From Janthinobacterium tructae (GTDB lineage: Bacteria; Pseudomonadota; Gammaproteobacteria; Burkholderiales; Burkholderiaceae_D): a stretch of DNA of 64,000 bases. The position numbers and the translations under genes were made by a program. Where the stretch lies: contig NZ_CP041185.1 of assembly GCF_006517255.1 (NCBI RefSeq), positions 4,216,001-4,280,000 on the forward strand, given 5' to 3'. The notes beneath the pieces were generated by a model. The model saw only the letters and a program-made list of their open reading frames with translations, did not search any database and had not been told where the DNA came from. Position 1 is the stretch's first letter; every line of letters begins with the position of its first letter. Below, piece after piece: positions 1 through 64,000 of this stretch.

Positions 1-201
1 GCCTACACGGAGCTGGCGACGGAAGCGGGCGGCGCCAATGCGGGCACGGCCCTGGGCATGGCGAATACGGCCGTCTACGTGGGGCTGTTCCTCACGCCGA
101 TCGCCATCCCGCACCTGCTGGCGGCCAGCAACTGGCCCGTCGTGTGGTGGCTGGCGGGGCTGGTGGCGCTGCTGACCTGGCCGCTGTTTCCGAAAGACTA
201 G
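1..201 (+). CDS. MFS transporter, C-terminal fragment (cut by window start)
   Basis: The frame is open from base 1 and ends with TAG at 199-201, giving the last 66 residues of a membrane protein. Two hydrophobic segments are visible, one around GLFLTPIAIPHLL and one around WWLAGLVALLTW, followed by a short charged tail. A Gly/Ala-rich stretch (GGANAGTALGMANTA) before the first segment resembles late transmembrane helices of major facilitator superfamily permeases. Substrate cannot be judged from this end. The gene converges on the next one, and the two stop codons overlap by 4 bp. Confidence 0.6.
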   Translation, partial: AYTELATEAGGANAGTALGMANTAVYVGLFLTPIAIPHLLAASNWPVVWWLAGLVALLTWPLFPKD

Positions 202-857
202 GGCAGCACCCTGATCCGATACACGCAGCGCATGGCGTTCGCCAGCACATGCTGCTCGCGCACGATGCTGGCGCCCGGCCCCACCACTTCCTGGAACAGC
301 TGCAATTCGGAGCGGCAAAAGCCCTGGCAAGTGCGCGCGGCGGCGCAGATGGGGCAATGGTCTTCGATCAGCAGCCAGTCCTTGCCGTCCGCTTCCACGC
401 GGGCCATATAACCCTCCTCATCGCGCACGGCGGCCAGCTGCTGCAGCCGCGTGGGCAAGTCCGGCGCCGAGCATGCCAAGGCATATGCGCCGCGGCTTTC
501 CTCTTCCCGCTGCGTGATGAGTTTATCCAGCCCCGCCTCGCCGAACAGCTGGCGCACCGAGCCGATCAGCTTGATCGTCAGCTGCGCATGCGTGTCGGGA
601 AAGCGCGCATTGCCCGCTTCCGTCAAGACCCAGTTCTGGCGCGGCCGCCCGGCGCCCGCCTGCGCTTCCTGGCGTCCTTCGATCAGACCCGCCGCCACCA
701 GCTTTTGCACTTGCTGGCGCGCCGCCTCGCCCGTCATGTCCAGGGTCTTGGCCAGGGTCGCCGTGGAGACGGGTCCCTTGGTCTTGATGAAATACAGGAT
801 GCGCTCCGTGGTTTGCGGCGCTTCGCTATTATCCAAACGTTTACTTGTGTAATTCAT
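198..857 (-). CDS. Winged-helix regulator with C-terminal cysteine motif (COG2345/SufR-like)
   Basis: Predicted transcriptional regulator of 219 aa. The N-terminal 80 residues form an ArsR/MarR-type winged helix (ILYFIKTKGPVSTATLAKTL, then a recognition-helix region GEAARQQVQKLVAAGLI). The C-terminal half carries C-X2-C-X5-C-X3-C (about residues 168-181, CPIC..TC..FC) and a further Cys near 211. That pattern is typical of the COG2345 family, where related SufR proteins bind an iron-sulfur cluster, so a redox or metal-sensing role is inferred. An in-frame TTG lies 9 bp upstream at 866; I prefer the ATG at 857. It is transcribed divergently from the DUF2165/efflux operon and could control it, but nothing in the sequence proves this. 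Confidence 0.75.
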   Translation of the reverse strand: MNYTSKRLDNSEAPQTTERILYFIKTKGPVSTATLAKTLDMTGEAARQQVQKLVAAGLIEGRQEAQAGAGRPRQNWVLTEAGNARFPDTHAQLTIKLIGSVRQLFGEAGLDKLITQREEESRGAYALACSAPDLPTRLQQLAAVRDEEGYMARVEADGKDWLLIEDHCPICAAARTCQGFCRSELQLFQEVVGPGASIVREQHVLANAMRCVYRIRVLP

Positions 858-980
858 TTCGCTCAACTATCATGGGGCCAGTTAACCAACTAATTGCTTG
901 CATAATAGGCCGGTAGCTCCCCGCTGTCGAGGAGTTTCCACGTCCGCTTGCCGGCAAGACACTCTTTGGACGGGAATCCC

Positions 981-1463
981 ATGCAGCTGCAACACTCGAT
1001 CTGGCTGTTTCACGCCATCCTCGCTACCGGCCTGGCCATCTGGCTAAGCCTGGCCGCCATCAACAACTTGCACGCCTTCCACGGCGCCGTCTGGGCCATC
1101 GGCAACACCATGCGCATGGACCCGCTGCGCCAGGACCCGACCATCCAGACGCCGCTGCTGCGCCGCGCCCTCACCTCACTGACCCTGCACCGGCTATCGC
1201 TGGGCGTGGTGCTGGCGCTGCAACTTGCCGCCGCCAGCGCCGCCTGGACGGGCGTGACGCTGTTTCTCGGCGGCGGCCTGCCCGCTGGCTTGCCTTGGCT
1301 GAACCTGGCCCTGTGCGCCATGGCCGCCTTTTTGCTGCTGATGCACCTGGGCGGCCTGTGGTTCGGCTACTGGATCGCGCAGGAAGGCTTGCAGACGACG
1401 CACCTGGTGCTGCTGCTGTGGACCCTGGGTTTGTTCTTCCTCTTCAACGCGCAGCGGACCTGA
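981..1463 (+). CDS. DUF2165-like small integral membrane protein
   Basis: 160 aa with four strongly hydrophobic segments (about residues 8-28, 70-95, 105-125 and 138-155), so an inner-membrane protein. Features shared with DUF2165 are the Asn-Asn pair after helix 1 (AAINNLHAF), the NTMRMDP segment, and an aromatic motif WFGYWIAQEG before the last helix. The ATG at 981 follows GGGA; an upstream TTG at 948 is in frame but less likely. It lies 56 bp ahead of the RND efflux genes and probably starts that operon. In Pseudomonas mexGHI-opmD a small membrane protein, MexG, holds the same position, but MexG belongs to another family. Function unknown. Confidence 0.6.
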   Translation: MQLQHSIWLFHAILATGLAIWLSLAAINNLHAFHGAVWAIGNTMRMDPLRQDPTIQTPLLRRALTSLTLHRLSLGVVLALQLAAASAAWTGVTLFLGGGLPAGLPWLNLALCAMAAFLLLMHLGGLWFGYWIAQEGLQTTHLVLLLWTLGLFFLFNAQRT

Positions 1464-1519
1464 TCAGCCTCCGCTGCGCCTCTTCTTTGTCTTTTTGTAC
1501 TGCCGTAAAGGACTACATC

Positions 1520-2629
1520 ATGAATACGAAACTCGTCGGCGCTTCCGCGCTGGCCATCGCCCTGGCCGTCGCGGGCGCCGCGCTGTACCCGCGCGCTGCT
1601 TCCCAAGCCGCTACGCATGCGGCCGATGCCGCCACCCCGGCCACCAAGGTGGCGCTGGTGCCCGTCGTGCTGGGCACGCAGGAACGCTACTTCGCTGGCG
1701 TGGGCGAGCTGGAAGCGGCGTGCCAGGTGCAGGTGGCGGCCGAAACGGGCGGACGCATCACGCAGATCCGCTTCGAATCGGGCCAGCAGGTGGCAGCTGG
1801 CGCCGTGCTGGTACAGCTGAATGACGCCCAAGAACAGGCAATGCTGCTGCGCCAGCGCGCGCAACTGAAAAACGCGGAAAGCAGCCATGCCCGCACGGTG
1901 CAGATGGTGAAGGAAAAGGCGGCCACGCAGGAGCAGCTCGACAGCGCCCTGGCCGCGCGCGACGCGGCCCTGGGCGACGTGCGCCAGACGGAGGCGCTGA
2001 TCGCGCAAAAAACCATCCGCGCGCCATTCGCGGGGCAGCTGGGCATCCGCAAGGTGCACGCGGGCCAGTACCTGAACGCGGCCGATACGGTAGCCAGCCT
2101 GATCGATACGAAGTCGCTGCTGGTGAACTTCGCCCTCGATGAACAGAGCAGCGCGAAACTGGCGCCGGGCCAGGCCGTGCAAGTGCTGGTGGACGCCTAT
2201 CCCGGCGACGTTTTTACGGCGAAGATCAACGCCATCGACCCGCTGATCGCCCGTTCGCGCATGGTGCAGGTGCAGGCGGCGCTGACCAATCCGCGCGGCG
2301 CCCTGAAGGCGGGTATGTACGCCAACGTGCGCGTGGCCCGTGAAGCGGGCCATCAGCTGACGGTGCCGGAAACGGCGGTGACCTACAGCGCGTATGGCGA
2401 CACGGTGTTTGTGGCGCAGCAAGAGGGAAAACAGCCGCTTACCGTCAAGCGCGTGGGCGTCAAACTGGGCGAGCGGGCAGGGGGCCGCGTGGCCATTCTG
2501 GACGGCTTGCGCGAAGGGCAGCGCGTGGTCGCTTCGGGCCAGCTGAAATTGGCCGACGGCATGGCCGTGCAAGCCGTGGCCAACACCCTGGACGAGGCCA
2601 AGCGCGCCGCGCCCAAGGCCGGTTCGTAA
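1520..2629 (+). CDS. RND efflux periplasmic adaptor (HlyD/MexH-like)
   Basis: Membrane-fusion protein of 369 aa linking an inner-membrane RND pump to an outer-membrane channel. The start at 1520 is preceded by AAAGGA. An N-terminal hydrophobic stretch (about 5-25) acts as signal or anchor. A lipoyl half-motif (GGRITQIRFESGQQVAAGAVLVQL), an alpha-hairpin rich in Gln and Ala, the second lipoyl half (TIRAPFAGQLGIRKVHAGQYL), the beta-barrel and the membrane-proximal domain follow in normal order. The stop lies 15 bp before the pump gene, so the two are co-transcribed. Overall similarity is closest to MexH-type adaptors, judged from the partner pump. Confidence 0.9.
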   Translation: MNTKLVGASALAIALAVAGAALYPRAASQAATHAADAATPATKVALVPVVLGTQERYFAGVGELEAACQVQVAAETGGRITQIRFESGQQVAAGAVLVQLNDAQEQAMLLRQRAQLKNAESSHARTVQMVKEKAATQEQLDSALAARDAALGDVRQTEALIAQKTIRAPFAGQLGIRKVHAGQYLNAADTVASLIDTKSLLVNFALDEQSSAKLAPGQAVQVLVDAYPGDVFTAKINAIDPLIARSRMVQVQAALTNPRGALKAGMYANVRVAREAGHQLTVPETAVTYSAYGDTVFVAQQEGKQPLTVKRVGVKLGERAGGRVAILDGLREGQRVVASGQLKLADGMAVQAVANTLDEAKRAAPKAGS

Positions 2630-2644
2630 GGGAAGGCCATCACC

Positions 2645-5600
2645 ATGACATTTACCGATTTATTCGTACGCCGCCCCGTGCTGGCGCTGGTGATCAGCAC
2701 CTTGATTCTGATGCTGGGCGTGATCGCCATCAAGCAGCTGCCGATCCGCCAATACCCGATGCTCGAATCGTCCACCATCACCGTCACCACCAACTATCCG
2801 GGCGCCTCGGCGGAACTGATGCAGGGTTTTGTCACGCAGCCGATTGCGCAAGCCGTATCGTCGGTGGAAGGCATCGACTACCTGACCTCGTCCTCGGTGC
2901 AGGGCAGCAGCACGGTCACCGTGCGCATGGAACTGAACCGCGATTCCACGCAGGCCTTGACGGAAGTCATGGCCAAGGTCAACCAGGTGCGCTACAAGCT
3001 GCCCGAAGGCGCTTTTGACCCCGTCATCGAGCGCTCGGCCGGCGACTCGTCGGCCGTCGCCTATGTCGGCTTTGCCAGCGAGAGCGTCCCGGCGCCAGCG
3101 CTGACCGATTACTTGGCGCGCGTGGTGCAGCCGATGTTCGCCACCATCGACGGCGTGGCCAAAGTCGACGTATATGGAGGCCAGCAGCTGGCCATGCGTC
3201 TGTGGATCGACCCGGAAAAATTGGCGGCGCGCGGCCTGACTGCCGCCGACGTGGCCGACGCCGTGCGGCGCAATAACTACCAGGCGGCGCCCGGCAAAAT
3301 CAAAGGACAATTCGTCGTCTCGAACATCAGCGTCAATACGGATCTGACCAGCGTGGCGGAGTTCCGCGACATGGTCATCACCAAGGGCGGCGATGCAAAA
3401 GACAGCGCCGCACTCGTGCGTTTGAAGGACGTGGGCACGGTGGAACTGGGCGCGGCCGCCACGGAAACGAGCGGCATCATGGACGGCGTGCCGGCCGTGT
3501 ATCTGGGCCTGTCACCCACGCCGGGCGGCAACCCGCTGGTGATCGTCGACGGCATCAAGAAACTGCTGCCCGAGATCCAGAAAACCCTGCCGCCGGGCGT
3601 AAAAGTCGAGCTGGCGTTCGAGACGGCGCGCTTCATCCAGTCGTCCATCGACGAGGTGGCGCACACCCTGCTCGAAGCATTGCTGATCGTCGTCATCGTC
3701 ATCTATTTGTGCATGGGTTCCTTGCGCTCCGTGCTGATTCCCGTCGTGACGATCCCCTTGTCGATGCTGGGTGCGGCGGCGTTGATGCTGGCCTTCGGCT
3801 TCAGCATCAATCTACTGACCTTGCTGGCGATGGTGCTGGCCGTGGGTCTGGTGGTCGATGACGCCATCGTCGTGGTGGAAAACGTGCACCGGCATATCGA
3901 GGAAGGCAAGACGCCCGTGGCGGCCGCGCTGGTGGGCGCGCGCGAAGTGGCCGGGCCCGTGATCGCCATGACGATCACGCTGGCGGCCGTGTATGCGCCG
4001 ATCGGCATGATGGGGGGACTCACGGGCGCGCTGTTCAAGGAATTCGCGCTGACCCTGGCCGGCGCCGTGGTGGTGTCGGGCGTGGTGGCGCTGACCTTGT
4101 CTCCCGTGATGAGCTCTCTGCTGCTGCAGCCGAAACAATCGGAAGGGCGCATGGCGCGCGCCGCCGAGCACTTCTTCGAAGGCCTCACCAGCCGCTATGC
4201 GCGCCTGCTGGACCGCTCCCTGCACCACCGCTGGCTGAGCGCCGGTTTCGCCGCGCTGGTGATGGTGAGTTTGCCGTTTTTGTACCTGCTGCCGCAGCGC
4301 GAACTGGCGCCGGCGGAAGACCAGGCCAGCGTGCTGACGGCGATCAAGGCGCCGCAGCATGCCAACCTCGATTACGTCGAGCGTTTTTCGTACAAGCTCG
4401 ATACCATCTACAAAAATATCCCCGAAACGGCGTCGCGCTGGATCATCAACGGCGGCGAAGGCCCGGCGTCCAGCATCGGCGGCATCAACCTCACGCCGTG
4501 GGCCGAACGCTCGCGCAATGCGGCTGTCATCCAGGCCGAACTGCAGCATGCCGTGGGCGACGTGGAAGGCACCAGCATCTTCGCCTTCCAGCTGGCGCCC
4601 TTGCCCGGATCGAGCGGCGGCTTGCCCGTGCAGATGGTGCTGCGCAGCGCGCAGGATTACGCCACCCTGTTCCGCACCATGGAAGACGTCAAGCAGCGCG
4701 CGCGCGCAAGCGGCCTGTTCGCCGTCGTCGACAGCGACCTCGATTACAACAACCCCGTGGTGAAAGTGCGCGTCGACCGCTCCAAGGCCAACAGCCTGGG
4801 CATCCGCATGCAGGACATCGGAGAATCGCTGGCCGTGCTGGTGGGCGAGAATTATTTGAACCGCTTCGGCATGGATGGCCGCGCCTATGACGTCATCGCA
4901 CAAAGCCCGCGCGAACAGCGGCTCACGGCGCAAGCCCTGACGCAGCAGTACGTGCGCGCCGACGATGGCAGCCTGCTGCCCCTGTCCGCCGTGGTCTCGG
5001 TGAGCGAACAAATCGAGCCGAACATGCTGACGCAATTCAACCAGCAAAATGCGGCTACCTTCCAGGGCGTGCCGGCGCCGGGAGTGACCCTGGGCGACGC
5101 CGTGACCTTCCTCGATGGCGTGGCAAAAACGCTGCCACCGGGCTTCAGCTACGACTGGCAATCGGATGCGCGCCAGTTCGCCACGGAAGGCAATGCGCTG
5201 CTGCTGGCCTTCCTGGCGGCCGTCGTCGTGATTTATCTCGTGCTGGCGGCCCAGTACGAAAGCCTGACGGACCCACTGATCATCCTGATCACGGTGCCCC
5301 TGTCGATTTGCGGCGCGCTGATCCCGCTGGCGCTGGGCTACGCCACCGTCAACATCTACACGCAGATCGGCCTGGTGACCCTGATCGGTTTGATCAGCAA
5401 GCACGGCATTTTGATGGTGGAGTTTGCCAACGAATTGCAGGTGCATGAAGGGCTGGACCGCCTCAGCGCCATCCGCAAGGCGGCGCAGATCCGCTTGCGC
5501 CCCATCTTGATGACGACGGCGGCCATGGTGGTGGGCCTGGTGCCGCTGCTGTTCGCTTCCGGCGCGGGCGCCAACAGCCGCTTCGGCCTGGGCGTGGTGA

Positions 5601-5743
5601 TCGTCTCGGGCATGTTGATCGGCACCTTCTTCACGCTGTTCGTGCTGCCCACCGTGTACACCTTTCTGGCCCGGCGCCATACGGCCGACCATGCCACGCC
5701 ACGCGCCCGCGAGCTGTCGCATGCGCTGAAGGAATCCCTATGA
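2645..5743 (+). CDS. RND multidrug efflux pump, inner-membrane transporter (MexI-like)
   Basis: Proton-driven drug exporter of 1032 aa, the usual length for the HAE1 RND family. It opens with FTDLFVRRPVLALVISTLIL, shows the PIRQYPMLESSTITVTTNYPGAS porter-domain start, and has the helix-4 motif GLVVDDAIVVVENVHRH carrying the proton-relay Asp pair. The second half repeats the architecture (AAQYESLTDPLIILITVPLS and GLISKHGILMVEFANEL). By recall the sequence is much closer to Pseudomonas MexI than to AcrB or MexB, which suggests small or aromatic signals as possible substrates. The gene overlaps the outer-membrane channel gene at ATGA, so translation is coupled. Confidence 0.93.
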   Translation: MTFTDLFVRRPVLALVISTLILMLGVIAIKQLPIRQYPMLESSTITVTTNYPGASAELMQGFVTQPIAQAVSSVEGIDYLTSSSVQGSSTVTVRMELNRDSTQALTEVMAKVNQVRYKLPEGAFDPVIERSAGDSSAVAYVGFASESVPAPALTDYLARVVQPMFATIDGVAKVDVYGGQQLAMRLWIDPEKLAARGLTAADVADAVRRNNYQAAPGKIKGQFVVSNISVNTDLTSVAEFRDMVITKGGDAKDSAALVRLKDVGTVELGAAATETSGIMDGVPAVYLGLSPTPGGNPLVIVDGIKKLLPEIQKTLPPGVKVELAFETARFIQSSIDEVAHTLLEALLIVVIVIYLCMGSLRSVLIPVVTIPLSMLGAAALMLAFGFSINLLTLLAMVLAVGLVVDDAIVVVENVHRHIEEGKTPVAAALVGAREVAGPVIAMTITLAAVYAPIGMMGGLTGALFKEFALTLAGAVVVSGVVALTLSPVMSSLLLQPKQSEGRMARAAEHFFEGLTSRYARLLDRSLHHRWLSAGFAALVMVSLPFLYLLPQRELAPAEDQASVLTAIKAPQHANLDYVERFSYKLDTIYKNIPETASRWIINGGEGPASSIGGINLTPWAERSRNAAVIQAELQHAVGDVEGTSIFAFQLAPLPGSSGGLPVQMVLRSAQDYATLFRTMEDVKQRARASGLFAVVDSDLDYNNPVVKVRVDRSKANSLGIRMQDIGESLAVLVGENYLNRFGMDGRAYDVIAQSPREQRLTAQALTQQYVRADDGSLLPLSAVVSVSEQIEPNMLTQFNQQNAATFQGVPAPGVTLGDAVTFLDGVAKTLPPGFSYDWQSDARQFATEGNALLLAFLAAVVVIYLVLAAQYESLTDPLIILITVPLSICGALIPLALGYATVNIYTQIGLVTLIGLISKHGILMVEFANELQVHEGLDRLSAIRKAAQIRLRPILMTTAAMVVGLVPLLFASGAGANSRFGLGVVIVSGMLIGTFFTLFVLPTVYTFLARRHTADHATPRARELSHALKESL

Positions 5744-7128
5744 AAAATTACCGCTATCTTGTTTCCCTTTTGTCCGTGCTGGCCGGCTGCGCCGTCGGTC
5801 CCGCCTATGTCACGCCGGGCACGCCCGACGTCCACCTGGCCAGTCCGCAGCAAGCGCAATTCGCGCCAGGTCAAACGGCGACCAGTGACGCCCCCTGGTG
5901 GACGTACTTCGACGATGCGCGCCTGTCGCAACTGATCGCCAGCGCACTCGAACACAACCTCGATATCGCGCAGGCGCAGGCCAACCTGCTGGCCGCGCGC
6001 GCCATCTTCGACGAGCGCCGCCTCGATGAACTGCCTGCCGTCACCAGCCAGGCGGGATGGCAACGCAGCGTGCAGCAAAACACAGCCGATAGCCGCGCCG
6101 CCAGCACGAATACGCGTGCGGGTTTCGATGCGCAATGGGAGATCGACCTGTTCGGCCGCCTGGCGCATATCACCCGCTCGGCCCAGGCGCGCGCCGAGGC
6201 GGCGCAGGCGGACTTGCGGCAAGTGCAGCTGACGATTGCCGCCGAGGTGGCGCGCAATTACTACGAGGCGCTCGGCTACCAGCAAAACCTGGCGCTGACG
6301 CAGGCGCAGGTGCAAAGCTGGCGCGATACGGTGGCCCTGACCGACGCACGCATCCGCGCCGGCAGCGGCTTGCCGGAAGAGCGCCACAACGCGCTGGCCA
6401 ACCTGACGCGCAGCGAGGCGGCCATTCCCCGCTTGCAGGCGCTCTTGCGGCAGGCGCAGTACCGGCTCGATGTGCTGAGCGGCCAAGCGCCAGGCGCCAT
6501 TGCGCTGGCCACCACGCCGCGGCAGCAGGCGCCGCTGGCGGGCCAGCTGCCGCTGGGCGACGTCAACCAGCTGATCAAGCAGCGGCCCGACGTGGTGCGC
6601 GCCGAACGCCTGCTGGCCGCCTCCAGCGAAGATGTGGGCGCCGCCACGGCGGACCTGTATCCGCGCCTGAGCCTCGGCGGTTTCCTGGGCTTCTTTGCGC
6701 TGCGCGGCAGCGGCGTATTCGACGGCGGCGCGCGCGCCTTCGAGGTGGCGCCTACCGTCAGCTATCCTGCCTTCCGCCTGGGCAACGTGCGGGCACGCTT
6801 GCGCGGTAGGCAAGCCGAGGCGCACGGCGCGCTGGCGCGCTTTGCGCAGGCCCTGTTAATCGCGCAGGAAGACGTGGAAAACGCCGTCACGCAGCTGGCG
6901 GAAAACCAGACGCGTTTAGCCTCCTTGTTGCAGTCGGCGCGCCACGGCAATGCGGCCCTCGGCATCGCCAGCACGCGTTATCAGGGAGGTGCCGGCAGCT
7001 ACCAGGCGGTGCTGGAAAACCAGCGCGCCTTGTTCGATATCCGGCGCGAAGCGCTGCTGGCGGAAACGGCGTCCTACATCGATGCGATTGCCCTGTACAA
7101 GGCACTGGGATGGGGGCAAACTATGTAG
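5740..7128 (+). CDS. Outer-membrane efflux channel lipoprotein (NodT/OprM family)
   Basis: Third part of the tripartite pump, 462 aa. The N terminus is a lipoprotein signal with lipobox LAGC at about residue 17, then the family-typical GPAYVTP. Two TolC-like repeats are visible, each with the long Ala/Gln-rich helices of the periplasmic barrel (NLDIAQAQANLLAARA and later SEDVGAATADLYPRLSLGG). It trimerises to form the exit duct for the MexI-like pump. Its ATG overlaps the pump stop codon. This organisation (DUF2165-adaptor-pump-channel) supports a single operon. Confidence 0.92.
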   Translation: MKNYRYLVSLLSVLAGCAVGPAYVTPGTPDVHLASPQQAQFAPGQTATSDAPWWTYFDDARLSQLIASALEHNLDIAQAQANLLAARAIFDERRLDELPAVTSQAGWQRSVQQNTADSRAASTNTRAGFDAQWEIDLFGRLAHITRSAQARAEAAQADLRQVQLTIAAEVARNYYEALGYQQNLALTQAQVQSWRDTVALTDARIRAGSGLPEERHNALANLTRSEAAIPRLQALLRQAQYRLDVLSGQAPGAIALATTPRQQAPLAGQLPLGDVNQLIKQRPDVVRAERLLAASSEDVGAATADLYPRLSLGGFLGFFALRGSGVFDGGARAFEVAPTVSYPAFRLGNVRARLRGRQAEAHGALARFAQALLIAQEDVENAVTQLAENQTRLASLLQSARHGNAALGIASTRYQGGAGSYQAVLENQRALFDIRREALLAETASYIDAIALYKALGWGQTM

Positions 7129-7154
7129 CATTTTTTTGCTCACGAGGAGATGCG

Positions 7155-7730
7155 ATGTTCACGCAAGGCAGCTGGCTCAATCCACCGGAAAACTGGTCCG
7201 CCGAAGGCGCGCAATTGCGCGTGACGACGGATGAAAAAACCGATTTCTGGCGCAAGACCTCGTATGGTTTTATCCGCGACAGCGGCCACTTTTTCGGAGA
7301 GGAAATCGCCGGCGATTTCACGGCGCAGCTGCACGTGGCGGCGCAGTATTCCGCGCTGTATGACCAGGCCGGCATGATGGTGCGCGTCGACGCACAAAAC
7401 TGGATCAAATGCGGTGTCGAATTTTCCGATGGCCAGCTGTTATTGAGCAGCGTATTGACCCTGGACAAATCGGATTGGGCCGTCAGCACCGCCCCCGCCA
7501 TGCCGGACGGTTTCTGGCTGCGCGTGACGGTGGCGCAAGGCGTGATACGGGTGCAGTACTCGACCGATGGCCAGCGCTGGCCGCTGCTGCGCCTGGCGCC
7601 GTTTCCCGCGGCATCGCGCTACCTGGTCGGCCCCATGTGCTGCACGCCGGAACGTGGTGGCCTGGAAGTGGTTTTCTCGCAGTTTTCCATCGCGCCGGCG
7701 CAGCAAAAAGACTTGCATGATTTGAGTTAA
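7155..7730 (+). CDS. DUF1349 beta-sandwich protein
   Basis: 191 aa, no signal peptide, rich in Trp and aromatic residues. The layout matches DUF1349 proteins (yeast regulator-of-enolase-like, concanavalin fold): FWRKTSYGFIRDSGHFFG near the N terminus, DQAGMMVRVDAQNWIKCGVEF in the middle, and a closing strand GPMCCTPERGGLEVVFSQF. The start at 7155 has a strong GAGGAGA site. It lies 26 bp after the efflux channel gene, so it may be read from the same transcript, though no functional link is known. Likely cytosolic; the ligand is unknown. Confidence 0.8.
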   Translation: MFTQGSWLNPPENWSAEGAQLRVTTDEKTDFWRKTSYGFIRDSGHFFGEEIAGDFTAQLHVAAQYSALYDQAGMMVRVDAQNWIKCGVEFSDGQLLLSSVLTLDKSDWAVSTAPAMPDGFWLRVTVAQGVIRVQYSTDGQRWPLLRLAPFPAASRYLVGPMCCTPERGGLEVVFSQFSIAPAQQKDLHDLS

Positions 7731-7731
7731 A

Positions 7732-8130
7732 TTAAACCACCCACGTTTCGTGCAGATGGCGCCACAGCAGGGCGCCAGTGGGTGTTTTGTCATACACGAC
7801 GGTCGACAGGCGCTCGGTGTGTTCTCCACCCGGCAGCGACTGGCATTCGCGGTAGGACACGGTGGCGCCGGCCGCGCTTTCCTGGATTAAAACGAGGTCG
7901 GAAAGTCGCATCTGCAAACCCGGACGGCTACCGCCAGCGGCGCGGAAAAACGCCGTCAATCCGGCGTGATCGAGCTGCTTGCCACCGGGTGCCACCATCG
8001 TGAAAGCGGGTGAAAAATGCGCCAGCAATTGGGCGCAATATTCTGGTGTCGCCGCCTCGCCGGAAAGCCAGTCGCGGATCAGCGCGTGCGTGGATAAAAC
8101 TTCGTCAAAACAGGGGTTCGTTGCGTTCAT
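7732..8130 (-). CDS. SnoaL/DUF4440-like (NTF2-fold) protein
   Basis: 132 aa soluble protein. Its pattern fits an NTF2-like cone-fold protein: a helical N terminus (ALIRDWLSGEAATPEYCAQLLAHFSPAFTMV), a Leu/Gly turn, then alternating strands ending in LLWRHLHETWV, where a Trp-containing last strand is common in the family. Such proteins may be enzymes or ligand binders, and the active site is not assignable here. The start codon overlaps the stop of the DHA2 exporter at ATGA, so the two are co-translated. Confidence 0.6.
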   Translation of the reverse strand: MNATNPCFDEVLSTHALIRDWLSGEAATPEYCAQLLAHFSPAFTMVAPGGKQLDHAGLTAFFRAAGGSRPGLQMRLSDLVLIQESAAGATVSYRECQSLPGGEHTERLSTVVYDKTPTGALLWRHLHETWVV

Positions 8131-9548
8131 TTTTTCGCTACTCCATGGTGATGTAAAAGGTCGAGAACGGCGCGGTTATCGATGCGCGCGCACAGCACCA
8201 AAGGCAGTACGCACGAGGCGGCGGCGAGGGCAAAACACCAGTGAAAAACCTGCACCGCGCGCGCGTGCTGGGCGGGGTCGTCCAGCGTCGATATTCCGTG
8301 CGCCGCCAGCAAGCCATTCAGCAGTACGCTTAGCAGCGCCACGCCGAGGCAAAAGCCCAGCTGGCGGTTGATATTCCACACGGCGCTGGCCTGGCTCAAT
8401 TGCCCGTCCGGCGTGCGCAAAAACGCCGTGCTTTGCGCCGTGCTGCTGCACAAACCGCCGCCAAAACCCATCACTGCATACGCGCTGGCCAGCCAGAATA
8501 CCTGGCCCGCCGCATCCACGCGCAGCAGCATCAGCATGCCCGCCGCCTGCAGCAGGGCGCCCGCGATAAACAGCGGCTGCGGACCCACGTGGCGATAGCT
8601 TTTGCCGGTCAGCGAAATGGCGCCAAATGAGGCCAGCGCCCATGGCAGCATCAGCGCGCCCGCCGTCGATGCCTGCATGCCCAGCACGCCCTGCAGGTAC
8701 AGCATGGCCAGCAGGCTCACGCCCATGAAGACGCCCGGCACCAGCAGATACATGAGCATGGAGACGCGCAGCAGCGGTTCGGCGGCCAGGCGCAGGTTCA
8801 GCAGCGGCGTGGCTTTGCGCAAGGCGCCGCGCACATAGCCCCACGCACAGGCGGCGCCCAGCGCCAGCACGCTGGCGCCGGCCGGCAACTGGCCCGGCGT
8901 GCCCAGCATGGTCAGGCCCAGCAACAGCAAAAGGATGGCTGTGCTACCCGCCACAAGGCCGCCCGTGTCGAGCCGGGGCACTTGCGCGCGCGGTGGGTCG
9001 GGGCGCAGCCAGCAGGCGGCCAGCAGCAGCGCCAGCGCGGCGAATGGCACGTTCAGGTAGAAAATCGCGCGCCAGGAAAGACTATCGACGATGACGCCGC
9101 CCAGCGCGGGCGACAGGGCGGGCGCCAGCAAGCCCACCAGCATGATGACGGAGGACAGGCCGGGGCGCTCGGCAGGTTTGTATAACTGGTAGGTCATGCT
9201 TTGGCCCAGCGGAATGAGCAAGCCGCCACCCAAGCCCTGCACGCAGCGCCAGGCAATCAGCGCCTCGATCGAGGGCGCCAGGCCGGCGCCGATGCTGGCG
9301 CATAAAAAAGTTAGCAACGATGCCATAAACACGGTTTTGCTGCCATAATAGGCAGCAAGCCAGGCGCTGGCGGGGATGACGATGGTCAGGCCGAGAATGT
9401 AGCCGGTGCTGATCCAGGCCAGCTGCGCCACCGAAGCGTGCAGGGCATGGCCGATGTCGGGGTAGGCGACGCTGGTGATGAACATGTTGATCAGGTCAAC
9501 GAAAAACCCCAGCAGATAGATGGCCGCGACCTTTTTGCGATAGTCCAT
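8127..9548 (-). CDS. DHA2-family MFS drug exporter (EmrB/QacA type)
   Basis: 473 aa with about 14 hydrophobic segments, the number typical of DHA2 drug/proton antiporters. Motifs include DLINMFITSVAYPDIGHAL in helix 1, the helix-5 antiporter motif C (GLLAPALSPALGGVIVDSLSWRAIF) and a motif-A loop (AAYYGSKTVFM). It probably exports a lipophilic compound. It is followed without a gap by an NTF2-like gene and faces a LysR gene across a 127-bp intergenic region holding a palindrome, so that LysR protein is the likely regulator. Confidence 0.85.
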   Translation of the reverse strand: MDYRKKVAAIYLLGFFVDLINMFITSVAYPDIGHALHASVAQLAWISTGYILGLTIVIPASAWLAAYYGSKTVFMASLLTFLCASIGAGLAPSIEALIAWRCVQGLGGGLLIPLGQSMTYQLYKPAERPGLSSVIMLVGLLAPALSPALGGVIVDSLSWRAIFYLNVPFAALALLLAACWLRPDPPRAQVPRLDTGGLVAGSTAILLLLLGLTMLGTPGQLPAGASVLALGAACAWGYVRGALRKATPLLNLRLAAEPLLRVSMLMYLLVPGVFMGVSLLAMLYLQGVLGMQASTAGALMLPWALASFGAISLTGKSYRHVGPQPLFIAGALLQAAGMLMLLRVDAAGQVFWLASAYAVMGFGGGLCSSTAQSTAFLRTPDGQLSQASAVWNINRQLGFCLGVALLSVLLNGLLAAHGISTLDDPAQHARAVQVFHWCFALAAASCVLPLVLCARIDNRAVLDLLHHHGVAKK

Positions 9549-9620
9549 GGTGCTCCGAATGGCAAACGGCCAGCTTAAGCGCCCATCGTCATTTGCGTAA
9601 CGGGCCAGCCCCGATTACAC

Positions 9621-9639
9621 TGTCAAAGAAATTTTGACA
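9621..9639. promoter_or_regulatory. Palindrome in LysR/MFS divergent promoter
   Basis: TGTCAAA-5 bp-TTTGACA is a perfect inverted repeat with 7-bp arms. It sits 37 bp before the LysR start and 73 bp before the DHA2 exporter start. It contains the T-N11-A pattern expected of LysR recognition sites. I infer it is the operator shared by both genes. Confidence 0.5.
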
Positions 9640-9675
9640 AACCTCTACAACCCGCATGCCTCCTCATTCTTATTT

Positions 9676-10578
9676 ATGATCAGTCTTGACCGCTTGGGTA
9701 TTTTCATCGCCATCGTCGACGCCGGCTCGCTGACGGCGGCCGCCGCCGTGCTGGGCCAGAGCAAGGCCGTCGTCAGTTTTAATTTGAAACAGCTGGAGGC
9801 GGAGCTGGGCGTGTCGCTGCTCACGCGCAGTACGCGCAGCCTGGCGCTGACCGACGTGGGACGGCGCTTTTACGAAGATTGCCAGCGCGTGCTGAGCGAA
9901 GCGCACGGCGCCATCGAAACGGCGCGCCAGGGCCAGCAGGGCTTGCGCGGCACCCTGCGCCTGACCACCACCGTCGAATACGGCAGCCGCACGGTGATCC
10001 CCGCGCTGATCGCCTTTGCCGCCGCCCATCCGCAGCTGCAGATCCAGCATTCCTCGTCGTCCTCGCATGAAGACCTGATCTCGGGTCGCTACGACCTGGC
10101 CATCCGCATGGGTTCACTCAACGATTCGAGCTACCGCGCCGCGCTGATCGAGCCATATGCGATCTGGCCCGTCGCCTCGCCCGCCTACCTGGCCAGCCTG
10201 CCCGCCAGGGACATCGCCAGCTTGCCCGACTTGCAGCGCGCGCGCTGGCTGGCGCACAGCCGCCTGGCCTCGCCGCTGCGCTGGGAGGTGCAGACGCCCG
10301 ACGGCGCCGCCGCCTTCGCCGCGCAGGACGACGCCGCCATCCATTCCGACTCCGCCTCGGCCCTGCTGGGCTTTGCCCTGGGCGGCTGCGGCGTGGCCCT
10401 GCTGCCGCAGTGGCTGGTGGAAGCGGATGTGCGCGCGGGACGTTTGCGCCGCCTGCTGCCCGAGGTCGTTTTCCCGCAGCAGGGCGTGTATGCCGTGTAT
10501 CCGAACACCCAGCATATTGCGGAAAAGGTGCGCGCCTTTATCGATTTTTTGCGCGCGTTCGTCGGTACGCCCGCCTGA
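9676..10578 (+). CDS. LysR-family transcriptional regulator (divergent to DHA2 exporter)
   Basis: 300 aa. The N-terminal winged helix-turn-helix (RLGIFIAIVDAGSLTAAAAVLGQSKAVVSFNLKQLEAELGVSLLTR) is followed by a linker helix and a periplasmic-binding-fold effector domain (residues about 90-295). The ATG at 9676 puts the HTH at the normal distance from the N terminus; a TTG at 9634 would add 14 residues. The AxxLxQSKAVVSF version of the recognition helix places it in the CrgA-like subgroup. Divergence from the exporter and a palindrome between them imply local control. Confidence 0.9.
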   Translation: MISLDRLGIFIAIVDAGSLTAAAAVLGQSKAVVSFNLKQLEAELGVSLLTRSTRSLALTDVGRRFYEDCQRVLSEAHGAIETARQGQQGLRGTLRLTTTVEYGSRTVIPALIAFAAAHPQLQIQHSSSSSHEDLISGRYDLAIRMGSLNDSSYRAALIEPYAIWPVASPAYLASLPARDIASLPDLQRARWLAHSRLASPLRWEVQTPDGAAAFAAQDDAAIHSDSASALLGFALGGCGVALLPQWLVEADVRAGRLRRLLPEVVFPQQGVYAVYPNTQHIAEKVRAFIDFLRAFVGTPA

Positions 10579-10717
10579 GGTTTCACGTGGCGCCACGGCC
10601 CACATGTCACGTCGTTAATACTTGATCAGCACAACGATTTCCAAGGGGCAAACGAGCGCCCCTTTCGCTGGACACGGCCTACACTGGAAGGACGTTGTTC
10701 ACCGAATGGAGACCATC

Positions 10718-11551
10718 ATGGCACATACATTGGCAGCAGTTTTCGCCCTGCGCGACATGGCCGAGCGCGCCCGGCACGACCTGATCACGGCTGGCTTCCC
10801 CGGCGCCAGCATCCGCCTGCACGATGCGGGCAATGAAGATATGTCCACCACGGAAAACATCCGCCGTGACGACAGCGACAGCCTGCTCGACAGCGTCAAG
10901 CATTTCTTTACGGACCTGTTTGGCAGCCACGCCGACCGCCACATCTATGCGGAAGCCGTGCGGCGCGGGCATGTCGTGCTGACACTGGAAGGGGCGAGCG
11001 ACGCCGATATCCAGCGCGCCACCGACCTCGTCGAGCGCTACGCGCCGCTCGACATCGATGCGCACGCCGACCACTGGCGCGCTGGCGGCTGGCAAGGCGC
11101 GCCGCAGAACGACAGCGCGATGCGCCAGGGCGCCAGCATGCAGTCCAGCGCGCCATCGCAGCAAGGCACGTCCGCCGGCAACCTGAACGAGGCGGCAAGG
11201 TCGCAGCAATTTGCGGGCGGCATGGCGTCGCCGCCGCCGCCTTCCGGCACGGGCACCAACGTGCGCCGCTATCCCGGCGCCGAGAACCTGCCCGGCACCA
11301 GCGACGACGACGAGCAGTACTACCGCAGCCACTGGAGCGTCACCTATGTCGCCACCGGCGCGCGCTTCGACGACTACGATCCCGCCTACCGCTATGGCCA
11401 TTCAATGGCGGGCAGCGACAGCTACCGGGGGCAAAGCTGGGAGCAGGTCGAGCCTGAACTGCGCAGCAACTGGGAACACACGTATCCGCAGTCGGCGTGG
11501 GACGACTTCAAGGCGGCCGTCAAGCATGGCTGGGAGCGCGTGACGTCCTGA
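10718..11551 (+). CDS. YflT-like (general stress) N-terminal domain protein
   Basis: 277 aa. Residues 1-110 resemble the general-stress/YflT fold: ALRDMAERARHDLITAGFPGASIRL, then a DSLLDSVKHFFTDLFG helix and a strand-helix RRGHVVLTLEGASDADIQRATDLVERY. The middle is low-complexity (Gln, Ser, Pro; about 125-185). The C-terminal part contains Tyr/Trp-rich short repeats (YYRSHWSVTY, YDPAYRYGHSM, WEHTYPQSAWDDFKAAVKHGWERV) common to proteobacterial envelope-stress or desiccation proteins. The ATG at 10718 is preceded by GGAGA; ATG 10706 and an earlier TTG are alternatives. It appears monocistronic. Confidence 0.65.
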   Translation: MAHTLAAVFALRDMAERARHDLITAGFPGASIRLHDAGNEDMSTTENIRRDDSDSLLDSVKHFFTDLFGSHADRHIYAEAVRRGHVVLTLEGASDADIQRATDLVERYAPLDIDAHADHWRAGGWQGAPQNDSAMRQGASMQSSAPSQQGTSAGNLNEAARSQQFAGGMASPPPPSGTGTNVRRYPGAENLPGTSDDDEQYYRSHWSVTYVATGARFDDYDPAYRYGHSMAGSDSYRGQSWEQVEPELRSNWEHTYPQSAWDDFKAAVKHGWERVTS

Positions 11552-11584
11552 GCGCCGGAGGGCGCTGCGGGCCTCCCCGGTCCT

Positions 11585-12640
11585 TCAGCGCCCCTCGTGC
11601 GTCAATTGCAGGAAGTGGTTCAGGATATGAAAGTGGTCTTCGAAGAATTGCTCTTCCATGGTCGGCAGCGAGGCCACGGGTACCCACTGCGCCAGCGCCG
11701 CATCATCGGCCGCCGTCACTTCCGGCAACTGGCGCGTCTTCAAGTCAAAATAATGCGCATGCGTGATGGTGCGCCCGCGCTGGCTGCGGTCCGGGTGGTC
11801 GAACACGGCCACGCCGACCAGCGCCTCGACGAGGGTGGGCGCCAGCACGCCCAGCTGGGTTTCTTCCGCCAGTTCGCGCAGGGCGCCCTGCAGCAGGCGT
11901 TCGCGCGGCTCCAGAAAGCCGCCGGGCAAGGCCCACAAACCCTTGCCCGGATAGCCGCCACGGCGCACCAGTAAAACGTGGCCGCCCGTCTGCACCAATG
12001 CATCCACGGTGCAAAAGATGGGCGCATACGGCGCCGTGCGCCAGCGCGCCTTGTACGCTTCGATGGCGCGGTATTCCTGCACCAGCGGCGCGTACCACGG
12101 CAGCAAGGTCCACGCTTTGACATACTGGCCGATGGCCGCCGGCAGCAGCTGCGCCACGGCGCTCAGCGACACATCCACGTCTTCAGCCTCGAACAGCACG
12201 TTGCGGATCGCCGTCGCGCCGATGGGCGCGCCCGCATCGATCTCCAGGTTCAGCAGCTGCCAGTGCGGGAAGTGGTGCAGGTAGTAACTGGTGGCGTCCT
12301 TGAAGCAGGCCACCAGGGTCACACGTTGCGCTGCGGGCAAGGCGCCCGCCACAGCGCGCCGCACGGCGTCGGCCCACAGGCCATCGTCGTAGTAATCACG
12401 CACGGCCACATAATGCACGCGCGCGCGCTGCGCCTCGGGTAACGTCGCGGCGATCATGGCCGCCCGTTCCTGCCACGTAAACGGGTTCTTCGGGCTGCGC
12501 GCATGGAAGGCGGAACCGAGCACCACCACCACCTGGGCAGCGGTCGTCAACGCCGTTTGCAGCAAGCCGGCATGGCCATTGTGAAAAGGCTGGAAGCGGC
12601 CGATCAGGATGGCCGCATCGGCGGGATAGGATAAGGTCAT
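11585..12640 (-). CDS. nadM: Bifunctional NMN adenylyltransferase / Nudix hydrolase
   Basis: 351 aa fusion. Residues 1-170 are a nucleotidyltransferase of the NadM class with the GRFQPFHNGHAGLL signature (HxGH) and a late ATP-binding ISSTxxR-like segment (GATAIRNVLF). It joins NMN and ATP to NAD. Residues about 205-345 are a Nudix domain with the box GGFLEPRERLLQGALRELAEETQLG (GX5EX7REUXEEXGU), probably clearing ADP-ribose or related pyrophosphates. Its start overlaps the NAD synthetase stop by 4 bp, giving a two-gene NAD unit. Confidence 0.92.
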   Translation of the reverse strand: MTLSYPADAAILIGRFQPFHNGHAGLLQTALTTAAQVVVVLGSAFHARSPKNPFTWQERAAMIAATLPEAQRARVHYVAVRDYYDDGLWADAVRRAVAGALPAAQRVTLVACFKDATSYYLHHFPHWQLLNLEIDAGAPIGATAIRNVLFEAEDVDVSLSAVAQLLPAAIGQYVKAWTLLPWYAPLVQEYRAIEAYKARWRTAPYAPIFCTVDALVQTGGHVLLVRRGGYPGKGLWALPGGFLEPRERLLQGALRELAEETQLGVLAPTLVEALVGVAVFDHPDRSQRGRTITHAHYFDLKTRQLPEVTAADDAALAQWVPVASLPTMEEQFFEDHFHILNHFLQLTHEGR

Positions 12641-14352
12641 GCGTCGTCTCCGGTAGGGTAGTGGGCGGCGATCGGCAATTGGCGCCCGCTGCCAAAGGCG
12701 CGCGAACGCACGCGGATGATGGGTGCCGCCTGGCGCCGCTTATACTCGTTGCGGGCGACCATGCCGAGGATGCGCGTCACGAGGGCCCGTCCCTCGTCCG
12801 TCTCGCGCAGCTGGTCGACCAGGGTCAGTGCTTGCGCGCTTTCCTGCGCCGGCAAACGCCGTCCCTCGATATGCCACTTCAAAATTTCATCGAGCACGGG
12901 GTAGGGCGGCAAGCTGTCCGTGTCGCGCTGCCCCGGCGCCAGTTCAGCCGACGGGGGTTTATCCAGCACGGCCACAGGAATCAGTTCGCGCCCGGCGCTG
13001 GCGTTGATGTGACGCGACAGGGCGAACACCTCGGTTTTATACAGGTCGCCGATCAGCCCCAATCCCCCATTCGTGTCGCCGTACAGGGTGCAGTAGCCCA
13101 CCGAGATTTCGCTCTTGTTGCCGGTGGTGAGCAGCAGGGCGCCAAATGCATTCGAGTACTCCATCAGGATCGTGCCGCGCACCCGCGCCTGCAGGTTTTC
13201 CAGCGGCAGTCCCTGCAACTTGCCGTCGAAGGCTTGAGCGTAGCCGGCCTCGTACTGCGCCACGATGTCGCGTATCGGATGCGTGGTCAGGGAGATGCCC
13301 AGATTGGCGCACAGGGCGACGGAATCGGTGACGGAGCCGGCGCTGGAAAACACGGACGGCATGGTGATGGCCACGACATTGGGCGCGCCGAGCGCCTCGA
13401 CGGCCAGGGCCAGGGTCAGCGCCGAATCGATGCCGCCCGAACAGCCGACCACCACTTTTTGAAAGCGGCAGCGGCGCGCGTAGTCGCGCAAACCGAGCAC
13501 GATCTGGCGCCGCGCAAACTCCACGGCAGAGATGCCGTCCGGGTCCGGTACGGGAAACGCCGCGCCATCGGTACGGCTAAAGCGGCCAGCGGCAAAGCGC
13601 AGCAATTGAAAATCTTCGACGAAGCGGGCCGCCTCGAATTGCACGCCCAGGGTAGGTGACATGGCGAACGAGGCGCCGTCGAACACGAGCTGGTCCTGGC
13701 CGCCCACCTGGTTGACGAACAGCAGGGGCAAGTTGACGCGTGCGCAGGCGGCGCCAAACACGACGTGGCGCTGCGCGCGCTTGCCGATGTCGGACGGGCT
13801 GGCGTTGATGCTGACGACCAGGTCCGGTCGCGCCGCATGCAGGGCCTCGAAAGGGTTGATGGCGTAGGCGCGGCCATCGTCGTTCCAGCCATCCTCGCAA
13901 ATCATGAAGCCGACTTTACAGCCGGCGATAGCGAGGGTGCAGGCGCCGGGCGGTCCCGGCTCGAAATGGCGGCCCTCGTCGAAGATGCCGTACGTGGGCA
14001 GCAGCTGCTTGTAGTATTCGGCCACGATCTGCCCGTCACGGATGGCCAGCAGGGCGTTATACAGCGGCTTGCCGACGCCGGGGTTGGGCCGCGCGGTGCC
14101 GATGACGGTGACCAGCCCCGGCCAGCGCGTGGACGCTTCCAGCAACTTGTTCAGCGCCTGCTGCATGGCGCGCAGGAAGGCGGCGTCCTCGAACAGGTCG
14201 CCCGGGTAATATGCGCACAGCGACAGTTCGGGACACACCAGCAGATCGGCGCCATCGCTGCTGGCGCGCTGCATGCGCGCGGTGATGGCGGCGACATTGG
14301 CGTCGAAGTCGCCCACGGTGGGATTCATCTGGGCGAGGGCGATGGTCAGCAT
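12637..14352 (-). CDS. nadE: Glutamine-dependent NAD+ synthetase
   Basis: Final step of NAD synthesis: amidation of nicotinate adenine dinucleotide using glutamine-derived ammonia. 571 aa with two domains. An N-terminal nitrilase-type glutaminase (1-270) carries PELSLCAYYPGD, KQLLPTYGIFDEGRHF and the nucleophile region GFMICEDGW. The C-terminal synthetase domain has the P-loop SGGIDSALTLALAVEALG and the GNKSEISVGYCTLYGDTNGG signature. The next gene (nadM-Nudix) overlaps it at ATGA. The roughly 95-bp space to its right presumably holds the promoter. Confidence 0.95.
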   Translation of the reverse strand: MLTIALAQMNPTVGDFDANVAAITARMQRASSDGADLLVCPELSLCAYYPGDLFEDAAFLRAMQQALNKLLEASTRWPGLVTVIGTARPNPGVGKPLYNALLAIRDGQIVAEYYKQLLPTYGIFDEGRHFEPGPPGACTLAIAGCKVGFMICEDGWNDDGRAYAINPFEALHAARPDLVVSINASPSDIGKRAQRHVVFGAACARVNLPLLFVNQVGGQDQLVFDGASFAMSPTLGVQFEAARFVEDFQLLRFAAGRFSRTDGAAFPVPDPDGISAVEFARRQIVLGLRDYARRCRFQKVVVGCSGGIDSALTLALAVEALGAPNVVAITMPSVFSSAGSVTDSVALCANLGISLTTHPIRDIVAQYEAGYAQAFDGKLQGLPLENLQARVRGTILMEYSNAFGALLLTTGNKSEISVGYCTLYGDTNGGLGLIGDLYKTEVFALSRHINASAGRELIPVAVLDKPPSAELAPGQRDTDSLPPYPVLDEILKWHIEGRRLPAQESAQALTLVDQLRETDEGRALVTRILGMVARNEYKRRQAAPIIRVRSRAFGSGRQLPIAAHYPTGDDA

Positions 14353-14448
14353 GGTGATCCTTCAGATAGTTACGCGTGAAACCACTATCCTGCCTGAAAA
14401 CGTTTCTGAGAGTACTGATGCAATCGTGCAAGCCTGCCGATCCAGCCC

Positions 14449-14961
14449 CTACAAAGTCTTGAGCCAGGCCCGCAAGCGCGTGCGCGCATTCGCATACGGC
14501 GACGAGGTATTGAACTGGATCATGCGCCCCATCGTGTAATGCGTGTACCAGGGCTGGCCATACAATTGCGCATCGTCATGCGCGTCGATCAGCGCCAGCA
14601 ACTGGTTTTTCGCCTGCTCCAGGCGCTGCAGCAAGTCGTCCATGTCCAGTGCAGCATAGTCCGCATAGAAGCGCTGCGCCAGGGCACCCAGAGCGTTCCA
14701 CGTGAAACCTTCGGCGGGAAAGGCGATGTCCTCGATGCGTTTGCCGTCGCGCAGCTGCGCGTGCCAGTGCAAAACCAGCTCGTTCCACCCCACCAGATAC
14801 GCGAGCAGATCGCACACGCTCATGCGCGTGCCCTTCACTTGCCCCTCCAGTACGGGATCGCGCGCCAAGGCCGGTGGCACGCGCGCCAGCTCCTGCGCCA
14901 GCTTGGCGTACGTGGTGTTGATGGCGTCGACGAGTTCCTGCTTGCTGTTCGGGATCGCCAT
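14449..14961 (-). CDS. ClbS/DfsB family four-helix-bundle protein
   Basis: 170 aa, formerly DUF1706. Family signs are the N-terminal PNSKQELVDAINTTYAKL helix, SVCDLLAYLVGWNELVLHWH in helix 2, and a C-terminal HYTMGRMIQFNTSSPYANARTRLRAW, the usual ending. ClbS protects colibactin producers and DfsB affects diffusible-factor systems, but most members are uncharacterised. The start overlaps the ArsR-rhodanese stop by one base (TGATG), so translation is coupled and the pair probably shares the ArsR-controlled promoter. Confidence 0.85.
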   Translation of the reverse strand: MAIPNSKQELVDAINTTYAKLAQELARVPPALARDPVLEGQVKGTRMSVCDLLAYLVGWNELVLHWHAQLRDGKRIEDIAFPAEGFTWNALGALAQRFYADYAALDMDDLLQRLEQAKNQLLALIDAHDDAQLYGQPWYTHYTMGRMIQFNTSSPYANARTRLRAWLKTL

Positions 14962-15605
14962 CACGCCGCCTTCACGACAGGCAAGCCGGCCGCCTGCCAG
15001 TCGTCGTAACCGCTGCCGAGACGGCGCGCATGCAAGCCGTGCTGGCGCAAGGCCGCCACGGCCTGCACGGACAGCACGCAATACGGGCCGCGGCAGTAGG
15101 CGGCAATTTCTGCGTTCGCGGGCAATTCGCCGAGGCGGCGCTGCAAGTCATCAAAGGGAATATTGATCGCACCGGGCAAGTGGCCGGCGGCAAATTCCTG
15201 CGCGGGACGCACGTCGAGCACGGTGATGCTGGCTTCCTGCAAGCGCGACAGCAACTCCTCGCCCGTGATCGCTTCCACGTGGTCGCCCCGGCTCAGCGCC
15301 TGCAATTCGCTGCGTTGATGCTGCGCATACAGCGCCAGCGCATCGAGCAACTGCATGACAGGGCCGCTACCGAGCCGGTACAGCACGCGCTTGCCGTCGC
15401 GGCGTGCCTGCACGAAGCCGGCGCGCCGCAGCTGCTGCAAATGCTGCGAGGTATTCGCCACGGACAGGCCCGTCAACGCCACCAGCTGCTCCACCGCAAA
15501 TTCGCCCTGCGCGATCTGCTCGAGCAGGTGCAGACGCGGCGCGCTGCCTAAAATATGGGCAAATCCGGCGGAACCGGTGAGCAATTCGATATCAGCATTT
15601 TTCAT
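14961..15605 (-). CDS. ArsR-type regulator fused to a rhodanese domain
   Basis: 214 aa from the ATG at 15605. Residues 1-90 are an ArsR/SmtB winged helix (LLEQIAQGEFAVEQLVALTGLSVANTSQHLQQLRRAGFVQARRDGKRVLYRL). Residues about 110-210 are a rhodanese domain with EFAAGHLPGAINIPFDDL and the catalytic loop CRGPYCVLS. The active cysteine is the first of CRGPYC, so sulfur transfer or persulfide sensing is plausible. Known ArsR-rhodanese regulators respond to reactive sulfur or similar stress. An upstream in-frame start at 15641 lies inside the operator and is rejected. It faces a DUF2938 gene. Confidence 0.88.
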   Translation of the reverse strand: MKNADIELLTGSAGFAHILGSAPRLHLLEQIAQGEFAVEQLVALTGLSVANTSQHLQQLRRAGFVQARRDGKRVLYRLGSGPVMQLLDALALYAQHQRSELQALSRGDHVEAITGEELLSRLQEASITVLDVRPAQEFAAGHLPGAINIPFDDLQRRLGELPANAEIAAYCRGPYCVLSVQAVAALRQHGLHARRLGSGYDDWQAAGLPVVKAA

Positions 15606-15622
15606 TGACACGATGCTAGCAC

Positions 15623-15660
15623 CCTTATAACATTCAAGCAATCAATTGAATGTTATAAGG
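15623..15660. promoter_or_regulatory. 15-bp-arm palindromic operator between ArsR-rhodanese and DUF2938 genes
   Basis: CCTTATAACATTCAA at 15623-15637 and its exact reverse complement at 15646-15660 are separated by 8 bp. The right arm ends 8 bp before the DUF2938 ATG and overlaps its AAGG ribosome site; the left arm starts 18 bp before the ArsR ATG. One repressor dimer bound here would shut both directions, as usual for ArsR operators with an ATTCAA..TTGAAT core. Confidence 0.8.
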
Positions 15661-15668
15661 TGACAGCG

Positions 15669-16157
15669 ATGCAAATACTCTGGCTCGACGCGCTGGCGAT
15701 CGGCGTGGGCGCGACGGCGGTGATGGATGTGTGGGCGGTGGCCTTGAAACGCTTCTGGTGCATCCCCTCGCTGAACCTGGCGATGGTGGGACGCTGGCTG
15801 GGCCATCTGCCACGCGGCACGGTGACGCATGCCAACATCGCCCAGGCGGCGCCCGTGCGCGATGAAGCCATCCTGGGCTGGACCGCCCATTACGTGATCG
15901 GCGTGCTGTTTGCGGCCGTGCTGCTGGCGCTGGCGGGACAGGAGTGGGTGCAAGGGCCGACGTTCGCGCCGGCCCTGCTGGCGGGCCTGGTGAGCGTGGC
16001 CGCGCCGTTTTGCATCTTGCAGCCGGGCATGGGCGCCGGCGTCGCCGCCAGCAAGACGCCGCATCCGACTGCCGCCCGCCTGCGCAGCCTGATGGCACAC
16101 ACGGCGTTCGGCATCGGCCTGTACCTGGCGGCGCTGCTGTGGTCGACCGTGCGCTGA
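15669..16157 (+). CDS. DUF2938 family inner-membrane protein
   Basis: 162 aa with four hydrophobic segments (about 4-25, 78-98, 103-122 and 140-158). Landmarks are GATAVMDVWAVALKR, an HxxIAxAxPVRDEAILGWTAHYVIG loop, and FCILQPGMGAGVAASKTPHP, a conserved DUF2938 motif with Cys, Gln and His that could be functional. It is divergent from the ArsR-rhodanese regulator across a shared palindrome, so it is probably a regulated target gene. A role with sulfur or metal stress is only inferred. The ATG at 15669 is used; a GTG at 15660 is in frame. Confidence 0.8.
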   Translation: MQILWLDALAIGVGATAVMDVWAVALKRFWCIPSLNLAMVGRWLGHLPRGTVTHANIAQAAPVRDEAILGWTAHYVIGVLFAAVLLALAGQEWVQGPTFAPALLAGLVSVAAPFCILQPGMGAGVAASKTPHPTAARLRSLMAHTAFGIGLYLAALLWSTVR

Positions 16158-18629
16158 CTAACTCGTCAGCGGCGGTACGGGTGCGGGCGCCACTGTCGGT
16201 GCAGGTACCGCCGCCGAGATGGCCGGCGTCTCCGGCTGCGCCTGCACGGTGCTCAGCACCATCGTGCTGGGCTTGGCAATCGCGATATGCGCCTCGTCCA
16301 GGCGCTTGAGCAGCTCGAACAGCAGGGCACTGCGGATGCCCGACGTCAGGCGCGGCGACGAGGCATAGCCGGTGGCGTTGAACAGCAACAGGCCATTGTC
16401 GATACCGTCGAGCTGCACGCTGGGCGCCGGCGTGTCGAGCACGTCGGGATTGTCGACAAAGGTGGACAGGATCAGCGCGCGCGCCGCTTGCGCATCCGTC
16501 CCCAGCGGCAGCGGCAGCTTGACCTGCACCAGACCCAGCGGATTGGCCAGGGTGACGTTGCGCACCGTCTTGGTGATGAATTCCGAGTTCGGCACGATCA
16601 CCGTGGAACGGTCGCCCAGCTGAATTTCCGTGGCGCGCACATTGATGCGGCGAATGTCGCCCTCCACGCCACCGAGCGAGACCCAGTCGCCCACTTTCAC
16701 AGGACGCTCGGCCAATAAAATCAGGCCGGACACAAAGTTCTGCACCACCGCCTGCAAGCCGAAACCGATACCCACCGACAAGGCCGACGCCACCCACGCG
16801 ATGCGTTCCAGGCCGATACCGGCCGCCGACAGGGCCAGCGCCACGGCCAGCACCCCACCGATATAGCCAAACAGGGTGATGAACGACACTTGCATGCCCG
16901 TATCGAGATTGGTAGTCGGCAAATAACTGTTTTGCAGCCAGCGCTTGAACAGGCCCAGCGCCACAAAGCCCACCACCAGCACCAGCAGGGCCTGGATCAG
17001 CGCGGCAGGGCGGATCGCCACCTCGCCGATGGCCAAGCCATCCTGCAGCTTGCCGACCCGCTGGAACAGCTCGCCCGGACCTTCACCGAACGGCGCCAGC
17101 AGCAGCATCAGGGCCAGCAGCACGACGATGGCGCGGCCGATGCCCGACAGCAGCACGGCCGCCTGGTCGCGTGCCTTGGGCGTGGCCAGCACGGGATTGA
17201 CGACGTCCGGCGGCGGCGGCGTGGAGGCCAGCAGCATGCAGATATCATCGACCAGCACCGTCAGCAGATAGGTGCTGCCCACCACCACGATGACCCAGGC
17301 GATTTGCTTGGCAATAAAACTGCCGAAGGCCACATAGCCGACCAGCAAACTGATGACGCTCGACGCCAGCGCCAGCCACAGCAGCACCGTGACGCAACGC
17401 AGCCACAGCGGCGTGACCAGGGTGGCGGGATCGGCCTGGCGCAACAAGCGCCAGCTGCGCTCGGCGCGCATCAAGCCATAGGCGATGGTCGTGCTCATCA
17501 CCAGGGCGACGATGCAATTGACGGCCACGGCCGTCGACAGGCCCGCATTGATGACGATGGTGACCCGTTCCGTGGCCCATACGAGCACCACGATGAAGGC
17601 AAACGTCGATGGAAAATGGCGCAAGCGATGCGCCAGCGCGTCGGGCAGGGGCAGCAAGCGCCACGACACGCGCCAGGGCGACAGCAGTGCGTGGCCCAGG
17701 CCCGCCGTAAAACCGGCAAAACAGATGATGCCGATCAAGCTGCTGAGGAAAGTCGAGGTTTTTTCAGACAGGCCGCCCTCCCAGCGCAAGCCCATGGCCA
17801 GCAATTCGGCCACCAGGCCCGGCGTGGCCGCCGCCAGCACCAGCACGGCCAGCGCATGCAAGGAGCGGCGCAAGCGGCCATGCGGCACGCGCGTGGCCGT
17901 GATCACCAGCAGATAGCGCGACACCCAGACGCTGGCGCCAATCACGGCCACGATACCGGCCAGCAAGCCGCCCCAGGCCGACCACGGCGTGGCGCGTGCG
18001 GCGTTGGCCAGCTCCAGCTCCAGCGCCCGCAGGCGTTGCAGATTCTGCGGCAATTCGGCATGCAGCTGTTTCCAGAAGGAACCGGCCAGGATGGACGCCG
18101 TGCGCTCGCCCAGGCGCGCCTGCAGCTGCGCGCGGCGCGCCGTCGACACCTGCTCGGACGCCTGCGTCGCTTCCACGGCCAGCAAGCGCGCCAGCTTCAC
18201 CTGCGCATCGAGCGCGCTGCTGGTGCGGTCCAGCTGGCTGCGCTGCGCCGCCACGTCAGGGGCCTCTTTCGCGCCCGCCGCCGGCTTGCCCAGCTCGGCC
18301 AGCCGCGCCTGCACGCTGGCGAGCGTGGGCGCGAGCGCATCGGCCACCTTGTCCGCCTCGGCGCTGGCCGCCAGCGCATCGGCACGCATCTGCGACAGAG
18401 TCGCGTCATCGAGATCGGCATCGCCATCGAGCGCCTTCTGGATGGTCGTGATCTGCTTGCGCAAGCCATCGAGGCGCTGGTCGGCCGTGGCGGCATCGTC
18501 GACGGGCTGCGACCAGGCCGGTGGCGCGGCCAGCGAGCACGCCAGCAGCAGGGTCAATAGCAGCGGCAATAGCCAGCCACGCCAGGGCTGGCGCGGGGAA
18601 GAAAAATGGGGGGTACGGAATGAAATCAT
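16158..18629 (-). CDS. Large mechanosensitive channel, MscS family with DUF3772 domain
   Basis: 823 aa. A signal peptide (about 1-40, ending PAWSQP) leads into a periplasmic coiled-coil DUF3772 region (45-210, repeated Leu/Ala/Gln heptads). About ten hydrophobic helices follow (220-560). The MscS core covers roughly 570-760, with the pore helix and beta domain VGIGFGLQAVVQNFVSGLILLAERPVKVGDWV, the standard MscS signature. The tail is Pro/Ala-rich. It should open under membrane tension to release solutes. Its stop directly abuts the stop of the convergent DUF2938 gene. Confidence 0.92.
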   Translation of the reverse strand: MISFRTPHFSSPRQPWRGWLLPLLLTLLLACSLAAPPAWSQPVDDAATADQRLDGLRKQITTIQKALDGDADLDDATLSQMRADALAASAEADKVADALAPTLASVQARLAELGKPAAGAKEAPDVAAQRSQLDRTSSALDAQVKLARLLAVEATQASEQVSTARRAQLQARLGERTASILAGSFWKQLHAELPQNLQRLRALELELANAARATPWSAWGGLLAGIVAVIGASVWVSRYLLVITATRVPHGRLRRSLHALAVLVLAAATPGLVAELLAMGLRWEGGLSEKTSTFLSSLIGIICFAGFTAGLGHALLSPWRVSWRLLPLPDALAHRLRHFPSTFAFIVVLVWATERVTIVINAGLSTAVAVNCIVALVMSTTIAYGLMRAERSWRLLRQADPATLVTPLWLRCVTVLLWLALASSVISLLVGYVAFGSFIAKQIAWVIVVVGSTYLLTVLVDDICMLLASTPPPPDVVNPVLATPKARDQAAVLLSGIGRAIVVLLALMLLLAPFGEGPGELFQRVGKLQDGLAIGEVAIRPAALIQALLVLVVGFVALGLFKRWLQNSYLPTTNLDTGMQVSFITLFGYIGGVLAVALALSAAGIGLERIAWVASALSVGIGFGLQAVVQNFVSGLILLAERPVKVGDWVSLGGVEGDIRRINVRATEIQLGDRSTVIVPNSEFITKTVRNVTLANPLGLVQVKLPLPLGTDAQAARALILSTFVDNPDVLDTPAPSVQLDGIDNGLLLFNATGYASSPRLTSGIRSALLFELLKRLDEAHIAIAKPSTMVLSTVQAQPETPAISAAVPAPTVAPAPVPPLTS

Positions 18630-18828
18630 GCGGTCCTATCGGCCAGGTCAATACGGGTGAAAGCGAGACAGCATCGCGCCAGCAGGCGCAGCGGCTGCAG
18701 CGGCCGGCACAGGGGCGATGGATATTACGGGAGTAAGCTTAACTGTACGGCAAACAGCGACAGCCTAGCGCACTCCAGCGATAGATGGCGGAAATTTTCG
18801 TGCGGCAAGAAACTGAGGAATATAGATG

Positions 18829-18871
18829 AACATAAAATTGTATTTATAACGGTTAAGTTCAATTTTATGTT
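18829..18871. promoter_or_regulatory. Inverted repeat upstream of HipB-like gene
   Basis: AACATAAAATTG at 18829-18840 and its exact complement CAATTTTATGTT at 18860-18871 are separated by 19 bp. The 319-bp region between the MscS start and the hipB start is unusually AT-rich from about 18800. HipB proteins bind palindromes in their own promoter, so this is the best operator candidate. I see no further gene in this region. Confidence 0.6.
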
Positions 18872-18948
18872 TATATATCATGAAACAATAACAAACATAT
18901 TCTTTCAATTAAGGACTACAATGTAAAAAATATGTTCACTTCCTTATC

Positions 18949-19278
18949 ATGACAAAACGTGCCCGCCCGGAAGACGCCATGCCGACGCTCGTCAACGAGC
19001 GGCTCAGGATATGGGGCCAGTGCGTGCGCAAGCAGCGGGTGCAGCAAAACATCACGGCACGCGACCTGTGTGCCCGCCTCGACATTTCGCATCCCACCCT
19101 GCAGCGCATGGAACGGGGCGAAGCGTCCGTCAACGTAGGCTTGTTCCTGGCCGCCTTCCACGTACTCGGTATCCTCGCCATCACGGCGCCTGAACCCGAC
19201 GTGGCGCTGTGGCAAATGGACAGCCCCAACATCCGCAGCCGCCCCGCCTTGAACGAGGGCGACGATGGCTACTTCTAG
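18949..19278 (+). CDS. HipB-like antitoxin, XRE-family DNA-binding protein
   Basis: 109 aa. A Cro/C1-type helix-turn-helix occupies about residues 25-80 (GQCVRKQRVQQNITARDLCARLDISHPTLQRMERGEASVNVGLFLAAFHVLGI). It precedes and overlaps the HipA-like kinase gene by 14 bp, the standard antitoxin-toxin order. It should neutralise the kinase and repress the operon through the palindrome upstream. The N terminus is extended by about 20 charged residues compared with E. coli HipB. Confidence 0.85.
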   Translation: MTKRARPEDAMPTLVNERLRIWGQCVRKQRVQQNITARDLCARLDISHPTLQRMERGEASVNVGLFLAAFHVLGILAITAPEPDVALWQMDSPNIRSRPALNEGDDGYF

Positions 19279-20509
19279 CCGTCCCTTGTTTGTCTATCTG
19301 CAGCGGCCCGACAACGGCGTGTGGGTAGTGGTGGGCCGCTATGTGCTCGATACGCAGACCGGCATCGGTAGCTTTCTGTACGCGCCCAGCTATGCCGATG
19401 CAGGCTTGTCCTGGAGCATCGATCCCGTCAATCTGCCTTTCATTCCCGGCATGGAACACCTGGCGCGCCGCTATGGCGGCCTGCATGACGTGCTGCGCGA
19501 CGCGAGTCCGGATTCCTGGGGGCAGATGCTGATACGCCGAGAACACCAGCTGGAAGAAAAAGCCACGGCGATCCAGTTCTTGCGCCTGTCCGGCGACGGC
19601 GACCGCTGGGGTGCGCTGGCCGTGGGCGATACGTCCAAACCGAACATCGCCAAGCTGACCAGCCCCAGGCTACATCAGCTTGACGCGCTGGTGCAGGAAC
19701 TGTTGGCCATCGCGGACAGCCGGCCGCCACTCAATGCGCCCTTGCGCAAGCGCCTGTTCGCGACCCCGAGCATGGGCGGCGCACGGCCGAAGGCCACGGT
19801 ACAGGACGGTGAAGATTACTGGCTGGTGAAACCGGGACTGATGACCGATACGGTCGACCTGGCACTGCTGGAACATGCAACGATGCAATGGGGCAAGGCG
19901 GCCGGCCTGCGTTTCGCCGACACGCGCCACCATGCATTGACGGCCGAACGCAGCGTCGTGCGCATCCTGCGTTACGACCGGCGCGGCGCGCAACGCGTCA
20001 TGACGGTCAGTGCCGCTTCGCTGCTGCAAGTGCAATATCCGCCGGTGGACGCGGCCGACAGCGATGGCACCAGCTATCCCCGCCTGGCCGAGGAGCTCCG
20101 GCGCATCGGCGCGCCACCGGAAGACGCCATCGAGCTGTTCGGCCGCATGGTCTTCAACGGCGTCGTCGGCAACAACGACGACCATCCGCGCAACCACGCC
20201 GTGCTGTTCGACCTGGATGCACAGCGCTGGCGCCTCTCGCCCGCGTTCGATGTCGTGCCGGATACGGAAGACGACCCGCAAACGCTGGTCATGCAAGTGA
20301 GCGCCGGCCGCCGCGACATCACCCGCGACGCCATGCTGCGCGATCACACCCGTTTCGGCTTCGCCACGCGCCAGCAGGCGGAGGAGTATCTCGATGCCTT
20401 GCTGGTGCGCATCGCGGACGCTTTTGCGCAAGTGGCGCCGCTGCTGAACGCAGCCTTGCGGGCACGGATGGCGGAGCGCTTGCAGGTGATGCTGGGGCAG
20501 TTGGCTTAG
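19265..20509 (+). CDS. HipA-like serine/threonine kinase toxin
   Basis: 414 aa. The N-terminal subdomain (1-110) has the HipA couple region (GRYVLDTQTGIGSFLYAPSY, LRDASPDSWGQ). A Gly-rich loop GGARPKA corresponds to the phosphate/ATP loop. The catalytic segment NNDDHPRNHAVLF matches the HipA N-x-D-x-H-x-x-N loop, followed by metal-binding LSPAFDVVPD. Key kinase residues are present, so it is probably active. E. coli HipA inactivates glutamyl-tRNA synthetase by phosphorylation; the target here is unknown. Translation is coupled to the antitoxin. Confidence 0.88.
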   Translation: MATSSRPLFVYLQRPDNGVWVVVGRYVLDTQTGIGSFLYAPSYADAGLSWSIDPVNLPFIPGMEHLARRYGGLHDVLRDASPDSWGQMLIRREHQLEEKATAIQFLRLSGDGDRWGALAVGDTSKPNIAKLTSPRLHQLDALVQELLAIADSRPPLNAPLRKRLFATPSMGGARPKATVQDGEDYWLVKPGLMTDTVDLALLEHATMQWGKAAGLRFADTRHHALTAERSVVRILRYDRRGAQRVMTVSAASLLQVQYPPVDAADSDGTSYPRLAEELRRIGAPPEDAIELFGRMVFNGVVGNNDDHPRNHAVLFDLDAQRWRLSPAFDVVPDTEDDPQTLVMQVSAGRRDITRDAMLRDHTRFGFATRQQAEEYLDALLVRIADAFAQVAPLLNAALRARMAERLQVMLGQLA

Positions 20510-20542
20510 GCGCAGGCGGGGTTTCGGTATTTCCCAAGCCTG

Positions 20543-21568
20543 TTAAGAGATTTCTCTTCGGATGATTTCCGCACCTGCACTGAGCGCATGCAATTTGCCT
20601 CTTGCCACCTGACGCGACAAGGGCGCCATGCCACAGTTGGTGCTCGGGTAAAGCTTGTCGGCATCGACAAAGCGCAGCGCCTTGCGCAGGGTGTCGGCCA
20701 CTTCCTGCGGCGTTTCAATGGTATTGCTTGCCACGTCGATAGCGCCGACCATCACTTTTTTGCCACGAATGAGTTCAATCAGGTCGATCGGGACACGCGA
20801 GTTGTGGCATTCCAGCGAGATGATGTCGATATTCGATTGCTGCAGCTTGGGGAACGATTCTTCATATTGGCGCCACTCGGAGCCCAGCGTATTTTTCCAG
20901 TCGGTATTGGCCTTGATGCCGTAGCCATAGCAAATGTGCACGGCCGTTTCGCATTTGAGCCCCTCGATTGCCCTTTCCAGCGTGGCAATCCCCCAATCAT
21001 TGACTTCATCAAAGAACACATTAAATGCGGGTTCGTCAAACTGGATGATGTCGACGCCGGCCGCCTCCAGTTCCCTGGCTTCCTGATTGAGGATCTTGGC
21101 AAATTCCCAGGCCAGTTTTTCACGGCTTTTATAATGGCTGTCATACAGCGTATCGATCATCGTCATGGGACCCGGCAAGGCCCATTTGATCGGCTGGCTG
21201 GTTTGCTGGCGTAAGAATTTGGCGTCCTCCACAAAAACCGGCTTGGTGCGGCTCACGGCGCCCACGACGGTCGGCACGCTCGCATCGTAGCGGTCACGAA
21301 TTCTGACGGTCTCGCGCTTGTCAAAATCAACGCCGCTCAGATGCTCGATAAACGTGGTGACGAAATGCTGGCGGGTCTGCTCGCCATCGCTGACGATATC
21401 GATGCCTGCCTGCTGCTGTTCCTGCAGTGACAAACGTAAAGCATCTTGTTTGCCCTCAATCAATTCCTCGTCCTGTAATTTCCACGGCGACCAGAGTTTT
21501 TCAGGCTGCGCGAGCCAGGAAGGTTTGGGCAAGCTGCCGGCAGTGGAGGTAGGCAATAATTTTTTCAT
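20543..21568 (-). CDS. mesD: Core-MetE methionine synthase (MesD type)
   Basis: 341 aa, equal only to the C-terminal catalytic half of cobalamin-independent MetE. The zinc-ligand pattern is present: HICYGYG (His, Cys), SLECHNS (Glu) and TNCGMAPL (Cys). DIIQFDEPAF matches the homocysteine-binding DEPA motif. MetE-core proteins next to a DUF1852 gene were described as MesD, a folate-independent methionine synthase that needs MesX and oxygen; the methyl donor is not established. It is the last gene of a minus-strand operon (msuE-like, mesX, mesD), 24 bp after mesX. Confidence 0.85.
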   Translation of the reverse strand: MKKLLPTSTAGSLPKPSWLAQPEKLWSPWKLQDEELIEGKQDALRLSLQEQQQAGIDIVSDGEQTRQHFVTTFIEHLSGVDFDKRETVRIRDRYDASVPTVVGAVSRTKPVFVEDAKFLRQQTSQPIKWALPGPMTMIDTLYDSHYKSREKLAWEFAKILNQEARELEAAGVDIIQFDEPAFNVFFDEVNDWGIATLERAIEGLKCETAVHICYGYGIKANTDWKNTLGSEWRQYEESFPKLQQSNIDIISLECHNSRVPIDLIELIRGKKVMVGAIDVASNTIETPQEVADTLRKALRFVDADKLYPSTNCGMAPLSRQVARGKLHALSAGAEIIRREIS

Positions 21569-21592
21569 GATCAGTAATGTCGTGTATGTTGA

Positions 21593-22573
21593 TTAAGCAG
21601 AGAGCGTGGTCGCAGCCCATTGTTCAAGAATATGCTTGTAGGGCTTGATGAAGTGCTCTTCCGTATATTTGCCCTGCTTGACTGCCAGCTGGCTGCGCTC
21701 TTCCCGGTCATAGACAATTTGCGTCAACGAATAATCCTGGTTCTTCAGGCTGGGCTGATAGAGTCTTCCCGCCGCAGAATTGGCGTTGTAAATCTCGGGC
21801 CGGTAGATCTTTTGGAACGTTTCCATCGTGCTGATGGTGCCGATCAGCTCAAGATTGGTGTAGTCGCCCAGCAGGTCGCCGATAAAATAAAACGCCAGCG
21901 GTGCCGCACTGTTTGGCGGCATGAAATAGCGCACCTGCATCCCCATTTTCTCGAAATATTCATCCGTCGAGGAGAACTCATTTTGTTGATACTCAACGCC
22001 CAGGATGGGGTGCTGGTTTTCAGTGCGCTGATAGGTCTTGCTGCTCGAGGCGCTGATGCAGATGACCGGCGCCTTGCTGAAGTGCGCTTTGTAAGTAGCT
22101 GATCTGACAAAGTGCTTGAACAGCTTGCCATGAAAATCGCCGAAATTGTCCGGCGTGCCAAAGGTCGATGTATTGTTGTTGTGCTCTGGCAGCAGCACGC
22201 TGAAGTCGTAATCGCGCACGTAGGAGGAGAAGTTATTGCCGGCGATGCCGGCGATGCGCTCTCCGGTTTTTTTATCGAGGATATTCGGCTTCAATATCTC
22301 GATCAGCGGAATATTCGCGCCTGCGGCATCCATATTCAACGCGACGGAAATGATTTCAAGTTCGACGGCGTAGCGGTCTGCCTTCGGGTTGTCCCAATGG
22401 GCCAGGTTGTTGAAGCGGCTGTCGATCATTTTCAGGGTGTTGCGCAAGTTCTCCTGGCGACGCTCTCCCCTGGCCAGATTGGCAAAGTTGGTCGTCAGGC
22501 GCGTATTGTCCGATGGGTGATAATTTTCATCGAAAACAATGCTCTTGATGCTGAATGCAAAATCTTGGCTCAT
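21593..22573 (-). CDS. mesX: DUF1852 protein, putative oxygenase MesX
   Basis: 326 aa soluble protein that fits DUF1852 from end to end: SIKSIVFDENYHPSDNTRLTTNFANLARG at the start, VELEIISVALNMDAAG, RDYDFSVLLPEHNNNTSTFGTPDNFGDFHGKL in the middle, and a C terminus with AAGRLYQPSLKNQDYSL. In Acinetobacter and others MesX is required for MesD activity and is proposed to be an oxygenase. It sits between a flavin reductase gene and mesD, which fits a flavin- and oxygen-dependent step. Base composition is somewhat more AT-rich than its neighbours, perhaps a sign of transfer. Confidence 0.88.
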   Translation of the reverse strand: MSQDFAFSIKSIVFDENYHPSDNTRLTTNFANLARGERRQENLRNTLKMIDSRFNNLAHWDNPKADRYAVELEIISVALNMDAAGANIPLIEILKPNILDKKTGERIAGIAGNNFSSYVRDYDFSVLLPEHNNNTSTFGTPDNFGDFHGKLFKHFVRSATYKAHFSKAPVICISASSSKTYQRTENQHPILGVEYQQNEFSSTDEYFEKMGMQVRYFMPPNSAAPLAFYFIGDLLGDYTNLELIGTISTMETFQKIYRPEIYNANSAAGRLYQPSLKNQDYSLTQIVYDREERSQLAVKQGKYTEEHFIKPYKHILEQWAATTLSA

Positions 22574-22643
22574 GGTGATCTGGTGTCCTGTTTGCTGCGA
22601 AAAGATGAATATGTTGCTTGCCTGGTGACCGTGCTGATGCGTA

Positions 22644-23237
22644 TCAGGCCGAGACCAGCTCTTCAGCGGTGGCAGATTGCGCCTGGCGCGTCAGGCCGAC
22701 CAAGGGCAATGCCCGTTGGACGGCCAGCGTGGCGCGCTGGATCAGGGCCGCGTTGTGCAGACGGTAGTCGAGGAAATCCCGGTCGGTCGCGTAGACGCCC
22801 AGCGGCAAGGTGCGTGCCTGGAAAAAGCTGAACAGCGGCCGCAACTGGTGGTCGATCATCAGGGCATGGCGCTCGCTGCCACCGGTGGCCGCCAGCAAGA
22901 CGGGCTTGTCGATCAAGGCATCCTGATCAATGAAGTCGAAGAAGTGCTTGAACAGTCCCGTGTACGAGCCGCGGAAGACCGGTGTTGCCACCACCAGGAT
23001 GTCGGCTTGCTCGACCGCCGCAAGTTCCCGCTCCACCGCATCGGGCAGGTGGGAGCGCCAGGTCGCGCCGGCGAGCTGCGGGGCGAGCTGGCCCAGTTCG
23101 ATCAGGCGTTGTTCGCACAGCACTTCATCGGCGATCAGGTCCATCAGGTGCTCGGCCAGGGCTGCCGCCTTGGAAGGGCGTTGCAGCCCGCCGGAAACCG
23201 CGACTAAGCGAAGTGGACGTGTCATGTTTGCTTTCAT
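22644..23237 (-). CDS. msuE: NAD(P)H-dependent FMN reductase (MsuE/SfnE type)
   Basis: 197 aa flavodoxin-fold reductase. The FMN phosphate-binding loop is near residue 15 (VAVSGGLQRPSKAAALAEHL). ATPVFRGSYTGLFKHFFDFID, typical of MsuE/SsuE proteins, and LLAATGGSERHALMIDHQLRPLF follow. It reduces FMN for a partner oxygenase. Placement directly upstream of mesX suggests it feeds MesX rather than an alkanesulfonate monooxygenase, as no ssuD or sfnG lies nearby. It is the first gene of the operon. A second ATG at 23225 is an alternative start. Confidence 0.85.
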   Translation of the reverse strand: MKANMTRPLRLVAVSGGLQRPSKAAALAEHLMDLIADEVLCEQRLIELGQLAPQLAGATWRSHLPDAVERELAAVEQADILVVATPVFRGSYTGLFKHFFDFIDQDALIDKPVLLAATGGSERHALMIDHQLRPLFSFFQARTLPLGVYATDRDFLDYRLHNAALIQRATLAVQRALPLVGLTRQAQSATAEELVSA

Positions 23238-23352
23238 AGGGAGTGATGCGCGAGGGCGAAGAATGCCAACAGCAAGAGGATCGATGATAGCGGCGAAGAT
23301 CGATGAAGTATAATGGTCTTATTTCATACATCCATGAACTTGGCTCATTCAA

Positions 23353-24246
23353 ATGCTTGAACGCATCCACCTCAGCATCGTCCAGCAGGTCGAAAAACAA
23401 GGGTCGTTGACGGCCGCCGCAGGCGTGCTGCACCTGACCCAGTCGGCCCTGAGCCACAGCATGAAGAAGCTGGAGCAGCAACTGGGCACCGACGTCTGGC
23501 TGCGCGAAGGGCGCAACCTGCGCCTGACGCAGGCCGGCCAGTACCTGCTGGCGGTGGCGAACCGGGTGCTGCCGCAACTGGACCTGGCCGAAGAGCGCCT
23601 GGGCCAGTTTGCGCAGGGCGAGCGCGGTGCGTTGCGCATCGGCATGGAATGCCACCCTTGCTACCAGTGGCTGCTCAAAATAGTCTCCCCGTATCTGGCC
23701 GCCTGGCCCGATGTGGATGTGGACGTCAAGCAGAAGTTCCAGTTCGGCGGCATCGGCGCGCTGTTCGGCTACGAGATCGACCTGCTGGTCACGCCCGACC
23801 CGCTGTACAAGCCGGGGCTGGCATTCGAACCCGTGTTCGACTACGAGCAGGTGCTGGTCGTGGCCAAGGGGCATGCCCTGGCGTCGGCGCCGTATGTGAA
23901 GCCGCAGCAACTGACCCAGGAAGTGCTCATCAGCTACCCCGTGGACATCGAGCGCCTGGATATTTACAATCAATTCCTCTTGCCGGCCGGTGTCACGCCC
24001 AAGCGCCACAAAGCCATCGAAACGACCGACATCATGCTGCAGATGGTGGCCAGCGGCCGCGGCGTGGCCGCCCTGCCGCGCTGGCTGGTCGAGGAATACG
24101 CGGCCAAGATGGACGTGGTGCCGGTGCGCCTGGGCGCGCGCGGCATCGCCAAGCAGATCTTCCTGGGCGCACGCGAGACGGACACCGCCATCGACTACGT
24201 GCGGGCCTTTATCGCGCTGGCGCGCCAGCCGGCCATGGCTCAGTGA
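23353..24246 (+). CDS. MetR-like LysR-family regulator
   Basis: 297 aa. An N-terminal winged HTH (GSLTAAAGVLHLTQSALSHSMKKLEQQLG) precedes an effector domain that resembles E. coli MetR: RIGMECHPCYQWL, FEPVFDYEQVLVV, LISYPVDIERLDIYNQFLLPAGVTPKRHK and QMVASGRGVAALPRWLVEE. MetR uses homocysteine to activate methionine genes. Divergence from msuE-mesX-mesD across 115 bp makes it the probable activator of that operon. Half-sites of the MetR type (TGAA at 23304 and 23335, TTCA at 23323 and 23348) lie between the genes, but with non-canonical spacing. Confidence 0.88.
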   Translation: MLERIHLSIVQQVEKQGSLTAAAGVLHLTQSALSHSMKKLEQQLGTDVWLREGRNLRLTQAGQYLLAVANRVLPQLDLAEERLGQFAQGERGALRIGMECHPCYQWLLKIVSPYLAAWPDVDVDVKQKFQFGGIGALFGYEIDLLVTPDPLYKPGLAFEPVFDYEQVLVVAKGHALASAPYVKPQQLTQEVLISYPVDIERLDIYNQFLLPAGVTPKRHKAIETTDIMLQMVASGRGVAALPRWLVEEYAAKMDVVPVRLGARGIAKQIFLGARETDTAIDYVRAFIALARQPAMAQ

Positions 24247-24309
24247 CGCATTGGCCAGCCCCTTGATGCCTCGCGCTCAGCCCTGGCGCGCGAGCGACAT
24301 CACGCGCGG

Positions 24310-25470
24310 CTATTCCCTGGGCCCAGCCTGCTTCGCGCTTTCCATGGATTCCACCGTGTCGAAAATATGCGCCAGCGCGCTTTCCATGGCACCGGCAGTC
24401 GCGTCGCCGCTCTGGTTGGTGATGATGAAGACCCCAAGCTGATATTGAGGAACGACGTAGGCGTAGCTTTGCGCGCGTGGCACGCCGCCATGGTGCACAT
24501 AATGCGTGCCCAGCTGGCGATTGCTGCCGATGTTCCAGAAATAGCCGATGCTGAAGTCGTCCTGAAAGCGCGCCAAAGGCTGGTGCGATTCGACGACCGC
24601 GGGATGGGCGCCCAATTGCAGGCGCAGGTACTTCACCATATCCGGCATGGTCGACTTCAGGTTGCCGGCCGCCCCCCAAGGCAGTTGTGGCATCGGTGTG
24701 GTCATGACGGGATTGTCGCTGTGGTAGCCGGGCGCCAGCCGGCCGGTATCCCTGGCGGTGATTCTCAGCCTGGTATCTTGCATGCCGGCTTCACGCGCGA
24801 GGAATTGCGTGAGCAGGACGTCATAGGGCATGCCGTAGATTTTTTCGAGCGTGTGCGCAATGAGTTCGCTACCGGCGCTGGAATATGCATAGTCCTTGCC
24901 AAGCGGACCTTTGATGCTGACCGTGTGCAAGTCCTGCCAGAATTGCTGTTGTCCGTAGTTGGCGTAGGCTGCATTGAGCTTTGCCGGCGTGGCGTGTGCC
25001 GTGAAATCCTGCAAGACGGTGTTCACCTGCAATGGCAACATGCCCGGCATATTGCTGGTGTGCGTGACCAAATGGCGCAGGCGAATGGGCTGCCCCTGCG
25101 ACTGCAGGTTCGGGTAGGCATCCGCCAGGTACTTTTGTATGGGATCGTCGAGCGCCGCCTTCCCATCCAGCACGGCGTTCGCCAGTAGCAGGCCAGCAAA
25201 AGTTTTGCTGACCGAGCCGATTTCATACAGCGTTGTATCGTTCGGCGGATTGGCTTTGCCGGTCTCCAGCTCGCCTTGATGCAGAATGAATTCCTTGCCG
25301 CGATACACGACAGCAATCGAGGTCGCGTGCAGCAATGTTGACTGCAGCAGGGTGGTCGCGGTCTGGCGCATTGCCGCAGGAATATCATGCGCAGGTGCTG
25401 TGGCTGCGGGCTTGCAAGCTGCCAGCACGAGTGTCATTCCAGTCATGATTGCGGCGAGTTTTATCATCAT
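24310..25470 (-). CDS. Beta-lactamase-fold serine hydrolase, lipoprotein
   Basis: 386 aa from ATG 25470 (ATGs at 25479 and 25467, and an upstream start at 25506, are also possible). A lipoprotein signal ends at VLAAC. The class C/PBP fold shows the nucleophile motif S-V-S-K (EIGSVSKTFAGLLLANAVLDGKAALDDPI), LVTHTSNMPG, the second motif as Y-S-S (AYSSAGSELIAHTLEKIYG) instead of Y-x-N, and HHGG near the C terminus. True AmpC activity is doubtful; an esterase or peptidase role at the cell envelope is as likely. It converges on the MetR-like gene. Confidence 0.8.
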   Translation of the reverse strand: MMIKLAAIMTGMTLVLAACKPAATAPAHDIPAAMRQTATTLLQSTLLHATSIAVVYRGKEFILHQGELETGKANPPNDTTLYEIGSVSKTFAGLLLANAVLDGKAALDDPIQKYLADAYPNLQSQGQPIRLRHLVTHTSNMPGMLPLQVNTVLQDFTAHATPAKLNAAYANYGQQQFWQDLHTVSIKGPLGKDYAYSSAGSELIAHTLEKIYGMPYDVLLTQFLAREAGMQDTRLRITARDTGRLAPGYHSDNPVMTTPMPQLPWGAAGNLKSTMPDMVKYLRLQLGAHPAVVESHQPLARFQDDFSIGYFWNIGSNRQLGTHYVHHGGVPRAQSYAYVVPQYQLGVFIITNQSGDATAGAMESALAHIFDTVESMESAKQAGPRE

Positions 25471-25572
25471 GCGCACCATCCAGGGGGGAGGGGCATTCTC
25501 GCACAATGGATTCCGCGGTGACAGAAAAAAGTCACTCGTATGGTTTGTCCAGATAGTGAACGGCGGTGCTGG

Positions 25573-25604
25573 ATAAAAGAAAACGCCACCCGGAGGTGGC
25601 GTTT
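25573..25604 (-). terminator. Intrinsic terminator of glmS
   Basis: AAACGCCACC (25581-25590) pairs with GGTGGCGTTT (25595-25604) around a 4-nt loop. On the minus strand it is followed by a T-rich run (25573-25583 read in reverse), about 40 bp past the glmS stop. Confidence 0.85.
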
Positions 25605-25643
25605 CTTTCCGTTCCTGGTGGCCCGGGACGGCCCCCGGCCTGC

Positions 25644-27473
25644 TTACTCCACCGTCACCGACTTCGCCAGATTGCGTGGCTTGTCCACATCCGTGCCACG
25701 CGCCAGTGCCGTGTGGTACGCCAGCAATTGCAGCGCCACCACGTGCAGGATCGGCGACAAATCGCCGTAGTGCTCGGGCAGGCGGATGACGTGCAAGCCT
25801 TCGCCGGAGCTGATGCGGGAATCCACGTCGGCGAAGACGTACAGCTGGCCGCCACGGGCGCGCACTTCCTGCATGTTCGATTTGAGCTTTTCGATCAGGG
25901 CGTCGTTCGGCGCGATGGTGACGACGGGCATTTCATTCGTCACCAGGGCCAGCGGGCCGTGCTTCAGTTCGCCGGCCGGATACGCTTCGGCGTGGATGTA
26001 GGAAATTTCCTTCAGCTTTAACGCGCCTTCCAGGGCGATCGGGTAATGCATGCCGCGGCCCAGGAAGAGGGCGTTTTCCTTGCGCGCGAATTCCTCGGAC
26101 CAGGCGATGATTTGCGGTTCCAGCGCCAGCACGGACGCGATGGCGACGGGCAGATGGCGCATGGCTTTCAGGTGCGCCGCTTCCTGCTCTTCGGACAGGC
26201 GGCCATTGACTTGCGCCAGGCACAGGGTCAGCAGGAACAGGCCCGCCAGCTGCGTGGTGAAGGCTTTGGTGGAGGCCACGCCCACTTCCACGCCGGCGCG
26301 CGTGATGTAGGCCAGCGCGCATTCGCGCACCATGGCGCTGGTGGCCACGTTGCAGATGGTCAAGGTGTGCAACATGCCCAGGCTGCGCGCATGTTTCAGG
26401 GCGGCCAGGGTGTCGGCCGTCTCGCCGCTTTGCGAAATGGTGACGACCAGCGTGTTCGGGTGCGGCACGCTGTCGCGGTAACGGTATTCGCTGGCCACTT
26501 CCACGCTGACGGGCACTTTCGCAATCGCTTCGATCCAATATTTCGCCGTCATGCCCGCATACGAGCTGGTGCCGCAGGCCAGGATCAGCACGCGGTCGAT
26601 CTGCTTGAAGATGGGATAGGCCTTGTCGCCGAACAGTTCCGGCATGATGGCCGTCACGCCTTCGAGCGTGTCGCCGATAGCGCGCGGCTGCTCGAAGATT
26701 TCCTTCTGCATGTAGTGGCGGTACGGACCCAGCTCGGCAGCGCCCGTGTGCGCATGCACGGTTTTCACTTCGCGCTCGACGGGCTTGCCATCGACGTCGA
26801 CGATCCAGCAGCGCGACAGTTGCAGGTCGACTACGTCGCCTTCTTCCAGATAGATGATCTGGTCCGTCGTGCCGGCCAGCGCCATGGCGTCGGAGGCGAC
26901 AAAGTTTTCACCATTGCCCAGGCCGACGATCAGGGGCGAGCCCTGACGCGCGGCCACCACGCGGTGCGGCTCATCGCGGCAGAAGACGGCGATCGCATAC
27001 GCGCCATCGAGGCGTTTCACGGCCTGCTGCACGGTCTCAAATAAATCGCCGTTGTACATGTGCTCGACCAGGTGGGCGATCACTTCGGTATCCGTCTGGC
27101 TCTGGAAGACGTAACCCAAGGCCGTCAGTTCGGCGCGCAGCTCATCGTGGTTTTCGATGATGCCGTTATGCACCAGCGCCACGCGGGCGTTCTCTTCCGC
27201 TGGGGAAAAGTGCGGGTGGGCATTGAAGTTGACAGGGGCGCCATGCGTGGCCCAGCGCGTGTGGGCGATGCCCGTAAAACCGCTCAAGCCCTCTTCGGCG
27301 ATCTGCTTTTCCAGCTCGGCCACGCGCGAAGTGGAGCGCGAACGCTGCAAACGGCCATCGGCGTGCAGGGCGATACCGCAGGAATCGTAGCCACGGTATT
27401 CCAGGCGCTTCAAGCCTTCGAGCAGGATGGGAGTGATATTACGTTGCGCTACCGCGCCGACGATGCCGCACAT
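25644..27473 (-). CDS. glmS: Glutamine-fructose-6-phosphate aminotransferase (isomerizing)
   Basis: Makes glucosamine-6-phosphate, the entry step to UDP-GlcNAc for peptidoglycan and LPS. 609 aa, the normal length. The N-terminal glutaminase starts with the processed-nucleophile sequence M-C-G-I-V-G and has [12 protein letters not shown] and [10 protein letters not shown]. Two SIS domains follow ([14 protein letters not shown] with [13 protein letters not shown], and [27 protein letters not shown]) with the C-terminal LAKSVTVE tail. It lies apart from glmU, which is 4 kb away; the two are adjacent in E. coli. No glmS ribozyme is seen upstream. Confidence 0.97.
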
Positions 27474-27561
27474 GGAAACCTCTGTCTAAAAATTCATCAA
27501 TGCACGCATGCTAATGCAGAGCGCATGAAATATGCTTTCTAAATATGTGTATTTTTGACTG

Positions 27562-27593
27562 AATATTTCACACCTATTTTGCGGTGAAATATT
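27562..27593. promoter_or_regulatory. Palindrome between glmS and the Lrp-family gene
   Basis: AATATTTCAC (27562-27571) and GTGAAATATT (27584-27593) form a perfect 10-bp inverted repeat with a 12-bp spacer in a very AT-rich 161-bp intergenic region. The end is 41 bp before the Lrp-family start, so autoregulation by that protein is the simplest reading. Confidence 0.5.
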
Positions 27594-27634
27594 ATTTCAT
27601 TTAAACTCAATTTATTCTCTAATTCATCAAAATC

Positions 27635-28108
27635 ATGAGCGAACACAACATTACTCTCGACGAGATCGATCGTCGCATCCTGAACGCCTTGCAAATTGAT
27701 GCATCGCAAACCAACAGTGAACTGGCGCGCTCGGTGCATGTCTCGGCGCCCACCTGTTTGCGGCGCGTCAAGCATTTACGGGAAAGCGGCGTCATCGAGC
27801 GGCAAGTGGCCATCGTCGCGCCGCAGCTGGTGGGCGCGCGCCTGACGGCCATCGTGGAAATCACGCTCGACGTGCAGGCGGCGGAACGCATGGCGGAATT
27901 CGAGCAAGTCGTGGCGGACGAGCCCGCCGTGCTGCAGTGCTACCGCGTCTCGCCCGGACCCGACTTCGTGCTGATGGTGCAGGTGGCCGACATGCCCGCG
28001 TATCACGCGCTGGCGCACCGCCTGTTTGCCGCGCACGCGAATGTGCGCAACGTGAAAAGCTACTTTTCCACGTTTCGCAGCAAGTTCGAGACACGCATCG
28101 CCATCTGA
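27635..28108 (+). CDS. Lrp/AsnC-family transcriptional regulator
   Basis: 157 aa. An N-terminal HTH (LDEIDRRILNALQIDASQTNSELARSVHVSAPTCLRRVKHLRESGVI) and a C-terminal RAM/AsnC effector domain (AERMAEFEQVVADEPAVLQCYRVSPGPDFVLMVQVADMPAYHALAHRLF) are both complete. It probably senses an amino acid as an octamer. It is divergent from glmS, with a 10-bp-arm palindrome between them. Immediately downstream begins a phased array of DnaA-box-like motifs, with no obvious terminator. Confidence 0.92.
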   Translation: MSEHNITLDEIDRRILNALQIDASQTNSELARSVHVSAPTCLRRVKHLRESGVIERQVAIVAPQLVGARLTAIVEITLDVQAAERMAEFEQVVADEPAVLQCYRVSPGPDFVLMVQVADMPAYHALAHRLFAAHANVRNVKSYFSTFRSKFETRIAI

Positions 28109-28123
28109 TTTGCCATGCGCCGA

Positions 28124-28394
28124 TTATCCACCGCTTGCCCACATGCTTATACGCGTCTTGCGCACCGCTTATACGGCACTTTTACACAGGTTTATACACA
28201 AGCAGGCCAGGCGCCGCGAGCGATGGCAGGACGATTTTTCTCCAGCAAACTCCAGACTGGACGAGGCCGTACCCCGGCAAGCGTGTTGCACTTATTCATA
28301 CCCACGAGCGAAGCATTGCCACGCTGACTTTTACACCGCTTTCCCACAGCTTGCCAACAGGCTTTTGCACCACTTATCGACAGGCTTATCCACA
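28124..28394 (+). repeat. Two helically phased arrays of DnaA-box-like 9-mers
   Basis: The 306 bp between the Lrp gene and the regulator stump hold 9-mers related to TTATCCACA, all in the same direction. The first array starts at 28124, 28135, 28147, 28158, 28169, 28180 and 28192. The second starts at 28329, 28340, 28351, 28363, 28374 and 28386. Spacing is always 11 or 12 bp, about one helical turn, so all sites face the same side of the DNA. The last is an exact DnaA box; others are degenerate (TTGCCCACA, TTATACACA, TTTCCCACA, TTGCCAACA, TTATCGACA). Cooperative DnaA binding or titration is inferred. Confidence 0.7.
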
Positions 28395-28414
28395 GCCGCG
28401 CGCAAAGGGAACAT

Positions 28415-28840
28415 TCAGGGACGCACTTGCGCGTCGGCATAAAACCGGTAGCCGGCATTGCGCGCGGTATTGATGGGCAAGGTCATGCCGGCGGCCTCCT
28501 CCTTGCGGCGCAGGCGGCTGATCTGGGTGTCCAGGCGGCGCTGGTCATAGCAGAGGAAATTCTCGCCCAGCGACTGGACGATCTGCTGGCGGCTGACGAT
28601 ACGCTCCGGTTCGGCCATCAGGACGTGCAGCACCGTCACATCCTGTTGCGACAGCCCAATGGCGTCGCCTCCGGGCGGCAGCAGGCGGCGCGGCCCCAGT
28701 TCCAGCACCCAGGCCGTGACGGGCGCCGCAATGGCAGCAGCGGCCGGTTCGCCCAGGCGCCGCGCCAGCGCGCTCAGGGTGGCCGCCAGTTCATCCAGGT
28801 CGGCGCTCTTGGGCAGGTAATAGCAAGCCGCAGGGGCGTC
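28415..28840 (-). pseudogene. Response regulator remnant (OmpR-type), receiver domain lost
   Basis: Reading leftwards, the frame encodes the end of a receiver domain (CYYLPKSADLDELAATLSALARRL, including the conserved Lys) and then a complete OmpR-type winged helix (GLSQQDVTVLHVLMAEPERIVSRQQIVQSLG to NTARNAGYRFYADAQ). About the first 85-100 receiver residues, with the phosphorylation Asp, are missing, and there is no ATG or good start in frame. The homology stops within about 30 bp of the start of the divergent sensor kinase gene. A GTG at 28708 could still make a free 97-aa DNA-binding domain. Confidence 0.7.
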
Positions 28841-28867
28841 ATGCCCCGCATGGTAAGCTCCTGCGCC

Positions 28868-30874
28868 ATGAAAATCCTGCTCGCCATTGTCCTGTTGTTC
28901 ACCACCCTGCAAGCGCTGGCCGGGGCGGCCGCGCCCGTATCGGCGCCACTGTTGCTGCCAGCCAGCGGTCAACCCGTGTCGACCAGCGGCCACATGCAGA
29001 TGCTGCGCGACCCCTCCGGCCAGCTGGGTCCGCAGGCCGCACTGGCCGCGCCCGGCTGGCGCCCCCTGCCTGGCGCCGTCAGTGCCGGCTATACGCAGGA
29101 TGCCATCTGGCTGCGCCTGGAGGTGACGCGCGCGGCGCAGTCGCCCGATGAATGGGTATTGCGCTTTAGCAACGCCGTGCTCGATGACGTGCGCCTGTAT
29201 CGCCAGGACCAGGCCGGACACTGGCTGCGGCAAGAGGCGGGCGCCGACGTGATCCGCGACGCCTGGCCCATCGATGCGCGCCAGGTGGTGTTTCCCGTGC
29301 AGTTGCAACCCGGTCAGCCGCAGCGCTGGCTGGTACGCCTGCAGAGCAAGAAAGCCATGTCGACGGAGCTGACCTTGCTGCCCAGCGATGCCTTCGACAA
29401 CGCCTCGCGCCGCGAATACCTGTATTACGGCTTGCAGTTCGGCAGTTATTTGCTGCTGATCCTGTTCCATATCTTTTTCTGGCGCATGACACGCGAAGCC
29501 CACAGCGGCTGGTACCTGCTGTATGTGTTGACGAATGCCACCACGGAAGCGCTGACGATCGCCATTCCCCAGCAAATCTTCGCCATGCCGAACGGCTTGT
29601 CCGACCCCATGCTGGGCGTATCGATGGCCATGTCGATTGCCATCGGCGCGCGTTTTTCCACCTTGCAGCTGGAGCTGCCCGCCCTGTATCCCCGTTTCAG
29701 CCGTGCCGTGGTGGGCATCACGGCCGCCGCCGCCCTGTTCGGGGCGCTGCTGGTGCTGGGCGGCGACTATGCTGCAGGCGTGCTGGTGGTGCAAATGACG
29801 GCCTTGCCGCTGATCGTGCTGTTCATCGGCCTGGCCAGCTGGCTGGCGCTGCGCGGCCATCGCCCGGCGCATGCCTTTCTGTTCATTTTCGGCATCTTCT
29901 ACGCCGGTGTCATCATCAGCTTCCTGCGCAACATGGCCGTGGTGCCGCCGAATTTCTGGACCAACCATGCCGCCACCCTGGGCGCCTTTGTCCACATGAT
30001 GCTGATGAGCCTGCGCCTCAACCGCCGCTACGCGGAATTGCGCCGCGCCAAGGACAGGGCACAGGCCGAAGCCGTGCGTGCCGTGCGCGCCCTGAATGAA
30101 CGGCTGGAAGAGCAGGTGGCGCGGCGCACGCTGGCGCTGCAACAGGAAATCGGCCGGCGCGCCGCACTCGAAGGCGAATTGCGTGCCGCCCTGGAAGTGG
30201 AAACCCGCACGCGCGAAGAACAGCAGGATTTCGTTGCCATGGTGTCGCATGAATTCCACACGCCGCTGGCCATCATCAACACCACGGCCCAGCAGATTGC
30301 CCGCAACACGGAGGCGCCACGGGAAAAAACCCTGCAGCGCTGCCAGAACCTGCGCGAAGCGAGCGGCCGCATGACGGCACTGGTGGATGAATACCTGAGC
30401 GCAGACCGCATGGAAACAAGCGCGGCGACATTCCGTCCCCAGCCATGCGACTTGCGCGCCCTGCTGCACGCCCTGCTGGCCGAATGGCCCGACGGCCGCA
30501 TCGATGCCAGCGTACAGGCGCTGCCCGACAGCGTCGTGGCCGATGCCAGCCTGCTGCGCGTGGCCCTGCGCAACCTGCTCAGCAATGCTGACCGGCATGC
30601 GCCGCAGACCCAGGCGATTCGCGTGCAAGCCGCCACACTCGATGACGGCGGCGTGCAAATCGTCGTCAGCAATGCGGGCGAGCCCCTGCCTGCCGATGAA
30701 ATCCCGCGCCTGTTCCAGAAATACTTCCGCGGCCGCATCGCCCAGCACAAGGCTGGTGCAGGATTGGGCCTGTACCTGGTACAGCGCATCGCCGAATTGC
30801 ACGGCGGCCAGGTCACCCTCGACAGCGCCGGCAACAACGGCACCATCAGCTTCGCCCTGCGCCTGCCCGCCTGA
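28868..30874 (+). CDS. 7TMR-DISM sensor histidine kinase
   Basis: 668 aa. A signal peptide (1-20) leads to a periplasmic 7TMR-DISMED2 sensory domain (about 35-165, GYTQDAIWLRLEVTRAAQSPDEWVLRFSNAVLDDVRLY). A seven-helix 7TM-DISM region (180-380), a coiled coil (about 390-440), HisKA with phospho-His 461 (VSHEFHTPLAI) and HATPase with N-box near 569 (NLLSNADRHA) and GAGLGLYLV follow. All catalytic elements are present. Its cognate regulator was probably the truncated gene just upstream on the other strand, so it may now be an orphan. Ligand unknown; DISMED2 domains often bind carbohydrates. Confidence 0.9.
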   Translation: MKILLAIVLLFTTLQALAGAAAPVSAPLLLPASGQPVSTSGHMQMLRDPSGQLGPQAALAAPGWRPLPGAVSAGYTQDAIWLRLEVTRAAQSPDEWVLRFSNAVLDDVRLYRQDQAGHWLRQEAGADVIRDAWPIDARQVVFPVQLQPGQPQRWLVRLQSKKAMSTELTLLPSDAFDNASRREYLYYGLQFGSYLLLILFHIFFWRMTREAHSGWYLLYVLTNATTEALTIAIPQQIFAMPNGLSDPMLGVSMAMSIAIGARFSTLQLELPALYPRFSRAVVGITAAAALFGALLVLGGDYAAGVLVVQMTALPLIVLFIGLASWLALRGHRPAHAFLFIFGIFYAGVIISFLRNMAVVPPNFWTNHAATLGAFVHMMLMSLRLNRRYAELRRAKDRAQAEAVRAVRALNERLEEQVARRTLALQQEIGRRAALEGELRAALEVETRTREEQQDFVAMVSHEFHTPLAIINTTAQQIARNTEAPREKTLQRCQNLREASGRMTALVDEYLSADRMETSAATFRPQPCDLRALLHALLAEWPDGRIDASVQALPDSVVADASLLRVALRNLLSNADRHAPQTQAIRVQAATLDDGGVQIVVSNAGEPLPADEIPRLFQKYFRGRIAQHKAGAGLGLYLVQRIAELHGGQVTLDSAGNNGTISFALRLPA

Positions 30875-30884
30875 CTGCCCCGGC

Positions 30885-30909
30885 ATTCCCGACTGAATCA
30901 GTCGGGAAT
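30885..30909 (+). terminator. Hairpin after sensor kinase
   Basis: ATTCCCGACT and AGTCGGGAAT form a perfect 10-bp stem with a 5-nt loop, 10 bp after the kinase stop. Only a short T-rich stretch follows, so termination may be partial. Confidence 0.6.
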
Positions 30910-31073
30910 TACTCAGATTTGCCCAACGTCACATTCTTCCCTTCTGCTGCGCCTGCAAAACCTGGACCAGCGCAACGCCGTGTATCCCGGTGCCGGGCCA
31001 GATGTGAACTGGGCGGGCAGCAGTGGAATACCCGTGCCTATGTCGCCAGGCCTGCCCTGATCGATGGCAGCAC

Positions 31074-31396
31074 TTGCACACATGCTATCCACCGCCTATT
31101 CACGCGCTTTTCCACAGGCTTACCCACAGCAACCAAAGGCAAGCCGGTGGCAAAAAAACAGTTATCCCCACTTGTACCCAGGCTATCCAGCGCTTATCCG
31201 CAGCCTTACGCACAGACTTATCCACAATGCAGGGATAAGCGCCGCGACAATGCTGGCGGCGAGCGGCAATCGAAGGAAAAGGGAGCGACAGGCGCATGCC
31301 AGGCAGCAGGAAGAAACTTGCCAACAGCTTATGCACGGGCTTGCACACAGACTTATCCGCTACTTGTGCGGCGGCTTACCCACATAGTTATCCACA
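31074..31396 (+). repeat. Three helically phased arrays of DnaA-box-like 9-mers
   Basis: This 575-bp gene-free stretch between the kinase terminator and the glmU terminator holds about 18 TTATCCACA-like 9-mers, all in the plus orientation. Starts are 31074, 31085, 31096, 31108, 31120; 31162, 31172, 31183, 31194, 31206, 31218; and 31318, 31329, 31341, 31353, 31364, 31376, 31388. Spacing within arrays is 10-12 bp. Exact DnaA boxes are at 31218 and 31388. The design matches the arrays at 28.1-28.4 kb on the other side of the sensor kinase. The rest of the stretch (30910-31070, 31230-31315) shows nothing I recognise. Confidence 0.7.
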
Positions 31397-31425
31397 AATA
31401 AAAAAGGCAGGTCGCGAGACCTGCC
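31397..31425 (-). terminator. Intrinsic terminator of glmU
   Basis: GGCAGGTC (31406-31413) and GACCTGCC (31418-31425) form an 8-bp stem with loop GCGA. On the minus strand the stem is followed by six T residues. It lies 24 bp past the glmU stop. Confidence 0.9.
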
Positions 31426-31449
31426 TGTGTGCAAAACGGCACGTTGCGC

Positions 31450-32826
31450 TTACTTCTTGATTTTCACGGGGCGCGTCCAGCCGTCGATGGTCACTTGCCG
31501 TGCGCGCGAGACCGTCAGCTTGCCGGCCGGCGCATCTTTCGACAAGGTCGTGCCGGCGCCCAGAGTGGCGCCCTTGCCGACGGTGACGGGCGCGATCAGC
31601 TGGCTGTCGCTGCCGATAAAGGCGTCGTCTTCAATCACCGTGCGGAACTTGTTCACGCCATCGTAGTTGCAGGTAATCGTGCCGGCGCCGATGTTGACCT
31701 TCGAGCCGATGGTGGCGTCGCCGATATAGGCCAGGTGGTTGGCCTTGCTGTGCGCGGCGATCTGGCTGTTTTTCACTTCGACGAAGTTACCGATATGCAC
31801 GTCTTCCGCCAGGACCGTGCCGGGGCGCAGGCGCGCGTAGGGGCCGATGATGGAGGCGGCGCCGACGACGGCGTCCTCGATATGGCAGAACGGCTTGATG
31901 TGCGCGCCAGCGGCCACCGTGGCGTTGATGATGACGTTGTTGGCGCCCACGCGCACGCCATCGCCCAGTTCGACTCTGCCTTCGAACACACAGCCGACGT
32001 CGATGGTGACATCGCGGCCGCAAATGAGTTCGCCGCGCACGTCGATGCGGGCCGGGTCCAGCAGGGTCACGCCACGCTCGAGCAGCGCTTGCGCGATATT
32101 GTTCTGGTGGATGCGTTCCAGCTGCGCCAGTTGCACCTTGCTGTTGACGCCCGCCACTTCCCACACGGCAGCCGGGTGGGCCGAGGTGACGGCCACGCCA
32201 TCGGCGACGGCTTGCGCGACGATATCGGTCAGATAGTATTCCCCCTGCGCATTGTCGTTCGACAAGGCCGACAACCATTGTTTGAGCTGCACGGTGGGCG
32301 CGACCATGATGCCACTGTTGATCTCCTTGATGGCGCGCTCTTCTGGCGTGGCATCCTTTTCCTCGACGATGCGCACGATGGCGCCGTGCTCGCGCACGAT
32401 GCGGCCCAGGCCGAAGGGATCGTCCTGTTCCACGGTCAAGATGGCCAGCTTGTCCTTGCCGGCGGCCTGCACCAGTTGCTGCAGGGAGGCGGCGCTGGTC
32501 AGCGGCACGTCGCCGTACAGGATCAGGGTCGGTACGCTGTCATCGAGCAAGGACACGGCTTGCTGCACCGCATGGCCGGTGCCCAACTGCTGCGTTTGCT
32601 CGGCAGCGTCGATCGCCAGGGCATGGCTGGTCTTGTAGCCGTCGAGCAACTTCAGCACGGCGGCGCCCCCATGCCCGTAAATCACGCATAATCGGGACGG
32701 CGCCAGGCCGCGCGCCGTGTCGATGACGTGCGACAACAGCGGCTTGCCAGCCAACGGGTGCAATACCTTGGGCAATGCCGACTGCATGCGTTTGCCCATA
32801 CCGGCAGCGAGAATGACAACGTTCAT
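31450..32826 (-). CDS. glmU: Bifunctional GlmU (GlcN-1-P acetyltransferase / GlcNAc-1-P uridyltransferase)
   Basis: Performs the last two steps of UDP-GlcNAc synthesis. 458 aa from the ATG at 32826, which places the pyrophosphorylase signature [26 protein letters not shown] at the N terminus. An uridyltransferase domain spans 1-230. The rest is a left-handed beta helix of hexapeptide repeats ([30 protein letters not shown]) with the acetyltransferase segment [30 protein letters not shown]. Upstream frame to 32895 is not used. It acts downstream of GlmS, encoded 4 kb away on the same strand. Confidence 0.97.
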
Positions 32827-32851
32827 AGACCGTCTTTTATAAGTTAAGAAT

Positions 32852-33757
32852 ATGAAAAAGTTTAACACGCAGGCCCCCACTTCCACGCCCTTCAAGCGGT
32901 TTACTTATGCCGTGCTGGCCCTCATGCTCGTCGTCATGGCCGGCTGCAGCGGCTTGCGCCTGGCCTACAACAATGGCGATACCGTGCTGTACTGGTGGCT
33001 GAATGCGTATGTCGACCTGGACCGCGACCAGAAGGGCTGGGTGCGCGACGACATTGACAAGCTGTTCGACTGGCACCGCAAGACGCAATTGAAGGATTAC
33101 GTGGACATCCTGCGCACGGGCCAGAAGCAGCTGCAAGGCAATATCACGCAAGCAGACCTGATGGCCGACTACGGCGAGATCAAGCAGCGCACCCAGGCGT
33201 TGCTGCTGAAGGCGGCGCCCGAACTGGCCGACCTGGCGCGCTCGCTCAAGCCCGAGCAGATCGCACAGATGGAAAAGAAGTTCAAGTCCAACAATGACGA
33301 TTACCGCAAGAAATACCTGAGCGGCGACCAGGAGAAGCGCCAGAAACTGCGCTACAAGAAAGCCATGGAGCAATTCGAACTGTGGTTCGGCAGCTTCAGC
33401 AGCGAGCAGGAAGCGATCATCCGCAAGGCGTCCGACGCGCGTCCGCTGAACAATGAGATCTGGCTCGACGAACGCATGCGGCGCCAGCAGAACGTATTGA
33501 ACCTGGTCAAGAAAGTCCACCAGGAAAAGCTCGGCAAGGAAGCGGCCGCGACCTTGATCACGACGCTGATCAAGGACAGTTTCGAGCGCCTGGAACATTC
33601 CGAGCGCAAGGCCTTCTTCGATGCCTACGAAAGCAGCACGGCGCAGATGGTCTTGACGGTGATCAAGATCGCCACGCCGGCGCAAAAAGCCCACGCCGTC
33701 AAGCGCATGCAGGGCTGGATCGACGATTTCAATTCCCTGGCCACACAAGCCAAATAG
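32852..33757 (+). CDS. DUF6279 family lipoprotein
   Basis: 301 aa with an N-terminal lipoprotein signal ending in the lipobox MAGC (about residue 32). The mature part is helical and charged, with family landmarks [41 protein letters not shown] and [13 protein letters not shown] [19 protein letters not shown]6279 members are outer-membrane-anchored proteins of unknown function in Burkholderiales and relatives. It starts 26 bp from the divergent glmU, so the two share a very short promoter region. Confidence 0.85.
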
Positions 33758-33826
33758 ACAGGCAGCGCCAGCAGGGGAGGTGGGGCCATATGCTATAGTG
33801 GCCGCCACCGAATTGAAGAAATACCC

Positions 33827-34486
33827 ATGCAAAAGAAAATTAAGAAACCCGCCAAAGTCCCCGTCCACCACGCGCCGCCACCGAACCAGGTGCGCATCAT
33901 CGGCGGCCAGTGGAAGCGTTCCGTGCTGCCTGTTTTACAGGCACTGGGACTGCGCCCGACACCAGACCGCGTACGTGAAACCGTATTCAACTGGATCAAC
34001 CACTTGCGCGACGGCGACTGGGCCAACGCCCAGGTGCTGGACCTGTTCGCCGGCAGCGGCGCACTGGGCTTCGAGGCGGCCAGCCGCGGCGCGGCGTCCG
34101 TCACCATGGTCGACACGCATACGCCCGTGATCCGCCAACTGGAAGAAAACAAGGTGAAATTGCGCGCCGAGAATGTGCAACTGCTGCGCGGCGACGCCCT
34201 GCTGACGGCGCAAGGCCTGGCATCGCGCGGCCAGCGTTTCGACCTGATCTTCCTCGACCCGCCTTACCAGCAGGATTTCCTGGCCAAAGTGCTGCCCTTG
34301 TGCGCCAACCTGCTCAAGGAAGGCGGCATGGTCTACGCGGAATCGGGCTTGCCGCTGGTCTTCGATGAAGCCAGCGAACTGGACAAACCCGAGTGGATGG
34401 CGCCGTGGGAAGTCATCCGTGCCGACAAGGCGGGCACCGTTTATTATCATTTGCTAACTTACAACAAAGTGCCGGCAACTGCCTGA
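33827..34486 (+). CDS. rsmD: 16S rRNA (guanine-966-N2) methyltransferase RsmD
   Basis: 219 aa, slightly longer than E. coli RsmD owing to a basic N-terminal tail (KKIKKPAKV). SAM-binding motif I is DLFAGSGALGFEAASRGA and the catalytic motif is LDPPYQQDFL. VRIIGGQWKRSVLPV and PTPDRVRETVFNWI are typical of RsmD. It modifies G966 in the 30S decoding region. coaD follows 100 bp downstream, the same pairing as in many proteobacteria. Confidence 0.95.
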   Translation: MQKKIKKPAKVPVHHAPPPNQVRIIGGQWKRSVLPVLQALGLRPTPDRVRETVFNWINHLRDGDWANAQVLDLFAGSGALGFEAASRGAASVTMVDTHTPVIRQLEENKVKLRAENVQLLRGDALLTAQGLASRGQRFDLIFLDPPYQQDFLAKVLPLCANLLKEGGMVYAESGLPLVFDEASELDKPEWMAPWEVIRADKAGTVYYHLLTYNKVPATA

Positions 34487-34550
34487 ATCTGCCTATAAAT
34501 GAGGCAAAAAGGCTCCCTGGCCCGAGGCGCAGCACCAATTTCAGGCATAA

Positions 34551-35365
<815 letters not shown>

Positions 35366-35431
35366 GCTTTTCCCTCCCGCCGCCGCTCCGCGCGGCCCTC
35401 TTTTACCAACTGTTCTACACTGTGTGCTCAG

Positions 35432-35440
35432 TTATCCACA
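35432..35440 (+). promoter_or_regulatory. Isolated exact DnaA box
   Basis: TTATCCACA, 27 bp before the chalcone-isomerase-like start. It could place that gene under DnaA control or be chance; no phased neighbours are seen here. Confidence 0.4.
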
Positions 35441-35466
35441 GCCCATGGTTTCCACGGAGGTAGAAG

Positions 35467-36063
35467 ATGCAAATCAGCACATCCCGCTTGGGCCGCTCCC
35501 TGGCTTGTGCCTGCCTGTGCGCTGCCCTGGCACAAGCAGCGCTGGCCATCGAGGTGGGCGGCGTCAAACTGGACGAGACCGTGCAGCTGGCCAGCCGCGA
35601 GTTGAAACTCAACGGCGCTGGCGTGCGCTACAAGGTCATCTTCAAGGTCTACACGATTGCGCTGTACCTGCCGGAAAAGAAAACCCAGCTGACCGACATC
35701 CTGGCCCTGCCGGGGCCGCGCCGTCTGGAAATCGTCATGCTGCGCGACATCACTTCCGACGAGCTGGGTCACGCCTTCATGCAGGGCTTGAAGCGCAGCT
35801 CCGACCAGGCCGACCGCACGCGCCTGCTGAGCCAAACGATGCAGTTCGGCGCCATGTTCGCCATGGTGCCCGGCCTGAAAAAAGGCGACATCCTGACGGT
35901 GGACTGGCTGCCGGAAGAGGGAACGTTGTGCAAGCTGAACGGCAAGCAGGTGGGCGACACGGTACCGGACCTGGCTTTTTATAATGCGCTGCTGAAGATC
36001 TGGATCGGCGCCCATCCGGCCGACAGCTTGCTGCGCGCGCATTTGCTGGGCGATATGGCCTAA
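35467..36063 (+). CDS. Periplasmic chalcone-isomerase-like protein
   Basis: 198 aa with a cleavable signal peptide (about 1-27, ending AQAALA). The mature domain follows the chalcone isomerase fold: IEVGGVKLDETVQL, the GVRYKVIFKVYTIALYLPEK strand pair, RLEIVMLRDITSDELGHAF and a C-terminal LLKIWIGAHPADSLLRAHLLG helix. Bacterial members lack the plant catalytic set and may bind fatty acids or lipids. It appears monocistronic, with a strong GGAGG site and an exact DnaA box in its upstream region. Confidence 0.85.
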   Translation: MQISTSRLGRSLACACLCAALAQAALAIEVGGVKLDETVQLASRELKLNGAGVRYKVIFKVYTIALYLPEKKTQLTDILALPGPRRLEIVMLRDITSDELGHAFMQGLKRSSDQADRTRLLSQTMQFGAMFAMVPGLKKGDILTVDWLPEEGTLCKLNGKQVGDTVPDLAFYNALLKIWIGAHPADSLLRAHLLGDMA

Positions 36064-36086
36064 AGCGGCCTGAAGCAAAACGCGGG

Positions 36087-36114
36087 CGTAAAAAAAGCCG
36101 GCGCAGGCCGGCTT
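36087..36114 (-). terminator. Intrinsic terminator for the 36.1-36.4 kb membrane protein gene
   Basis: AAGCCGGC-GCAG-GCCGGCTT (36095-36114) with seven Ts after the stem on the minus strand. It also sits past the convergent chalcone-isomerase-like gene and may serve both. Confidence 0.85.
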
Positions 36115-36137
36115 GTCATACTGCAACAATTTAGCGC

Positions 36138-36443
36138 TCAGGCGCGCGTCGACAGGGCGCGCAATTCAGTGGCATTGCTGGGCGACACGCCATCCATCGT
36201 GCCCAGGGTGCGTTGCAAGGCTTGCGCTTCGCGCATCTGCTGGCGCGCCAGGCGCTCTTCGCGGCTCAGCTTGGGACGCACCACCAGCACCATGGCGCGG
36301 GCGATGCCCACCAGCAAAGGCTTGAACAGCAGGGCGAACGCGCCCACGGCGACGATCACCAGCACGAGTTGCAGGGCGTTCAGCAGGGAAATCTCCAGCA
36401 CGGGTGCGGATACTGCGTACAGGGCGGCGGCGAAGGTAGACAT
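36138..36443 (-). CDS. Small single-pass membrane protein, unknown function
   Basis: 101 aa from ATG 36443. One long hydrophobic segment (about 18-48, LLNALQLVLVIVAVGAFALLFKPLLVGI) is followed by a basic and Gln/Arg-rich cytosolic tail (KLSREERLARQQMREAQALQRTLG). An in-frame start at 36494 would add 17 less plausible residues. I do not recognise a family. It is flanked by a good terminator and has its own AT-rich upstream region, so it is probably a real monocistronic gene. Confidence 0.6.
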   Translation of the reverse strand: MSTFAAALYAVSAPVLEISLLNALQLVLVIVAVGAFALLFKPLLVGIARAMVLVVRPKLSREERLARQQMREAQALQRTLGTMDGVSPSNATELRALSTRA

Positions 36444-36635
36444 ACTGTTCCAGTGCATTATAGAATTTGCCAGTACTATAGTGCAGTGCAACATATAAAT
36501 CTAATTCCATTTCTTGATACCAATTATATGAATCGTGAATGGAAAACGGTAATATTTTTTGACGAGTGAAAATATTCGCGCGCGGCGCGGTTTACACTCT
36601 CAAGTAATCAATTCAACTTTTATCTTGGGCTTTCC

Positions 36636-37616
36636 ATGAGTTTTCTGACGCTGGATCTGAACTTGCTGCGTGTTTTCGACGCCGTCATGACGGAACAAAA
36701 CCTGACGCGCGCAGCCGGCCACCTGGCGATGACGCAGCCGGCGGTATCGAACGCCATCAAACGCCTGCGCGAGAGCCTCGGTGACGAATTGCTGATCCGC
36801 ACCGCATATGGCGTCAAACCCACGCCCCGCGCCGAAGCGCTGTGGCCATCCGTGCGCTCGGCCCTGGCCAGCCTGGAAGCGGCCGTCACGCCGGAAACCT
36901 TCGACGTGTCGAAGACCCACGCCACTTTCCGCATGGCCATGGCCGATGCGACGGCCGCCTTCTGGCTGCCCTCGCTGATGCGCTCGATCGAACGGGAAGC
37001 ACCGGGCGTCAACGTGCGCATGATGCCACTGACCACGCGCGAACCGCGTCCCATGTTGCTGCGCGGCGATATCGACCTGGCTGTGGGCTTCTTTCCCGGC
37101 GTGGCGGCGCAACTGTCGAGCGAAACGGGTTCGCCCATCCGCCACGAGCGCTTGTATTCCGGCAAGTATGTGTGCGTGATGCGGCGCGGCCATCCGCTGG
37201 CCGACAAGGAATTAACCTTGGATAACTATTGCGCGGCGAACCATTTATTGGTGAGCTTTTCCGGCCGCGCGCATGGCTTGATCGACGAAGCGCTGTCGCA
37301 GATCCACCGCGAACGGCGCATCTTGCTGACGGTCAACCAGTTCTTCACGGCAGGCAGAGTCGTCGCCAATTCCGACCTGATCACCGTCTTGCCGCGCCAT
37401 TTGATCGCCTCAACGGGCATGACGGAGTCCTTGCTGTACAAGGATTTGCCATTGACCCTGCCAGCGGTCCACCTGGACATGCTGTGGCACGAGCGCGATG
37501 CGCGCAGCCCCGCCCACAAATGGCTGCGTAATCATCTGGAAAGCATGAACACGCCCACTTTACGCACGGCCACGGCGGCCGGCGGCGGCGTGGCACCCAA
37601 GCCCCATATCGAGTGA
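36636..37616 (+). CDS. LysR-family regulator (NodD/LeuO-like subgroup)
   Basis: 326 aa. It opens TLDLNLLRVFDAVMTEQNLTRAAGHLAMTQPAVSNAIKRLRESLGDELLIRT, where the DLNLL start and NAIKRLR helix place it with NodD/SyrM-type regulators. The effector domain is complete (FRMAMADATAAFWLPSLM to LPRHLIASTG). A C-terminal tail of about 20 residues rich in Thr and Ala is extra. The upstream 190 bp are AT-rich and hold no gene. Its target is not evident; the neighbour on the right is a convergent chemoreceptor. Confidence 0.88.
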   Translation: MSFLTLDLNLLRVFDAVMTEQNLTRAAGHLAMTQPAVSNAIKRLRESLGDELLIRTAYGVKPTPRAEALWPSVRSALASLEAAVTPETFDVSKTHATFRMAMADATAAFWLPSLMRSIEREAPGVNVRMMPLTTREPRPMLLRGDIDLAVGFFPGVAAQLSSETGSPIRHERLYSGKYVCVMRRGHPLADKELTLDNYCAANHLLVSFSGRAHGLIDEALSQIHRERRILLTVNQFFTAGRVVANSDLITVLPRHLIASTGMTESLLYKDLPLTLPAVHLDMLWHERDARSPAHKWLRNHLESMNTPTLRTATAAGGGVAPKPHIE

Positions 37617-37661
37617 AAAAATTAACGGCACGAACGTCTGAGAAAATCGTAGCGAACGGAA

Positions 37662-37725
37662 GTAAGTTGTGGCCGAGAAGCGGAACTGTGCTCTAGCACA
37701 GTGAGCATCGCAGGCCGCAAATTAC
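37662..37725. other. Nested two-stem structure in convergent intergenic region
   Basis: An outer stem pairs GTAAGTTGTGGCC (37662-37674) with GGCCGCAAATTAC (37713-37725), 12 of 13 positions including one G-U. An inner perfect stem pairs ACTGTGC with GCACAGT (37685-37702, loop TCTA). No T tract follows on either side, so it is not a standard terminator. It may be a structured RNA, a 3'-UTR element or a dispersed palindromic repeat. Confidence 0.5.
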
Positions 37726-37754
37726 GACGCGCAGTAGATTTAATCAGATGTTCT

Positions 37755-39314
37755 TCATGCGTGGCTGCTGGAGCGGTAACCAATCCTGAAACCGCCCCAG
37801 TGCTTGCCATCGACGTGGATCGGCACGGATAAATCGTGCATGACTTCGCCCGTGTCGCGTTTATAGGTCTGCAGCAGGAAAGGCTTGGTATTGCTGCCGC
37901 AGCGCTTGCCCGTGCGGTCGCTGAAGATGCGCTTGGTGCGGTTATTCACCATATCGGTGGCGTAATCGCCCGTCAGCGGCTGGGAAAACTTCTTGTTGTG
38001 CGTCGGAAAGTATCCATTGTTGTCGACGGCGCCCGCATACGCCAGATGGGGCAATGCCGCCAGCACGCCTTCCTGCAGCTCCGGCAAGACCTTGTCCGTA
38101 AACGCGTCGAACTTCGTGTTGTGCTTGGGCGGATTGGTGTTCGGGATGGGCCGGTAGTGGCGATCGAACAGGGCTTCGCGCGTGATGCGCCCCGACGCGA
38201 TCGCTTGCTCGAACAGTTTGCCCACCTCGCGCGCGGCGCGCTGGGCCGTCTCGCGGATTTCATCGTGCGGCGTGGCCACACTCGATTCGCCCAAAGCGCC
38301 GGCGATCGCCTCGGCCCGCTCTGCCAGGGCCATGGCCGACTGCGTGGCACGCGGCAATGCGACATTCGTCGACAGCATGCTGTCGCGGATTTGCTCGATG
38401 GCGTCGGCGATCAGCTGCGTCGTCTCGACGTGTTCGCGCGAGGCGCGGGCGATTTGCCCGATCGCGTCCTCGGACTCGCCCGATGACTGTTCGATATGGC
38501 TGAGCGAGGCATGCACGCTTTCCACATTGCGCGCCGCTTCCGTCACGCCCTCCGCCAGCGAACTCATGCCACGCGCAGCTTTTTCCGACTGTTCATTGAT
38601 TTCGCGCACCATCACGCTGATTTCATCGGAGGCTTCCTTGGTGCGCTGCGCCAATTGCCGCACTTCCCCCGCCACCACGGCAAAACCACGCCCGTGCTCG
38701 CCGGCACGCGCCGCCTCGATGGCGGCGTTCAGCGCCAGCAAGTTGGTGCGCGCGGAAATATCGGAAATGGCTTCCGTAAAGCCCGTGATGCGTTTGGATT
38801 TGTCCTGCAAGCTCAGCATGGTGCTGGAGGCGCCTTGCGCTTCCTCGCGGGCCTTGTTGATGCGGTGCAGCCCCTGATCGACTTCGGCACGCGCCGCCAC
38901 GCTTTCCACGCGCACGCCGGCGGCGACCTTGGCGGCCCGTTCCGCGTTGGCGGCGATCTTTTCCGTCATCACGGCATTTTGTGCGGAACTGTCGGCGATG
39001 TCGCTGGCCGTGCGCACATCGAGTTCCACCTTCTGTTTGACGGAATCGACAAAATACGAGGTTTCCGCCGCGCCGATCATGATGGCGTCGATGGCGTTGC
39101 CCACCGTGTCGGCGAACTGGTGCAAGCCCGGCTCGCCGCGCGGACGTCCGGCGAACGCCAGCAGCGCCGCGCCGATGGCGGCAGCCACGCAGGCTATCAG
39201 ATATGGATGGTCGCCGCCCGACAGCAGCAGCAGATAGGCCAGGCAACAGGCGACGGCCATGGCCAGGATCGTGAATGCAAAGAAACGCACCAGCTGATGC
39301 TGCAACTGCTTCAT
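37755..39314 (-). CDS. Methyl-accepting chemotaxis protein with C-terminal sensor-like domain
   Basis: 519 aa from ATG 39314, preceded by GGGGGA. Two N-terminal hydrophobic helices (about 10-60) have almost no periplasmic loop between them. The cytoplasmic signalling domain spans about 90-375, with the hairpin tip [41 protein letters not shown]. After it comes an unusual C-terminal domain (about 395-515: [67 protein letters not shown]) that looks like a PAS/Cache-type sensor. Signal input is thus likely cytosolic. Confidence 0.88.
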
Positions 39315-39517
39315 TTGTCCCCCGCTGCGCGAACCCGTCACGTCCCGCGAAAGGGACGTGCTGTAACCGTATGCGGGTGGGCACGATTGCCCACCTTGCA
39401 CCCTGAACATCACGTCTGCGCGGCGTTTCAGGCGGCTACTGGATAGCAGTGTGTAGTTCTACCCTACAACATTTGTTCCGATAGCTCAATCAGAAAAGTG
39501 GGGCGGCTACACCAAGG

Positions 39518-39973
39518 TCACTTAATTGGCAATTTGGTGGTGTTTTTGACCTCTTCCATGACGGCATAAGTGTGGGTTTCCCGCACACCTTTCTGCAACA
39601 GCGTCTTGCCCAGGAATTCGCGGTAGGCGGCCATGTCCTTGACGCGCGCCTTGACCAGGTAATCGAAACCGCCAGCGACCATATGACATTCCAGTACCTC
39701 TGGGATGATTTGTACGCTATGCTTGAAGGCGTCGAACACTTCCGGTGTCGTGCGATCGAGCACCACTTCGATGAACACCAGCAGCGAGACGTCGAGCAGC
39801 TGCGGGTTCAACTGGGCCGTATAGCCCATGATGTAACCGGATTCGTGCAATTTGCGCACGCGCTCCAGGCAGGCGGCCGGCGACAGGTTCACGCGCGCAG
39901 CCAGCTCCACATTGCTGATGCGTCCATCGCTCTGCAATTCCATCAAGATTTTCTTACTGATCTTGTCCAGCAT
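39518..39973 (-). CDS. Lrp-family regulator, probable activator of putA
   Basis: 151 aa from ATG 39973, which has GGGGG at good distance; ATG 39979 and TTG 39988 are alternatives. An Lrp HTH (LDKISKKILMELQSDGRISNVELAARVNLSPAACLERVRKLHESGYI) and a RAM domain (VLECHMVAGGFDYLVKARVKDMAAYREFL) are complete. The gene is divergent from putA across 207 bp. Lrp-type PutR/BkdR activators next to proline or branched-chain catabolic genes are common, and this PutA lacks its own DNA-binding domain, so control of putA by this protein is a strong inference. Confidence 0.9.
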   Translation of the reverse strand: MLDKISKKILMELQSDGRISNVELAARVNLSPAACLERVRKLHESGYIMGYTAQLNPQLLDVSLLVFIEVVLDRTTPEVFDAFKHSVQIIPEVLECHMVAGGFDYLVKARVKDMAAYREFLGKTLLQKGVRETHTYAVMEEVKNTTKLPIK

Positions 39974-40180
39974 TACCATCACCCCCAAATTAATATTATT
40001 TGGTTAAATTGTCGCATCAAAAACTATCTATTGCTAGCCCCCTGTATTACCAGAATTAATCCATAAGAATCCCCTTTACAATCGAATCATCTTAACGTCC
40101 GACTTTCTGTATTTTTTTGCACCAAAAAAGAGCAAGAATTACGTCAGTTTTCGTCCCCTTTTTCCTTGTAAAGAGCACTT

Positions 40181-43100
40181 ATGCACCCTGCAGGCCCCTC
40201 GGCTTTTACCCCGATTCCTTTTGCTGCGTTCCAGGCAGAAATCCTGCCCGAAGCGACACCCCAACGCGCCGCCATCACCTCCGCCTATAGGCGCGATGAG
40301 GTTTCCGCCGTGCAGTGGCTGTTGCAACAAGTGCGCCCCAGCAGTACCGAAACGACGGCCGAAGGGCAAGCGCTGGCGCACCGCCTGGTCTCGAACGTGC
40401 GCCACAAACGCACACGCGCCTCCGGCGTCGATGCACTGATGCACGAATTCTCGCTGTCGTCGGAAGAGGGTGTTGCATTGATGTGTCTGGCTGAAGCGCT
40501 GTTGCGTATACCCGACAGTCAGACGGCCGATCGCCTGATCGCCGACAAAATCAGCAAGGGCGACTGGAAGAAGCACCTGGGGGAATCGCCGTCGCTGTTC
40601 GTCAACGCGGCCACCTGGGGCTTGCTGATTACCGGCAAACTGGTCAGTACCAGCAGCGAAACGGGCCTCGGCTCGGCCATGACCAAGCTCATCGCCAAAG
40701 GCGGCGAACCGCTGATCCGCAAAGGCGTCGACCTGGCCATGCGCATGCTGGGCAACCAGTTCGTGACAGGCCAGACCATCGAGGAAGCGCTGAAAAACAG
40801 CCGCGAGAATGAAACGCGCGGCTACCGCTACTCATACGACATGCTGGGCGAAGCGGCCCTGACGCAGCAGGACGCGGCCAACTACTATGCCTCATACGAA
40901 ACGGCGATCCATGCCATCGGCAAGGCCTCGAACGGGCGCGGCATCCGCAACGGCCCCGGCATTTCCGTGAAACTGTCGGCCCTGCATGCGCGCTACAGCC
41001 GCGCCCAGCGCGCCCGCGTCATGGAAGAATTGCTGCCGAAGGTCAAAGCACTGCTGTTGCTGGCCAAACAGTACAACATCGGCTTCAACATCGATGCGGA
41101 AGAAACGGATCGCCTGGAACTGTCGCTCGACCTGATGGAAGCGCTTGCCTTTGATACAGATTTGGCCGGTTTCGACGGCATCGGCTACGTGGTGCAGGCG
41201 TATCAAAAACGCTGCCCCTTCGCCATCGATTTCCTGGTCGACCTGGCGCAGCGCAGCGGCCGCAAGTTCATGGTGCGCCTGGTCAAGGGCGCGTATTGGG
41301 ATGCGGAAGTCAAACGCGCGCAAGTCGATGGCCAGGAAGGCTATCCCGTCTACACACGCAAGGTCTACACGGACGTCTCTTACCTCGTGTGTGCGCAAAA
41401 ACTGCTGGCCGCCAGCAGCCTGATCTATCCACAATTTGCCACGCACAACGCGCAAACCCTGGCGACCATCTATACCTGGGCGAAGCGCGACGGTATTAGC
41501 GACTACGAATTCCAGTGCCTGCACGGCATGGGCGAAACCCTGTACGACCAGGTCGTCGGCCCCGACAATCTCGACAAGCCGTGCCGCATCTACGCGCCCG
41601 TCGGCTCGCATGAAACCCTGCTGGCCTATCTGGTGCGCCGCCTGCTGGAAAACGGCGCCAACTCGTCGTTCGTCAACCAGATCGTCGATGAAAGCGTGGC
41701 CATCGATAGCCTGATCCGCGATCCCCTGGAACAGGCGCGCCTGCAGGGCGGCTTGCCGCACCCGTCGATTCCACTGCCACTGGACATGTTTGGCAGCGAA
41801 CGCAGGAACTCGGCCGGCCTGGACCTGTCGAATGAAGACACCTTGCGCACCCTGGCCACCGGCCTGGCGCAGCAGCAGACCTGGCAGGCAGCGCCGCTGA
41901 TCGATGGCGCGGTCAGCCTGAATGGCCCTACGCACATGCTGCACAATCCGGCCCAGCACGACGATGTCGTGGGCAAGGTCATGGAAGCCGGTCCGGCCGA
42001 CGTGGAAACGGCCCTGGCCAGTGCCAGTGCGTATGCCATCGACTGGCAAACCACGGAGCCTTCGGTCCGCGCGCAAGCGCTACAACGCGCGGCCGACCTG
42101 TTCGAAGAACACCATATCGAGCTGATGGCCCTGGCCGTGCGCGAAGCGGGCAAGTCCTTGCCAAACGCGATCGCGGAAATCCGCGAAGCCGTCGACTTCC
42201 TGCGCTACTACGCGGCGCAGGTGGAACACGCGCCGAACACCCTGGCGCTCGGCCCCGTTACCTGCATCAGCCCGTGGAATTTCCCGCTGGCCATCTTTAC
42301 GGGCCAACTGGCCGCCGCCCTGGCCGCCGGCAACGTGGTGCTGGCCAAGCCGGCCGAGCAAACGCCGCTGATCGCCCACCGCGCCGTGCAATTGCTGCAT
42401 GCGGCGGGCGTGCCGCGCGGTGCGCTGCAATTTTTGCCCGGCAGCGGCGACATCGTTGGCGCCGGCCTGTGCAATGACGTGCGCGTGAAAGGCGTGATTT
42501 TCACGGGCTCGACGGAAGTGGCGCAATTGATCAACCGCAACCTGGCCGCACGCGCCGTGGCCGAAGGCATCGATATTCCCCTGATCGCCGAAACGGGTGG
42601 GCAAAATGCCCTGATCGTCGATTCGTCCGCCTTGCCGGAGCAAGTAGTGCAAGACGTGATGTCGTCCGCTTTCGATAGCGCCGGCCAGCGCTGCTCGGCC
42701 TTGCGCGTGCTGTTCCTGCAAGCGGAAATTGCCGACAAGACCATCCACATGCTGAAGGGCGCCATGCAGGAATTGCGCGTTGGCAATCCTGACCGCCTGG
42801 CCACCGATATCGGTCCCGTCATCGATGCGGAAGCGCAAAGCAATCTGCTGGCACACATCAACAAGATGAAAACCGTGGCCATCGACCATTATTCGCTCGA
42901 TTTGCCGACCGTCAAAGGCACGTTCGTCGCCCCGACCGTGCTGGAAATCAAGTCGCTGGCGCAATTGACGCAGGAAGTCTTCGGTCCCGTGCTGCACGTG
43001 ATCCGCTACAAGCGGGCCGAACTGCCGCAACTGGTGCAATCGATCAACGACAGCGGTTACGGCTTGACCCTGGGCATCCATACGCGCATCGATGAAACCA

Positions 43101-43834
43101 TAGCTTTCATCACCAAACGCGCGCACGTGGGCAATATTTATGTGAACCGCAACATCGTCGGCGCCGTCGTCGGCGTGCAGCCGTTCGGCGGCGAAGGCAA
43201 ATCGGGGACCGGTCCGAAGGCGGGCGGCCCCTTGTACCTGAAACGCCTGCAGCGCAATGCACCGGCCGGTGCGCAGCACCAGCGCCAGGCGCCGCCAGCG
43301 CTCGATGCGCTGACCGTGTGGGCCAAGATGCATGGCCACGACCAGGTGCAGCAACTGGCGCAGGAATACGCGCGCACGACCTTGCTGGGCAGCAGCACCG
43401 TCTTGCCAGGCCCAACCGGTGAACGCAATACCCTGAGCTTTGCGGCACGCGGCACGATTCTGTGCGCGGCGGCCACCTCCGGCACCTTGATGAACCAGCT
43501 GGCGGCAGTCCTGGCCACCGGAAACCAGGCCCTGGTGCTGGCACAATCGCCGGAGTTGATCCCGGGCGACTTGCCGGCGGCGCTGAAGGACCGCATCCAG
43601 GTCGTCAGCAGCCTGGCGTCGGTCCAGCATGATTTCCAGATCGCCATGATCGAGGCTAGCCTCGATGGCCAGCTCAAACCGCTGCTGGCGGCACGGGAAG
43701 GGGCCCTGGTGGGCACCATCGCCACCACGCAGGAGGGTGTCATCCCCCTATGGCGCCTGGTCGCTGAGCGGGCGCTGTGCGTGAATACGACGGCAGCCGG
43801 TGGTAACGCGAGTTTAATGATGCTCAGCGTTTAA
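40181..43834 (+). CDS. putA: Bifunctional proline dehydrogenase / P5C dehydrogenase (PutA)
   Basis: Oxidises proline to glutamate with FAD and NAD. 1217 aa. An N-terminal arm (1-130) has no ribbon-helix-helix, so it does not repress its own gene. The PRODH barrel (about 150-480) shows GRGIRNGPGISVKLSALHARYSRAQ, RLVKGAYWDAEVKRAQ and the C-terminal FAD/substrate segment YLVRRLLENGANSSFV. The aldehyde dehydrogenase domain (about 560-1030) has SPWNFPLAIFTGQ, the Glu loop AETGGQNALIVDSSA and the nucleophile SAGQRCSALRVLF. A C-terminal ALDH-like domain (1040-1217) completes a long type-B PutA. A strong terminator follows. Confidence 0.96.
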   Translation: MHPAGPSAFTPIPFAAFQAEILPEATPQRAAITSAYRRDEVSAVQWLLQQVRPSSTETTAEGQALAHRLVSNVRHKRTRASGVDALMHEFSLSSEEGVALMCLAEALLRIPDSQTADRLIADKISKGDWKKHLGESPSLFVNAATWGLLITGKLVSTSSETGLGSAMTKLIAKGGEPLIRKGVDLAMRMLGNQFVTGQTIEEALKNSRENETRGYRYSYDMLGEAALTQQDAANYYASYETAIHAIGKASNGRGIRNGPGISVKLSALHARYSRAQRARVMEELLPKVKALLLLAKQYNIGFNIDAEETDRLELSLDLMEALAFDTDLAGFDGIGYVVQAYQKRCPFAIDFLVDLAQRSGRKFMVRLVKGAYWDAEVKRAQVDGQEGYPVYTRKVYTDVSYLVCAQKLLAASSLIYPQFATHNAQTLATIYTWAKRDGISDYEFQCLHGMGETLYDQVVGPDNLDKPCRIYAPVGSHETLLAYLVRRLLENGANSSFVNQIVDESVAIDSLIRDPLEQARLQGGLPHPSIPLPLDMFGSERRNSAGLDLSNEDTLRTLATGLAQQQTWQAAPLIDGAVSLNGPTHMLHNPAQHDDVVGKVMEAGPADVETALASASAYAIDWQTTEPSVRAQALQRAADLFEEHHIELMALAVREAGKSLPNAIAEIREAVDFLRYYAAQVEHAPNTLALGPVTCISPWNFPLAIFTGQLAAALAAGNVVLAKPAEQTPLIAHRAVQLLHAAGVPRGALQFLPGSGDIVGAGLCNDVRVKGVIFTGSTEVAQLINRNLAARAVAEGIDIPLIAETGGQNALIVDSSALPEQVVQDVMSSAFDSAGQRCSALRVLFLQAEIADKTIHMLKGAMQELRVGNPDRLATDIGPVIDAEAQSNLLAHINKMKTVAIDHYSLDLPTVKGTFVAPTVLEIKSLAQLTQEVFGPVLHVIRYKRAELPQLVQSINDSGYGLTLGIHTRIDETIAFITKRAHVGNIYVNRNIVGAVVGVQPFGGEGKSGTGPKAGGPLYLKRLQRNAPAGAQHQRQAPPALDALTVWAKMHGHDQVQQLAQEYARTTLLGSSTVLPGPTGERNTLSFAARGTILCAAATSGTLMNQLAAVLATGNQALVLAQSPELIPGDLPAALKDRIQVVSSLASVQHDFQIAMIEASLDGQLKPLLAAREGALVGTIATTQEGVIPLWRLVAERALCVNTTAAGGNASLMMLSV

Positions 43835-43861
43835 AATGTAAGCAGGCAGTGAATGTAAAAG

Positions 43862-43890
43862 GGCAGAACCAGTGGTTCTGCCTTTTTTTT
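43862..43890 (+). terminator. Intrinsic terminator of putA
   Basis: GGCAGAACC-AGT-GGTTCTGCC followed by eight Ts. A four-base T run on the opposite side lets it also serve the convergent mtnN gene weakly. Confidence 0.93.
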
Positions 43891-43909
43891 ATGCACGCGT
43901 GATGAAAAA

Positions 43910-44686
43910 TCAGCCAGCCAGACGCTGGCATAGCTGTTGGATCACCGTAAACGCATACGGCGAGGCGACGGTTTGCACGAAACGCATGAAGTCGACGGCG
44001 GCCTTTTCGTTGGCGTTGTCGGAAATGGTGCGCATGACCGTAAACGGCACGCCCAGTTCAAAACAGACTTGCGCCACGGCGGCACCTTCCATTTCGACGG
44101 CCAGCAGGTCGGGGATATCCACTTTGAGCTGGTGCAGATGCGCGGCGCTGCTGATGAACTGGTCGCCGCTGGCGATCAGGCCCCGGTGCACTTGCGCGTG
44201 CTGCAAGCCAAATGCCACGATATCGGCCGCCTTGAGCACGCTGGAAACATCGTCACGCAGGAAATCTTCGGCGGCAGCTGCCAGTTGCGTGCTCAGTTCC
44301 AGGTCCGTGGCAAAACGCTGCAAGCCCGTCAGCGGTACTTCGAAGCGGGGAAACAGGGGGCGGGCATCCATATCGTGCTGCAGCAATGCTTCCGCCACCA
44401 CGATATCGCCAACTTTGACGTGTTTATCCCCACTACCGGCCACGCCGGTGAAGACGATGTGGGTAACTCCATACTTTTCCACAAGGATAGAAGCTGTCAT
44501 GGCAGCGGCAACCTTGCCCAGACGCGACAGGACGCACACAGCGTCGATATTCCACAAGGTCCCCAGGGTGTAGTCGCGCATGCCGTGCGAACGCCTCTGG
44601 GGGCCTTGCATGGCTTCTACCAGCCCCTGCTGTTCTTCGTGCAAGGCACTGATGATGCCTAAACGCATTTTTTTGTGTGATTTCAT
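43910..44686 (-). CDS. mtnN: 5'-methylthioadenosine/S-adenosylhomocysteine nucleosidase
   Basis: 258 aa. It cleaves adenine from methylthioadenosine and SAH, recycling SAM by-products. Motifs are GIISALHEEQQGLVEAM at the start, FTGVAGSGDKHVKVGDIVVAEALLQHDMDARP, the purine-binding LLAVEMEGAAVAQVCFELGVPF and MRTISDNANEKAAVDF with the catalytic Asp. ATG 44686 is kept; ATG 44668 is possible. It is transcribed away from the repeat-rich origin-like region and links functionally to the methionine genes at 20-24 kb. Confidence 0.94.
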   Translation of the reverse strand: MKSHKKMRLGIISALHEEQQGLVEAMQGPQRRSHGMRDYTLGTLWNIDAVCVLSRLGKVAAAMTASILVEKYGVTHIVFTGVAGSGDKHVKVGDIVVAEALLQHDMDARPLFPRFEVPLTGLQRFATDLELSTQLAAAAEDFLRDDVSSVLKAADIVAFGLQHAQVHRGLIASGDQFISSAAHLHQLKVDIPDLLAVEMEGAAVAQVCFELGVPFTVMRTISDNANEKAAVDFMRFVQTVASPYAFTVIQQLCQRLAG

Positions 44687-44786
44687 GCTGTTTTTACAGG
44701 TTTTTTGAATTGCCAGACGGTTTACATGGTGAAAACAGCTGTTTTGGCGACTTTTCCACCGTTCGCGTTTGTCTCTGTGTTTTAAA

Positions 44787-45001
44787 TAAAGATGTATACA
44801 TAAAAATAGTAGTGATAGTAAACGGCCATTTTTTTGTGGATAAGTCGGTATACCGTATAAAAATCATCTACTTGGCGCACAAAAAAGTAGGCGCACAAGC
44901 ATTGTATCGAGCGAGGACTTGTTTGGGATAAAAATCGGGCTGTGGACAAAGATCGACTTTTCCCACATCTCATCCTGTGGATATGCAGGCACTTATCCAC
45001 A
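44787..45001 (+). repeat. Origin module copy 1
   Basis: Order: AT-rich TATACATAAAAA, trinucleotide run TAGTAGTGATAGTAA (44807-44821), 13-bp spacer starting ACGGCC, inverted DnaA box TGTGGATAA (44835-44843) followed by GTC, then a near-box TGTGGATAT (44976) and forward DnaA box TTATCCACA (44993-45001), 17 bp apart start to start. Confidence 0.8.
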
Positions 45002-45254
45002 GCAGCAAGCAAAAATCACGGGTTTTCTTGCTGTAGTGACATGTTTGATGTGCATCGTACGCTCAGATCCCTGTTTGGCAATCAAGCTTGAGCGACCACG
45101 GGTGCTGTTCTTGCGCGAACGCTGGCATCGAGGTGATTCCTGCAAGACGGTTTGGCAGTGGGTCGCGCTGTCGCCGTTGGCTTTTTTTGGGGATGCTTTT
45201 TGCATGCTTTTTGAAAATATCCCCGGACTTCCGCTTTTTTTATCGGTTTACAAT

Positions 45255-45465
45255 AGATCTATATATAAAAATAGTAGTAATAGTAAACGCGGATTTTTCT
45301 GTGGATAAGTCGCTTTTTTTCAACAGGATCAATCGTTTACGCGCAAAATAAAGCGTGCATAATCGCTGTATCACGCGAGGAGCAAAATTGTATAAAATGC
45401 GGGCCTGCGTAAAAGTTCGTGTTTACTCACAAATCATCCTGTGGATATCAAGTGACTTATCCACA
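45255..45465 (+). repeat. Origin module copy 2
   Basis: Order: AT-rich CTATATATAAAAA, TAGTAGTAATAGTAA (45272-45286), 13-bp spacer starting ACGCGG, inverted box (45300-45308) followed by GTC, near-box TGTGGATAT (45440) and forward box (45457-45465). Distances equal those of copy 1 within 1 bp. A shared segment AGACGGTTTGGCAGTG-like lies about 130 bp before it and again before copy 3. Confidence 0.8.
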
Positions 45466-45721
45466 ATCGTTGTAAATTTCCCTCTTTTTGACATTGAATG
45501 GCTTGCTGGCACTGTGCCTGGTCAGGTCTGTTGACGTTTCCATTTTGCAAAACGGTTTGGCAGTGCTGTGTGCGTGATGCCGGCCACGCCGGCTTTCGTT
45601 GCTCAGTTGTTGGCGCGATTTTTTTTGTCAGCCGTTTGTCGCTTTTTTTTGAAGACAGGCTGGTGAACCTTTCCGAGTGCGAAGCATAGGCAAAGCGCGC
45701 GTTGTCGGGTTTACCTTAACA

Positions 45722-45933
45722 AGATCGTATACAAGAATAGTAATAGTAGTTAACGGCGGCATCTTCTGTGGATAAGTCCCGATTTATCCTTGTAAACAAT
45801 CGCTTGGCGTGCGGATAAGCGCTGAGTAAGGCTTGTATCTGCCTGGGACGGTTTCTGGACAAAAAAACGCCGCCGAAAAAATTTTTCGTTTACGCACATA
45901 TCGTCCCTGTGGATATCCATACGGTTATCCACA
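45722..45933 (+). repeat. Origin module copy 3
   Basis: Order: GTATACAAGAA, TAGTAATAGTAGTTAA (45738-45753), 13-bp spacer starting CGGCGG, inverted box (45767-45775) followed by GTC, near-box TGTGGATAT (45908) and forward box (45925-45933). The region between its boxes diverges most from the other copies, while the box and trinucleotide elements are kept. Confidence 0.8.
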
Positions 45934-46133
45934 GCTTGCAGCCCCCTGTTTTACCCTGCTTTTGAGCGTGTCGCGAGGCTTGCCACGAATAATGTCGCTC
46001 TGGCCCGGCACTGGTGGTAATCTCAATGCGGCTCAACAGCCATGCATGCATGAAGAAAGACAGACTCTGGTAACGGGACGCGGCGGGGAGACACGCCGCG
46101 CGACAGCTTGATGGCATACCGAAAGGAGCTTCA

Positions 46134-47759
46134 TTGGAATCGGCAGGCGAATACGACTACATCATCGTGGGTGGCGGTACGGCAGGTTGCGTGCTGGCCA
46201 ATCGGCTCACACGCGACAAGGATGCCAACGTTTTACTCGTGGAAGCGGGCGGCAAGGACGATTACGTGTGGATACACATCCCCGTCGGCTATCTGCATTG
46301 CATCGGCAATCCCCGCACGGACTGGCTGTATTCCACCCAGGCGGACGCGGGCCTGGGCGGGCGCAGCTTGATGTATCCACGCGGAAAAGTGCTCGGGGGC
46401 AGCTCCTCCATCAACGGCATGATCTATATGCGCGGCCAGGCCGGCGATTACGACCACTGGGCCGACCTGACGGATGACGCCTCCTGGCGCTGGGATAAAG
46501 TCTTGCCGCTGTTTAAACAAAGCGAGGATTACCACGGCGGCGCGTCGGAAAACCATGGCGCGGGTGGCGAATGGCGTGTGGAAAAACAGCGGCTGTCGTG
46601 GGATATTTTGAATGCGTTCCGCGACGCGGCGCAGCAGGTCGGCATTCCGAAAACCAGCGATTTCAACGGTGGCGACAACAGCGGCAGCGCCTATTTCGAC
46701 GTCAACCAGCGGCGCGGCATCCGCTGGAATACCTCCAAAGCGTTTTTGAAACCGGCATCGCGGCGCCCGAATCTGACCATCATGACGGGTTGCCACGTGG
46801 AACGTCTGCTGCTGGAGGCGACAGAATCGGGACCGCGCTGCACGGGCATCGTGTTTACGGGCGGCGGCACGCAGTGGCAGGCGACGGCCCGGCGTGAAAC
46901 CCTGCTGACGGCGGGCGCCATCGGTTCGCCCCAATTGCTGCAACTGTCCGGCATCGGCCCGGCCGCCTTGCTGCACGAACACGGCATCACGCCCGTGCTC
47001 GATGCGCCTGGCGTGGGCGGCAATTTGCAGGACCACTTGCAGTTGCGTATGGTCTTTAAAGTGCAGGGCGTCAAGACTTTGAACGTGATGGCCAGCAATA
47101 TTGTCGGCAAAATGCAGATCGGCTTGCAATATGCGCTATTTCAGAGCGGGCCCATGTCGATGGCGCCGTCGCAGCTGGGCGCGTTCGCCAAGTCCGATGC
47201 GCAGCAAGCCACACCGAACCTGCAATACCACGTGCAGCCGCTCTCCCTGGACAAGTTCGGCGAACCGCTACACGCGTTTCCCGCGTTTACGGCCAGCGTC
47301 TGCAATCTGCGCCCCACTTCGCGCGGTCACGTGCACATCGCCAGCGCCGACAGCTATGCGGCGCCGAAGATCGTGCCCAATTACCTGAGTACCGAGCCGG
47401 ACCGCAAGGTCGCGGCCGACGCCTTGCGCCTGACGCGCGCCATCGCCGCCGCGCCGGCCTTGAAAAAATTTGCGCCACAGGAATACAAGCCTGGTGTGCA
47501 ATTCCAGAGCGAGGAAGAGCTGGCGCAGGCGGCCAGCCAGATCGGCACCACCATCTTTCATCCCGTGGGCACATGCCGCATGGGCGTGGCAGGCGATGCG
47601 TCGAGCGTGGTCGACAGCCAGCTGCGCGTGCTCGGCGTGGACGGCTTGCGGGTGGTCGATGCCTCCATCATGCCGTACATTACTTCTGGTAACACGAACT
47701 CGCCCACCGTGATGATTGCGGAAAAAGCGGCGCAAATGATACATGCGGCCTGGAAATGA
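46134..47759 (+). CDS. GMC-family FAD-dependent oxidoreductase (choline/alcohol dehydrogenase type)
   Basis: 541 aa with a TTG start at 46134, set by a strong AAAGGAG six bases upstream and the absence of an ATG near the N terminus. The FAD dinucleotide fold is at residues 7-35 (DYIIVGGGTAGCVLANRLT), GMC signature 1 is GKVLGGSSSINGMIYMRGQAGDYDHWA and signature 2 is GAIGSPQLLQLSGIGP. The C terminus has the catalytic His/Asn regions FHPVGTCRMG and SGNTNSPTVMIAEKAA. It oxidises an alcohol of unknown identity. No betB or betI neighbour is present, so choline is not favoured. Confidence 0.93.
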   Translation: MESAGEYDYIIVGGGTAGCVLANRLTRDKDANVLLVEAGGKDDYVWIHIPVGYLHCIGNPRTDWLYSTQADAGLGGRSLMYPRGKVLGGSSSINGMIYMRGQAGDYDHWADLTDDASWRWDKVLPLFKQSEDYHGGASENHGAGGEWRVEKQRLSWDILNAFRDAAQQVGIPKTSDFNGGDNSGSAYFDVNQRRGIRWNTSKAFLKPASRRPNLTIMTGCHVERLLLEATESGPRCTGIVFTGGGTQWQATARRETLLTAGAIGSPQLLQLSGIGPAALLHEHGITPVLDAPGVGGNLQDHLQLRMVFKVQGVKTLNVMASNIVGKMQIGLQYALFQSGPMSMAPSQLGAFAKSDAQQATPNLQYHVQPLSLDKFGEPLHAFPAFTASVCNLRPTSRGHVHIASADSYAAPKIVPNYLSTEPDRKVAADALRLTRAIAAAPALKKFAPQEYKPGVQFQSEEELAQAASQIGTTIFHPVGTCRMGVAGDASSVVDSQLRVLGVDGLRVVDASIMPYITSGNTNSPTVMIAEKAAQMIHAAWK

Positions 47760-47892
47760 CTGTGGCAAAGCGCGGGTTTGCGCTATTCGGGCTGGTGAAA
47801 AATCCCCGTAGTTATACTGTATTGTGCGTTAAATTTAAGTTGTGTATTATAAAAATGACTAAGTAGTACAAAAAGTACAACTAGGAGACACG

Positions 47893-48663
47893 ATGTCAAA
47901 CGTAATCTTGGAAACAAGAAATTTGACCAAGGAATTCAAGGGTTTCACCGCAGTGAGCGAGGTGAACCTGAAGGTAGAGCGGGGCCATATCCACGCCTTG
48001 ATCGGTCCTAACGGCGCCGGCAAGACCACGTGTTTCAACTTGCTCACCAAATTCCTGGTCCCCACCGGTGGACAGATCCTGTTCAATGGGAAAGATATTA
48101 CGGCAGCCAAACCGGCGCAGATCGCCCGCATGGGCGTGATCCGTTCCTTCCAGATTTCCGCCGTCTTCCCGCATCTATCCGTGCTGCAAAATGTGCGTAT
48201 CGGCTTGCAGCGCCAGCTGGGGACCTCGTTCCACTTCTGGCAAAGCGAGCGTTCCTTGAACCGGCTCAATGACCGCGCCATGGCCTTGCTGGCCGAAGTC
48301 GACCTGACGGAGTTTGCCGATACCATCACGGTCGACATGCCGTACGGACGCAAGCGGGCGCTGGAAATTGCCACCACCCTGGCGATGGAACCGGAAATGA
48401 TGCTGCTCGACGAGCCGACCCAGGGCATGGGCCACGAAGACGTGCACCGCGTCACCGAACTGATCAAGAAAGTCTCGGTCGGCCGCACCATTTTGATGGT
48501 GGAACACAATATGAGCGTGGTCTCTGGCATCTGCGACAAGATTTCTGTCCTGCAGCGCGGCGCCATGCTGGCCGAAGGCAGTTACGCGGAAGTGTCGCGC
48601 AATCCGCAAGTGATGGAAGCGTACATGGGCACCACCCACGCCGAACTGGAAGGGGCACATTGA
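47893..48663 (+). CDS. livG: Branched-chain amino acid ABC transporter ATPase LivG
   Basis: 256 aa cytosolic ATPase. Walker A is GPNGAGKTTCFN, the Q-loop is near RSFQISAVFPHL, and the LivG-type C-loop reads MPYGRKRALEIATTLA in place of LSGGQ. Walker B is MLLDEPTQGM and the switch His is in MVEHNM. The C terminus EAYMGTTHAELEGAH is LivG-like. The start has an AGGAGA site. It begins the livGFKHM operon, and its stop overlaps the livF ATG (TGATG). Confidence 0.93.
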   Translation: MSNVILETRNLTKEFKGFTAVSEVNLKVERGHIHALIGPNGAGKTTCFNLLTKFLVPTGGQILFNGKDITAAKPAQIARMGVIRSFQISAVFPHLSVLQNVRIGLQRQLGTSFHFWQSERSLNRLNDRAMALLAEVDLTEFADTITVDMPYGRKRALEIATTLAMEPEMMLLDEPTQGMGHEDVHRVTELIKKVSVGRTILMVEHNMSVVSGICDKISVLQRGAMLAEGSYAEVSRNPQVMEAYMGTTHAELEGAH

Positions 48664-49385
48664 TGAGCGCTAGTAACAAGGCACCCGCGCTGGAAATTGC
48701 ACAACTGCACACCTGGTATGGCGAATCGCACATCCTGCACGATGTGAACCTGAAAGTGGAGCAGGGCGAAGTGGTGACTTTGCTGGGCCGCAATGGCGCC
48801 GGCCGCACGACCACCTTGCGCGCCATCATGGGGCTGACGGGCGCGCGCACGGGTTCCATCAAAGTCAATGGCGTCGAAGCGATAGGTTTGGCCACGCACA
48901 AAATCGCCCACCTGGGCATCGGCTATTGTCCTGAAGAGCGCGGCATTTTTTCCTCGCTGTCGACGGAGGAAAACCTGATGCTGCCGCCCACCCTGGCCAG
49001 CGGCGAGAAGGGCATGTCGGTCGAGGAAATCTACGCCATGTTCCCGAATTTGCAGGAACGCCGCCATAGCCAGGGCACGCGATTGTCGGGCGGGGAACAG
49101 CAGATGCTGGCGGTGGCGCGCATCCTGCGCACGGGCGCGCGCCTGCTGCTGCTCGATGAAATTTCCGAAGGCCTGGCGCCCGTCATCGTGCAAGGGCTGG
49201 CGCGCATGATCACCACCCTGAAAGCGAAGGGTTACACCATCGTCATGGTGGAACAGAATTTCCGGTTTGCCGCACCGCTGGCAGACCGGTTTTATGTGAT
49301 GGAGCACGGTCAGATCGTCGAGACTTTTGCTGCATCCGAACTGGAAGCCAAGATGCCGGTATTGACCGAGCTGCTTGGCGTGTAA
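48663..49385 (+). CDS. livF: Branched-chain amino acid ABC transporter ATPase LivF
   Basis: 240 aa. The fold is complete: LLGRNGAGRTTTLRAIMG (Walker A region), GYCPEERGIFSSLSTEENL, signature LSGGEQQMLAVARIL, Walker B LLLLDEISEGLAP and switch His substituted in MVEQNF, as usual in LivF. The Walker A lysine is an arginine here (GAGRTT), which normally weakens ATP binding; some LivF relatives share it. It pairs with LivG. Start is the ATG at 48663 overlapping the livG stop; a TTG three bases earlier is not needed. Confidence 0.92.
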   Translation: MSASNKAPALEIAQLHTWYGESHILHDVNLKVEQGEVVTLLGRNGAGRTTTLRAIMGLTGARTGSIKVNGVEAIGLATHKIAHLGIGYCPEERGIFSSLSTEENLMLPPTLASGEKGMSVEEIYAMFPNLQERRHSQGTRLSGGEQQMLAVARILRTGARLLLLDEISEGLAPVIVQGLARMITTLKAKGYTIVMVEQNFRFAAPLADRFYVMEHGQIVETFAASELEAKMPVLTELLGV

Positions 49386-49455
49386 TGCCCATGTAGTTCC
49401 GTATCGTCGTCGAGCAATCGTTTAAATAGCAAACAATAATCCCAACGGAGACACT

Positions 49456-50664
49456 ATGAAACGTAACGCTATCGCCATTGCCACCGCCACTCTTTGCGCA
49501 CTGGGCTTGTCCAGCGCCGCGCACGCCCAGGTATCGGGCGACACCATCAAGATCGGTTTTATTTCCGACATGTCGGGCGTGTATTCCGACGTCGACGGCC
49601 TCGGTGGCGCGGAAGCCATCAAGATGGCGATCGCCGATGCCGGCGTGGTACTGGCCGGCAAAAAGGTGGAATTCATTTCCGCCGACCATCAAAACAAGGC
49701 CGACATCGCCGCCTCCAAGGCGCGTGAATGGTTCGACCAGCAAGGTGTCGACATGCTGATCGGCGGCACCAATTCCGGCGCCAGCCTGGCCATGGCCAAG
49801 GTGGCGGCAGAAAAGAAAAAAATCTTCATTGCCATCGGCGCCGGTTCCTCGCGCCTGACGAATGAAGAATGCACACCCTACACCGTGCATTACGCCTACG
49901 ACACGGTAGCGCTGGCGCGCGGGACGGGTGGCACCATCGTCAAGCAGGGCGGCAAGAGCTGGTATTTCATGACGGCCGATTACGCGTTTGGCCATTCGCT
50001 GGAAAAAGACACGGCCGAGGTCGTCAAGGCGGCCGGCGGCAAGGTGCTGGGCAGCGTCAAGCATCCGCTGGGCGCCTCGGATTTCTCGTCCTTCCTGCTG
50101 CAGGCGCAATCGTCCAAGCCGCAAATCCTGGGCCTGGCCAATGCCGGCGGCGACGCCATCAACAGCATCAAGGCGGCCAACGAGTTCGGCCTGACGAAAT
50201 CGATGAAGCTGGCCGGTCTGCTGATCTTCATCAACGACATCCATTCGCTGGGCCTGAACCTGACGCAAGGCATGTACCTGACCGATGGCTGGTACTGGGA
50301 CTTGAATGCGGAAACGCGCGCCTGGTCGAAACGCTATTTCGCCAAGATGAAGAAGGAACCGTCGATGTTGCAGGCGGCCGACTATTCGGCCGCAGCAAAC
50401 TACCTGAAAGCCGTCAAGGCGATCGGCACGGATGACACCGAGAAAGTCATGGCGTATCTGAAGAAGACCAAGATCAACGACATGTTCACGCAGAATGGCG
50501 AAGTGCGTCCCGATGGCCGCATGGTGCACGATATGTACCTGATGGAAGTCAAGAAACCGTCCGAGTCGAAATACCCATGGGATTACTACAAGGTGGTGGC
50601 CACCGTGCCCGGTGCGCAAGCGTATGTGACCAAGGCTGAATCGAAGTGTTCGCTGTGGAAGTAA
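49456..50664 (+). CDS. livK: ABC transporter substrate-binding protein (LivK-like)
   Basis: 402 aa with a cleavable signal peptide ending SSAAHA. The periplasmic type I binding fold shows VSGDTIKIGFISDMSGVYSDVDGLGGAEAIKMAIAD, the hinge strand KKVEFISADHQNKADIAASKAREWFDQQGVDMLIGG, and KSWYFMTADYAFGHSLEKDT. A C-terminal Cys-Ser pair (KAESKCSLW) matches the subgroup often annotated for branched-chain amino acids or aromatic acids. The exact ligand is not determinable. It is the middle gene of the operon, followed by a stable hairpin that may raise its expression. Confidence 0.9.
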   Translation: MKRNAIAIATATLCALGLSSAAHAQVSGDTIKIGFISDMSGVYSDVDGLGGAEAIKMAIADAGVVLAGKKVEFISADHQNKADIAASKAREWFDQQGVDMLIGGTNSGASLAMAKVAAEKKKIFIAIGAGSSRLTNEECTPYTVHYAYDTVALARGTGGTIVKQGGKSWYFMTADYAFGHSLEKDTAEVVKAAGGKVLGSVKHPLGASDFSSFLLQAQSSKPQILGLANAGGDAINSIKAANEFGLTKSMKLAGLLIFINDIHSLGLNLTQGMYLTDGWYWDLNAETRAWSKRYFAKMKKEPSMLQAADYSAAANYLKAVKAIGTDDTEKVMAYLKKTKINDMFTQNGEVRPDGRMVHDMYLMEVKKPSESKYPWDYYKVVATVPGAQAYVTKAESKCSLWK

Positions 50665-50682
50665 GGCTGTAGCAACATCCAA

Positions 50683-50710
50683 AGAGTGCCCGCCGCTGCG
50701 CGGGTGCTCT
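50683..50710 (+). other. Intercistronic hairpin after livK
   Basis: AGAGTGCCCGC and GCGGGTGCTCT pair over 11 positions with two G-U pairs, 18 bp after the livK stop. No T tract follows. Such hairpins protect binding-protein mRNA or partly terminate transcription before permease genes. Confidence 0.6.
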
Positions 50711-50821
50711 GTCCTGCACTTCGCTCGCAGGGTTCGCCTTGCGCCGCCGCAGCCGTTTGCGGTGGCGCGTTTCCCTTGATACCACACCGCTACCCGGCGG
50801 TGCTTTTTATACTGTGATGCC

Positions 50822-51706
50822 ATGGAAATTTTCGGCGTTCCAATACAAGCGATGATGAGCCAGCTGCTGCTGGGTCTCGTCAACGGCTCGTTCTATGCCA
50901 TGTTGTCCCTCGGTCTGGCCGTCATCTTCGGCTTGCTCAACGTTATTAATTTCTCGCACGGCGCCATGTACATGATGGGCGCCTTCCTGGCCTGGATGGG
51001 CCTCAGTTATTTCGACATCAATTACTGGGCCATGCTGGTCATCGCCCCGATCCTCGTCGGCCTGGTCGGCATCCTGATCGAAAAGACCATGTTGCGCTGG
51101 CTGTATAAACTCGACCACCTGTATGGCTTGCTGCTGACCTTTGGCATTACCCTGATCATGGAAGGCGTGTTTCGCTCTTTCTATGGCGTCTCGGGCCAGC
51201 CGTATGCCGTGCCTGAAGCGCTGGCCGGCGCGACGGACCTCGGTTTCATGATCCTGCCGAACTACCGCGCCTGGGTGGTGATCGCCTCGCTTTCCGTCTG
51301 CCTGGCGACCTGGTTCGTCATCGAAAAAACCAAGCTGGGCGCCTACCTGCGGGCTGGCACGGAAAACCCGAAACTGGTGGAAGCGTTCGGCATCAACGTG
51401 CCGCTGATGGTGACCTTGACCTTTGGCTTCGGCGTGGCGCTGGCCGGTTTCGCCGGCGTGCTGGCTGCACCGATCATCCAGGTTTCGCCGCTGATGGGCT
51501 CGAACCTGATCATCGTCGTGTTTGCCGTGGTGGTGATCGGTGGCATGGGTTCCATCATGGGTTCCATCCTGACGGGCCTGGGCCTGGGCGTGATCGAGGG
51601 CCTGACCCGCGTGTTCTACCCGGAAGGCTCGGCCACCGTGGTCTTCGTGGTAATGGTCATCGTGCTGCTGCTGCGTCCCGCCGGTCTGTTCGGCAAAGAA
51701 AAGTAA
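50822..51706 (+). CDS. livH: Branched-chain amino acid ABC permease LivH
   Basis: 294 aa with about eight hydrophobic segments. Typical LivH elements are LVNGSFYAMLSLGLAVIFGLLNVINFSHGAMYMMGAFLAW at the N terminus and GFAGVLAAPIIQVSPLMGSNLIIVVFAVVVIGGMGSIMGSILTGLGLGVIEG near the C terminus. The cytosolic EAA-like loop (LRAGTENPKLVEAFGINV) should contact LivG/F. It is separated from livK by 157 bp containing the hairpin and from livM by 31 bp. Confidence 0.93.
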   Translation: MEIFGVPIQAMMSQLLLGLVNGSFYAMLSLGLAVIFGLLNVINFSHGAMYMMGAFLAWMGLSYFDINYWAMLVIAPILVGLVGILIEKTMLRWLYKLDHLYGLLLTFGITLIMEGVFRSFYGVSGQPYAVPEALAGATDLGFMILPNYRAWVVIASLSVCLATWFVIEKTKLGAYLRAGTENPKLVEAFGINVPLMVTLTFGFGVALAGFAGVLAAPIIQVSPLMGSNLIIVVFAVVVIGGMGSIMGSILTGLGLGVIEGLTRVFYPEGSATVVFVVMVIVLLLRPAGLFGKEK

Positions 51707-51737
51707 TCCTCATCAGTCATGTATTGGAGCTACCACG

Positions 51738-52718
51738 ATGAATAAGAATGTAGGCTACGCCATTGCCTTGCTGCTGGCGTTGGCGGCCCCGTTTTACGGC
51801 TATCCCGTCTTCCTGATGAAGTTGCTGTGCTTTGCCCTGTTTGCCTGTGCCTTTAACTTGCTGATCGGCTACACGGGCTTGCTGTCGTTTGGCCATGCGG
51901 CGTTTTTTGGCGGCGCCGGCTATGTCACCGGCTACGCGCTGCGCACCTGGGGCTGGCCAACGGAACTGGGCTTGCTGGCCGGCGTCGCCACGGGCGCCTT
52001 GCTGGGCCTGGTGATCGGCGGTCTGGCGATCCGCCGGCAGGGCATCTACTTTACGATGATCACCCTGGCGCTGGCGCAGATGGTGTACTTCCTCGCCTTG
52101 CGCCTGCCCTTCACGGGCGGCGAAGATGGCTTGCAGGGTGTTCCACGTGGAACCTTGCTGGGCATGATAGACCTAGGCAATGACACGGTGCTGTACTACG
52201 TGGTGCTGGCCATTTTTGTCGCCGGCTTCGCCCTGATCGTACGCACCATCCATTCACCGTTCGGCCAGGTGCTCAAGGCGATCAAGGAAAACGAACCGCG
52301 CGCCATCTCGCTCGGTTACGACGTCAACAAGTACAAGCTGATGGCCATCGTGCTGTCCGCTTCGCTGGCGGCACTGGCCGGCGCCACCAAGACCCTGGTG
52401 CTGGGCTTTGAAACCCTCACCGATGTGTATTGGGGCATGTCGGGCCTGGTCGTGCTGATGACCCTGGTGGGCGGCATGGGGACCTTGTCCGGTCCCATCC
52501 TCGGCGCCGTGCTGATCATCGCGCTGGAAAACAAGCTGGGCGATGTTGGTAGCTATCTGGCCACGCATACGGGCATCGAGTGGTTCGGTACCCTGGGCGA
52601 ATCGGTGGGCATGGTCACGGGGGTGATTTTCGTCATCTGCGTGCTGCTGTTCCGGCGCGGCATTGTCGGCGAAGCCATCGCGCGCTTCGGCGGCAGGCCA
52701 GCCAAAGCCGCTGTCTGA
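51738..52718 (+). CDS. livM: Branched-chain amino acid ABC permease LivM
   Basis: 326 aa, about nine hydrophobic segments. LivM marks are FNLLIGYTGLLSFGHAAFFGGAGYVTGYALR, the RRQGIYFTMITLALAQMVYFLALR segment, the ATPase-contact loop KAIKENEPRAISLGYDVNKYKLMA and GGMGTLSGPILGAVLI. It forms the channel with LivH. A parS-like palindrome lies inside the coding sequence at 52139. A strong terminator follows the stop. Confidence 0.93.
   Translation: MNKNVGYAIALLLALAAPFYGYPVFLMKLLCFALFACAFNLLIGYTGLLSFGHAAFFGGAGYVTGYALRTWGWPTELGLLAGVATGALLGLVIGGLAIRRQGIYFTMITLALAQMVYFLALRLPFTGGEDGLQGVPRGTLLGMIDLGNDTVLYYVVLAIFVAGFALIVRTIHSPFGQVLKAIKENEPRAISLGYDVNKYKLMAIVLSASLAALAGATKTLVLGFETLTDVYWGMSGLVVLMTLVGGMGTLSGPILGAVLIIALENKLGDVGSYLATHTGIEWFGTLGESVGMVTGVIFVICVLLFRRGIVGEAIARFGGRPAKAAV
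52139..52154. other. parS-like site 1 (inside livM)
   Basis: TGTTCCACGTGGAACC keeps the CACGTG core with a symmetrical GTTCCACGTGGAAC palindrome of 14 bp. It has three differences from the classical TGTTTCACGTGAAACA. Probable ParB binding site, weaker than the site at 56969. Confidence 0.5.
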
Positions 52719-52727
52719 TTTCAAGCA

Positions 52728-52754
52728 ACGCCGGACGATTCGTCCGGCGTTTTT
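52728..52754 (+). terminator. Intrinsic terminator of the liv operon
   Basis: ACGCCGGAC-GATTC-GTCCGGCGT (52728-52750) followed by TTTT, 10 bp after the livM stop. Confidence 0.92.
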
Positions 52755-52793
52755 CATTGTGCGTCCACTGTTACCTCAACGGAGAGAACCACC

Positions 52794-54863
52794 ATGCAAA
52801 TGACGATCACGCGCGCGGGCACGACTGGCATGCGCCTGTGCACCCTGCTGGCATTGGCAGCCTGCGGCAGCAACCATGCACCGGAAGAGCTGAACCAGAT
52901 GCCCGGCTACCTGGGCAGCATCACGCGCGCCGACTACGACGGCAAGACGAATGATTTACTCACGGCCGGCCTGGGCAAGACGGGGCTGGCGGGCGCCGCA
53001 CCCGCGTATGCGAATACGGAACAGCCGACGCCGCTCGAACTGCGCCGCAATGCGATCTACGCCAACTACCGCGCCGTGCTCGACATTGCCGCCAACAGCG
53101 GCTATGGCACCCTGTACGGACCGAACGTGGATGCGTCCGGAAACGTGGGCACGGGCGAAGGCCTGGTGGCGGGCAGCGAATACATCGCCTATGCCGATGA
53201 CGGCACGGGCAAGAAGAATGTCACCCTGATGGTGCAGGTGCCGGCCAGCTTCGACCCCGAGCATGCCTGCATCGTCACGGGCACGTCGAGCGGCTCGCGC
53301 GGCATCTATGGCGCCATCGGCAGCTCCGGCGAGTGGGGCTTGAAGAAGGGTTGCGCCGTGGCGTATGCGGACAAGGGTTCCGGCACAGGCCTGTATGTGT
53401 TTGAAGACGACAGCGTGAATGTGCAGAATGGCGTGCGCGCGGGCAGGGTGACTGCCGGCAAGAGCGCGCTCTTCGCACCGGACTTGAACGACGCCGACCG
53501 GCTGGCCTGGGCCGCCGCCTATCCGAACCGCATCGCCTTCAAGCATGCACATTCGCAACAGAACCCGGAGAAGGATTGGGGCAAGGTGACCTTGCAGGCG
53601 GTCGAGATGGCGTATTACGTCTTGAACGAGCGCTATGGCGTGCTGGCCCGCGATGGCAGTTCGCGCATCGTGCGCCTGACGCCGAAGAACACCATCACGA
53701 TCGCCTCGAGCATTTCCAACGGCGCCGGCTCGGCCTTGCTGGCAGCGGAACAGGATACGCAAGGCTTGATCAGCGGCGTGGCGGCCAGCGAGCCGCAGGT
53801 CCAACCGGCGGCGTCGAGTGCCTACAGCGTACGCCAGGGTGGGGTGGTAGTGAATACACCGGGGCGCGCGCTGTTCGACTACGCCACCTATGCGGCGCTG
53901 TACCAGCCGTGCATCGCTTCCGTGGCCGGCAATGCGGGACGCTGCACGGCGCTCGTCAGCAAGGGGCTATTGAACGGCGCGGATCTGGCGGCGCAGCAGG
54001 CGGACGCGAAGCAGCGCTTGCGCGCATATGGCTGGTTGCCGGACTCCGACCCGCTGCAGGCGGCGCACGCGGGCACGAATATCCTGGTGGCCGTCACGTA
54101 CGCGTATGCCTATGGGAAATTCTCCGTGACGGACAAGGTGTGCGGTTTCACGTTTGCGCAGACCGATGGCAGCGGCAATCCGATCGCGTTCACCTCGGCG
54201 CAAAAGGCGGCCAGCTTTGCCGCGCAAAACGGCATCCTCGGCAGTGTCGTGTACGAGAACAGCGTGGGCGGCGCCAAGGGCTACACGGCCGGCGTATCAC
54301 CCTCGACCAGTCTGGCGGACCAGTCGCTCGATGGCTTCCTGTGCCTGCGCAGCCTGGCGACGGGGCGCGACGCCGTCAGCGGCGCCAACCTGGAAGGCAC
54401 TTTGGCAGGGCAGAGCGCGCGCGTGCGGGCAGGCGTGGCCGAGGTAGCGGCCAGCGGCAAACTGAACGGCAAGCCGGCCATCATCGTGCACGGTCGCAGC
54501 GATACCCTGATTCCCGTCAATCACGCGTCGCGCGCCTATCTTGGCCTGAACGCTGCGGTGGAAGGGAGCAATAGCAAGCTGCGCTATATCGAGGTGACCC
54601 ATGCCAACCACTTCGATTCCTTCAGCAGCGCCTTGCCGACCCTGATCGTGCCGCTACATGTGTACCTGAACCGGGCGCTCGATGCCATGTATGCGCATTT
54701 GTCTGCCAAGCAAGCCTTGCCGCCATCGCAGGTGGTGCGCACGGTAACGCGCGCCGATGCGTCGACCTTGATCACGGCTGTCAACCTGCCGGCGATAGCG
54801 TCGACCCCAGCGGCAGGCAATGCGATCAGTGTGACGGGAACGGTGGTGGATGTGCCCGACTGA
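52794..54863 (+). CDS. 3-hydroxybutyrate oligomer hydrolase, lipoprotein-type
   Basis: 689 aa. A short signal with lipobox LAAC (about residue 22) predicts lipid anchoring. The body fits the 3HB-oligomer hydrolase family: NMPGYLGSITRADYDG-type start (here QMPGYLGSITRADYDG), VTLMVQVPASFDPEHACIVTGTSSGSRGIYGAIG, KGCAVAYADKGSG, ALFAPDLNDADRLAWAAAYPNR, and the probable nucleophile SISNGAGSALLAAEQD. Late Asp and His are in HGRSDTLIPVNHASR and VTHANHFDSF. It breaks down oligomers released from polyhydroxybutyrate, so the host probably makes or uses PHB. Good GGAGAG site before the ATG. Confidence 0.9.
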   Translation: MQMTITRAGTTGMRLCTLLALAACGSNHAPEELNQMPGYLGSITRADYDGKTNDLLTAGLGKTGLAGAAPAYANTEQPTPLELRRNAIYANYRAVLDIAANSGYGTLYGPNVDASGNVGTGEGLVAGSEYIAYADDGTGKKNVTLMVQVPASFDPEHACIVTGTSSGSRGIYGAIGSSGEWGLKKGCAVAYADKGSGTGLYVFEDDSVNVQNGVRAGRVTAGKSALFAPDLNDADRLAWAAAYPNRIAFKHAHSQQNPEKDWGKVTLQAVEMAYYVLNERYGVLARDGSSRIVRLTPKNTITIASSISNGAGSALLAAEQDTQGLISGVAASEPQVQPAASSAYSVRQGGVVVNTPGRALFDYATYAALYQPCIASVAGNAGRCTALVSKGLLNGADLAAQQADAKQRLRAYGWLPDSDPLQAAHAGTNILVAVTYAYAYGKFSVTDKVCGFTFAQTDGSGNPIAFTSAQKAASFAAQNGILGSVVYENSVGGAKGYTAGVSPSTSLADQSLDGFLCLRSLATGRDAVSGANLEGTLAGQSARVRAGVAEVAASGKLNGKPAIIVHGRSDTLIPVNHASRAYLGLNAAVEGSNSKLRYIEVTHANHFDSFSSALPTLIVPLHVYLNRALDAMYAHLSAKQALPPSQVVRTVTRADASTLITAVNLPAIASTPAAGNAISVTGTVVDVPD

Positions 54864-54866
54864 GTC

Positions 54867-56024
54867 TCATAGCGCGGCCGCATAGATGGCGCGGGCATCC
54901 TCGCGTGTGACGACGCGCGGATTGTTGCCCAGCAATCGCGTCTGCAGCATGGCGTCGTCGGCCAGCCGGTCCAGGTCGCTGGCCGCGATGCCCACCTCGC
55001 GCAGGGTGCGCGCGATACCGGTGGCGCGCGCCAGCGCCTGCATGGCGTCGATCAGGGCCACGGCCCGCGCTTCCTCGCTGCCCACGATACCAGGCTGCAA
55101 GACGGCCGCCAGTTGCGCATACAGCGGTGCCGCGTGAGACAGATTAAAACGCAACACGTGCGGCAGCACCAGCGCATTCGACAGGCCGTGTGGCACGTGG
55201 AACAAACCACCGATGGGATAAGCGAGCGCATGCACGGCGGCCACCGGTGCATTGGCAAACGCCTGGCCGGCCAGCATGGCGCCCAGCAGCATGGCCTGGC
55301 GCGCCGGCAAGTTGCCGCCATCGCGGCAGGCGGTGAGCAGGTTGCTGGACAGCAGCGACAGTGCCTGGGTGGCCAGCATGTCGGACAGGGGATTTTTCAG
55401 CAGGCGGCTGGTGTACGCTTCGATCGCATGCACCATGGCGTCGATGCCGGTGGCGGCTGTCACGGCGGGCGGCAAGCCCAGGGTCAGGCTGGCGTCGAGG
55501 ATGGCCAGGTCCGCATACAGTTGCGGCGCGACCACGCCCAGCTTGCTGGTGGCGCCCGTGGTGACGATGGCGATGTGCGTCACTTCCGAACCGGTGCCGG
55601 CCGTGGTCGGCAATTGCACCAGGGGCAGGCGCTGGCCGTGCACATTACCGATGCCATACAGTTGCGCCAGTTCCTGGTGGCCCGGCGCCAGCACGGCGAT
55701 CAGCTTGGCCACGTCCAGCGAGCTGCCGCCACCGAGGCCGATAATCAGTTCCACGTGAAACATCTGCGCCTGGGCCACGCCGGCCAGGACGATGGCTTCG
55801 GGCGGATCGGCTTGCACGTCGGCAAAGACGTGGACCTCGATCCCCGCCGTCTGCAAGCTGTGCAGGGGAGCATCGGCCAGGCCCGTACGCAGAAACCCCG
55901 CGTCGGTGACGAGCAGGGCGCGGCGCACGCTCGGGAAGTGATGGGCGATGTGCGCGCCCAGTTGGGCGGCGGCGCCTGGTTCAACGATCAGATGCGGCAC
56001 GGTACGGAACTGGAAGGCGGACAT
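54867..56024 (-). CDS. Iron-containing alcohol dehydrogenase
   Basis: 385 aa group III alcohol dehydrogenase. The N-terminal Rossmann part shows the NAD(P)-binding GLGGGSSLDVAKLIAVLAPG and the LPTTAGTGSEVTHIAIV segment. The C-terminal helical domain has metal ligands in the Asp of ATGIDAMVHAIEAYTS and the His residues of HALAYPIGGLFHVPHGLSNALVLPHV. Substrate may be a short-chain or lactaldehyde-type alcohol. A parS-like site lies within the gene at 55747. It converges on the 3HB-oligomer hydrolase gene with only 3 bp between stops. Confidence 0.93.
   Translation of the reverse strand: MSAFQFRTVPHLIVEPGAAAQLGAHIAHHFPSVRRALLVTDAGFLRTGLADAPLHSLQTAGIEVHVFADVQADPPEAIVLAGVAQAQMFHVELIIGLGGGSSLDVAKLIAVLAPGHQELAQLYGIGNVHGQRLPLVQLPTTAGTGSEVTHIAIVTTGATSKLGVVAPQLYADLAILDASLTLGLPPAVTAATGIDAMVHAIEAYTSRLLKNPLSDMLATQALSLLSSNLLTACRDGGNLPARQAMLLGAMLAGQAFANAPVAAVHALAYPIGGLFHVPHGLSNALVLPHVLRFNLSHAAPLYAQLAAVLQPGIVGSEEARAVALIDAMQALARATGIARTLREVGIAASDLDRLADDAMLQTRLLGNNPRVVTREDARAIYAAAL
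55747..55762. other. parS-like site 2 (inside alcohol dehydrogenase gene)
   Basis: AGTTCCACGTGAAACA differs from TGTTTCACGTGAAACA at two positions. Confidence 0.55.
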
Positions 56025-56082
56025 GCAGACTCCTGACAGTGAGGACAGAAGCCAAGCTTACTCCGCTTTCCCGCCCTGCGCA

Positions 56083-56098
56083 TGTTTCACGTGGAACC
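56083..56098. other. parS-like site 3 (intergenic)
   Basis: TGTTTCACGTGGAACC differs from the consensus at two positions. It lies in the 85-bp gap between nuoA and the alcohol dehydrogenase gene. Confidence 0.6.
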
Positions 56099-56109
56099 AG
56101 AAGTGGGGC

Positions 56110-56469
56110 TTACTCCCACTCCAGCGCGCCGCGTTTCCATTCATACGCCAGGCCGATGGCCAGTACGCTCAAGAAGCCCATGACGGCCCAGAAGCCGTGC
56201 AAACCCAGTTCGTTGACGTTGGCCGCCCACGGCATCAGGAAGATCACCTCGATATCGAACAGGATGAACAGGATGGCGACCAGGTAGAAGCGGATGTCGA
56301 ATTTCATGCGTGCGTCGCCGAACGCTTCGAAGCCGCATTCGTACGGGGACAGTTTTTGTGGATCGGGTTTGTGCGGACCGAGCACGCGCCCCAGCAGCAT
56401 GGGGACGATGCCGACCAGGATGCCGATCAGAATGAACAGCAGGACGGGAAAATAGTTTTCGAGGAGCAT
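56110..56469 (-). CDS. nuoA: NADH-quinone oxidoreductase subunit A, isolated copy
   Basis: 119 aa, full length for NuoA, with three hydrophobic helices (about 5-28, 62-84, 88-108). The conserved loop [36 protein letters not shown] is intact, including the acidic residue in FDIE, and the protein ends in [12 protein letters not shown] as in betaproteobacterial complex I. No nuoB-N genes follow, so this is either an orphan paralogue or complex I is split. It starts 12 bp after sugE, with AGAGGA before the ATG, and is very likely co-transcribed with it. Confidence 0.9.
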
Positions 56470-56480
56470 GGGAATTCCTC

Positions 56481-56801
56481 TCAGTGGCTGGACGACAGCT
56501 TCATCAGTACGATGCCGCACACGATGAGGACGGCGGCGCACACGCGCATGGTGTTGACTTGCTCGCCCAGAAAGACGATGCCGACGATGAAGGCGCCGAC
56601 GGCGCCGATGCCGGTCCAGATGGTGTAGGCCGTGCCCAGGGGCAGGGTGCGCATGGCAATCGACAGCAAGCCGAAGCTGGCGATCATCATGACGATGGTC
56701 ATGACGGAAGGGGTGAGTCGGTTGAAACCTTCGGAGAGTTTCATCGAGTATGCCCACACGACTTCAAGCATGCCGGCAATCAGTAACAGTATCCAGGCCA
56801 T
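56481..56801 (-). CDS. sugE: SMR-family guanidinium exporter (SugE/Gdx)
   Basis: 106 aa with four hydrophobic helices. The essential Glu is residue 13 in [15 protein letters not shown], and [25 protein letters not shown] is the Gdx/SugE signature around helix 3. Members of this subgroup export guanidinium in exchange for protons rather than quaternary drugs. This identity is supported by the two-hairpin guanidine-II type riboswitch in its leader. AAGGAG precedes the ATG. nuoA follows in the same transcript. Confidence 0.92.
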
Positions 56802-56820
56802 GGCGGCTCCTTATACAGAG

Positions 56821-56864
56821 CGGGCCGTCCCGGTGTGTGCCCATGATGGGGGAGGCCGTCCTCC
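56821..56864 (-). promoter_or_regulatory. Guanidine-II (mini-ykkC) riboswitch
   Basis: On the minus strand two short hairpins share the ACGG loop: GGAGG-ACGG-CCTCC (56864-56851) and CGGG-ACGG-CCCG (56832-56821), 18 nt apart. The second ends 19 nt before the sugE ATG, with the AAGGAG ribosome site in between. Paired stems with ACGR loops are the hallmark of mini-ykkC RNAs, in which guanidine binding joins the two loops and frees the ribosome site. The rest of the 316-bp sugE-mnmG gap holds a parS-like site and the mnmG promoter. Confidence 0.88.
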
Positions 56865-56968
56865 TGGATGCTCGTCACGATGGCCACTGGCGTGACCACG
56901 CTTGCGGACGATGCGGCAATTGTAGCAAACATTCACGAGCACCGCAGCCCCAGCCCAGGCCAGTTACG

Positions 56969-56984
56969 TGTTCCACGTGAAACA
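56969..56984. other. parS site 4 (best match)
   Basis: TGTTCCACGTGAAACA differs from the universal parS TGTTTCACGTGAAACA at one position. It is intergenic, about 150 bp before mnmG and 2.9 kb before parA. Confidence 0.85.
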
Positions 56985-57065
56985 GAAACGGCCGATGGCT
57001 TGCCACTGCTGAGTAAAAATTAAGCAAAAATTGGCCCGAGGAAGGTTGCGCTCGCAAAAAGACTC

Positions 57066-57071
57066 TATAAT
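57066..57071 (+). promoter_or_regulatory. -10 element for mnmG
   Basis: TATAAT, 47 bp before the mnmG ATG. The best -35 at 17 bp spacing is only AGGTTG (57043), so the promoter may rely on an activator or on the -10 element. Confidence 0.5.
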
Positions 57072-57117
57072 CGGAGCTCTCTTCCCGCATTTTTACTTGC
57101 ACTGTTACCTATTTATC

Positions 57118-59055
57118 ATGTTATTTCCTACAGAATTCGACGTCATCGTTGTCGGTGGTGGTCACGCCGGTACCGAGGCGGCCCTCGCTTCCGCCCGCAT
57201 GGGGCAGAAGACGCTATTGCTCACGCATAATATTGAGACACTGGGCCAGATGTCGTGCAACCCCTCCATCGGTGGCATCGGCAAGGGCCACCTGGTCAAG
57301 GAGGTCGATGCCATGGGCGGCGCGATGGCGATTGCCACCGACGAGTCCGGCATCCAGTTCCGCATCCTGAACTCCTCGAAAGGCCCGGCAGTCCGCGCCA
57401 CGCGCGCCCAGGCCGACCGCATTCTCTACAAGGCCGCCATCCGTACGCGCCTGGAAAACCAGCCGAATCTGTGGCTGTTCCAGCAAGCGGTCGATGATCT
57501 GATCGTCGAAGGCGACCGCGTCGTCGGCGCCGTGACGCAGATCGGTTTGAAGTTCCTGTCGCGCGCCGTGGTGCTGACGGCCGGCACTTTCCTCGACGGC
57601 AAGATCCACGTGGGCTTGAATAATTACTCGGCTGGCCGCGCCGGCGACCCGCCCGCCATTTCGCTGTCCGCCCGCTTGAAGGAATTGAAGCTGCCCCAAG
57701 GCCGCTTGAAGACGGGCACGCCGCCGCGCATCGATGGCCGCACGATTGACTTTTCCGTGATGCAAGAGCAGGCGGGCGACCTCGATCCCGTGCCCGTGTT
57801 TTCCGTGATGGGCAACACGTCCATGCACCCGCGCCAGGTGCCGTGCTGGGTCACGCATACGAATAGCCAGACGCACGACATCATCCGCGCTGGCCTCGAC
57901 CGCAGCCCCATGTACACGGGCGTGATCGAGGGCGTGGGCCCCCGCTATTGCCCGTCCATCGAAGACAAGATTCACCGTTTCGCGGGCAAGGAATCGCACC
58001 AGATCTTCCTCGAGCCGGAAGGCTTGACGACGCATGAGTTCTATCCGAACGGCATTTCCACCAGCCTGCCGTTCGACGTGCAGATCGCCCTGGTGCAATC
58101 GATGAAGGGCATGGAAAACGCCCACATCCTGCGCCCCGGTTACGCCATCGAATACGATTACTTCGACCCGCGCGGCTTGAAAGCCTCGCTGGAAACGAAG
58201 GCCGTGGCCGGCCTGTTCTTCGCCGGGCAGATCAACGGCACCACCGGCTACGAGGAAGCGGCCGCGCAAGGCATGCTGGCGGGCCTGAATGCGGCCCTGC
58301 TGACGCAGGACAAGGAAGCCTGGGTACCGGGCCGCTCCGAGGCGTATCTGGGCGTGCTGGTCGACGATCTGATCACCCAGGGCGTGCAGGAACCGTACCG
58401 CATGTTCACCAGTCGCGCCGAGTACCGCTTGAGCCTGCGCGAAGACAATGCCGACATGCGCCTGACGGAAATCGGCCGTACCCTGGGCTGCGTCGGCGAC
58501 GCCCAATGGCAAGCGTTCGAGACCAAGCGCGAAGCGGTGGCGCTGGAACTGCAGCGCCTGCGTTCCACGTGGGTCAATCCGCGCATCCTGGCGGCGGCCG
58601 AATCGGAACGCATCGTCGGCCAAGCCATCGAGCGCGAGTATTCGCTGGCGGACTTGCTGTGCCGCCCGAACGTCGCCTACGACACCCTGATGAGCATGAC
58701 GGGCATGGAAGGCCAGGCCCTGGCCGGTCCCGGCGTGCAGGACCCCGCCGTGCGCGAGCAGGTGGAAATCCAGCTCAAATATGCGGGCTACATCGAGCGC
58801 CAGAGCAAGGAGATCGAGCGCCACGAACACTATGAAAACCTGGCCTTGCCGGCCGGTTTTAATTACCTCGATATCGGCGCGCTGTCGGTCGAAGTGCGGC
58901 AAAAACTCGACAAGCAGCGCCCGGAAACCCTGGGCCAGGCCTCGCGCATTTCGGGCGTAACGCCGGCGGCGATTTCGCTGCTGCTGGTGCATTTGAAAAA
59001 GCGCGGCTTCGGTGCCGCACAGACCACCACTTTAAAGGACGAGGTTGTTGAATGA
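57118..59055 (+). CDS. mnmG: tRNA uridine-5-carboxymethylaminomethyl modification enzyme MnmG (GidA)
   Basis: 645 aa from ATG 57118. With MnmE it builds the cmnm5 group on wobble U34 of several tRNAs, using FAD and methylene-THF. The FAD fold [21 protein letters not shown] is at the N terminus. [22 protein letters not shown] (with the catalytic Cys), [11 protein letters not shown], and [26 protein letters not shown] follow. The C-terminal helical domain binds MnmE and tRNA. It heads the mnmG-rsmG-parA-parB block typical of origin-proximal DNA. Confidence 0.97.
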
Positions 59056-59696
59056 AGCAGTTTGACCGGGCCGCACTGGCCCCCATTTTGAATGAAGGCA
59101 TCGCCGCGCTGGGGCTGGACCTGAGCGCGGATCAGACGGAAAAACTGCTCGATTACCTGGCCTTGCTGGCCAAATGGAACAGCGTGTACAACCTGACGTC
59201 GGTGCGCGACCCCATGCAGATGCTGACCCTGCACGTGCTCGATTCGCTGGCGGCCGTGCCCGCGTTCGCGGATGCCAAAAACGTGCTCGACGTGGGCGCC
59301 GGCGGCGGCTTGCCGGGCATGGTATTGGCCATCGCGCGGCCTGACGTAAAAGTGTCGATGATCGACACGGTGCACAAAAAGACAGCCTTTCTGACGCAGG
59401 TGAAGGCGGAACTGGGCCTGGCCAACGTCACCGTGTACACCAAGCGCGTGGAACAGCTGGAAGTGTCGCAGAAATTCGATGTGATCACCTCGCGCGCCTT
59501 TGCCGACCTGTCCGACTTCGTCAACTGGTCGCACCACGTGCTGGCCGAGGGCGGGCAATTCATCGCCTTGAAAGGGGTGGCACCGCCAGACGAGCGCGAG
59601 CGACTGCCGGCAGACTGGAAAGTGACGCAATTACGCGCAATTCAGGTGCCAGGGCTAAATGCAGAGCGTCATCTGGTCTTTATAGCAAGAATATAA
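59052..59696 (+). CDS. rsmG: 16S rRNA (guanine-527-N7) methyltransferase RsmG (GidB)
   Basis: 214 aa. SAM motif [37 protein letters not shown] is complete, with [20 protein letters not shown] near the start and [16 protein letters not shown] later. Loss of RsmG in other bacteria gives low-level streptomycin resistance. The ATG overlaps the mnmG stop (ATGA), so it is translationally coupled. Confidence 0.96.
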
Positions 59697-59715
59697 AGAC
59701 TGGAAAATTAAACGG

Positions 59716-59805
59716 TATAAATCATATAAACAGTTTATACGGTATAAATGATATAAACCATATAAACGATTTATATCGTATAAATGAAATAAACAGTATA
59801 AATCG
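59716..59805. repeat. Ten tandem 9-bp iterons upstream of parA
   Basis: Exactly ten consecutive 9-bp units of the form TATAAAnnn (TATAAATCA, TATAAACAG, TTTATACGG, TATAAATGA, TATAAACCA, TATAAACGA, TTTATATCG, TATAAATGA, AATAAACAG, TATAAATCG). Two units are inverted (TTTATA), making short palindromes such as TATAAACAGTTTATA. The block fills most of the rsmG-parA gap and ends 59 bp before the parA ATG. An easily melted element, protein-binding array or parA promoter region is possible. Confidence 0.75.
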
Positions 59806-59864
59806 TTTCGGCCGGATGCCGGGGCGCACGATGAAGTTTGCATCTCTTTACAACTAGAAGATAC

Positions 59865-60635
59865 ATGGCCAAAATTTTTTGTGTAGCAAATCAAAAGGGT
59901 GGTGTTGGTAAAACCACAACAAGCGTCAACCTCTCCGCCGGTCTGGCCAAGTTGAACCAGCGCGTGCTGCTGGTCGACCTCGACCCGCAGGGCAATGCGA
60001 CCATGGGTGCCGGCATCAACAAGGCCGGCCTGAAGGCGTCGACCTATGAAGTCATGCTGGGCGAATCCGATGTCAAAACGGCACGCCAGCGTTCGGAAGC
60101 GGGGCGCTTCGATGTCCTGCCGTCGAACCGCGAACTGGCCGGCGCGGAAGTGGAGATGGTCGAACTGGACAACCGCGAACGCCGCCTGAAGGATGCGCTG
60201 GCCGAAGTGGATAGCGAATACGACTTCATCCTGGTTGATTGCCCACCGGCATTATCGATGCTGACCCTGAACGGCCTGTGCGCCGCGCATGGCGTGATCA
60301 TCCCGATGCAGTGCGAGTACTACGCGCTGGAAGGCCTGTCCGACCTGGTCAACACCATCAAGAAGGTACATGCCAACCTGAACCCGGACTTGAAGATCAT
60401 TGGTCTCTTGCGCGTGATGTTCGATCCGCGCATGACATTATCACAACAAGTGTCGGCCCAGCTGGAACAGCATTTCGGCGACAAGGTCTTCAAGACCATC
60501 ATCCCGCGCAATGTGCGCCTGGCCGAAGCGCCATCGTACGGCTTGCCCGGCGTGACCTTCGATCCCAGCTCGAAAGGTGCCCAGGCGTATATCGCCTTCG
60601 GCGCCGAGATGGTCGAGCGCATCAAACATATGTAA
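59865..60635 (+). CDS. parA: Chromosome-partitioning ATPase ParA (Soj)
   Basis: 256 aa from ATG 59865. The deviant Walker A is KGGVGKTTTSVNLSAGLA at about residues 10-27, Walker A' is LVDLDPQGNATMGAG and Walker B is FILVDCPPALSMLTLN. The short N terminus without an HTH makes it a chromosomal (type Ib-like) ParA. It forms ATP-dependent dimers on DNA that pull ParB-parS complexes. It is followed 65 bp later by parB; parS-like sites are 3-8 kb upstream. Confidence 0.95.
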   Translation: MAKIFCVANQKGGVGKTTTSVNLSAGLAKLNQRVLLVDLDPQGNATMGAGINKAGLKASTYEVMLGESDVKTARQRSEAGRFDVLPSNRELAGAEVEMVELDNRERRLKDALAEVDSEYDFILVDCPPALSMLTLNGLCAAHGVIIPMQCEYYALEGLSDLVNTIKKVHANLNPDLKIIGLLRVMFDPRMTLSQQVSAQLEQHFGDKVFKTIIPRNVRLAEAPSYGLPGVTFDPSSKGAQAYIAFGAEMVERIKHM

Positions 60636-60700
60636 ACAAAGGGCGAGCGACTCGCAAGGAATGATGTGAGCGCTCACTCTGAAAACACGATTAGGACAGC

Positions 60701-61585
60701 ATGGCTACGAAAAAATTAAAAGGACTGGGTCGCGGACTCGACGCCCTCCTGGGTGGCGGCGGCGACTTCGCCAGCCCGGACACGCATCAACCCTCCAGCT
60801 TGCCCGTGTCGCAAATGCAAGCCGGCAAATACCAGCCGCGCACGCGCATGGACGAAGGGGCCTTGAACGAACTGGCCGCCTCGATCAAGGCGCAAGGGCT
60901 GATGCAGCCGATCCTGGTGCGCCCGATCGGGCAAGACACCCTGAGCGGACTTGTCAAATATGAAATCATCGCCGGTGAACGCCGTTTCCGCGCCTCGCAA
61001 CTGGCCGGCCTGACGGAAGTGCCGGTGCTGGTGCGCGATGTGGATGACCTGGCCGCCGCCGCCATGGCGCTGATCGAGAACATCCAGCGCGAAGACTTGA
61101 ATCCCCTGGAAGAGGCGCAGGGTATTCACCGCCTGATCGCCGACTTCAGTTTCACGCATGAGCAAGCGGCCACTGCGCTGGGACGCTCGCGCAGCGCGGT
61201 GTCGAACCTGCTGCGTCTGATGAACCTGGCCAGTCCCGTGCAGACCATGCTGATGGCCGGCGATATCGACATGGGCCATGCGCGCGCCTTGCTGGCGGTC
61301 GATGCGGCCAGCCAGATCACGCTGGCCAACCAGGTCGTGGCCAAGCGCCTGTCGGTGCGCGAAACGGAAAAGCTCGTCACCCGCACGCTCGAGGAAGCGG
61401 CCAACCCGGTCGAACCGCGGCAAAAGGAAAAGTCCGGCGACATCGCGCGCCTGGAAGAAGAGTTGTCCGATGCGCTGGCCACGCCCGTGGTGTTCAAAAT
61501 GGGTAACAAAGGCCGTGGCCAATTGGTGATCGATTTTGCCGATCTTGACGTGCTCGATGGTTTGTTGACCCGCTTGCGTGGTTAA
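60701..61585 (+). CDS. parB: Chromosome-partitioning protein ParB (Spo0J)
   Basis: 294 aa. The N terminus KKLKGLGRGLDALLGGG is the ParA-stimulating segment. The CTPase/ParB domain has YQPRTRMDEGALNELAASIKAQGLMQPILVRP and the GERRFRASQLAG motif, then IENIQREDLNPLEEAQGIHRL. The HTH (FTHEQAATALGRSRSAVSNLLRLMNL) reads parS. The C-terminal dimerisation domain ends LDVLDGLLTRLRG. The sites at 52.1-57.0 kb are its likely targets. Confidence 0.95.
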   Translation: MATKKLKGLGRGLDALLGGGGDFASPDTHQPSSLPVSQMQAGKYQPRTRMDEGALNELAASIKAQGLMQPILVRPIGQDTLSGLVKYEIIAGERRFRASQLAGLTEVPVLVRDVDDLAAAAMALIENIQREDLNPLEEAQGIHRLIADFSFTHEQAATALGRSRSAVSNLLRLMNLASPVQTMLMAGDIDMGHARALLAVDAASQITLANQVVAKRLSVRETEKLVTRTLEEAANPVEPRQKEKSGDIARLEEELSDALATPVVFKMGNKGRGQLVIDFADLDVLDGLLTRLRG

Positions 61586-61782
61586 ATAGCAAGCTGCAAA
61601 GACATGGGGAGTGCGGTGTGGACAATCCAGCCATGCTTTCCAGATGCACCACGTGATTCCTTGATAACACGGCTGGAAGCGGCCAGACAAGCGACTTTGC
61701 CATATAGTGGTGCAAATGGCGGCGAATAGTCGGTAAAGCGTCAGTTTCACGCCGCAATCGCCCTGCTGCGGTGCAGCAACGT

Positions 61783-61812
61783 TTGACTCTATAGATCAAA
61801 GCCAACTATAAT
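61783..61812 (+). promoter_or_regulatory. Promoter of the atp operon
   Basis: TTGACT (61783-61788) and TATAAT (61807-61812) with 18-bp spacing, a near-consensus sigma-70 promoter 43 bp before the atpI start. The preceding 200 bp after parB show no gene or clear terminator. Confidence 0.8.
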
Positions 61813-61854
61813 CCCGTGTCTTTGCGTGTGTAGATTTTTTTGGGAACCTGGCAA

Positions 61855-62223
61855 TTGAGCGATTCACAACAAAGTATTGCCAAGCCCGTCTACAAAGTAG
61901 TTGCCTTGCAGTTAGCAATCGTGATCAGCTTTGCCACGCTCACCGTGTTTTTCGGTGGTAGTGTGAGAGGCTGGTCCGCCGCATGCGGCGGTGCGATCGC
62001 CGTCGCTGGCAGTCTGGCGTATGCCTTGCTGGTGGTTCGCGGTAGTAGCGACGCCAAAAAGGCTTTTCGCGCGCACTTGCGTGCGGAAATGGTGAAAATA
62101 TTTATTACAGCGGTGCTGTTTATATTGGCACTGGTGTTGTTTCAGTCGGCCGCCTGGTTATGGCTGATCTTGGGTTTCGCGGTGGCAACCTTAGCATACT
62201 GGTTTTCATTGCTCGCTGTTTAA
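61855..62223 (+). CDS. atpI: ATP synthase protein I
   Basis: 122 aa with four hydrophobic helices. AtpI aids assembly of the c-ring and is non-essential. No ATG exists near the N terminus: TTG at 61855, eight bases after GGGAAC, is the best start, and TTG 61840 is the alternative. Landmarks are KPVYKVVALQLAIVISFATLTVFFGG, GWSAACGGAIAVAGSLAYALLV and FRAHLRAEMVKIFITAVLF. It is the first gene of the atp operon. Confidence 0.9.
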   Translation: MSDSQQSIAKPVYKVVALQLAIVISFATLTVFFGGSVRGWSAACGGAIAVAGSLAYALLVVRGSSDAKKAFRAHLRAEMVKIFITAVLFILALVLFQSAAWLWLILGFAVATLAYWFSLLAV

Positions 62224-62253
62224 TCATTGGTTTTGGGGCCTGTTGTGCTCTGA

Positions 62254-63084
<831 letters not shown>

Positions 63085-63134
63085 TCAGCAACTTTATATT
63101 TTGTTTTTTTAGTATCTTTCGTTTTTAAATTTAG

Positions 63135-63422
<288 letters not shown>

Positions 63423-63465
63423 TTCGCTCCAACCCTAGGAGAAACTTTTAGTTAGGAGCAAAGGT

Positions 63466-63936
63466 ATGGACATCAATATGTCGCTCATCGGCCAGATGAT
63501 CACCTTCGCGGTGTTGGTCTGGTTCTCGATGAAGTTCGTATTTCCAGCGCTGAACACAGCGCTGGATGAGCGTGCCAAACGAATCGCGGATGGATTGGCT
63601 GCGGCCGATCAAGGTCAGGCTTCGATGGCTGTCGCTGAAAAGCGTGCGCAAGAGGCATTGAACAGTGCACGTGAAGAAGCGTCGCAACGCGTTGCGGACG
63701 CTGAAAAGCGCGCGCAGCTGGTTGCTGAAGAGATCAAGCAAAATGCACAAGCTGAAGCGGCGCGTATCATTGCGCAAGCCCAGTCGGACGCGGAACAGCA
63801 ACTGTCGAAAGCACGCGAACAATTGCGCGCTCAGGTGGCTGACCTGGCTGTCAAGGGTGCCGAGCAGATCTTGAAGCGTGAAGTCAACGCTACGGCTCAC
63901 GCCGAAATGTTGCAGCGTCTTGCTGTCGAGCTGTAA
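63466..63936 (+). CDS. atpF: ATP synthase F0 subunit b
   Basis: 156 aa peripheral stalk. One N-terminal membrane helix (about 5-25, [21 protein letters not shown]) is followed by a long charged helix with Ala-rich right-handed coiled-coil pattern to the C terminus ([22 protein letters not shown]). Length equals E. coli AtpF. It lies 2 bp ahead of atpH. Confidence 0.96.
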
Positions 63937-63938
63937 TC

Positions 63939-64000
63939 ATGGCAGAACTCGCAACCGTCGCCCGTCCCTACGCGGAAGCTTTGTTCCGCGTAGCCCAAGC
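63939..64000 (+). CDS. atpH: ATP synthase F1 subunit delta, N-terminal fragment (cut by window end)
   Basis: The ATG at 63939 opens a frame running off the window: MAELATVARPYAEALFRVAQ, the standard AtpH beginning. Position right after atpF confirms it. Confidence 0.93.
   Translation, partial: MAELATVARPYAEALFRVAQ

Follow-up and report, generated by a model that had tools for sequence, protein, structure and literature searches.

A probable chromosomal replication origin of three tandem modules, distant from dnaA, in Janthinobacterium

The window analyzed here is a 64,000-bp stretch (C1:4,216,001-4,280,000) of a one-contig Janthinobacterium chromosome of 6,314,370 bp (6.31 Mb). It contains a gene-free gap flanked by two genes and, further to the right, a cluster of parS-like sites followed by the mnmG-parAB genes, as follows.

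43910-44686, minus strand: mtnN, left flank of the gene-free gap
from 46134: GMC oxidoreductase ORF, right flank of the gene-free gap
55747..56984, no strand assigned: three parS-like sites (starts 55747, 56083, 56969)
57031..61585, plus strand: mnmG, rsmG, parA and parB (starts 57031, 59052, 59838, 60701)

The products of parA and parB match the ParA and ParB families but score below the cut-off of the best equivalog model, and an Rfam search of the window returned no matches at the gathering score. At no more than two mismatches, the whole genome holds four parS-like sites, namely, the three in the window and a fourth at C1:4,339,732. A first-pass annotation of this DNA had described 1.4 kb of gene-free sequence, had given its distances to parS and parA, and had remarked that dnaA is missing from the window. 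All of this is correct: the gap runs from the right edge of mtnN (44686) to the oxidoreductase ORF (46134), the parS-like sites and the parA start lie where they were placed, and dnaA is located at C1:3,896,595.

Within the gap we recognize three modules of about 227 bp, the ends of which were set by us. Each comprises an AT-rich element, a DnaA-trio-like run, an inverted DnaA box, an IHF-like site, and a near-box/box pair. All three face the same direction, and from left to right AT-rich DNA leads into a run of TAG-TAG-type triplets, a spacer of 13 to 17 nt and the inverted box, to the right of which follow the IHF-like core and then TGTGGATAT-N8-TTATCCACA. Two types can be told apart by the bases after the trio, TAAAC in type A and TTAAC or similar in type B, and the order in the window is A-A-B.

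44775..45001, plus strand: putative origin module 1 (type A)
44780..44819, no strand assigned: AT-rich element of module 1, ranked third for instability among the 40-bp stretches of the window
44805..44822, plus strand: DnaA-trio-like run of module 1, TAG TAG TGA TAG TA, interrupted by one rule-breaking triplet
44835..44843, minus strand: R1-like DnaA box of module 1 (inverted TGTGGATAA)
44863..44874, plus strand: IHF-like core of module 1, ATCATCTACTTG, 28 bp from the box start
44976-44984 and 44993-45001, no strand assigned: pair of module 1, near-box TGTGGATAT and R4-like box TTATCCACA
45240..45465, plus strand: putative origin module 2 (type A)
45247..45286, no strand assigned: AT-rich element of module 2, ranked first for instability among the 40-bp stretches of the window
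45270..45287, plus strand: DnaA-trio run of module 2, with a spacer of 13 and an unbroken row of seven trios, counting from the box
45300..45308, minus strand: R1-like DnaA box of module 2 (inverted TGTGGATAA)
45328..45339, plus strand: IHF-like core of module 2, ATCAATCGTTTA, 28 bp from the box start
45440-45448 and 45457-45465, no strand assigned: pair of module 2, near-box TGTGGATAT and R4-like box TTATCCACA
45705..45933, plus strand: putative origin module 3 (type B)
45712..45751, no strand assigned: AT-rich element of module 3, eleventh among the least stable 40-bp stretches
45733..45750, plus strand: DnaA-trio run of module 3, with a spacer of 17 and an unbroken row of six trios
45767..45775, minus strand: R1-like DnaA box of module 3 (inverted TGTGGATAA)
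45795..45806, plus strand: weaker IHF-like core of module 3, AACAATCGCTTG, likewise at an offset of 28
45908-45916 and 45925-45933, no strand assigned: pair of module 3, near-box TGTGGATAT and R4-like box TTATCCACA

The repeat geometry on which the first-pass annotation had built its case for an origin away from dnaA was reproduced in full. The starts of the inverted boxes (44835, 45300, and 45767) are 465 and 467 bp apart, the start-to-start distances from inverted to forward box are 158, 157, and 158 bp, and near-box and box are 17 bp apart in all three units. Likewise, the boxes are the same across units at 27 of 27 positions, whereas the spacers between them are only 33 to 65% identical. 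The full pattern (box, 126 to 140 nt, near-box, 8 nt, box) matches three times in the window and never in 100 shuffles. An intergenic cluster of DnaA boxes, one criterion for an oriC, is thus present in the gap, and the window as a whole is enriched in boxes, with 10 exact copies versus 6 in 120 sampled 20-kb stretches (2.4 Mb) of the same genome. Four of the ten lie outside the modules, at 28386, 31218, 31388, and 35432.

These four, together with several near-matches (window positions 28180-28394, 31218, 31388, and 35432), are found 10 to 17 kb to the left of the modules at a density far above the genome rate. Possibly, they represent DnaA reservoirs or regulated promoters.

A second criterion for an oriC is an unstable, AT-rich unwinding element. 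In a nearest-neighbor scan of duplex stability over all 40-bp stretches of the window, the least stable is the element of module 2, with those of modules 1 and 3 in third and eleventh place. Next to them lie runs resembling the Bacillus subtilis-type basal unwinding system (BUS), in which a DnaA box and a short spacer are followed by a run of 3'-GAT-5' trios (PMC8287927). The BUS rule, a DnaA box with a spacer of at most 16 and at least three central-A trios, describes module 2 (spacer 13, seven trios). The spacer of 17 in module 3 is one base over the published limit, and the run of module 1 is broken after two trios; we count both against an oriC. Defined as an exact box with a spacer of at most 17 and at least four trios, three of them GAT, BUS-like arrangements occur twice in the window and are absent from the 2.4-Mb sample of the same genome.

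The other half of each module is reminiscent of E. coli oriC. The order of AT-rich element, TGTGGATAA, IHF-like core, and forward TTATCCACA is shared, and in E. coli K-12 the IHF site has its ATCA 28 bp from the start of box R1, exactly as in the modules, where the predicted IHF site keeps a fixed distance from the R1-like box. This identical offset points to an old constraint. Opposed boxes of the high-affinity R1 and R4 kind delimit the box region in both, at 157 to 158 bp here versus 180 bp in E. coli, and the modules, like E. coli oriC, lie on the mnmG side of the chromosome. There are also clear differences. E. coli has one module, whereas Janthinobacterium has three, with a clear trio run; oriC adjoins mnmG in E. 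coli but is 12.7 kb away from it here; and the dense GATC sites of Dam/SeqA control (11 in E. coli oriC) are reduced to one or two per module (1, 2, and 1). In module 3 the IHF-like core reads AACA in place of ATCA, which we also count against an oriC, and none of the three cores in the window conforms to the strict IHF consensus. The genome does carry ihfA. Each module joins the IHF geometry of E. coli to a Bacillus-like DnaA-trio run.

A review reports that the distances from the DUE to R1 and from R1 to the IHF site are subject to strict requirements, and describes a model for E. coli in which bending by IHF allows DnaA bound elsewhere to join in (PMC5742627). In the BUS model, DnaA at the box seeds DnaA on the trio run (PMC8287927; PMC6669920). 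By analogy with both, DnaA would bind the R1-like box beside the AT-rich element in each module, IHF would bind at the 28-bp site and bend the DNA, and the complex would be joined by DnaA from the near-box/box pair, at a distance of about 141 bp. DnaA seeded at the R1-like box could then assemble along the trio run on a single strand, opening the AT-rich DNA for loading of the helicase. DnaA binding, IHF binding, opening, and the involvement of more than one module are predictions from the sequence. With a trio run and an IHF-like site in one module, both main opening models may be testable in a single organism.

The GC-skew minimum, which the first-pass annotation had expected at about 45 kb of the window, is found at approximately C1:4,260,000 (window position 44,000) in a cumulative skew computed from the 120 stretches plus the window, that is, from 39% of the chromosome. 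Base by base, the minimum within the window is at 43,532 for GC skew and at 44,565 for keto skew. The trough is shallow, extending from about 4.17 to 4.39 Mb, and at 39% sampling this counts against an oriC at the modules. The skew maximum is at about 1,018,000 (1.018 Mb), close to a single dif-like site at 1,028,246 (1.028 Mb), which has two mismatches to the E. coli dif core and lies near the antipode of the modules. A skew minimum opposite the terminus, a third criterion for an oriC, therefore coincides with the module region, shallow trough notwithstanding. By comparison, dnaA (3.897 Mb) is 364 kb from the minimum, well outside the trough and up the slope.

E. coli datA, too, is characterized by DnaA boxes and an IHF-like site (PMC5742627), and the modules might accordingly be a datA-like locus that titrates or inactivates DnaA while the true origin lies at dnaA. 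Genome records of the relatives begin at dnaA, and the genome paper of Herbaspirillum seropedicae placed the origin there (PMC3093359). We nevertheless regard this explanation as very improbable: the skew minimum and the position of dif favor the modules, the modules carry AT-rich trio elements that would be superfluous for titration, and the dnaA locus has no trio run and just one exact DnaA box plus one near-match upstream. That same box and near-match could be taken for a secondary origin used beside one at the modules, and two functional origins on one chromosome have been mentioned for Vibrio (PMC10225481). With no trio run at dnaA, and with negative skew that runs on through dnaA without a switch, the use of two origins is equally hard to credit.

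Among relatives, searches of further or same genomes recovered dnaA in 22 of 22 and mnmG in 23 of 23. In 21 of the 23 genomes with data on both genes, all with dif-like sites (G011 and G300, in seven and nine contigs, were left out), the module locus lies 3.4 to 16.0 kb from mnmG and 246 to 790 kb (median, 352 kb) from dnaA; three genomes (G281, G295, and G115) were placed by a trio-box match without the full box-to-box geometry. The modules are more nearly opposite the dif-like site than dnaA in 19 of the 21, with a median deviation from the dif antipode of 0.7% of the circle versus 5.9% for dnaA. Fourteen of the 21 belong to one genus and are not independent; outside that genus, five of seven favor the modules. 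The misfits count against our reading: dnaA is more nearly opposite dif in G056 and G120, and neither locus fits the antipode well in G034 and G281. Elsewhere in the GTDB family, in further genera, shorter distances separate the modules from dnaA, at 5.8, 19, 53, 57, and 61 kb in the five of 13 searched genomes in which both positions were comparable.

Two records deserve mention in their own right. In G281, a distance of 790 kb separates dnaA from the modules and mnmG on C1, and neither position is antipodal to the dif-like site, a pattern suggestive of a large rearrangement. The dnaA gene is split into two frames in G008 and G010, with the G008 frame below the cut-off; this may be a sequencing error.

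The skew minimum at the modules, the maximum near the dif-like site, the placement opposite dif in most relatives, and the parS cluster 10 to 12 kb away lead us to consider the location of the origin at the modules, beside mnmG-parAB, near certain. Unstable AT-rich elements, BUS-like arrangements, a conserved trio (see below), the +28 IHF geometry together with ihfA, and the enrichment of boxes in the window against a dnaA locus poor in them and lacking a trio run argue in the same direction. Hence, the region is very probably the chromosomal oriC of Janthinobacterium, with three tandem modules of the same direction, each equipped with the parts of a complete small origin. The proposal of a candidate origin away from dnaA is supported by skew, dif, parS, and the conserved boxes; the trio run, the IHF-like site at the E. 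coli offset, the two types of module, and their spread through the family are additions to it.

A dnaA-distant origin is not new as such, since one was already predicted for chromosome 1 of Cupriavidus metallidurans CH34, where a 213-nt stretch containing three perfect DnaA boxes lies next to a skew switch, at a distance of about 90 kb from dnaA; the text of that report available to us does not describe a module structure, trio, or IHF geometry (PMC2864759). For Herminiimonas arsenitoxidans the accessible text gives skew switches only (PMC5670224), and a single dnaA-distant origin, from a cyanobacterium, is named in that of DoriC (PMC6323995). The dnaA-numbered records of the relatives in our dif comparison start at the distances given above from the likely origin, an offset that matters for coverage-based estimates of growth rate and for work on strand bias.

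A comparison of the boxes with related genomes had been proposed as a check, and they do recur in the genus and across the GTDB family. With blastn, the 1.6-kb region finds a match in each of the 40 genus genomes, or in 39 of 40 when G038 (an 82% complete genome), in which only the flanking gene matches, is set aside. The geometry TGTGGATAA-N146-152-TTATCCACA is found in 199 of 294 family genomes (26 of 44 genera) and the trio-box pattern in 59 of 294 (8 of 44 genera), with zero hits for the reversed controls in all. The box-to-box geometry is absent from 95 of the 294, including 16 of 26 in genus g18; that some relatives, mainly g18, lack the full geometry counts against an oriC. A strict unit pattern matched at least 120 stretches in named records, and among the matches listed are Janthinobacterium, Massilia, Duganella, Pseudoduganella, Rugamonas, Telluria, and Undibacterium, as well as Oxalobacteraceae, Burkholderiaceae, Burkholderiales, and broader MAGs. 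Across the order, the combination of a box and an IHF-like core at +28 occurs in 9 of 200 genomes, with zero hits for the control; five of the nine belong to other families, and two of these five have a trio-like run.

Anchored, ungapped profiles of 239 distinct units, from 173 of 190 loci, revealed how tightly the geometry is kept. The distance from box start to pair start is 140 to 142 in 234 units and 139 or 143 in five; the selecting pattern allowed 135 to 149, so the narrow spread is a result, although membership of the set is not. The start of ATCA-N5-TTR falls at +28 in 184 of the 239 units and, once the set is thinned, in 57 of 75, compared with 2.4% of shuffled spacers that contain it anywhere. 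The strict IHF consensus is rare (21 of 239 units, all at the +28 place), which we weigh against an oriC. Across the genus, no position of the boxes or near-boxes varies in any of the three modules. The module 1 trio AATAGTAGTGATAGTAAACG is present in 24 of 24 module 1 sequences from 26 genus loci, the module 2 run is kept in 24 of 24, and the module 3 trio AATAGTAATAGTAGTTAACG in 26 of 26; merely 4 of 21 columns of the module 2 trio alignment are invariant because one of the 24 sequences is shifted by one base with the same run. In the 60 bp past modules 1, 2, and 3, invariant columns number 12, 7, and 1 of 60 (oriented genus loci).

The usual description of a bacterial origin has a single unwinding element and a single array of DnaA boxes. 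Several complete tandem copies, widespread in one family, raise the question of how the cell fires once per cycle. By a hand tally covering 195 of the 199 positive genomes, about 129 have two or three geometry units, and Janthinobacterium has three in 23 of 27 genomes and two in the other four. We tentatively propose, at somewhat less than even confidence, that in much of the family the origin consists of two or three complete, anciently diverged A and B modules, each under selection and maybe with different jobs; conceivably, modules may serve separate firing conditions, or one may serve each replication direction. It is also possible, if rather doubtful, that oriC is here with one working module, the other modules being remnants of duplication that act as decoys or DnaA reservoirs. 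Module quality is indeed uneven, as module 2 fits the published trio rule, module 1 is interrupted, and the IHF-like core of module 3 is weaker, and copy number varies between genera, some genomes having a single full-geometry module. Against one working module, trio, box, and pair are kept in all three genus-wide while the DNA past the modules is not, and the modules are old duplicates; both points bear on conservation and age rather than on origin activity.

More than one DnaA-box cluster is also a feature of the bipartite origins of B. subtilis and Helicobacter pylori, in which two clusters are split by a spacer gene and there is one DUE (PMC4285127). In contrast, the Janthinobacterium clusters are not separated by genes, and each is accompanied by an AT-rich and trio element of its own. 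Compared with the BUS, the differences are that three copies are present in one origin and that each is coupled to an IHF-like site. We found no report of a multimodule origin in these genera in the open-access literature. The published BUS search retained a single candidate for nearly all genomes (PMC8287927), and module copies would therefore go unreported by it.

The location, anatomy, and conservation of the modules, as well as their types, were established by computation. The order A-A-B was found in 34 of 70 loci, and 3 of the 70 yielded no module by script. In a FastTree phylogeny of 45 modules from 19 loci (support values unread), the B-type modules of Janthinobacterium, g4, g11, g40, Pseudoduganella, and Massilia form a grouping separate from the A-type modules, which implies an old duplication followed by separate inheritance. 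Janthinobacterium has two A modules, and g4 has two B modules.

A recent duplication was considered and rejected, since modules of the same genome are 39 to 60% identical and the same module is usually more alike across genus genomes; the two type B modules of g4 genomes, at 79% identity, are an exception to that range. In four g40 loci (L191, L193, L194, and L216) the A and B modules lie about 3 to 3.6 kb from each other, versus the usual 0.45 kb or so.
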